From Bacteroidales bacterium (GTDB taxonomy: Bacteria > Bacteroidota > Bacteroidia > Bacteroidales > 4484-276): a stretch of DNA of 37,452 bases. The position numbers were made by a program, and so were the translations under genes. Shown here one piece after another: positions 1 to 37,452 of this stretch. The notes under the pieces are model-generated. The model made no database searches and was not told the DNA's origin. It saw only the letters and a program-made list of their open reading frames with translations. The stretch is from the NCBI GenBank assembly GCA_012523265.1, contig JAAYIU010000134.1, positions 1-37,452 on the forward strand, written 5' to 3'. Positions within the stretch are counted from its first letter, which is position 1. Each line of letters begins with the position of its first letter.

Positions 1-683
1 CTATAAGCAAGGGAATCGCGAAAAGCAGCCGAAAACCAATTATACGAATAAGGACGCAGCCCCCCTTCAACGATTACCTGCAACTGTCCTTTGCATGTGC
101 CGGGGCAGCCTTTGTTGATCTGATTTACTTCGGCGAATACCATGCGCGGGTAGAGCCAAATCTGTACGCTGTCGGTGCAAACGATGGTGTTGGCGCTGTC
201 GCTGATTTGTACATAAATGGTGGTGGTATCGTTTTCGGGCGTCACTTCTACACAGGCACGCGTGCTAAAAGGAATGAAAAGCTCCGGGTCGTCAGAAGTC
301 CATTGATACATGAGCGTGTCGGGAACTACACACAGCGTCACCGGGTAAGAGTAGCAGGTCAGGATGGTATCCACCATGTCGATGTAGGCATTTTGCAGAA
401 TCACGAAAGTGGAATCTTCCACCACCGACATATCCTGACGGGTACAAAGCACGCTGTATTTTCCTGGCTGGTTGGCGATGATTGTCTGCGTTTGTTCGTC
501 GGTGCTCCACAGATAGCTGATAAACCCTTCGCCGGCATCCAGCAGCACGCTGTCGGTCATACATGCCCGTGTGGTATCTGCAAGCTGTGGCTCCTGCGCC
601 CCGGCACTGTCGAAAACATGCAGCAGCATCAATAGAATGATTGCGGTGATCGTCGAAAACTTGTTTTTGCTTTGTAATGCCAT
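1..683 (-). CDS. Secreted SprB-repeat / gliding-motility-type surface protein, N-terminal part (continues beyond left edge)
   Basis: Minus-strand reading from ATG at 683 stays open to position 1: MALQSKNKFSTITAIILLMLLHVFDSAGAQEPQLADTTRACMTDSVLLDAGEGFISYLWSTDE...VNQINKGCPGTCKGQLQVIVEGGLRPYSYNWFSAAF. Signal peptide plus SprB-repeat-like C.G.C.G...GG..PYSYNW motif. Not in ORF track because it has no stop inside the window. Confidence 0.8.
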   Translation of the reverse strand, partial: MALQSKNKFSTITAIILLMLLHVFDSAGAQEPQLADTTRACMTDSVLLDAGEGFISYLWSTDEQTQTIIANQPGKYSVLCTRQDMSVVEDSTFVILQNAYIDMVDTILTCYSYPVTLCVVPDTLMYQWTSDDPELFIPFSTRACVEVTPENDTTTIYVQISDSANTIVCTDSVQIWLYPRMVFAEVNQINKGCPGTCKGQLQVIVEGGLRPYSYNWFSAAFRDSLAY

Positions 684-995
684 GCTTTTTGTGCTCGTTT
701 TGGATCGCGAAAATAGAGATTATTCTGCAATTGCATCCTCACTTCGCTCACATCCTTCAGGTAAGTGATGAAAATGGTTTCCTGTCGAAAATATTGTAAT
801 CATCCATAAAAAATTCAGATGCACCTTTGGTTACAACATTTTTCATTGTCATCCATTTCTATTTTATTATTAAAATAATTGACAAAAAGACACTTGAAAT
901 CAGTTAGTTAACTGACAACATTGCTTCAAAATCCCGGTTTTGCCCGGTGGCCGGATGTTTGATAATTGATGTTTTCAACAAAAAAATTAAAACCT

Positions 996-3587
996 ATGAA
1001 CCTGAATAATTTCACTTTAAAAGCTCAGGAGGCCGTTCAGAAAGCACAGGAGATAGCGCAGGCATCGCAGCATCCGCAAATAGAGACTACGCATCTGCTC
1101 AAAGGCCTTCTGTTGATTGACGAAAATGTAATTCCATTTCTGCTAAAGAAAATGGATGTAGATATGAATGCATTATCTACCGGCCTCGACCGGTTGTTGC
1201 AGACCTATGCGCGGCAAACCGGCGGGCAGGTCTATCTGTCGGCTGATGCCAATACCGCTTTGCAAAAGGCGCTGTCGTACCTCAAGGAGTTCGGCGATGA
1301 GTTCGTAAGTATCGAGCACCTGTTGCTGGGTATCCTTTCGGTAAATGACAAAACCTCTGCTCTGCTTAATGAGCATGGTGTAAACCGCAGGAACCTGATC
1401 GAAGCTATCAAAATTTTGCGTAAAGGGCAAACTGTGAAAACACAAAATGCCGAAGATACCTACAACGCGTTGAATCGCTATGCACGAAATCTGAATGAGC
1501 TGGCTGCCAGTGGCAAGCTCGACCCGGTGATTGGTCGCGACGAAGAGATACGGCGCATCCTGCAAATTCTCTCGCGACGTACCAAAAACAACCCGATACT
1601 CATTGGTGAGCCTGGCGTGGGGAAAACCGCCATTGCCGAAGGTATTGCGCATCGTATTATTAATGGCGACGTGCCCGAAAACCTGAAGTCGAAACATATT
1701 TTTTCGCTCGACATGGGCGCTTTGATTGCCGGCGCCAAGTACAAAGGCGAATTTGAAGAGCGGCTCAAGAGCGTCATCAAAGAGGTGGTGGATTCCGATG
1801 GAGAGATCATGCTCTTTATCGATGAGATACATACCCTGGTGGGTGCCGGCGGCGGTGAAGGTGCTATGGACGCCGCCAACATTCTAAAACCGGCGCTTGC
1901 ACGCGGCGAGCTGCGCGCCATCGGTGCTACCACGCTCAAGGAATACCAGAAATATTTTGAAAAAGACAAAGCCCTCGAACGCCGTTTCCAGATTGTGATG
2001 GTGAATGAGCCTGACACCCTCGACGCCATCTCTATTTTGCGCGGACTAAAAGAGCGCTACGAAACACACCACCACGTGCGGATTAAAGACGATGCCATCA
2101 TTGCTGCCGTGGAGCTGTCGCAACGCTACATCACCGATCGTTTTCTTCCCGACAAGGCCATCGACCTGATTGATGAAGCTGCCGCCAAGCTGCGCCTCGA
2201 GATCAACTCGCTGCCCGAAGAACTCGACGAGATCGAGCGCCGCATCCGCCACCTGGAGATTGAGCGCGAAGCCATCAAACGCGAAAAGGACAAAGAAAAA
2301 CTGCGTCACTTACAGGAAGATATTGCCAACCTCAGCGAGCAGCGCAATGCTATGCGCGCCAGGTGGCAGGCCGAGAAGGAAGTGGTGGAGGCCATTCAAA
2401 ACCGCAAGAAAAACATCGAAGACCTGCGCCTGCAAGCCGACCGCGCCGAACGGGAAGGCGACTTTGGCAAAGTGGCCGAGATTCGTTACGGCAAAATTAA
2501 GGCACAGGAAGATGAGCTTGAAAAACTCAAAGCCCGCCTTAGCACACTGCAAGGCGACAGCCCAATGATCAACGAAGAGGTGGACAGCGAAAACATCGCC
2601 GAGATCGTCTCGCGATGGACGGGCATTCCGGTGAGCCGGATGCGGCAAAGCGAACGCGAGAAGCTGCTGCATCTCGAAAGCAAGCTGCATCAGCGCGTGG
2701 TAGGGCAGGAGGAAGGCATCACCGCCGTTGCCGACGCCATACGCCGCAGCCGCGCCGGATTGCAGGATACCCGTCGCCCCATAGGTTCATTTATATTTTT
2801 GGGAACCACCGGCGTTGGAAAAACCGAGTTGGCCAAAGCATTGGCCGAGTTTCTGTTTAACGACGAAAATTCGATGATCCGCATCGACATGTCGGTGTAC
2901 CAGGAGCGCCACACCGTGTCGCGGCTTGTTGGCGCCCCTCCCGGATATGTGGGCTACGAAGAGAGCGGCCAGCTTACCGAAGCCGTGCGCCGCAAGCCCT
3001 ATTCGGTGATACTGCTCGATGAGATTGAAAAAGCCCATCCCGACGTTTTTAACATCCTGCTGCAGGTGCTCGACGACGGCCGACTTACCGATAACAAAGG
3101 AAGGTTGCTGGATTTTAAAAATACCATCATCATTATGACCTCCAACATTGGCTCGCATTTGATACAGGAAAAGCTGGGCGCCGAAGATGGCAGCGACGAC
3201 GAGCAGAAGTTTGAAGCCGCCCGCCGGGAGGTTTTCGAGTTGCTCAAGCGCACCATTCGTCCGGAGTTTCTCAACCGTATCGACGAGATCATCATGTTCC
3301 GCCCGCTGTCGGAAAAACAAATTCGTGAAATTGTCGAATTGCAGATCCGCCTGTTGCAGAACCAGCTTGCCAAAAACGGTATTCATCTGGAACTAACGCC
3401 GGCAGCTTTGGATTGGATAGGCCACGCAGGCTTCGATCCGCAATATGGCGCCCGCCCGGTAAAACGCGTTATCCAGCGCAACCTGATGAACGCGCTTTCC
3501 AAAATGATCCTGGCAGGCCGCGTCACCCGCGACGACACCATCCAAATAGATGCGCAGCAAGGGGAGCTTACTTTTGCAAATGCGTAA
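996..3587 (+). CDS. clpB: ATP-dependent chaperone ClpB (Hsp100)
   Basis: [21 protein letters not shown] start, Clp N domain, two Walker A motifs ([16 protein letters not shown]), middle coiled coil, [39 protein letters not shown]-track start at 966 is probably upstream of the true ATG. Confidence 0.97.
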
Positions 3588-3616
3588 ATATCTGTTGATA
3601 AAAAGAAAACAAAAAG

Positions 3617-3646
3617 AGCGAACCCCTCAGCGGTTCGCTTTTTTTT
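3617..3646 (+). terminator. Rho-independent terminator of clpB
   Basis: Perfect 8-bp stem AGCGAACC / GGTTCGCT with 7-nt loop followed by a T run. Confidence 0.85.
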
Positions 3647-3726
3647 AGAACTGCCCGTTATAACCTTTTGTATCCCCGAGGTTCTTGCCGTGATTGACAA
3701 AAACAAAAGGTTTTGATGTAAAATTA

Positions 3727-3948
3727 TTGTAACTATTTAGGTAGCGTCATTGAAATCCAAATCATCGTGACCCCATCCCCGACCTCCCGATAATCGGGAC
3801 AGGCATTCCCCTGAAGGAGAAGGGAGCCCCGCCGCACAAGCCACAGCAGCGGCCAGTGCGTTGGCATTCTCCCCCTTCAGGGGGAGCTAGAGGGGGTCTC
3901 TGGAAGTGGCCAAACCAGAGCTGCCGAAGGAGACCTATATAGTTACAA
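3727..3948. mobile_element. Putative MITE-like non-coding element with ~16-bp terminal inverted repeats
   Basis: TTGTAACTATTTAGGT (3727-3742) versus ACCTATATAGTTACAA (3933-3948), inverted with 1 mismatch. Flanked by ATTA (3723-3726) and ATTA (3949-3952). Internal subelement GACCCC...(3769) to GGGGTC (3898) with CCCCTGAAGG / CCTTCAGGGGG inverted pair. Confidence 0.5.
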
Positions 3949-3972
3949 ATTATTTAGCCAACTTATCACTAA

Positions 3973-4029
3973 CCCCGGCCTTTAGGCCGGGGATAAAAAA
4001 CGGCAAAAAAATCACTGGGCTTTAGCCCA
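3973..4029. repeat. REP-like palindromic pair
   Basis: CCCCGGCCTTTAGGCCGGGG (3973-3992) and TGGGCTTTAGCCCA (4016-4029), two hairpins sharing the CTTTAG core. Confidence 0.6.
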
Positions 4030-4338
4030 AATAAATAGAACATTATGATAAGTTCATGGAGAAAGTATGGATGTATAAAGTATGGCAGGGCTATCCAAAT
4101 CCGCTCTAAAGGGCAGGGTTATTCAAATGCTGCAGATGTGATACACTCAATAAAGAATATCAGAGACGAACAAAACAATGTGATTTCTAATTTTTCCTGG
4201 CAGCAGTTTCCTGCATTTCACTCCTCAAATGGAGCACTTCGGTGTTTTAGGCGAATGATTTCCGGCTTGCTTCTCCAGGCATACCTATTTTTGCCCATTG
4301 ATAATGAAATTAAAATGATTACAAAAAAGACTGGTAAA

Positions 4339-5427
4339 ATGAATTATAAAAATGTAAATCAGAGAAGCGTTATTTACGCCATCGGCATCGCAGTGATTCT
4401 GGCGGTATTATCTTCTTGTGGTTCGGGCAATGGCAAGGATTCCGACACTTACGTAAAGTTGGTAAAAACCGCCCGGGTTCAACAGGATTCGTTGGTTGAG
4501 CAAAAACAGTTTCCGGCGACTGTTAAGGAAAACCAAAAAATCAACCTTGCTTTTCGCGTGGCCGGCCCTATCAAGAAAATTCATGTCCGTGAAGGGGATT
4601 ATGTGAAAAAAGGGCAGTTGATTGCCGAAATGGATGCCCGCGATTATGAGGTGCAAAAAGCAGCCGCACAGGCACAGGTAGAACAACTGCGCTCGGAGTA
4701 CGCGCGCGTGCAGCAGTTGCACCGGCGAAACAGCGTTGCCGACAACGACTACGAAAAAATGAAGGCAGGCAAAGAGATGGCCGAAGCCAAGCTCGAAAAC
4801 GTTAACGACCAGTTGAACGATACCCGGTTGTACGCGCCGTTTTCGGGTTATGTTGCCGAAGTGATGTTCGACGACGGTGCACTGGTAAATCATGGAACAC
4901 CTATCGCTACAATGATCGACGTGAGCAAGCTCAGGGTAGAAATAAATGTGCCCTCCTCCATGTTTTTGAAAAGAGACGCAATTACAAAAATTGAATGTAC
5001 GCAGGATGATATTCCCGGAAAAACCTTTGCGCTCACCCTGGATAATTACAACATCAAAGCCAACAACAACGGCCTATATGCCATTTACCTGCATCACCAG
5101 CCCGACGCAAATTCGCCGTTAGCACCCGGGATGAATGTATCGGTGAAAATTTATTATACCACGCCCTTCAATTCTTTGCTTAGCCTTCCGGCAAATGCCG
5201 TGTTCGAAAAACAGAACGAAAGCTATGTGTGGCTTGTCGAGGACAACACGGTTCGCAGCAAGAAGATTGTGCTGAGCAAGCAGATCAGGAATGGAAATCT
5301 GCAGGTATCCGCTGGCCTTCAAGCCGGCGATCAGGTGGTGATTGGAGGTCTTAATCTCCTAAAAGAAAACGACACTGTGGAAATAGTGGCACCCGTGAGC
5401 AAATCAAACGTTGGTAATCTGTTGTAA
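4339..5427 (+). CDS. RND efflux periplasmic adaptor (membrane fusion) lipoprotein
   Basis: MNYKNVNQRSVIYAIGIAVILAVLSSCGSG lipobox; lipoyl/HlyD-like VAGPIKKIHVREGDYVKKGQLIAEMDARDYEVQ; followed directly by RND permease. ORF-track start at 4045 adds an unsupported ~98 aa extension. Confidence 0.92.
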   Translation: MNYKNVNQRSVIYAIGIAVILAVLSSCGSGNGKDSDTYVKLVKTARVQQDSLVEQKQFPATVKENQKINLAFRVAGPIKKIHVREGDYVKKGQLIAEMDARDYEVQKAAAQAQVEQLRSEYARVQQLHRRNSVADNDYEKMKAGKEMAEAKLENVNDQLNDTRLYAPFSGYVAEVMFDDGALVNHGTPIATMIDVSKLRVEINVPSSMFLKRDAITKIECTQDDIPGKTFALTLDNYNIKANNNGLYAIYLHHQPDANSPLAPGMNVSVKIYYTTPFNSLLSLPANAVFEKQNESYVWLVEDNTVRSKKIVLSKQIRNGNLQVSAGLQAGDQVVIGGLNLLKENDTVEIVAPVSKSNVGNLL

Positions 5428-5439
5428 AAAAATCCCGTC

Positions 5440-8400
5440 ATGCATATATCCGAATACGTTTTTAAGAAAAAGAACATTTTTTATTTCCTTTTGGTGGCCA
5501 TCGTTTTAGGCGGAATTTATTCGTACCAAAAGCTGAGCAAGCTCGAAGACCCTGAGATAGCGGTGATGATGGCCAATGTGGTAACGGTTTATCCGGGCGC
5601 ATCGGCGCACCAGGTGGAGATGGAGGTTACCAATGTGTTGGAAAACGAAATTTCGGCGCTGGCCGACATCAACAAGATAAAGTCGCGCTCCGAGGCCAAT
5701 GTATCGGTAATACAGATAGAGCTGGAGATGGACGTGCCACAAGACGACATTCCACAGCGTTGGGAATTCCTGCGCAGGAAGCTGGAACTGGCCATCCCCA
5801 AGCTACCCGAAGGGGTACAAAAACCCATCGTGATGGACGATATGGGCGATGTGTATGGGATGTTTTATGCCATGGTGGCCGACGATGGTTTTTCGTATCA
5901 GGAGATGAGCGACTACGCCAACTTTATCCGCAAAAACATGCTCGAGGTAGAAGGCGTGCGCAAGATCACCGTGTATGGCGAGCAGTCGCCCGAAATACAC
6001 ATTACCCTTTCGCCCGACAAGATGAGCGAGATGGGCGTTATGCCCTTACAGATTTTTTCGGCCTTGAGCGATCACACCAAAGTATTGTATGCCGGCAGTT
6101 TGCAGTCGGGAACAAAGCAATTGCGCGTTAACGTAGATGGCCAGGCCACTACCGTTGATGATATTCGTGATATTTTGATTACTGCTATTGGCGGCTCTTC
6201 CTTTAAGCTGGGCGATATTGCCACTGTGGAAATGGCTTACAACGAGCCTTTGCGAAACACTTTTTTTGTTAATAACCAAAAGGCATTGGGCATTGGCATT
6301 TCGATGGAGAGTGGCGACAACATTCTGAATGTGGGGAAAAGGGTAGAGAAGAAGCTATCCTCGTTGCGACATCAGATCCCTGCGGGTATCACTTTCGAGA
6401 AGGTGTTTTTTCAGCCCGAAAAGGTCGACGATGCAATCACAGGTTTTATGTGGAACCTCGTCATTTCGGTGCTTATCGTTATTGTAGTACTCATGTTTAC
6501 CATGGGCTTTCGTGGCGGGGTAATTATAGGCAGTGGCTTGGTGCTGACCATATTGGCCACTTTCCCGCTGTTGATGCTTGCCGATGGTACCATGCAGCGC
6601 ATTTCGCTGGGCGCTTTCATCGTGGCCATGGGCATGCTTGTGGACAACGCCATTGTGGTTTTGGATGGCATTTTAAAAGAAAAAGATAAAGGTTGCAAAG
6701 GGAAAACAGCGTACACCAAATCAGCTAAACAAACGGCTATCCCGCTTTTGGGTGCCACCATTATTGCCATAGCAGCATTCTTCCCCGTTTATCTTTCGCC
6801 CGATGCTGCCGGAACATATATACGCGATCTTTTTGTGGTATTGGCTATCTCCTTATCGGTGAGCTGGGTGCTGGCATTAACACAGGTACCCTTGTTTTCA
6901 GCCATTTTATTAAAAAATAGTAATAAGAAAAAAGGGCGGAAAGCTGTAAATTTCTATGATAAACCCATTTATCGAAGATTGACCCGGGTATTGGAATGGG
7001 GCATGCATCATCGGATATTTGTTGTTGCCTCCACCTTTGTGCTTTTATTCATCACTGTGCTGATGATAGGAAGGGTTGATCAAACATTCTTTCCTGATTT
7101 TAATTACAACCAATGTTACATCGAATATACACTACCCAGAGGCAGCAACGCCGATCAGGTGAACGAAGACTTAAAAGAAATCAGCGATTATTTTAATTCA
7201 TTGGACGAAGTGGAAATGGTGGTGAGCAGCCACGGAATGTCGCCCATGCGCTATTCGCTGGTACGCCCCATGATGACCGAAAATGCGGATAATTATGGAG
7301 AGCTTATCGTTAACTTCAGTGATTTCGAGACGATGATAAAAATGCGTCCGGTATTGGCTCAATATCTCCGCACGAGCTATCCCGAAGCCATGAGCCGCAT
7401 ACGCAAATATTCCATATCAATACTATCGTCGCACACGGTGGAAGCGGAGTTTACCGGTCCTGACCCGGCTGTATTGAAACATCTGAGCGACCAGGCACAA
7501 CAATACATGTTGCAAAATCCAAACGTGGACAAATATACCGTAAGCAGCGACTGGGAACCTAAGGCAAAATCTCTCACCGCAATTTATAACCCGCTCTCGG
7601 CCAACAAAGCCATGATCACACGCAACGACATCAGCAACGCCATACTTGCCGCAACCGACGGCTTGCCCATAACAAAAGTTTATCAGGGCGAAACGCCTTT
7701 GCAAGTCCGCCTGATGCTAAGAGAAAGCGATGGCAGCCGCATCGAAGATCTGAACGACATACCCGTATGGGGTGCTTTGCCAAATATACATGGGATCATG
7801 GATAACACTACTTTGCAAAAAATATCCACCGGCGCACTTAGCGCCAACGAAATGATCAAGACAGCCATTACCGCCGTACCTTTAAGCACCATTACGCATG
7901 GTGTGGAAATAGACTGGGAAGAACCGGTGGTGCGACGAGTAAACGGGAAAAGGGTGATACAGGCACAATGCGATGCTGTCGATGGCGTGGGGCCGGCGCA
8001 GGTTCAGGCCGAACTCGACGAGGCTATACGAAACATTAACATGCCTCCCGGCTATAGCTTTATGTGGGTGGGAGAATCGGAAATGAAAGTCGATGCGCTG
8101 AAAGGAATTCTCAGCTATCTGCCGCAGGCAGGAGGTATTATCCTGCTGGTGCTTTTGCTCTTGTTCAACGATTACCGCCGCCCGCTAATCATTGTCCTGT
8201 GCCTGCCACTATCTATTATTGGCATTGTTCCCGGTTTGTTACTCACCGGGCAGCCTTTTTCGTTTGTGGGCATTGTGGGGCTTATCGGCTTATCGGGCAT
8301 GATCATCAAAAACGCCATCGTGTTGCTCGACGAAATCCATTTGCGGCTCAAGGAAAGTCCTACGGCATACCGCGCTGTGGTCGATGCTACCATTTCCAGG

Positions 8401-8583
8401 GTGCGCCCGGTAATTATGGCTTCGCTTACCACCATTCTGGGCATGCTTCCGCTGCTCACCGACCCGATGTATCAGGCCATGGCCGTAACAATTATTTCGG
8501 GTCTTTTGGTCGGCACGCTCATCACCCTGGTCTTTGTTCCGCTGCTGTATTCGGTATTTTATCGTGTAAAAATCAACAGTTAG
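5440..8583 (+). CDS. RND efflux transporter permease (AcrB/HAE1-like)
   Basis: 1047 aa, two large periplasmic loops, TM segments typical of RND (GAFIVAMGMLVDNAIVVLDGI; GLIGLSGMIIKNAIVLLDEI). Confidence 0.95.
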   Translation: MHISEYVFKKKNIFYFLLVAIVLGGIYSYQKLSKLEDPEIAVMMANVVTVYPGASAHQVEMEVTNVLENEISALADINKIKSRSEANVSVIQIELEMDVPQDDIPQRWEFLRRKLELAIPKLPEGVQKPIVMDDMGDVYGMFYAMVADDGFSYQEMSDYANFIRKNMLEVEGVRKITVYGEQSPEIHITLSPDKMSEMGVMPLQIFSALSDHTKVLYAGSLQSGTKQLRVNVDGQATTVDDIRDILITAIGGSSFKLGDIATVEMAYNEPLRNTFFVNNQKALGIGISMESGDNILNVGKRVEKKLSSLRHQIPAGITFEKVFFQPEKVDDAITGFMWNLVISVLIVIVVLMFTMGFRGGVIIGSGLVLTILATFPLLMLADGTMQRISLGAFIVAMGMLVDNAIVVLDGILKEKDKGCKGKTAYTKSAKQTAIPLLGATIIAIAAFFPVYLSPDAAGTYIRDLFVVLAISLSVSWVLALTQVPLFSAILLKNSNKKKGRKAVNFYDKPIYRRLTRVLEWGMHHRIFVVASTFVLLFITVLMIGRVDQTFFPDFNYNQCYIEYTLPRGSNADQVNEDLKEISDYFNSLDEVEMVVSSHGMSPMRYSLVRPMMTENADNYGELIVNFSDFETMIKMRPVLAQYLRTSYPEAMSRIRKYSISILSSHTVEAEFTGPDPAVLKHLSDQAQQYMLQNPNVDKYTVSSDWEPKAKSLTAIYNPLSANKAMITRNDISNAILAATDGLPITKVYQGETPLQVRLMLRESDGSRIEDLNDIPVWGALPNIHGIMDNTTLQKISTGALSANEMIKTAITAVPLSTITHGVEIDWEEPVVRRVNGKRVIQAQCDAVDGVGPAQVQAELDEAIRNINMPPGYSFMWVGESEMKVDALKGILSYLPQAGGIILLVLLLLFNDYRRPLIIVLCLPLSIIGIVPGLLLTGQPFSFVGIVGLIGLSGMIIKNAIVLLDEIHLRLKESPTAYRAVVDATISRVRPVIMASLTTILGMLPLLTDPMYQAMAVTIISGLLVGTLITLVFVPLLYSVFYRVKINS

Positions 8584-8632
8584 TGACATCAGGAAATCTC
8601 GTGCTTTATTATTTTTTAATAAAAATAGAAAT

Positions 8633-10048
8633 ATGAAAAATACAACCTCAATAGTGTTTATCCTCCTGCTCTTCTCGGCTCACTTGCTGTCGGCTCAGCA
8701 AACGCTGGTACTGAACCGGGATGAATGCAGGCAAATGGCCATCGAAAATAGTGAGACATTGAAAATTGCCGACGAAAACATCAACATGGCGCAAGGTGAG
8801 AAAATGGCTGCCAAAGCAGCACGTCTGCCGCATATTTCGCTTTCCGGTACCGGCTTGTACTCGAAGCAGGAAATTAGCGAAGACCTCCTGCTGCCCACCC
8901 AGGCCTTCGACCCTGCAACCGGCGAATTGGTGCCCAACGTAGCCATCGACCCGGCCAGCGGCCAGCCCATCATTGGCCCCGACGGCAATCCCGTTTTTAA
9001 CCTCTACGGGTTTCTCCCACTCGATATCACAATGTATGGTACTGCCCTGGCAAATTTAGCGGCGCAGCAGCCCATCTATACCGGAGGCAAGATAAATGCC
9101 GGCAACAAAATGGCAAACATTGGCGAAAACATGGCCGGCAAGAACAAAATGCTGCAGCAAGCCGAACTTATCTATGCCACCGACCAGGCTTATTACCAAT
9201 ACCTTTCGGTGAAGGAAAAAGTAGCGCTGGCCGAAGAATATAAAAAGCTGCTCACCAGGCTTGCTGCGGTAGTGGAAGATAGCTACGAAACCGGGATGAT
9301 AAACCGAAACGAACTGCTCAAAGTGCAGGTGAAATACAACGAAGCCGCGCTGCAGGCACAGAAAGCCCAAACCGGACTGGCGTTGTCGCAAATGGCTTTG
9401 TGCCGTATCATCGGTGTGGATTTGAACACACAGTTGCAAATCACCGACAGCATAGCAAACGTAAGCATCAATCTGGATACCCTGAATAACTTGCGTGCCG
9501 GCAACCGCATCGAATATCAACTGATGCAAAGCCAAGTGGAAATGGCCGAACAAAACATAAAGATGGTACGTGGCGATTACCTGCCAACGGTGGGCGTTTC
9601 GGTGGGTTATAATTACCTGGTGATGGGATTGAAAGATATGGACAACTACGATCAACATGGCATCAACGCCCTGGCGAGCATCAATATACCCATCGTCACC
9701 TTTGGCGAACGAAAGGGCAAAATAAAATCGGCTAAAGCAGAATTTAATACCAAACAGCTTGAACTACAACAAGCCACCAATTATCTTCAACTCGAAATAG
9801 AACAGGCGCGCCTCAACTACACCGATGCCTGGACCCGTGTAGAAATGGCCCGCATCGCCCTGGAGCAGGCCAGCGAAAATATGCGCATCAGCGACGACAA
9901 CTATGAGGTGGGAATGGAAACTATTGTAAACGTGCTCGAAGCAAAAGCCGAATGGCAAAAGGCTTACAGCAATAAAATTGATGCACTCACCAACTTTAAA
10001 ATCCATGAAAGTAATTTACTGCGGGTTTCTAATCGTTTACAACCTTAA
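8633..10048 (+). CDS. TolC-family outer membrane efflux protein
   Basis: Signal peptide MKNTTSIVFILLLFSAHLLSAQ; OEP pattern (two repeats of long helices, IPIVTFGERKGKIKSAKAEF); third gene of RND operon. Confidence 0.93.
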   Translation: MKNTTSIVFILLLFSAHLLSAQQTLVLNRDECRQMAIENSETLKIADENINMAQGEKMAAKAARLPHISLSGTGLYSKQEISEDLLLPTQAFDPATGELVPNVAIDPASGQPIIGPDGNPVFNLYGFLPLDITMYGTALANLAAQQPIYTGGKINAGNKMANIGENMAGKNKMLQQAELIYATDQAYYQYLSVKEKVALAEEYKKLLTRLAAVVEDSYETGMINRNELLKVQVKYNEAALQAQKAQTGLALSQMALCRIIGVDLNTQLQITDSIANVSINLDTLNNLRAGNRIEYQLMQSQVEMAEQNIKMVRGDYLPTVGVSVGYNYLVMGLKDMDNYDQHGINALASINIPIVTFGERKGKIKSAKAEFNTKQLELQQATNYLQLEIEQARLNYTDAWTRVEMARIALEQASENMRISDDNYEVGMETIVNVLEAKAEWQKAYSNKIDALTNFKIHESNLLRVSNRLQP

Positions 10049-10097
10049 ATAATGCAGGTTAAGTTCTCGAATTATCATTAATGCGGCAGGTTAAGTT

Positions 10098-10157
10098 GCG
10101 AATTTCAAAGTCCACGAAAGCAATTTACTGCGGGTATTCAGTCGGCTGGAGAGGTGA
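10098..10157 (+). pseudogene. Orphan C-terminal tail of a second TolC-family gene
   Basis: Frame reads ANFKVHESNLLRVFSRLER*; the intact gene ends TNFKIHESNLLRVSNRLQP*. Differences are mostly at third codon positions. Confidence 0.7.
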
Positions 10158-10193
10158 GAGATGAGAGATGAGAAATGAGCGATGAGAAATGAA
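10151..10193. repeat. Low-complexity tandem GAGATGAGA/GAAATGAGC repeat
   Basis: gaggtgagagatgagagatgagaaatgagcgatgagaaatgaa; related sequence again near 10247-10275. Confidence 0.6.
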
Positions 10194-10341
10194 AGGTGGT
10201 GGAGTGTCTTTAGAGTCGTTACTGTTCTTAGAACCCAAAGATAGAGGTGAGGAGTGATGAGAGATGAGTAGAAAGTGTAAAGTAAGAAGTGAGCATTAGC
10301 ATAGTGCAAAAGTGTAGTTTTGTTTTATTGTGATAAACATC

Positions 10342-11154
10342 ATGAAAAATAGTATAGAAAAAGCCATAAGAGTTTTGATTGTAGAAGACGAGGCGCCCAA
10401 CAGCCGCATGTTGCGCGAACTCATTGCTGAGCTGCGCCCGCAGTGGAAGGTAGAAGCAATCACCGAAAGTGTGCAGGAGAGTGTGGCCTGGTTACAATCC
10501 AATCCCGCCCCTGATATCATCCTCATGGACATTCAACTTTCCGACGGCATTTGTTTTTCTATTTTCGATCAGGTGGCGCTGCCGCCGTCGTGCCGCATTA
10601 TTTTTACCACAGCCTACGACGAATATGCCATCAGGGCTTTTAAAGTGAACAGCATCGACTATCTGCTGAAGCCCATAGAAAAAACCGAACTCGAAGCTGC
10701 CATTAAAAAATACGAAGAGCTTTTATCAGAATTTCAATCCGGGAGGAGTGAGATTTTTCAGGTTCAGGAGAAATACGACCAACTTGTCAAAAATATCCTT
10801 TCCGGAAAAAAAGAGTACCGCACGCGCTTCCTTGTTGCCGGCGTCAACAACTGGCAAACCATCGAAACCAAAAAGATAGCCTTTATCTTCAGCGAAAATA
10901 AGCTCACCTTTGCCGTCGATTTTGAAGGCAGAAATTACACGCTGGATTACACCCTGGAGCAGTTGGAATCGGAGTTGAACCCGGCGGAATTTTACAGGGC
11001 TAACCGCAAAACCATACTTCATATCGATGCGGTAATAAAGGTTTACAACGACTTGGGCGGAAAGTTAAAAGTGGTGACCAGGCCAGCACCTGATTTTGAA
11101 ATCCCGGTGAGTCGATTAAAGGCAACCGACTTTAAAATTTGGATGGGGAAATAA
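10342..11154 (+). CDS. LytTR-family response regulator
   Basis: Receiver domain (LIVEDEAPN...IILMDIQLSDG...TTAYDEYAIRAFKVNSIDYLLKPIEKTEL) plus LytTR DNA-binding domain (FYRANRKTILHIDAVIKVYNDLGGKLKV). Confidence 0.95.
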   Translation: MKNSIEKAIRVLIVEDEAPNSRMLRELIAELRPQWKVEAITESVQESVAWLQSNPAPDIILMDIQLSDGICFSIFDQVALPPSCRIIFTTAYDEYAIRAFKVNSIDYLLKPIEKTELEAAIKKYEELLSEFQSGRSEIFQVQEKYDQLVKNILSGKKEYRTRFLVAGVNNWQTIETKKIAFIFSENKLTFAVDFEGRNYTLDYTLEQLESELNPAEFYRANRKTILHIDAVIKVYNDLGGKLKVVTRPAPDFEIPVSRLKATDFKIWMGK

Positions 11155-11166
11155 AGAACAACGAAT

Positions 11167-12213
11167 ATGTTTGATGAAAAACGACTTCAGTTTCTAATCG
11201 ATCTTAGCTCATACAAGCCGCTGTATGTTTTTATCAGGCTATCCATCATTACTGCGGTCTCCATCCTGCTGATTCACGTTTCTCAATTCCTGGCCGACGA
11301 GCCTCCGTTTCACGACAAGCTGCCGCCACTCGCCTTTTTTATAGCTGCCGTGGCATTCAACAGCATTATGGAACTCAACCTTTTGCTCATGCGCATCCTC
11401 AACAAAATAGAGCGTTTCAGGTGGAACATCTATCTGCAGGCCATCAGCGTCATTTCTTTGTCGTTGATATTAATATTTATCTGGTTTCAGATAGCGCAAA
11501 GCGTTTTTGTGGATAAAAACATTTTAGACCACACCACCACCCAGATCGTTTTGATTACCGGGCTGCTGATTTTAATAATCCATTTACTCATCATCATCAT
11601 CACCCATCTTGGAAAAGAGTGGATTAACAATCGCAAAGAAATCGACGAGCTGAAACAAGCCAAACTAATAAGCGATTACAACTCACTGAAGGATCGGCTC
11701 AACCCGCACTTTATGTTCAACAACCTGAGTGTTTTAAAATCCATGATCCGCTTTAGCCCGCAGGAAGCCGAAACTTTCACGCAAAATTTCACCAATGTGT
11801 ATCGTTATGTTTTAAAAAGTCACGACGAAAAAACCGTGGTCTTGCAGGAGGAGCTGCGTTTTATCGAGTCGTACATTGCTTTACACAAAGAGCGCATTGG
11901 TGAAGGGTTGCAGGTTGAGATGGAAATTGATGATTTGGCGCTTCAACGCGCCATTCCGCCCATGAGCCTCCAGTTACTTGTCGAAAATGCCATCAAACAC
12001 AACATCGCCAACAAGCACCATCCGCTGAAAATACAAATCGTTGCCGACCTGCAGAACCTTTCAGTAAAAAACAACCGCAACCACAAAGCCAGCACTTACT
12101 CCACAAACATGGGATTGCAAACCCTGCAAAGCCAGTACAAACTCATCGCCGACGAGCAAATCCTGATAGAAACACAGCCCGAATTCTTCAAAGTCACCTT
12201 GCCTTTGTTGTAA
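11167..12213 (+). CDS. Sensor histidine kinase, PF06580 (LytS/YehU-like)
   Basis: Four N-terminal TM segments, LNPHFMFNNLSVLKSMI phosphoacceptor region, PPMSLQLLVENAIKHN N-box, NMGLQTLQSQY G-box; adjacent to LytTR regulator. Confidence 0.94.
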   Translation: MFDEKRLQFLIDLSSYKPLYVFIRLSIITAVSILLIHVSQFLADEPPFHDKLPPLAFFIAAVAFNSIMELNLLLMRILNKIERFRWNIYLQAISVISLSLILIFIWFQIAQSVFVDKNILDHTTTQIVLITGLLILIIHLLIIIITHLGKEWINNRKEIDELKQAKLISDYNSLKDRLNPHFMFNNLSVLKSMIRFSPQEAETFTQNFTNVYRYVLKSHDEKTVVLQEELRFIESYIALHKERIGEGLQVEMEIDDLALQRAIPPMSLQLLVENAIKHNIANKHHPLKIQIVADLQNLSVKNNRNHKASTYSTNMGLQTLQSQYKLIADEQILIETQPEFFKVTLPLL

Positions 12214-12232
12214 GCCGGAATCATTACTTTTG
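12204..12232 (+). promoter_or_regulatory. Bacteroidota-type promoter for the GroES-like gene
   Basis: TTTG (12204-12207) N17 TACTTTTG (12225-12232); lies at the end of the kinase gene. Confidence 0.5.
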
Positions 12233-12238
12233 CGTTTT

Positions 12239-12646
12239 ATGCTAAATGACAAAACCTCATTATCTGAAATGACAAAGAGTGCTGATATCAGCCGGCTCAT
12301 CGTGGTTGGCGACCGGGTGTTGATAAAACCCAAAACGCAGACCAACAAATCGCGCGGTGGCCTTTACCTTCCGGCGGGTTACACCGAAAAGGAGGAGGTG
12401 CAAAGCGGCTACGTCATCCGCACCGGTCCGGGTTATCCCATTCCCATTTCTGCCGACGATAACGACGAACCCTGGAAACACTCCGGCGAAAAAACCAGAT
12501 ACATCCCGCTGCAAGCCAAAGAAGGCGATCTGGCCATTTTTATGCAAAAAGCCGCTGTAGAAATAGTGTACCACGGCGAAAAATACTTTATCGTCCCGCA
12601 ACACTCCATACTGCTGCTCGAACGCGACGAAGAACTATTCGATTAA
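12239..12646 (+). CDS. Stand-alone GroES-like co-chaperonin-family protein
   Basis: RLIVVGDRVLIKPKTQTNKSRGGLYLPAGYTEKEEVQSGYVIRTGPG...GEKYFIVPQHSILLLE matches Cpn10 fold layout. Start could also be 12269. No groEL nearby. Confidence 0.8.
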   Translation: MLNDKTSLSEMTKSADISRLIVVGDRVLIKPKTQTNKSRGGLYLPAGYTEKEEVQSGYVIRTGPGYPIPISADDNDEPWKHSGEKTRYIPLQAKEGDLAIFMQKAAVEIVYHGEKYFIVPQHSILLLERDEELFD

Positions 12647-12687
12647 ACGGAGGTGCTCCTTCAACCATGACTACGACGTATCTTTGC

Positions 12688-12821
12688 GAAATTCCAAATT
12701 ACAAACAAGCAAAAATCAAATAAATCTCATCATCGAAAATCCAATGACCAAAACCGTTAGAATATTTGAAATTTGTTTTTTGAGATTTATTTGTCATTTG
12801 AAATCTGGAATTCGGAATTTC
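12688..12821. repeat. Long imperfect hairpin / inverted repeat
   Basis: GAAATTCCAAATTACAAACAAGCAAAAATCAAATAAATCTCA (12688-12729) pairs imperfectly with TGAGATTTATTTGTCATTTGAAATCTGGAATTCGGAATTTC (12781-12821); both ends (GAAATTCC/GGAATTTC and AAATAAATCTCA/TGAGATTTATTT) match exactly. Confidence 0.7.
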
Positions 12822-13961
12822 TATTCAAGCTTTCGCAAAATTGCGCTGTCGTTAGTCTTGATCGTCATGCTGGCAGGCTGTGGTAATGAAAAATCCAAAA
12901 GTTCATTTTCCGAATTTACTGCTATCGGCGCTGCCACCACCAACCCGGTGATAGCCACAGGTTTTCGCATCACCGACGGAGAGCAGGAGCGGCTGCTCGA
13001 AATATTTAATCCTGCTGACACGCTGCATCCGGTAGCGCGGTTTTATCTGGTGGACAGCGTCTGCGCCGGCAATCGTTATGCTGATGGAATTACGCTTGAA
13101 GTTCCTGTGCAACGCATGGTCTGTCTCTCGGCCACACATCTCTCGCTGCTCGATGCGCTGGATAAGATGGAGGCGCTGGTGGGTGTGGCTGGCGCCAATT
13201 ATGTAGTTTCCGGAAAGTTTAAAGAGAGGGTGGCTAACGGGAAAATCAAAGAAATCGGTATTGCAGGGCGCTATCAACTCGAAGCTTTGCTGGAGCTGGC
13301 GCCACAAATTGTAATGGTGTCGCCGCAGGCAGGGCAGGCCTTTGAGCCGCTTACCAATGCCGGACTAACGGTGATTCCCAACGGCGATTTTCTGGAAAAC
13401 CACCCGTTAGGACGCGCCGAATGGATTAAAATGATGGGAGCGCTTACCGGCACCGAAAAACGCTCCATTTCCATTTTCGATTCAATCAGCAAATCTTATA
13501 ACCATCTCAAACAAATTGCTGCCAATACGCCGCATCGGCCCAAGGTGCTTGCCGGAAAACAATATGGCGGGTTTTGGAATCTCCCCGGCGGCAAAAGTTA
13601 TGTGGCGCAACTGCTGCACGACGCCGGCGCACACTATCTTTGGAGCGACAACGAAAACACCGGCGGCCTGATGCTCGACTTCGAGACCGTTTACAACAGA
13701 GGCCTCGGCGCCGACTACTGGCGCCTGCTGGTTTATTCTGACACCATTTACACTTACGATTTGCTAGCCCGCGAAGACGGACGTTACCGGAATTTCGCCG
13801 CATTCAAAAAAAAGCAGGTGCTGGTATGCAACACCCGCACGACGGCTTATCACCAGCAGGGACTTTTGCAGCCGCACATCCTGCTGGCCGATTATATCCA
13901 CATCTTTCATCCCGACCTGCTTCATGATCACAAAAACCAATACTATCATCTGATGCCATGA
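12744..13961 (+). CDS. ABC transporter substrate-binding lipoprotein (iron-siderophore/cobalamin type, FecB/BtuF-like)
   Basis: Lipobox LSLVLIVMLAGC; periplasmic-binding pattern (VQRMVCLSATHLSLLDALDKMEALVGVAGANYV...EALLELAPQIVMVSP); precedes FecCD-type permease. Start codon uncertain because of the hairpin. Confidence 0.9.
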   Translation: MTKTVRIFEICFLRFICHLKSGIRNFYSSFRKIALSLVLIVMLAGCGNEKSKSSFSEFTAIGAATTNPVIATGFRITDGEQERLLEIFNPADTLHPVARFYLVDSVCAGNRYADGITLEVPVQRMVCLSATHLSLLDALDKMEALVGVAGANYVVSGKFKERVANGKIKEIGIAGRYQLEALLELAPQIVMVSPQAGQAFEPLTNAGLTVIPNGDFLENHPLGRAEWIKMMGALTGTEKRSISIFDSISKSYNHLKQIAANTPHRPKVLAGKQYGGFWNLPGGKSYVAQLLHDAGAHYLWSDNENTGGLMLDFETVYNRGLGADYWRLLVYSDTIYTYDLLAREDGRYRNFAAFKKKQVLVCNTRTTAYHQQGLLQPHILLADYIHIFHPDLLHDHKNQYYHLMP

Positions 13962-15022
13962 CGCACGCTGCTGCTAAATATCAGATTCATCCGCACAACG
14001 CTGTATTCAAACTGCTGTTGCTGAGCCTGCTCATTGTTATATTTTTTGTAATAAACATTACGATCGGTTCGGTGATGATACCGCCGGGCGAAATTGTACG
14101 AATATTAACAGGACACGCTGCTACACATCCCGCCTGGGAGGGAATCGTGCTGAGTGCGCGGCTGCCACAAGCGCTCACGGCCATGTTTGCCGGCGCTGCT
14201 TTGGGAGTAGCCGGCCTCATCATGCAAACGCTTTTTCGCAATCCGCTGGCTGGCCCGTCGGTGCTCGGCATCAGCTCCGGTGCCAGCCTGGGCGTGGCGG
14301 TGATGATGTTATTTATTACAATGCCCGCCGGCAAGTTCATCTCCATCAGCCACGTCACGGGCAACTTCGGTGTGGTGGTGGCAGCTTTTGCAGGGGCTTT
14401 TGGCGTGTTGCTGCTCATCATGGCGTTGGCAGCGCGCTTTCGCAGCCCGGCCACTATTCTCATCATCGGTATTATGATCGCTTACGCCGTCACGGCCATC
14501 GTGGGTATCCTTCAGTTTTATAGTCTTAAAGAAGATTTACAGGCTTTCGTCATCTGGGGTCTGGGCAGCTTTGCCAACGTTTCGTGGCAACAACTTGCCT
14601 TTTTTATTCCTTTATTAATAATCGGAATCGTGTTGGCTTTATTAATGATAAAACCTCTCAATGCCCTGCTGCTTGGCGAAAACTACGCCCGCAACCTGGG
14701 CGTAAATACCCGGCGTATTTCGCTGCTTGCCATTTTTACCTCAGGATTGCTGATTGCCGTTGTTACGGCTTATTGTGGCCCGATAGCTTTTCTGGGATTG
14801 GCGGTGCCGCATTTCAGCCGTGCATTGTTGCGCTCCTCCGACCATCTGCTGGTAATGCCGGGCACGTTGCTTTCGGGCATGGCGCTGGCTTTGTTTTGTA
14901 ATCTCATAGCGCGCCTTCCGGGTTTTGATGGTGCGCTGCCCATCAATGCCATTACTTCGCTCATCGGCGCACCGGTGGTAGTGTGGATCATCCTTCGCCG
15001 CAACCAAATTTCCGTTTCATAA
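13958..15022 (+). CDS. FecCD/BtuC-type ABC transporter permease
   Basis: LSARLPQALTAMFAGAALGVAGLIMQTLFRNPLAGPSVLGISSGASLGVA; CGPIAFLGLAVPHFSRALLRSSDH. Confidence 0.96.
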   Translation: MTHAAAKYQIHPHNAVFKLLLLSLLIVIFFVINITIGSVMIPPGEIVRILTGHAATHPAWEGIVLSARLPQALTAMFAGAALGVAGLIMQTLFRNPLAGPSVLGISSGASLGVAVMMLFITMPAGKFISISHVTGNFGVVVAAFAGAFGVLLLIMALAARFRSPATILIIGIMIAYAVTAIVGILQFYSLKEDLQAFVIWGLGSFANVSWQQLAFFIPLLIIGIVLALLMIKPLNALLLGENYARNLGVNTRRISLLAIFTSGLLIAVVTAYCGPIAFLGLAVPHFSRALLRSSDHLLVMPGTLLSGMALALFCNLIARLPGFDGALPINAITSLIGAPVVVWIILRRNQISVS

Positions 15023-16047
15023 TGAGGAGCGCCAGTCTGCATACCAGCGATCTTTCTATTGGCTACAAATTGAGCCATGGCGCGGTTAATTTGCTGCATC
15101 AGCATATTAATTTGCAACTGTATCCCGGCGAGGTGATTTGTCTTTTGGGACCCAATGGCTCGGGCAAAAGCACGCTTATCCGCACTTTAGCAGGATTTCA
15201 AAAGCCTTTAGCAGGAAAGGTTTTTTTTGGTAACGACGATTTAAGTATGATCACTCCGGCGCAGTTGGCCCGGCGCGTAAGTGTGGTACTTACGGGGCAG
15301 GTGGAAATTGCCAACACCAACGTGTTTTCGATGGTGGCTTATGGACGCACGCCTTTCACCGGCTTTATGGGGCGCTTGCAGCCCGAAGACCGTGCCATTG
15401 TGCATCAGGCGCTGGAACAAACAGGAATTAAAAATCTTACCAATCGAAAATTTGATGAACTAAGTGATGGTGAGAAGCAAAAAGTGATGATCGCAAAATC
15501 GCTGGCACAGCAAACACCGTTGATATTTTTGGATGAACCCACAGCATTCCTGGATTTCCCGGCAAGGGTGGAGATATTAAAACTGCTGCGACAGGCTGCC
15601 CGAAGCGCCGGCAAAGCAATTTTGCTCTCCACCCACGACCTGACACTGGCCATCCGCTTTGCCGACAGCATTTGGATGATGGGCAAAGAAAAACCTATCG
15701 CCACAGGCACGCCCGAAGACATGGTATTAAATGGCGAATTCGGAAATTATTTTGATAATCCCCAGGTAACCTTCGACAGGTTTTCAGGAACATTTACTTT
15801 TGAGGCCGAAAAGATTGGTAAGGTAGCCGTTGCCGGCAGCGGGCTGCATCGCATCTGGCTCGAAAAAGCGCTGGAACGAAAAGGCTACCATGTGGTTCAG
15901 GAAACAAAATCCGACTGCCATATCTCCATCTCTGAAAATCAGCATTTCGTTGTTGATTTTATTAATAAAAAATGGATTGCTGAAGACATTTCAGAGGTTT
16001 TGGATATTTTAAAAAATTTAGATTTGTCATCAAAAACTAAAGATTAA
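15022..16047 (+). CDS. ABC transporter ATP-binding protein (FecE/BtuD-like) with ~85 aa C-terminal extension
   Basis: Walker A GPNGSGKST, signature LSDGEKQKVMIAKSLAQ, Walker B LIFLDEPTAFLD; ATG overlaps permease stop (TAATG). Confidence 0.95.
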   Translation: MRSASLHTSDLSIGYKLSHGAVNLLHQHINLQLYPGEVICLLGPNGSGKSTLIRTLAGFQKPLAGKVFFGNDDLSMITPAQLARRVSVVLTGQVEIANTNVFSMVAYGRTPFTGFMGRLQPEDRAIVHQALEQTGIKNLTNRKFDELSDGEKQKVMIAKSLAQQTPLIFLDEPTAFLDFPARVEILKLLRQAARSAGKAILLSTHDLTLAIRFADSIWMMGKEKPIATGTPEDMVLNGEFGNYFDNPQVTFDRFSGTFTFEAEKIGKVAVAGSGLHRIWLEKALERKGYHVVQETKSDCHISISENQHFVVDFINKKWIAEDISEVLDILKNLDLSSKTKD

Positions 16048-16065
16048 CACAGATAATTATTAGCT

Positions 16066-17709
16066 ATGAAAAACATCCTTATTCCTTTAGCAATTGTTTT
16101 GATAACTTTAATAAATGCTTGCAACCCAATGGACAAAGCCGACCTGATCATTACCGGTGCTGTCATCTATACCGTCGACAGCAGTTTCACTACCGCCGAA
16201 GGCATGGCCATCGCAAAAGGTAAAATTCTGGCGGTAGGCAGCCACGATGAAATCACCGGAAAATACTCCGCCGATCTGATCTATGATTTGGGTGGTAAAG
16301 CAGTTTATCCCGGTCTTATCGATGCGCACTGTCATTTTCTGGGTTATGGCCTGGGGCGCCTGAAGCGTGCTGATCTTACAGGAACCCGCTCAATGCAGGA
16401 AGTTGTGGAGCGCGTGCAACAGCATCACGAAAAATTCCCTGATTTGTATTGGATCGAAGGGCGTGGCTGGGATCAGAATGATTGGGCCGACAAGCAATTC
16501 CCGGACAAATCAAAGTTGGACGAGCTTTTCCCCGATAATCCGGCAATGCTTACCCGCATCGACGGACATGCCGCGCTGGTCAACAGTGAAGCGCTGGAGC
16601 TGGCTGGAATCTCTGCGGAAACAAAGATTGAAGGTGGCGACATAATTCTTAGCAACGGCCAGCCTACCGGCATCCTCATCGACAATGCCATGGAGCTTGT
16701 TAAAAATATTATTCCTGAAGCCTCAGCAGAAGAAATTATCAGTGCGTTGCTGCTGGCGCAGGACGATTGTTTTGCCGTTGGCCTCACCGGTGTGCACGAC
16801 GCCGGACTGGAAACCCAACAGGTGCAAATCATCGATTCGTTGCAACGTGCCGGAAAACTGAAAATGCGCGTCAACGTGATGCTTTCGCCCACACAGGAAA
16901 ATCTCGATACCTACGTCGACGGCGGGCCTTATATCACCGACCGCCTGAGTGTGCGCAGCATAAAACTTTACGCCGATGGCGCCTTAGGCTCCCGCGGCGC
17001 GCTCCTCATCGACGAATACAGCGACGATCCGGGCAACCGTGGCATCTTGCTCACCCATCCCGACACCATCCGCAGCATTTGCCAACAGGCCATCGACGAT
17101 GGTTATCAGGTTTGCACCCATGCCATCGGCGACTCGGCCAACCGCATGATGCTGCATCTTTATGGCGAATTTCTGCAAGGCCCCAACGACCTGCGCTGGC
17201 GCATCGAGCATGCACAAATTGTAGCGCCCGAAGATTTTGATCTTTTTGGAAAATACAGCATTGTTCCCTCGGTGCAGCCTACCCACGCCACTTCCGACAT
17301 GTATTGGGCGCCCGACAGGGTGGGGCAGGAGCGTATTAAAGGTGCTTATGCCTACAAGCAACTGCTCGATCAGTCGGGATGGATTCCGCTGGGAACGGAT
17401 TTTCCCATTGAGCAAATCAACCCGATGCTTACATTTTTTGCCGCTACCGCCCGACAGGATGCTGACGGATTTCCTGATGGAGGATTTCAAAGTGAAAATG
17501 CGCTTTCGCGCGAAGAAACGCTACGGGGCATGACCATCTGGGCAGCACGAGCCGCTTTTGAAGAAAACAGAAAAGGCAGCCTTGAGCCTGGCAAAGTAGC
17601 CGACTTTGTGGTGCTCGACACCGACATCATGCAGATTCCTTTGGTAGAAGTGCCAAAGGTAAAAGTTATGAAAACTTTCGTTGGCGGACAGCAAGTTTAC
17701 AGCAGGTAG
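16066..17709 (+). CDS. YtcJ-like metal-dependent amidohydrolase
   Basis: ADLIITGAVIYTVDSSFTTAEGMAIAKGKILAVGS...VYPGLIDAHCHFLGYG...DGALGSRGALL...RIEHAQIV...LGTDFPIEQINPM; N-terminal lipoprotein-like signal. Confidence 0.93.
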   Translation: MKNILIPLAIVLITLINACNPMDKADLIITGAVIYTVDSSFTTAEGMAIAKGKILAVGSHDEITGKYSADLIYDLGGKAVYPGLIDAHCHFLGYGLGRLKRADLTGTRSMQEVVERVQQHHEKFPDLYWIEGRGWDQNDWADKQFPDKSKLDELFPDNPAMLTRIDGHAALVNSEALELAGISAETKIEGGDIILSNGQPTGILIDNAMELVKNIIPEASAEEIISALLLAQDDCFAVGLTGVHDAGLETQQVQIIDSLQRAGKLKMRVNVMLSPTQENLDTYVDGGPYITDRLSVRSIKLYADGALGSRGALLIDEYSDDPGNRGILLTHPDTIRSICQQAIDDGYQVCTHAIGDSANRMMLHLYGEFLQGPNDLRWRIEHAQIVAPEDFDLFGKYSIVPSVQPTHATSDMYWAPDRVGQERIKGAYAYKQLLDQSGWIPLGTDFPIEQINPMLTFFAATARQDADGFPDGGFQSENALSREETLRGMTIWAARAAFEENRKGSLEPGKVADFVVLDTDIMQIPLVEVPKVKVMKTFVGGQQVYSR

Positions 17710-17825
17710 GAAAGGCGATAGTTGTTAAATTTATTATTTTTCAGTCCATCGACTTTTTTGGTGATAGCTTTGAAACTCAAATAATGAAAACATTCCTATC
17801 TTTGTTTTCGTTATTCATTTTGATT

Positions 17826-18323
17826 ATGAAAAAGTTAATTATTCTTCTGTTTTTTACCAGCCTTGTTTTGCAGGGATTTGCCCAAACGCGGGAAGTTCCG
17901 TTTACCCTGGACGACCGTGATCGCATCATGCGCACCGAGGAGCAGCTAAAAGCTACCAACGAAAAAATTGAATCACTTCGCAACGAGATGAACTCAAAGT
18001 TTGAAGCCATAAATTCCAAAATGGATACTAAATTTGGAGCCCTGGAATCAAAAATGGATTCTAAATTTGAGGCTGTGGTAACCAGGATAGACGCCACTAA
18101 TTCGAGGATCGATATACTTTATTGGGGCATTGCCATTTTGATAACCATAATGCTTTTTATATTCGGATTTATTATCTGGGACAGGCGCACTGCTCTCGAC
18201 CCTGTGCGGCACAAAATAGTTACCCATGAAGAGCGGCTTGGCAAGCTGGAGCAAATTACCCGCGAACAGGCCAAAAAAGATCCCGACTTTGCCGAGCTTC
18301 TCAAAATTGCCGGCTTGCTATGA
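17826..18323 (+). CDS. Small coiled-coil membrane protein
   Basis: Signal peptide MKKLIILLFFTSLVLQGFAQ, hendecad-like SKMDTKFGALE/SKMDSKFEAVV repeat, single TM LYWGIAILITIMLFIFGFIIW. Confidence 0.75.
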   Translation: MKKLIILLFFTSLVLQGFAQTREVPFTLDDRDRIMRTEEQLKATNEKIESLRNEMNSKFEAINSKMDTKFGALESKMDSKFEAVVTRIDATNSRIDILYWGIAILITIMLFIFGFIIWDRRTALDPVRHKIVTHEERLGKLEQITREQAKKDPDFAELLKIAGLL

Positions 18324-18397
18324 TTGAGCTTTAGATTTTGTAACTCCCCCGCATCATTACTTTTTGCAATTCCTTTTTTAATTCTTCAATATGTTAA

Positions 18398-20116
18398 TCA
18401 ACCCTTCTGCCAGGTCTCAATTTCTTCGAGCGTTGGGGCGGATATTTCCAATTTGTTTTTTTTACGATACACGCTTAGCTTTTGCTGGATGAGTGCAGGT
18501 TTGGCCTCCCGCAGCTCTTCGGGTGAGGCGATGCCTGCCGGGATCATATGCGGTGCCCAGTGCTCGGGCACGCCCATGCGCGCAAAGTCGTCGGCTTGCG
18601 GAATTACCTTTTTCTTTTCAGGACGCATGTGTGGGAAAAACAACACGTCTTGTATGGAATTCTGGTTGGTCATCACCATGGCCAGGCGGTCGATGCCTAC
18701 GCCCAGTCCTGCCGTTGGCGGCATACCATATTCGAGCGCACGCAGAAAGTCCTCGTCGAGCAGCATCGACTCTTCGTCGCCACGCTTACCCAGCTCAAGC
18801 TGGTCTTCAAACCGGCGACGCTGGTCGATAGGATCGTTGAGTTCGCTAAAAGCATTGCACAGCTCCTTGCCGTTTACGATCGCCTCAAAGCGTTCGACAA
18901 GGCCCGGTTTGCTCCGGTGTTTCTTAGCCAGCGGCGACATCTCTATGGGATAATCGGTGATAAAAGTGGGCTGTATGAGTTTTGGTTCGCACAGAGCGCC
19001 AAACAACTCGTCGATGATTTTGCCTTTGCCCATGGTGGCATCCAGCGGAATTTTGAGCTTGTTGGCGGTATCGGCAAGCTGTTGCTCATCCATCTCCGAA
19101 ATATCCACACCCGAAAAATGATGGATGGCTTCAAACATGGTGTAGCGTTTCCAGGGGCGCTTGAAGTCGATCTGGTTGTCACCTACTTGCACCACGGTAG
19201 TACCGTGCAGATCCAGAGCAACTTTTTCGATCATCTCCTCCACCAGGTTCATCATCCATTCGTAATCTTTGTAGGCTACGTAAAGTTCTATCTGCGTAAA
19301 TTCCGGATTATGAAAACGGCTCATGCCTTCGTTGCGGAAATCTTTGGAGAACTCATAAACGCCGTCAAAACCGCCCACGATCAGTCGCTTCAGATAAAGC
19401 TCGTTGGCGATGCGCAGATAGAGCTTCATGTCGAGCGTGTTGTGGTGTGTGGTGAAAGGCCGTGCTGCAGCGCCGCCATACAACGGCTGCAAAATCGGCG
19501 TTTCCACCTCCAGGTAATCTTTGGCGTTGAGGAACTCGCGGATGGAGTTGACCATCTTGGAGCGCATCACGAAAGTTTCCTTCACATGCGGATTTACGAT
19601 CAAATCCACATAGCGGCGGCGATAGCGCATATCAGGGTCGGTGAAGGCATCAAAAACCTTGTCGTCTTTTTCCTTACCTACCGGTAGCGGACGCAGCGAT
19701 TTGGCCAATATCACCAGCTCATGGACTTCGATGGTTGTTTCGCCCATCTTGGTGGTAAATACGCGACCGCTTACGCCGATGATATCGCCAATGTCGAGTA
19801 GCTGTTTGAAAACATGATTATAAAAAGATTTGTCGTCGCCCGTGCAGATATTGTCGCGCTTCACGTAGCATTGTATGCGTCCGGTGGCGTCCTGCAGCTC
19901 CACAAAAGAGGCGGCGCCCATGATGCGGCGGCTCATGATGCGTCCGGCTATGCGCACATCTTCGTAAACTTTTTTGTCGGGAAAATTTTCGTGGATCTCT
20001 TTAGCGGTAACGTTTACCATAAACTCCTGTGCCGGATAAGCATCGATGCCCATTTGCGTAAGCTCAGCCAGCGACTGCCGGCGTATCTGTTCCTGTTCTG
20101 AAAGGTTCTGTGCCAT
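18398..20116 (-). CDS. lysS: Lysyl-tRNA synthetase, class II
   Basis: [19 protein letters not shown]...; class II motifs [20 protein letters not shown] and [20 protein letters not shown]-track start at 20254 is upstream of likely ATG at 20116. Confidence 0.97.
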
Positions 20117-20204
20117 ATTTCTATAAAAAATTTGCGCAAAGATAGAACATCTACAACGAACAGAAAGCGCTACTGATGGCACAGTTGCTAAACATAGTTT
20201 ATGT

Positions 20205-20966
20205 TCAGCGCAGTTTGCCCGCCTCCAGCAGTCGCTTGGTTTCGTTATATCCAATCTGCACGATCTGGTCGATGGCCTGAAAGTCGAACAGGCTCATCTG
20301 CGCCAGCCCGGGAGGGTCGATTACACAGCAAAACTTCTTCAGGTTAGATTTTACATTTTCATAAATGGCCAGATTGTAGCTGCGCTCGGCCATCTGTTTT
20401 AGCGCTGTCGAATTATATTCACTGCTGATGTGGTTTACATGGCTGGCAATAATCCTGCGGCACAGTTTGGGCAACGGGCCTACAGGTTGGTTATCGGTGA
20501 TGCCGCCATCCACATACAGATCGCCATTCATTTCGACAGGTTTGAAAATTAACGGAATTGCCGCTGAGGCAGCTACCGCCAGCGCCAGTGGGCCGCTGCT
20601 GATAATTTCTGTCCTTCCGCGGGTGTAGTTGGTCACAGAAACAAATAGAGGCATCTGAAGCTCTTCAAAAGTTTTTATGCCCAGCGCTTCCGCCAGCTCG
20701 TCGGCCAGCTTATCGCTCGAAAGCATACCTCCGTGTGGCGGCAGCTTCCAGGTAAAATAGTTGAGCATACTTGCCTTTTTAAAAAATCCGGGAATCTCCT
20801 GTGGGCTGATGCCGGCAGCATACAGCGCCCCAACGATAGCACCCATGCTGGCACCGGCCACCGCCTTTGGTTTAATATCAGCCTCCAGGAGCGCCTGCAG
20901 CACGCCAATATGTGCCAGCCCGCGCGCCGAGCCGCCACTAAGAGATATGCCGTGTTTCTTTTTCAT
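20205..20966 (-). CDS. Patatin-like phospholipase
   Basis: [21 protein letters not shown] oxyanion region, GASMG nucleophile motif, DGGITDNQP catalytic Asp motif. Confidence 0.94.
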
Positions 20967-21068
20967 TTTAATGTTATCATAAAACAATGAAGCCAATAAA
21001 GCAAATGATGAAGATGATGCCTATATTAAACAAGACAGGCGAGATGCCTTTGCTTGGCTCATTTAGGA

Positions 21069-21289
21069 TTATGCTGGTATTCTTATCCCGGTTTTCATAA
21101 TCTCGCTTGCAAAAGGATTCCCGAATTGAAAATCGTCTAATGAAAATGGATGTGGCTCTATCCTCGAATCAATTTCTGAAGCCAGGATCATTAATTTAAC
21201 CTGCGTGTCAAAACGGTCAGAATCGTTTAATACTGGCTTTTTATCAAATCAAGGTATTGCTTTATTGTATTATCTCTGATTTTATCCAT
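21069..21289 (-). pseudogene. Decayed MNT-type nucleotidyltransferase (HEPN/MNT antitoxin-like)
   Basis: Minus strand: MDKIRDNTIKQYLDLIKSQY* (21289-21227), then in another frame ...LNDSDRFDTQVKLMILASEIDSRIEPHPFSLDDFQFGNPFASEIMKTGIRIPA* ending at 21069. N- and C-terminal parts resemble MNT proteins; the central GSx10DxD region is absent. Confidence 0.7.
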
Positions 21290-21327
21290 GCAGGCAAAGC
21301 TACCAAAATTCTCCAACCATCATCCAC

Positions 21328-21741
21328 TTACCTGAATATGCCGCGCAGCATAAGCACGGTGGCTCTTCCCGGGTCGAGCTTGCGGGCTTTGTTCAGGTCG
21401 AGGAGCGCCTGGTAGTAGCTGCCGCTGGCCTGGTGCGACTTCCCGCGATAGTAATAGGCGTCGGAGTAGTTTTTTTGATAATGCAGGGCTACCGAGAAGT
21501 CAATAATGGCTTCCTGGTACTTTTCTAAACGGTAGTGGTTGTATCCGCGCAAAAACCAGGCGCTGCTCAGGGCAGGCTCAAGTTGCAGCGCGCGGTCGCA
21601 GAGTTCTAATGACGCCTCGTACTGGTTCTGCTCGTTGAGCTGAATGGCAGCTTTCAGGTATTCGATAACTCTGTCCTGCGCTGGCGTAGCTGCCAGCGCC
21701 ACCATGCAGAGCATCGCGACAATAAATACACGTTTTATCAT
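21328..21741 (-). CDS. TPR-repeat protein, exported
   Basis: Signal peptide MIKRVFIVAMLCMVALAATPAQ and TPR-like repeats (ALQLEPALSSAWFLRGYNHYRLEKYQEAIIDFSVAL). Confidence 0.88.
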   Translation of the reverse strand: MIKRVFIVAMLCMVALAATPAQDRVIEYLKAAIQLNEQNQYEASLELCDRALQLEPALSSAWFLRGYNHYRLEKYQEAIIDFSVALHYQKNYSDAYYYRGKSHQASGSYYQALLDLNKARKLDPGRATVLMLRGIFR

Positions 21742-21829
21742 ACCTGCCTGATTAATTTTTTTTTTGCAAAAATAAATACTGTTTCGATGATATCAGACGA
21801 GCTGCCGCGCGAAAAGTTACCAAAGGCAT

Positions 21830-22651
21830 TTATTTCACCGCAGTACCTTTGTTGAAACTTCGGAGCTTGATGGCGGTGATCACCTTCTTGGTAGAGAGCG
21901 GAAAGTCGCCTTTCATCATCCAGTCGTAATAAGAGGGATCGCGGCCAAAAATTTCTTCCACGCTTTTGCCTTTGTGTTTTCCAAAATTAAAAACCTCGAC
22001 GTTCACATCGTCGAAAATGATGTGCCCGATGAGGTCGGCGTTGTTGTGCTGCACCGAAAATTCGCTCAGCGCAGCGATGTCGTTTACCACCGGTTCCGTT
22101 ATCTTTCCGTTTTTTTCTTTGTATTTGGTGCCTCGGTACATGTCGAGCTGCGACTTGAGGATTTCGTAGGTAGCCACCGCGTCGGCTTCTGCCGAATGGT
22201 TTTCGGTAAGCTCCTGGTTGCAATAAAACTGGTAGGCAGCTTTCAGGGTGCGGGGTTCCATTTTATGAAAGATGTTTTGCACATCTACAAAGCGGCGTCC
22301 GCTGAGGTCGAAGTCGACGTCGGCACGCAAAAATTCTTCCATGAGCAGCGGTATGTCGAACCGGTTGGAGTTGTAGCCTGCCAGGTCGGCATTGCCAAAA
22401 AATTGTGCCAGCTCGTGGGCGACTTCCTTAAAAGTAGGTGCATCTTTCACATCCTCATCGCTGATGCCATGTATTTCGGTGGTAAATGGCGGGATGGGGA
22501 TGGTGGGATTTATTTTGCGCGTCAGGATTTTCTGACTGCCGTCGGTCATGATCTTGACAATGCTGATTTCGACAATACGATCTGTCGCCACTTTGATGCC
22601 GGTGGTCTCCAGGTCGAAAAAAGCAATGGGCTTGTTGAGTTTTAATTCCAT
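21830..22651 (-). CDS. 3'-5' exonuclease, DnaQ-like (DEDD)
   Basis: AFFDLETTGIKVATDRIVEI (ExoI), GYNSNRFDIPLL (ExoII), NHSAEADAVATYEIL (ExoIII). Confidence 0.93.
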   Translation of the reverse strand: MELKLNKPIAFFDLETTGIKVATDRIVEISIVKIMTDGSQKILTRKINPTIPIPPFTTEIHGISDEDVKDAPTFKEVAHELAQFFGNADLAGYNSNRFDIPLLMEEFLRADVDFDLSGRRFVDVQNIFHKMEPRTLKAAYQFYCNQELTENHSAEADAVATYEILKSQLDMYRGTKYKEKNGKITEPVVNDIAALSEFSVQHNNADLIGHIIFDDVNVEVFNFGKHKGKSVEEIFGRDPSYYDWMMKGDFPLSTKKVITAIKLRSFNKGTAVK

Positions 22652-22669
22652 ATTTTTTTATAAAAAATA

Positions 22670-22711
22670 AAAGCTGCTACCAGCGTTGCCTTACAACCCC
22701 GGGGCAGCTTT
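22670..22711 (-). terminator. Terminator downstream of the E2 gene
   Basis: AAAGCTGC (22670-22677) / GCAGCTTT (22704-22711) inverted repeat, followed on the minus strand by TTATTTTTTA. Confidence 0.5.
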
Positions 22712-22736
22712 AGTACAATATTATTTTAATAATTTT

Positions 22737-24083
22737 CTAAATGCTCATATTTTCATCGAAGCCTTCCAGGTCGTCGCGCAGACGTTGCAGAGACATGCCG
22801 GCCAGGGCGCCATCGACTACGCGGTGGTCGTAGGCCAGCGACAGGATCATGATGTGGCGAATGGCGATGACGTCGCCGTGGGTGGTTTCGAGCACTACGG
22901 GGCGCTTTTTGATGGCGCCCAGGCCAAGAATAGCCAGTTGCGGCTGGTTGATGATGGGTGTGCCGGTGAGGCTCTCAAAGCTGCCGAAGTTGGTAACGGT
23001 AAAGGTGCCTCCTTGTATTTCGTCGGGGACGAGCTTGTTGTTGCGGGCGCGGTTGGCCAAATCGTTCACGCGTTTGGCCATGCCCACCATGTTCAGTTCG
23101 TCGGCGTCTTTTATCACCGGAACAATCAGGTTGCCGTCGGGCAGCGCGGTGGCCATGCCAATGTTGATGCGCTTGCGCTTGATGATACGGGTTCCGTCGA
23201 GCGAGGCATTTATCATCGGGAACTCACGCAGTACGCGCGCTGTGGCTTCGATAAATATGGGTGTGTAAGTGATCTTTTGTCCTTCGCGTTTCTGGAAAGC
23301 ATCTTTCACGCTGTTGCGCCAGTTGACGATGTTGGTAACGTCCACTTCTATGAAGGAGGTGACGTGCGGTGAAACCTGCTTCGACATCACCATGTGGTCG
23401 GCGATGAGCTTGCGCATGCGGTCCATCTCCACGATTTCGTCGCCCTCGCTGGCAGATACTTTTGGTGCATCCATTTTGGGCGCTGCCGCCGGGGTTGCTG
23501 GTGCCGGGCTTTTGGCTGCTGGTGCCGAAGCGGCAGAAGCGGGAGCCTTTTGGTCTTTCCTGTCGTCAAGATATTGCAACAGGTCGTCTTTGGTTACGCG
23601 GTTGTCTTTGCCGCTGCCTTTTATTTTTTCCAGCTCCGATAAGGCTATATTTTCTGCTTTGGCAATGCTTTTTACCAACGGTGAGTAAAACCGTGAAGCT
23701 GCCGAAAAGTCGCCCGGTTTTTCGTCTGTTGCGGGCTTTTCTTTGTCCTCTTTGGGTTCGGGGGCGTCTTTGGTTTCCTGTGTGGTTTCTTTGGTAGTTT
23801 CTACGGCCTCCTTCAGCTCCTCTTCCGGTGCATCTTCGTCGCCTTCCATTTCGATGATGGCGATTACTTTTCCTACCGGTACCACGTCGCCTTCGTTGTA
23901 AAGCAGCTCTTTCATGGTTCCTTCTACCGGTGAGGGAATCTCTGAATCTACTTTATCAGTAGCGATTTCGGCCAGTGAGTCGTCTTCGGCGATGGTGTCG
24001 CCGGGATTTTTGAGCCATTTGGTAATGGTTGCCTCTATGATACTCTCGCCCATTTTGGGCATAATAATTTCAAAATTAGCCAT
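22737..24083 (-). CDS. Dihydrolipoamide acyltransferase (E2) of a 2-oxoacid dehydrogenase complex
   Basis: One lipoyl domain (DDSLAEIATDKVDSEIPSPVEGTMKELLYNEGDVVPVG), E3-binding region, Ala/Pro linker, catalytic domain ending DHRVVDGALAGMSLQRLRDDLE. Confidence 0.95.
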   Translation of the reverse strand: MANFEIIMPKMGESIIEATITKWLKNPGDTIAEDDSLAEIATDKVDSEIPSPVEGTMKELLYNEGDVVPVGKVIAIIEMEGDEDAPEEELKEAVETTKETTQETKDAPEPKEDKEKPATDEKPGDFSAASRFYSPLVKSIAKAENIALSELEKIKGSGKDNRVTKDDLLQYLDDRKDQKAPASAASAPAAKSPAPATPAAAPKMDAPKVSASEGDEIVEMDRMRKLIADHMVMSKQVSPHVTSFIEVDVTNIVNWRNSVKDAFQKREGQKITYTPIFIEATARVLREFPMINASLDGTRIIKRKRINIGMATALPDGNLIVPVIKDADELNMVGMAKRVNDLANRARNNKLVPDEIQGGTFTVTNFGSFESLTGTPIINQPQLAILGLGAIKKRPVVLETTHGDVIAIRHIMILSLAYDHRVVDGALAGMSLQRLRDDLEGFDENMSI

Positions 24084-24192
24084 TTAGTTTTTTATTAAAA
24101 TAATAAAGAGATGTTTTTGGCTATTGAACAACGGCACTTTGCAAATGTTCAAGCCCAAACCACCGGCAAAAGTACACGAATTGCCGCCAACA

Positions 24193-24242
24193 AACAACGA
24201 ACAACAGCCTGCCCTGAGCTTGCCGAAGGGAACAACGAACAA
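24193..24242. repeat. 26-bp CAGCCTGCCCTGAGCTTGCCGAAGGG insert between 12-bp direct repeats AACAACGAACAA
   Basis: AACAACGAACAA at 24193-24204 and 24231-24242; the core contains CCCTGAGCTTGCCGAAGGG. Confidence 0.55.
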
Positions 24243-24249
24243 TCTTAAA

Positions 24250-26208
24250 CTAATTCCCCAGTCGCCGATAGCCTTTGGTGATGATGTCGAGGTCGGTTTT
24301 TACTTTGTAGTCGCGGGCATAGAGCAGATTGAGCCGCTCCAGCGTTTCGTTGCTCAGGTTGTCGATGGCCAGCGCATTGGCCGGATTGAGGACACCACGT
24401 TTGATACCCGGAAGGCGGGCGTTTTGATCATTGGTGGTGGGGCAATAGCCCACCCAGGTTTTGCGTGCAAAAAGAACCAGAATAATGTTGCCGATAAAAT
24501 GTGCCGGGCGTTTCACCATAAAAACCAATACGGGCAGTGCGGAGAGCATCACCAGGCTAATCATCACGTCGAGCAGGCGTTTGTTGCGTCGGTTGGGGTA
24601 GGTGCCAATGGGATTGATCTCCATGGTGTAGAGGTCGCCGGCGGTATTGATGGAGTTGCTGCCGATAAGCGAAAGGCTTTCGGGAGGCGCTATTTTGAAT
24701 TCAATATTCAGGCGTTGCAGCTCTGTCATTTTATCGATGATGCTTCGCGACGGAATGCTTTTAGCGCAGAAGATAATTTCGTTGATTTTGTAAATGTTGG
24801 CAATGTCATCAATTTCATTCATCGAGCCGGTGAAGGCACTGTCGGGGGAAGGCTGCGGGCTTACCAATCCGATAAAAGCCGGCTGCATCTCTATGGTGGT
24901 AAGTAATTTGGCCACGCGCTCGGCTTCATCGTGTTCGCCCACCACCAGGTAGCGTTTGTTTTGCGTAAGGCCGGCTTTAAAATCCTGAAATCCCAGCATC
25001 CTGAACAGCAGTCGTATCCCGGTCATGGCAATGTAGCCCCACAAGGCGCCCAGAAGAATCACCGCCCGCGAAAACCGCATCGTTTCGTCCAGCAGGCTGT
25101 AAATAACGAGGATGGCCACCGTGCCGGCAAAAAGACCTTTGAAAATCCTGAAAAAGTTGATGGGCTTATCGTAGCCACCCGACAAATACACCGAAACCAA
25201 CCACACAACGATGTAGGCCGGCAGCGCCGCCAGAAGGAATTCAGGCGGATAGTCGCCGCCATCTTTAAAAACTACCGAATGCGCCCAGTAGCTTTGGATA
25301 AAATAGATGCCTGCATTAATAATCACCGCGTCGAGCAGCGGCAGCATAATGTTGTTGAGCAGGCGCCGAAGTATCGAAAGGAATGCTCTAAAATAAATGG
25401 CTATGTTGATGAGCAACGAGAAAAGCCAGGCGTTTTTCTGTGAGAAATGCTGGCGCGCAAAAATGATCATCGCCTTGTAAAACACCATCACATAGTTGAT
25501 GCTGCTCTTTTTGGTGCTCTCCCCTTTGTAATGAATGATGCGCGTGTGCGGAAAATAATAGTTGCGAAAGCCGCCCTGCGTGATGCGGTACGAAAGGTCG
25601 ATGTCTTCGCCATACATAAAGTACGCCTCGTCGAGCAGCCCCACTTTGTCGAGTGCGGTGCGTCGCAGCAACATGAAGGCGCCGGAGAGCACATCTACCT
25701 GATGCACCTCATCGTTGCTGAGGTAGGTAAGATGATACTGGCCAAAAGTTTTGGAGCGTGGAAACAGAGCTGCCAGACCAAAGATTTTATAAAAAGCCAC
25801 CGCAGGAGTAGGAAGTCCGCGTTTGCTTTCGGGCAGGAATTTGCCTTTGCCATCCACCATTTTCACACCCAGCCCGCCGGCATCGGGATGCGCATCCATA
25901 AAGTCGGTGATCTTTACAAAAGTGTCGTCTTCCACCACCGTATCGGGGTTGAGCAGCAGGATATATTCGCCTTTTGCCTGCCTGATGGACTGGTTGTTGG
26001 CTTTGGAAAAACCTACATTTTGCTGGTTCTCGATGAGCTTTACCTGCGGAAATTTCTCCCTGACCATCTGCACCGAGCCATCCACCGAACGGTTGTCGAC
26101 AACAAAAACCTCCGTCTCCAACTGCTCCGAGGCCTTGAAAACAGAATGCAGACATTGCTCGAGAAAATATTTTACGTTGTAATTAACAACTACTATCGAC
26201 AGCTTCAT
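24250..26208 (-). CDS. GT2 glycosyltransferase fused to a membrane sugar-phosphotransferase-like region
   Basis: N-terminal [21 protein letters not shown]...[12 protein letters not shown] (GT2), TM helices, [19 protein letters not shown] nucleotide-binding-like segment, C-terminal [17 protein letters not shown]...LPGIKRGVL...[22 protein letters not shown] reminiscent of polyprenyl glycosylphosphotransferases. Confidence 0.88.
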
Positions 26209-26334
26209 CCGACGCGGTTACATTGTGTTTTGATTAGAACGGGCAAAGATAAAAACAAACGCCGAACAGGACTTCTTTTTCGATACCAACCTTTTTTTGC
26301 GTGCTACGATGGTGCATTTTTCTACTTTTGCTGC

Positions 26335-27864
26335 ATGCAACAAAAAATTCTGATTCTTGATTTTGGATCTCAATACACACAGCTCATCGCGCGGCGTGTG
26401 CGTGAGCTGAACGTCTATTGCGAGATTTTTCCCTACAGCAAAATTCCTGGCCTTGCCGGGGTAGCAGGGGTAATTCTTTCCGGTAGCCCGCATTCGGTGA
26501 ACGATGCCGGTGCTCCGGCGCCCCAACTGAAAGAGATACAACAGAAAAATATTCCGATATTGGGAGTTTGCTACGGTGCCCAATGGATGGCGCGTGAGGC
26601 TGGTGGCTCGGTGCAGCCCACAGCTACACGCGAATACGGCCGCGCCAATCTGAACCATATCGATGCGCAAAACAAACTGCTGCATGGCATGACCCTCGGC
26701 TCTCAGGTATGGATGTCGCATGGCGATAGCATCCTGAAACTTCCCGATCAGTTCAAAGTTATTGCCGGCACGCACGACGTGGCTGTGGCCGGATACCAAA
26801 TTGCCGACACACCGGTGTATGGCATCCAGTTTCATCCCGAAGTGTATCACACCACTGAAGGCGCCACCCTGCTGCGCAATTTTGTGATCGACATCTGCGG
26901 CTGCACGCCCGACTGGACGCCGGCATCATTTGCGGAAGCGACCATCAAAGAGCTGCGCCACAAATTGGGGAAAGACAAAGTTGTGCTGGGATTGTCGGGC
27001 GGCGTGGATTCGTCGGTAGCGGCCATGCTTTTGCACAGCGCCATTGGTACACAGTTGCATTGCATCTTTGTGGATAACGGCTTGCTGCGCAAAAATGAGT
27101 TTGCTACGGTGCTCGAAGCCTACCGGGGCATGGGACTGAACGTAAAAGGCGTGGATGCTGCCGACCGTTTTATGGCCGCTTTGCGCGGATTGAGCGATCC
27201 GGAAGAAAAACGCAAAGCCATCGGCGGCATTTTTATCGAAGTGTTCGACGACGAAGCACATAAAATTCAGGATGTGAAATGGCTGGTGCAGGGAACCATC
27301 TATCCCGACGTGATAGAATCGGTGTCGGTAAACGGACCTTCGGCAACCATCAAATCGCATCATAATGTGGGCGGGCTGCCCGATTTTATGAAGCTAAAAG
27401 TGGTGGAGCCGCTCAACACACTTTTCAAAGACGAGGTGCGCAGGGTAGGAGCAGAGCTTGGGCTTAAGCCGGAGATATTGTACCGCCATCCTTTTCCGGG
27501 GCCGGGGCTGGGTATCCGTATTCTGGGTGAAGTTACCCCCGAGCGTATCCGCGTGCTGCAGGAAGTCGATCATATCTTTATCGAATCCCTGCGCACCCAC
27601 AAGCTCTACGACAAAGTGTGGCAGGCGCTGGTGGTGCTGCTTCCCGTGCAGTCGGTGGGCGTGATGGGCGACGAACGCACCTACGAAAATGTAGTGGCCC
27701 TTCGTGCTGTCGAATCTACCGATGGCATGACTGCCGACTGGTCGCAGTTGCCGTATGATTTTTTAGCCAAAGTGTCTAACGATATTATTAATAAGGTGAA
27801 AGGGGTAAACCGCGTGGTGTACGACATCAGCTCCAAGCCTCCCGCCACCATCGAATGGGAATGA
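26335..27864 (+). CDS. guaA: GMP synthase (glutamine-hydrolysing)
   Basis: [36 protein letters not shown]-loop [17 protein letters not shown]-terminus [21 protein letters not shown]-track start at 25447 is a spurious extension antisense to the GT2 gene. Confidence 0.98.
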
Positions 27865-27941
27865 TTTCGCGCAAAGCGGAAAATAATTATCTGCGAAAGC
27901 AGTTTCTGATTTTTGATGATTAAAAAGTTTTTTATAAAAAA

Positions 27942-30023
27942 ATGTTCTTTATGAAGCTGTCACAGGTTGCTGTAATGCTGCTCATCATCCTGCTTCCCGC
28001 GGCTGCGATGGCACAAAACGGGCAAGAGGTCGTACGTTCCAATGTGTCGGAGACCATCAACGGTGCAGAATATTATCTGCACAAGGTGAGCCGTGGTGAA
28101 ACCCTTAGCGCCATTTCGCGGGCGTATCACGTTTCCATCGCCGACATCCGTAACAGTAATTATGGCATCAGCGATGGTTTGCAGCCGGGGCAGATCATAA
28201 AAATTCCGGCTTCACCGGTGCCCAAATCGCAGCAGGAAGCGCCGGCCAGCATCAGGTATCATCGCGTGGCCGCCCAAGAAACCATCTACAGCCTCACGCG
28301 CCAATACAATGTGAGTGAGGAGGCTTTGCGCAAAGCTAACGACGGGCTTCCCGGCGGGCTGGTGGCGGGAGCTGTGATAAAAATACCGTTGCCTGAAACG
28401 GAAACTGCTCAGCCACAGGAAAAACCCGAAAAAAATTATTTTGAATACCAGGCCAAAAGCAATGAGTCGGTATATCCGCTGGCGCTTCGTTATCGCGTAA
28501 GTGTCGACAGCATTTTTGCCTACAATCCCGAGCTGGGCGAGAATTTGAAAAGCGGGCAGATCATCCGGATTCCTAAAACGCCGACGCTGGCAAACTTTGT
28601 TACGCATCGGATACAGCAAAATCAGTCGGTAAACAGGCTGGCGCGCAAATATGAAATCGACGCCGACGCTATCCGGCAAATTAATCCCTACATAGCGCGT
28701 CGGTTGCAGGAGGGGCAAGTGATACGCATCCCGCTACCCGTCATCAAAACCGAAAAAGAGCCGGCCATCGACAGCATAGCGATGCTCGAACTGGAACGCC
28801 TAAAGCACGAGGCTGCCATCATGCCGCCAGAACAAAGCTGCCATCAGATGCGTATGATGGGAGAATATAAGGTGGCGCTGCTGCTGCCTTTTGATTTCCC
28901 CACAGTGGATTCTGTGCTGGCTTCACCCGTTAGTTACATCGACGACCCTAACCCGCGTTTTATCAAACCTTTTGCATTTATCGAATATTACGAAGGCTTT
29001 TTGATGGCGCTCGATTCGCTCAAAAAAGTGGGGCTAAATGCAGAAGTTTTTGTCTACGACGCTCCCAACAGCGTGGCTGCCACACGAAAGATCATCGACA
29101 ATCCGGAGCTTCAGCAAATGGATGTTATTATCGGGCCTGTGTATAGCAAGAGTTTTGAAATGATGGCTGATTTTGCGCGCGAGTACCAGATTCCGCTGGT
29201 CAACCCGTTTTCGGTGCGCGAAGAAGTCACCGTGGGCAACCCGTACGTTTTTCAGGTGCAGCCGGTGTATCCCGATCAGGCGGAGGTGCTTACGGATTAT
29301 CTCAACAACCATTTCCCCAAGGCACAGATATTTATTACCAAACATAACGAATACCGTGATCAGGTAGGTTTTGAAATTATAAAAAGACATTTTACCGAAC
29401 ACCTTGCGCCACGTCCCTCTGGTAGTGCACTTTTTCACACCTTTTTCTACAATCGCGACAGCCTAAGAGTTTTTAAAAGACAGGCCGCCGAAAACCGTAA
29501 CAATGTAGTGGTGGCCTACACCACCAACAAAGTGTACATCATGGAGCTGCTGCGGGCGCTCAATCAGTTGCGCGATCAATACAACATCACGCTGATAGGA
29601 ATGCCCGACTGGCTGGCTATCGACGGGCTGGATATGGAATATCTCAACAACCTTGACGTGCATTATCTGGCCAAAGCCTATGTGGATATGGACGATGAGA
29701 CAGATCGGAAATTTGCCCGTGATTTCCGGCAGCAATACAATGCTGAGCCGGGCGAATTTGCCTGGTCGGGTTACAACACAGGCATTTATTTTATGAGTGC
29801 ATTGATGAAATATGGCAGCAGTTTTATGCCTTGCATCCGCTACTTCGACATGGAGCTGCTCAACATGGGCTACAACTTTGAGGCTTACGGCGACAATGGC
29901 TTCCGTAACAAAAACTGGAAAATCGTCAGGATGAGAAATTATCGTTTGTTGGATGTTTCGGCGCCTTTGCCACGCTACGATTTTGCCAGCCCGGTGAAGC
30001 CGTGGCTAAAATCAGAGCAATAA
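27942..30023 (+). CDS. LysM-repeat protein fused to a periplasmic-binding (type I) domain
   Basis: Four LysM-like repeats (YHLHKVSRGETLSAISRAYHVS-type, each ending in IKIP or IRIP) followed by VALLLPFDFPTVDS...IGPVYSKSFEMMADFAREYQIPLVNPFS. Confidence 0.9.
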   Translation: MFFMKLSQVAVMLLIILLPAAAMAQNGQEVVRSNVSETINGAEYYLHKVSRGETLSAISRAYHVSIADIRNSNYGISDGLQPGQIIKIPASPVPKSQQEAPASIRYHRVAAQETIYSLTRQYNVSEEALRKANDGLPGGLVAGAVIKIPLPETETAQPQEKPEKNYFEYQAKSNESVYPLALRYRVSVDSIFAYNPELGENLKSGQIIRIPKTPTLANFVTHRIQQNQSVNRLARKYEIDADAIRQINPYIARRLQEGQVIRIPLPVIKTEKEPAIDSIAMLELERLKHEAAIMPPEQSCHQMRMMGEYKVALLLPFDFPTVDSVLASPVSYIDDPNPRFIKPFAFIEYYEGFLMALDSLKKVGLNAEVFVYDAPNSVAATRKIIDNPELQQMDVIIGPVYSKSFEMMADFAREYQIPLVNPFSVREEVTVGNPYVFQVQPVYPDQAEVLTDYLNNHFPKAQIFITKHNEYRDQVGFEIIKRHFTEHLAPRPSGSALFHTFFYNRDSLRVFKRQAAENRNNVVVAYTTNKVYIMELLRALNQLRDQYNITLIGMPDWLAIDGLDMEYLNNLDVHYLAKAYVDMDDETDRKFARDFRQQYNAEPGEFAWSGYNTGIYFMSALMKYGSSFMPCIRYFDMELLNMGYNFEAYGDNGFRNKNWKIVRMRNYRLLDVSAPLPRYDFASPVKPWLKSEQ

Positions 30024-30046
30024 GCATGGTAATTTTTAAATTAGGT

Positions 30047-30736
30047 ATGAAAAAGTTGATTTTAATACTTCTCCTTCTTACATCTTATCCTGTGCTTGCG
30101 CAAAAGACAGCAGGTCAGAAAGCTCCTGCAATATACTTTGGCCTTAGCTTCTCGCCGGATTATTCTAACGTTATCACCGATAAGTTCTACCCACCCTTGA
30201 CAAATAGATACGACAGCATCATCGCACCAATTTTTGGCTACACCACAGGTGCTAATATGAATTATCAGATTTCGCGCAGGCTTGCGCTTGATGTTGGATT
30301 TCACATTTCACACAGAGGATACCAAACCGACCTGGTTCCATTCCTGGATATGGGTCATACCAGAGCGCATGCCGATTTTACCTATCTGGATATTCATGTC
30401 AAAGCGAACTATTATCTTTTAAATAGCAGCTTCAGCCTTTATCTCACCGCCGGACTAATACCCTCCATTTTCTATAAAAATTCTTATTACGAGGAATTGC
30501 AAGGTTATAGTGGTAACGTGCAGACGCGCGATCTGGATAATCCGGAACCACCTGATAAGATTAATCTGATGATGCTGGCAGGGTTTGGTCTGGATTATCT
30601 TGTTTCCGAAAGATTATTCATTCGGGTAAAACCGATCTACAGACGTTCGCTAACCAAAATCAGAGATGATGATTCTTCGGACTTCTATTTCTGGTCGTTA
30701 GGCGCAAACGTGGGTGTGTATTATAATTTCAAATAA
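30047..30736 (+). CDS. Outer-membrane beta-barrel-like protein
   Basis: Signal peptide MKKLILILLLLTSYPVLAQ; alternating aromatic strands; C-terminal FYFWSLGANVGVYYNFK. Confidence 0.8.
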   Translation: MKKLILILLLLTSYPVLAQKTAGQKAPAIYFGLSFSPDYSNVITDKFYPPLTNRYDSIIAPIFGYTTGANMNYQISRRLALDVGFHISHRGYQTDLVPFLDMGHTRAHADFTYLDIHVKANYYLLNSSFSLYLTAGLIPSIFYKNSYYEELQGYSGNVQTRDLDNPEPPDKINLMMLAGFGLDYLVSERLFIRVKPIYRRSLTKIRDDDSSDFYFWSLGANVGVYYNFK

Positions 30737-30742
30737 ATTACC

Positions 30743-31630
30743 TCAGCACTCTTCCGGTTTAAATTTGTCCAGTTTCCATCGTTTGTGCGACCAGAGCCAG
30801 TTGCCGGGATCGTGGCGGATAATTTTTTCGAGGCGATTTGCATAAGCCTGTGTGATAGCTTTTGGCGCCGCACTTTGCGGATTCCCTTCGAGCAGCGAAA
30901 GCTGCAAAGTATAAAAACCACGTTTTATGCGCCTTATGTCGGCAAACACAACCGGGAGGTTGTGCTGCCTGGCGTGCTTTTCGGGGCCATTGAGGAAGGC
31001 TGTTTTCTGTCCAAAAAAATCTACCCAGATGGCTCTGTCGGGATTTGAGGGGCTTTGGTCGGCAGCCATGATAAACACCGAAGTGGTAGCTTTTAGCTCA
31101 TCAAAGGTGCGGCTGGTAGCGCGTGTAGAAGCCAGCAGTGTTCCGGTGCGCGAGCGGTTGCGGCGAATTCGTCGGTCGAGATAAGGATTGCTAAGCGGGG
31201 TATAAAAAGCCACAAACCGGAAATCCTTTATTTGTACCGCCGGCGCCAGCGCTCCCCACTCCCAGTTGCCGTAATGGCAAGGCGTAGCTATGAATGATCC
31301 CGAAGTTGCCGAAAGTTGATCAAGAAGTTCAGGGTTGAGGATTTTGTGTCGTCGCACCAACTGCCGCCTGCTTATCGTAAAAGCTTTGAAACCTTCCACC
31401 ATCACATCCGTAAGGTTTTTGTAGGCTGCCGTGGTAAGGGTATCTATTTCTTTCGCTGACTTTTCGGGGAAGCAGCGACGCAGGTTGTTTTGGATAACGG
31501 TTTTGCGGTAACCAAAAACACGTTGAATAAAAAACCGAACGACATCCGAAAAGATGTAGAGCACCCGGAAAGGCAAAAGGCTCACCAAAATGATAAAAAA
31601 CCAGGCGATGCCCGTAAGGATGAGATTCAT
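30743..31630 (-). CDS. LpxL/HtrB-like lipid A acyltransferase
   Basis: CHYGNWEWG (HX4E), FRFVAFYTPLSNPYLDRRIRRNRSRTGT, ADQSPSN, NWLWSHKRWK. Confidence 0.92.
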   Translation of the reverse strand: MNLILTGIAWFFIILVSLLPFRVLYIFSDVVRFFIQRVFGYRKTVIQNNLRRCFPEKSAKEIDTLTTAAYKNLTDVMVEGFKAFTISRRQLVRRHKILNPELLDQLSATSGSFIATPCHYGNWEWGALAPAVQIKDFRFVAFYTPLSNPYLDRRIRRNRSRTGTLLASTRATSRTFDELKATTSVFIMAADQSPSNPDRAIWVDFFGQKTAFLNGPEKHARQHNLPVVFADIRRIKRGFYTLQLSLLEGNPQSAAPKAITQAYANRLEKIIRHDPGNWLWSHKRWKLDKFKPEEC

Positions 31631-31791
31631 GGCGCGAAAGTACGCGTATATTTCTTTGGGCTGTACATTTGTTAACGTCCTCCGAATTTTTATCCATTCT
31701 AAGTTATTCCAACACTATTTTAGAATAAATTTGCCGGCAAACCCTTTCATTTTTTTATTAATAAAAACAAAAACAAACAGGGAGGTGAAAA

Positions 31792-33021
31792 TTGGAGAAT
31801 ACCGCTACAGCCGGAAATAAAGGCAAAAGAGTACGTTCGGATTGTCATGTTACCATCCGGCTTACCAACGCAGGGGGCATCGATATTGAGCTTACCAGCA
31901 AAGTAAAATTTATGTTTGGCGCCGACATTATGCGTCGCATCCATGAGGTGCTCGATTTTTTTGAGATCGAAAATGCGCATGTGGTGATGGAAGACAGCGG
32001 CGCCCTGCCATTCGTCATGGCTGCACGGCTCGAAGCTGCTGTAAAAAAACTTGTGACGAGCGAAAAGTCTTTTCTTACCGAATACCTCGAAGCCAACCGC
32101 TACGAAACCACCAAAGACCGCGACCGCTTCTCGCGGCTTTATCTGCCGGGCAATACGCCCAGCCTGATGATCAACGCCGGGTTGCATCATCCCGACGGCC
32201 TCATCCTCGACCTGGAAGATGCGGTGGCTTTTGATAAAAAACATGAAGCCCGCTTTTTGGTGCGCAATGCCTTGCGAAGCCTCAACCTCTACGGCGCCGA
32301 AAAGATGGTGCGTATCAACCAGATTCCCGCCGGCCTCGAGGATTTGGATTTTATCGTCCCGCATGGCGTCAATCTGATTCTGGTGCCCAAGTGCGAAAGC
32401 GCCGAACAAATCACGGCTGTCAACCGCCGCATCGCTGAGCTGCAAAAGCTGCACAACCTCAATGCACCGGTGTGGCTCATGCCCATCATCGAAAGTGCGC
32501 TCGGCGTAATAAAAGCCTACGAAATAGCTTCGTCAGCCGAAAATATTGTGGCAATGGCCATCGGCCTCGAAGACTATACCGCCGACCTGGGCGTGCGCCG
32601 CACCAACGAAGCCACCGAATCATTCTTCGCCCGCAGCATGGTTGTAAATGCCTGTAAGGCCGCCCGCATCCAGGCCATCGATTCGGTATTTTCTGACATT
32701 GCCGATATGGAGGCTTTGCGCCAAAATGTGCTCACCAGCAAGAGCCTCGGCTTCGACGGTATGGGATGCATCCACCCGCGTCAGATCAGAGTGATCCACG
32801 AAAATTTTGCGCCCGACAAGGCAGAAATAGATAGAGCAAAAAAGATTGTCAACGCCTTTATGGATGCTACCGAGAAAGGACTTGGCGTGGTTTCGCTGGG
32901 AACAAAAATGATTGATGCCCCCGTGGTAAAGCGCGCGCAGAAAGTTATCAACCTGGCCATCAGCCTGCAGCTCATCAGTGCCGACTGGCGCAATGAATTC
33001 CTTGCGCCCGCTGCCGAATAA
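31792..33021 (+). CDS. Fused citrate lyase gamma (CitD, acyl carrier) + beta (CitE) protein
   Basis: N-terminus RSDCHVTIRLTNAGGIDIELTSKVKFMFGADIMRRIHEVLDFFEIENAHVVMEDSGALPFVMAARLEAAVKK (CitD-like) followed by RLYLPGNTPSLMINAGLHHPDGLILDLEDAV...CIHPRQI (CitE/HpcH). TTG start with GGGAGGTG upstream. Confidence 0.9.
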   Translation: MENTATAGNKGKRVRSDCHVTIRLTNAGGIDIELTSKVKFMFGADIMRRIHEVLDFFEIENAHVVMEDSGALPFVMAARLEAAVKKLVTSEKSFLTEYLEANRYETTKDRDRFSRLYLPGNTPSLMINAGLHHPDGLILDLEDAVAFDKKHEARFLVRNALRSLNLYGAEKMVRINQIPAGLEDLDFIVPHGVNLILVPKCESAEQITAVNRRIAELQKLHNLNAPVWLMPIIESALGVIKAYEIASSAENIVAMAIGLEDYTADLGVRRTNEATESFFARSMVVNACKAARIQAIDSVFSDIADMEALRQNVLTSKSLGFDGMGCIHPRQIRVIHENFAPDKAEIDRAKKIVNAFMDATEKGLGVVSLGTKMIDAPVVKRAQKVINLAISLQLISADWRNEFLAPAAE

Positions 33022-33090
33022 ACTTATTAAATATTCAAATCCGGATTGGATCGCGGATTTTTAATTTAAAATTTTAGTAAAACTGAAAAG

Positions 33091-34653
33091 ATGAAAAAAT
33101 ACGATAAACTGGTTACCAATGCCGCCGGACGCGTGGTGCCCACCTTTTTCAACGGCAAAGAACACACACCCTACCTGGGTGTAGGAAAATACAAACCCAC
33201 AGGCCGCAAATATGCGCCACCCATCGCCACCTGCGCCAACTACCCGGCTGATGGCGACAAGCGTGTGCCGTCCATCAAAGACGCGCTGGTGCGCGCCGGC
33301 ATCCGCGACGGGATGACTATCTCATCGCACCACCATTTTCGCAACGGCGACCTGATCGCCATGCAGGTTTTTGATGCAGCGCACGAGCTGGGTATTAAAG
33401 ATTTGGTTTGGTTTCCGTCGGCATCGTTTCCTTGTCAGGAAAGGATGATCCAATATCTGGAAGACGGCACAGTACAGCGCATCGAAGGCAGCATGAACGG
33501 ACCGCTGGGCAAGTTTACCAGCGAAGGAGGCATGCGTGGCATGAGTGTGTTGCGCTCGCATGGCGGACGCTACCAGGCCGTACAGGATGGCGACGTACAC
33601 ATCGACATTGCCATCATCGCCGCTCCCACAGCCGATCCTTTTGGCAACGCCACCGGCGACCGCGGCCCTGCGGCATGCGGACTGCTTGGATTTGCATTGG
33701 CCGATTCGCAATACGCCGACCGCGTGATCGTGGTCACCGACAACATCGTTCCTTTCCCGTGTATTCCCTGGCAGATTCACGGCAACTATGTCGATTTTGT
33801 GGTGGAGGTAGATAAAGTTGGTTTGCCCGAACGCATCGTCTCCGGAACAACCGAGATCACCAAAAGCCCCGACAGGCTGCTGATAGCTGAGATGACGGCG
33901 CAGTTTTGCGACGAAGCAGGCATCGTACGCGACGGCTTTTCGTACCAGGCCGGCGCCGGCGGAACAGCTTTGTCTATCGGGATATATTTTGAGCAGATGT
34001 TGCGTGAGCGCAAAATGAAAGCACGCTTTATCCGCGCCGGCAGCAACAAATACCCGGTGAAGATGCTCGAAGACGGACTGGTGGACTATATCCTCGACGG
34101 CCAAACCTTCGACCTGGAAGGCGTACGCTCCATGCGCGAAAATCCGGGACATGTCAACACCAGCCCGTTTACAAGCTACAACTACCACGGCAAAGGCAAC
34201 TTTGCTTCGATGGTGGATGTGGTGGTGCTCGGCGCCACCGAGATTGACGTAGATTTTAATGCCAACGTGGTGACGCACTCCGACGGCTATCTGTTGCACG
34301 GCATCGGCGGCTGGCAAAACTGCCTCTTTAGCAAATGTACCATCCTGCCTGTTCCGCTCTTCCGCGACCGCATGCCGGTAATTGTGGATCGGGTTACAAC
34401 CCTGTGCGGCCCCGGCGAACTCATCGACGTGATCGTTACAGAGCGTGGCATCGCCATAAACCCGCTGCGGCAGGACTTGATCGAAAAACTGAAAAACTCA
34501 AAGCTTCCCATCAAAACCATCCAAGAGCTTAAAGAAGAAGCCGAACAAATTTGCGGCAGACCTGAAAAACCGCAACTTTCCGATGAACTTGTTTCGGTAA
34601 TAAAATGGGTGGATGGAACGGTGCTGGATGCCGTTAGGAAAGTGATCGTTTAA
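33091..34653 (+). CDS. citF: Citrate lyase alpha subunit
   Basis: GMTISSHHHFRNGD, ASFPCQERMIQYLEDGTVQRIEGSMNGPLGKF, DVDFNANVVTHSDGYLLHGIGGWQ, ERGIAINPLRQDL. Confidence 0.95.
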   Translation: MKKYDKLVTNAAGRVVPTFFNGKEHTPYLGVGKYKPTGRKYAPPIATCANYPADGDKRVPSIKDALVRAGIRDGMTISSHHHFRNGDLIAMQVFDAAHELGIKDLVWFPSASFPCQERMIQYLEDGTVQRIEGSMNGPLGKFTSEGGMRGMSVLRSHGGRYQAVQDGDVHIDIAIIAAPTADPFGNATGDRGPAACGLLGFALADSQYADRVIVVTDNIVPFPCIPWQIHGNYVDFVVEVDKVGLPERIVSGTTEITKSPDRLLIAEMTAQFCDEAGIVRDGFSYQAGAGGTALSIGIYFEQMLRERKMKARFIRAGSNKYPVKMLEDGLVDYILDGQTFDLEGVRSMRENPGHVNTSPFTSYNYHGKGNFASMVDVVVLGATEIDVDFNANVVTHSDGYLLHGIGGWQNCLFSKCTILPVPLFRDRMPVIVDRVTTLCGPGELIDVIVTERGIAINPLRQDLIEKLKNSKLPIKTIQELKEEAEQICGRPEKPQLSDELVSVIKWVDGTVLDAVRKVIV

Positions 34654-34681
34654 AATACAATCTTAAAACAGATAAAACCAA

Positions 34682-34709
34682 GCCTCCGGAATTTTCGGAG
34701 GTTTTTTTT
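34682..34709 (+). terminator. Rho-independent terminator of citF
   Basis: GCCTCCGGAATTTTCGGAGGTTTTTTTTT: CCTCCG/CGGAGG stem plus T run. Confidence 0.85.
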
Positions 34710-34742
34710 TGAAAATAGATTTTGAAGTAGTAATGGGATTTC

Positions 34743-34811
34743 AAAATGTTTCTGTCAGCAGAAACATTTTACTGCCTTTTGTTTCTGTGTACGGAAAGTA
34801 TTTTATCTTTG
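34743..34811 (+). promoter_or_regulatory. Bacteroidota promoter with two phased dyad operator sites
   Basis: Perfect AAAATGTTTCTG-tcag-CAGAAACATTTT (34743-34770); second weaker site GTTTCTG-tgta-CGGAAAG (34781-34798), 33 bp away; TTTG 34778-34781 and TATCTTTG 34804-34811. Confidence 0.75.
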
Positions 34812-34837
34812 TTGAATCTTTTTTCGATTTCATCAGC

Positions 34838-36151
34838 ATGGACAAAAATAAATTATTTGGCATCCTCAACGATTGGAATTACTGGGACAAGCCCGTTCCG
34901 GAATTTTTTCCGAGGCCATTGTATCAGGAAAAGATCAACCAATATCTTACCACCGGAGAGGTAATTGTTTTGAAAGGCATACGCAGAGCCGGAAAATCAA
35001 CGCTTTTGATCAACCATATCCGGTATCTTACCGAAAATGGAATTGATAAAAAGGCATTTCTTTTTGTGAATTTTGAAGATCCGCGTCTTGGCGATGAACC
35101 GGATAGCGAGTTATTGGAGCAAATTCTGGAAACTTACAAGGAGTTTGTGAACCATGAGGTAAAACCGCACGTTTTTCTGGATGAAGTACAAAACGTACAT
35201 CAGTGGGAAAAATGGGTTTTGACAGGATATGAACTCGACAGGGGGCATTTTTATGTAACGGGTTCTTCGTCGAAACTGCTTAGCAGAGAGTTTGGAACGG
35301 CGCTAAGCGGAAGGTTTCTCGCCATTAATGTGCTCCCGCTGGGATTTGATGAATATTTGCTTTTTAAAAATTTACCTGCGCCAGACAAAAATAAGCTGAT
35401 CACACAAAAAATCCTTTACAAAAAAGCCTTCAATGATTATCTCACTGCTGGTGGTTTCCCCAAGGCTGTTTCGCTTGTAGATGAGTTGAGACGACAAGAG
35501 ATGATCATGTATTACGAAACCATCATCCTTAAAGATATTGTGGCGCGTTACAACCTGAAAAATTTTGACAGCGTTAAAAAAGTTGCGCTATTCTTACTTT
35601 CAAACATAGGAAAACCGTTCAACCTTAACAAGGTAAAAACCACACTTCAATTATCGTACGACCTGGCAGATAAATATTTCGAGTATCTCAAAGACACTTT
35701 CCTGTTGTTTGAAATATATAAATACGATCATTCATTAAACAAGCAATTTGCTAATCGGCGCAAGGTTTATTGCATCGACAATGGAATCCTGTCCGCCATT
35801 TCATTCCGTGTTTCGGAAGATTATGGCAGATATCTCGAGAACATTGTATTTGTGGAATTGATGCGCAGAGAAAAAGATATTTATTTTCATCAGGGTCAAA
35901 AGGAATGTGACTTTGTAATTAAAGAAAGTTTGCGAATAACGCAGGCAATACAGGTTTGCCGTAGCCTGAAAGACGAAAAAACCAGACAACGCGAAGTAGA
36001 TGGTCTTCTGGAAGCTATCAAAACCTACAATCTGAATGATGGCCTGATCCTCACCGAAGACGAAGATTTTGAAACTGAAGTGGAAGGATTCAACATTGTA
36101 GTACTGCCGGTTTGGAAGTGGTTTCTCCAACCCGATATCCAAACTGTCTGA
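34838..36151 (+). CDS. AAA_14/DUF4143-type ATPase (AAA + winged-helix-like + nuclease-fold-like C-terminus)
   Basis: Walker A KGIRRAGKSTLL, Walker B HVFLDEVQNV, TGSSSKLLSREFGTALSGRF, YYETIILKDIVARYNLKN; C-terminus YLENIVFVELMRRE...GQKECDFVI...AIQVC. Start placed at 34838 because the promoter lies inside the longer ORF. Confidence 0.9.
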   Translation: MDKNKLFGILNDWNYWDKPVPEFFPRPLYQEKINQYLTTGEVIVLKGIRRAGKSTLLINHIRYLTENGIDKKAFLFVNFEDPRLGDEPDSELLEQILETYKEFVNHEVKPHVFLDEVQNVHQWEKWVLTGYELDRGHFYVTGSSSKLLSREFGTALSGRFLAINVLPLGFDEYLLFKNLPAPDKNKLITQKILYKKAFNDYLTAGGFPKAVSLVDELRRQEMIMYYETIILKDIVARYNLKNFDSVKKVALFLLSNIGKPFNLNKVKTTLQLSYDLADKYFEYLKDTFLLFEIYKYDHSLNKQFANRRKVYCIDNGILSAISFRVSEDYGRYLENIVFVELMRREKDIYFHQGQKECDFVIKESLRITQAIQVCRSLKDEKTRQREVDGLLEAIKTYNLNDGLILTEDEDFETEVEGFNIVVLPVWKWFLQPDIQTV

Positions 36152-36163
36152 TCGATCATTTCC

Positions 36164-36256
36164 TGTAATCCATTACAAAAAATAATCAAATATCTTGTAT
36201 CCCATTACTAATAATCTGGATATTCTTTGTAACCCATTACAAGATAATTATCTTTG
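36164..36256 (+). promoter_or_regulatory. Three phased dyad sites at 32-bp period overlapping a promoter
   Basis: TGTAATCCATTACA (36164-36177), TGTATCCCATTAC (36196-36208), TGTAACCCATTACA (36228-36241); TTTG 36226-36229, N19, TATCTTTG 36249-36256. Confidence 0.8.
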
Positions 36257-36271
36257 CGGAAAATATCTTCT

Positions 36272-37452
36272 ATGATAGAATTATTCGAAAGCAGCAACCT
36301 GCTTATAAACTCAGTGAGCCATCAGTTCAAACGATTCAGGTTTGACACCATCGATTGGGATGGCCGGCTGGTTGAAATTAATGGTGCAAGAGGCGTGGGA
36401 AAAACCACCATGCTGTTGCAAAAGGCCAAATTGCTGAACGCGGGAGTTAATAATGCGGCACTGTATGCTTCATTGGATGATCCATATTTTTATAAAAGAA
36501 ATTTGATTGAAGTTGCGGATGAGTTTTATAAAAATGGCGGCAAGCACCTCTTTTTCGATGAAGTGCATCGTTATCCATCGAAAGATCCGGAACACGACTG
36601 GTCATCTGAACTGAAAACAATTTACGACCGGTATCCCGATCTCACTGTTATTTATTCAGCTTCTTCCATTTTAAAATTACAGAAGGCCAAAGGTGATTTG
36701 AGCCGCCGTAAGATTTCCTATAATCTGCCAGGGTTTTCGTTTAGGGAATATTTGGACTTTAATGATATTGAAAAAATCGAACCAATGAATTTGGACCATC
36801 TTTTGACACGACATGTTGAAATTTCAAATCAAATCATTTCAAAAGTTAAAATTATTCCGCATTTCAAAGCCTACCTAAGAACGGGTTATTATCCTTTTTA
36901 TAATGAAGCGCCCGATCACTATTTTGAGCGATTGAAGGATGTGATAACGGTGATTCTTGAAAACGACATTCCGTCTGTAACCGGCATTCCATTTGAAACA
37001 TCGATAAAGCTGAAAAAGTTGCTGAGTTTAATTTCGGAGAGCGCTCCTTACACGCCAAATTTATCGTTGATCAGTAAAGAGCTTTTTATCAAGGACCAAC
37101 GCACTTTGTTGAAATATTTCAGTTTCCTGGAAAACGCTGAACTTATCCAGGCACTTAGCAAAGAAGCCACAGGAAACAGGATTTTGCGAAAGCCCGATAA
37201 ATTATTTTTAAACAACACCAATTTGCATTATTGTTTTTATAGCACCCCGAATATCGGCACCCAAAGAGAGACATTCTTTGCTAACCAGCTCAGAAACCAT
37301 CACCTTTTGACATTTCCTGAAACGGGTAATTTTAAAGTAGACGACACCATGATATTCGAAATTGGAGGTAAGAACAAAGACAAATCTCAGCTCAAAGATA
37401 TTGAGAACGCCTACTTCGCCCTCGACGATATAGAAACAGGATATGGCAACAC
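36272..37452 (+). CDS. Second AAA_14-type ATPase, 3'-truncated by window end
   Basis: Open from ATG 36272 to the end: MIELFESSNLLINSVSHQFKRFRFDTIDWDGRLVEINGARGVGKTTMLLQ...HLFFDEVHRY...IYSASSILKLQ...LPGFSFREYL...DDTMIFEIGGKNKDKSQLKDI. Absent from ORF track because no stop inside the window. Confidence 0.9.
   Translation, partial: MIELFESSNLLINSVSHQFKRFRFDTIDWDGRLVEINGARGVGKTTMLLQKAKLLNAGVNNAALYASLDDPYFYKRNLIEVADEFYKNGGKHLFFDEVHRYPSKDPEHDWSSELKTIYDRYPDLTVIYSASSILKLQKAKGDLSRRKISYNLPGFSFREYLDFNDIEKIEPMNLDHLLTRHVEISNQIISKVKIIPHFKAYLRTGYYPFYNEAPDHYFERLKDVITVILENDIPSVTGIPFETSIKLKKLLSLISESAPYTPNLSLISKELFIKDQRTLLKYFSFLENAELIQALSKEATGNRILRKPDKLFLNNTNLHYCFYSTPNIGTQRETFFANQLRNHHLLTFPETGNFKVDDTMIFEIGGKNKDKSQLKDIENAYFALDDIETGYGN

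Follow-up and report, generated by a model that had tools for sequence, protein, structure and literature searches.

Helically phased dyad arrays at the promoters of AAA_14 ATPase genes as candidate private operators of the ATPases encoded downstream

Phage CI-type repressors, the C proteins of restriction systems and plasmid Rep proteins with iterons are self-regulated through operators that have diversified among relatives. The arrays described here, upstream of AAA_14 ATPase genes, resemble those of such families in apparently combining private operators over the own promoter, repeated dyads and orthogonality between relatives; they differ in that the putative regulator would be an ATPase of STAND/ORC-like type whose C-terminal domain resembles a nuclease, and in a spacing that stays fixed at three helical turns across very diverged motifs. 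ORC/Cdc6 and DnaA, of which DnaA is autoregulated, offer another comparison: like the presumptive regulators considered here, they are AAA+ ATPases with a DNA-binding domain that reads repeated sites, and they appear among our fold matches, whereas the sites of the present family are locked to their own promoter and are paralog-specific. Sulfolobus solfataricus SSO1545 is an archaeal AAA+ ATPase with a winged helix; its counterpart in Pyrococcus abyssi, PABY2304 (PDB 2qen), shares the AAA+ core and fold with our structural model and is its best global match (TM 0.45/0.49). Sequence identity is about 14%, and we know of no operator or DNA target for either of them.

Few uncharacterised genes of bacteria and archaea are as abundant as those of the AAA_14/COG1373 ATPases, which are often counted as phage defence under the name PDC-S01, with no experimental proof. 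Both ATPases considered below match the PDC-S01 profile of PADLOC, one over its full length (residues 22-431, E 9e-117) and the other partially (residues 36-343, E 2e-23). The excerpted text of PMC12988326 presents PDC-S01 as a candidate phage-defence family, ranks it fourth in frequency among prokaryotic defence families and gives experimental validation as pending for most PDCs; within that excerpt, the description of the family does not include a self-read operator (PMC12988326). Our literature search, which covered open-access papers, found nothing on such operators.

The window, i.e., the whole stretch of 37.4 kb that was analysed, ends in one of these genes, an AAA_14 ATPase gene on the forward strand (36272..37452, ATG at 36272) that runs off the end of contig C207 and thereby lacks its last residues only. 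Upstream of it lie three TGTAA-N4-TTACA dyads, unassigned to a strand, at steps of 32 and 32 bp: a perfect distal dyad TGTAATCCATTACA (36164..36177), an imperfect middle dyad TGTATCCCATTACT with 2 mismatches (36196..36209) and a perfect proximal dyad TGTAACCCATTACA (36228..36241), whose centres precede the first T of the -7 box by 78.5, 46.5 and 14.5 bp, respectively. The promoter is of the Bacteroidota type, with a -33 element TTTG (36226..36229, forward strand), N19 and a -7 element TATCTTTG (36249..36256, forward strand), and the proximal dyad lies over its -33 box. In all these respects, namely the start positions, the constant 32-bp step, the imperfect middle site and the third dyad over the TTTG, the locus is exactly as the preliminary description had it. 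When mutual identity and palindromy were scored jointly for three copies at every lag from 14 to 60, the array reached 50 against 41 for the best shuffle, and none of 400 dinucleotide shuffles matched it.

The second such gene in the window, which encodes an AAA_14 + DUF4143 ATPase (34838..36151, forward strand; AAA_14 107.7 bits, DUF4143 70 bits), is the one with the full-length PDC-S01 match. It is preceded by an array of its own (34748-34798) with a 33-bp period, consisting of a distal dyad GTTTCTGTCAGCAGAAAC (34748..34765; 0 of 400 shuffles) and a proximal dyad GTTTCTGTGTACGGAAAG (34781..34798), neither assigned to a strand, the latter 33 bp downstream of the former and centred 14.5 bp upstream of the gene's TATCTTTG at 34804. 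The dyad is unrelated to that of the 36164 array, and the register to the -7 box is equal, the proximal centre lying 14.5 bp upstream of that box in both window genes.

Perfect TGTAA-N4-TTACA occurs only twice in the window, at 36164 and 36228, with the middle dyad as the single near-match around the array, and the exact matches to TGTAANCCATTACA in the 3.98-Mb genome of the organism are the distal and proximal dyads of this array only. Nine further matches with one mismatch are all single, and five of them fall within ORFs; a genome-wide regulon built on TGTAA-N4-TTACA was consequently rejected. Operator copies outside the own promoter numbered 2 in 290 kb of flanks, against 1.65 expected. 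Thus, the motif is not scattered at random through the genome. The exact double TGTAANCCATTAC array, sought in 395 Bacteroidota genomes, was present in the window alone, a result that misleadingly suggested a one-off or local oddity, because the motif changes and the spacing does not.

This constancy of spacing emerges from the promoters of homologous genes. For each gene, the 160-bp upstream region was compared with itself, the winner being the lag with the best 18-base self-match. With the start codons of homologs assigned by rule, 143 of 222 promoters have their best lag at exactly 32 or 33 bp. The first 133 homologs contribute 44 cases at 32 bp and 45 at 33 bp (89 in total, against 4.65 expected from shuffles), a further set contributes 54 of 89, and among representatives no more than 50% identical the count is 25 of 42. 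Promoters of neighbouring genes show such a lag in 27 of 280 cases (Fisher p 8e-33 against the homolog promoters), and 7 of the 14 strongest of these precede other AAA_14/ATPase genes, i.e., members of the same superfamily. The pooled lag spectrum peaks at 32-33, weakly at 64-66 and nowhere else. About 35% of the homologs are without a clear 32/33-bp best lag, as would be expected if their dyads are single or degenerate, their starts misplaced or their architecture of another kind. Nearly all homologs carry repeated dyads close to the gene start, with sequences other than that in the window. Between copies of one array the dyad arms, which were chosen for similarity, are 85% identical, and the spacers, which were not, are 42% identical against 31% expected from composition; thus, it is the spacing that is kept and not the sequence. 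Judged from these upstream comparisons, the 36164 array is part of a family-wide architecture; the phased repeats for which the preliminary description had proposed to check orthologs were found there, and its proposal of sites phased on one face of the DNA is supported by the same lag. Some of the named loci come from metagenome bins that are possibly misassigned: close homologs occur in bins named Clostridiales, Solobacterium, Treponemataceae, Trichlorobacter and Campylobacteraceae (L081, L082, L102, L121 and L132), a placement that would reflect horizontal transfer or binning error.

The arrays also appear to keep a fixed relationship to the promoter. In 70 promoters with a single TAnnTTTG box and 2-5 sites each, the site centres, counted from the first T of the -7 box, lie at +15 (29 sites), -18 to -13, -51 to -46 and -84 to -79, a lattice that looks tidier than it would otherwise since operator extraction presupposed a lag of 32/33. 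Because the centres fall on this lattice, we take promoter and array to be locked together, with steps of 33 bp (or 32 bp). A role at the RNA level, such as an attenuator or leader hairpins, was rejected because most sites sit upstream of the -7 box.

While spacing and register to the -7 box stay the same, the motif differs both among homologs and among paralogs of the same genome. In the genome from which the window comes, eight AAA_14 genes were readable, and seven of them show a repeat near 32-34 bp, each of its own sequence; where other genomes carry two to four copies, their operators differ too. Two of the AAA_14 genes of this genome, L003 on contig C23 and L007 on contig C411, show perfect 18/18 repeats at 32 bp, GCGGTGAATACGATCACC and TTGCGATCGTAATCGCAA, respectively. 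TGTAA-N4-TTACA is mostly retained in the genes most closely related to the window gene (51-59% identity), with three such sites in L058 and L142, and TGGAA/TTCCA takes the place of TGTAA/TTACA in L056 and L138. Among 80 homolog loci there is no conserved neighbour gene or regulator, the commonest neighbour being another AAA_14 ATPase (7 of 80), which bears out the earlier remark that no separate regulator gene adjoins the array.

Turning to the protein encoded at 36272, its match to Pfam AAA_14 (PF13173) scores 83.3 bits against a cut-off of 27, and it is without a match to DUF4143 (PF13635) at 0.01, a domain matched at E up to 0.01 by 34 of 39 aligned homologs. An AlphaFold model (39 sequences; pLDDT 89.8, pTM 0.88) and the family alignment suggest a layout of an AAA domain at approximately residues 30-160, a winged helix at 241-297 and a C-terminal domain with an E-x-G-G-K motif. 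The predicted winged helix, encoded at 36992..37162 on the forward strand, comprises helices 241-257, 264-271 and 276-288, the last being the recognition helix, and a wing at 292-295; it is the very segment that had been singled out as winged-helix-like from the sequence. Relatives yield profile matches to MarR/Crp-type HTH domains and to the ORC4 winged helix, and a DNA-binding domain of this type is thus predicted for the ATPase. Fold matches of the model include ORC4, 2qen, Cdc6/Orc1 on origin DNA, CED-4 and DnaA; a sequence search against solved structures gave short P-loop or winged-helix matches only, and NCBIfam holds no name for the family. In the C-terminal domain, residues 353-373 (window positions 37330-37390) keep a D-x(9)-E-x-G-G-K..K pattern reminiscent of the PD-(D/E)XK nuclease fold; the residues of this pattern are absent from the clade of L051-L055.

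The operators appear to vary with this recognition helix. Across 152 protein-operator pairs, residue 277, which is second in the helix, shows the strongest link to the operator of any column; in the 86 pairs with TG-type half-sites 277 is again first, and 280 comes second when half-site positions 3-5 are summed. The Z scores of residue 277 in the two tests are 13.4 and 7.2, and columns 141 and 194 are also high. Visual inspection pairs R-N with TGC, R-D with G and R-E with A at half-site position 5, and R-A and R-I with TGTTTA or TGTATA; in the clade of the window gene there is one extra residue before the recognition helix and the half-site is moved 2 bp inwards. As a control for shared ancestry, 13-residue stretches of the protein were compared for how well they pick out a homolog whose operator is similar. 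Windows over 265-289 are best or near-best at every limit of overall identity used (1.0, 0.6, 0.5 and 0.45); at the limit of 0.5 they reach 0.63, where the median window gives 0.53 and random pairs give 0.505. When the rest of the protein is removed by partial correlation, the value for the helix is reached by none of 500 permutations under a null that ignores phylogeny, for which the comparison with the rest of the same protein corrects in part; two AAA-domain windows (97-115) come near the helix score. Given these tree-free nulls and the close AAA-domain windows, the covariation is strong but not final evidence that operator specificity is tied to the recognition helix of the ATPase itself. 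It supports the earlier suggestion of autoregulation through the winged helix, insofar as the recognition helix best predicts the operator, and takes it further: across the family the motif is not conserved, the spacing is conserved and the operator sequence follows the recognition helix.

Taken with the computationally established arrays, period, promoter register, divergence, absence elsewhere and statistical link to the helix, the mechanism that we favour is one in which phased dimers of each ATPase occupy the array of their own gene and repress its promoter, a reading to which we assign a probability of about 0.82. The same spacing in hundreds of related genes and a motif that tracks the gene's own DNA-reading helix argue that the gene bound and controlled by each ATPase is most likely the one that encodes it. 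On this account, the three dyads would be the private operator array of the downstream gene; each dyad would be read by two ATPase protomers through their winged helices; and neighbouring dimers would sit 32-33 bp, i.e., three helical turns, apart on one DNA face, where their occupancy would probably be cooperative through ATP-dependent contacts from one dimer to the next. The bound ATPase would most likely block RNA polymerase, resulting in negative autoregulation, because the gene-proximal sites cover the -33 box and the spacer and, in many homologs, also the transcription-start region. The repression could be relieved by a signal or by an altered nucleotide state. Paralogs, in turn, would avoid cross-talk by combining different recognition helices with different operators at equal spacing.

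It is also conceivable, though in our estimate improbable, that the ATPase binds the array as an activator or an assembly platform whose main purpose is other than transcription control, for example, the loading of a filament of the ATPase, or service as an origin or partition site of iteron-like type, comparable to those of ORC/Cdc6 and plasmid Rep. The best fold matches, with their ORC subunits, origin-bound Cdc6/Orc1, DnaA and the Pyrococcus ATPase 2qen, the profile match to the ORC4 winged helix and the presence of 2-5 copies per array at helical phase would all suit such a platform. However, an origin has no need of a register tied to the -7 box, occlusion is to be expected of sites over the -33 box and the start region, the ATPase genes are chromosomal with several per genome, and the flanks hold no second array.

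Still less probable is that one or more separate, unlinked regulators bind the arrays and that the ATPase is merely the regulated gene. Such regulators would leave no trace in the neighbourhood, and the autoregulation favoured above is itself a deduction; nevertheless, within a genome the operator of every paralog differs, and it varies together with the recognition helix that the downstream gene itself encodes, such that a private unlinked regulator would be needed for each paralog, and the sites occur at no other place in the loci. Hardly credible, finally, is an origin of the arrays as neutral tandem duplications or mobile-element ends acquired with the gene: the superfamily is multi-copy and patchily distributed and one locus (L130) has a site match just downstream, but arms conserved over near-background spacers, a period and register held while the motif changes, and the want of any matching element at the downstream end speak against it, and transposon ends and slippage were rejected.

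If, as we favour, the ATPases read their own arrays, the register-locked three-turn array read by the gene's own winged helix would provide the first concrete, testable molecular activity for the family. The arrays suggest that AAA_14 ATPases act at DNA as ORC/STAND switches do. Promoters and ATPases of the family would further provide naturally occurring pairs that are orthogonal to one another and whose code can be read in part.

Other DUF4143 subfamilies have dissimilar elements at the same place. Repeats of approximately 22 bp, i.e., two helical turns, such as GGTGGAT/ATCCACC and TTGAGTAAATTTACTCAA, occur in L169, L174, L175, L184 and L186, and the GPRQSGKTT subfamily (L161-L168, L170 and L008) has one large inverted repeat just 5' of the start and no array. 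The principle may therefore extend superfamily-wide. More broadly, and tentatively, the AAA_14/PDC-S01 superfamily of bacteria and archaea could be one of self-addressed ATPase switches that polymerise in helical phase on private arrays at their own promoters, with dozens of paralogs kept orthogonal by a code that can be read from the recognition helix and with subfamilies using 22-bp repeats, 32/33-bp repeats or single large dyads; if these genes are immune sensors, control of the own promoter would on this view be part of the sensing. We regard this generalisation as possible, with the odds leaning slightly against it. Among plasmid relatives from other phyla (L291-L301), too few for a claim, several have dyads near the start: those of the Listeria plasmid pLIS51 (L296) and a Thermus plasmid (L299) are perfect and close to the start, e.g., ACCATTATTTGAAGTTAACTTCAAATAATGGT, Peptoclostridium L292 has a dyad near the start, and L300 and L301 show 22- or 23-bp repeats.
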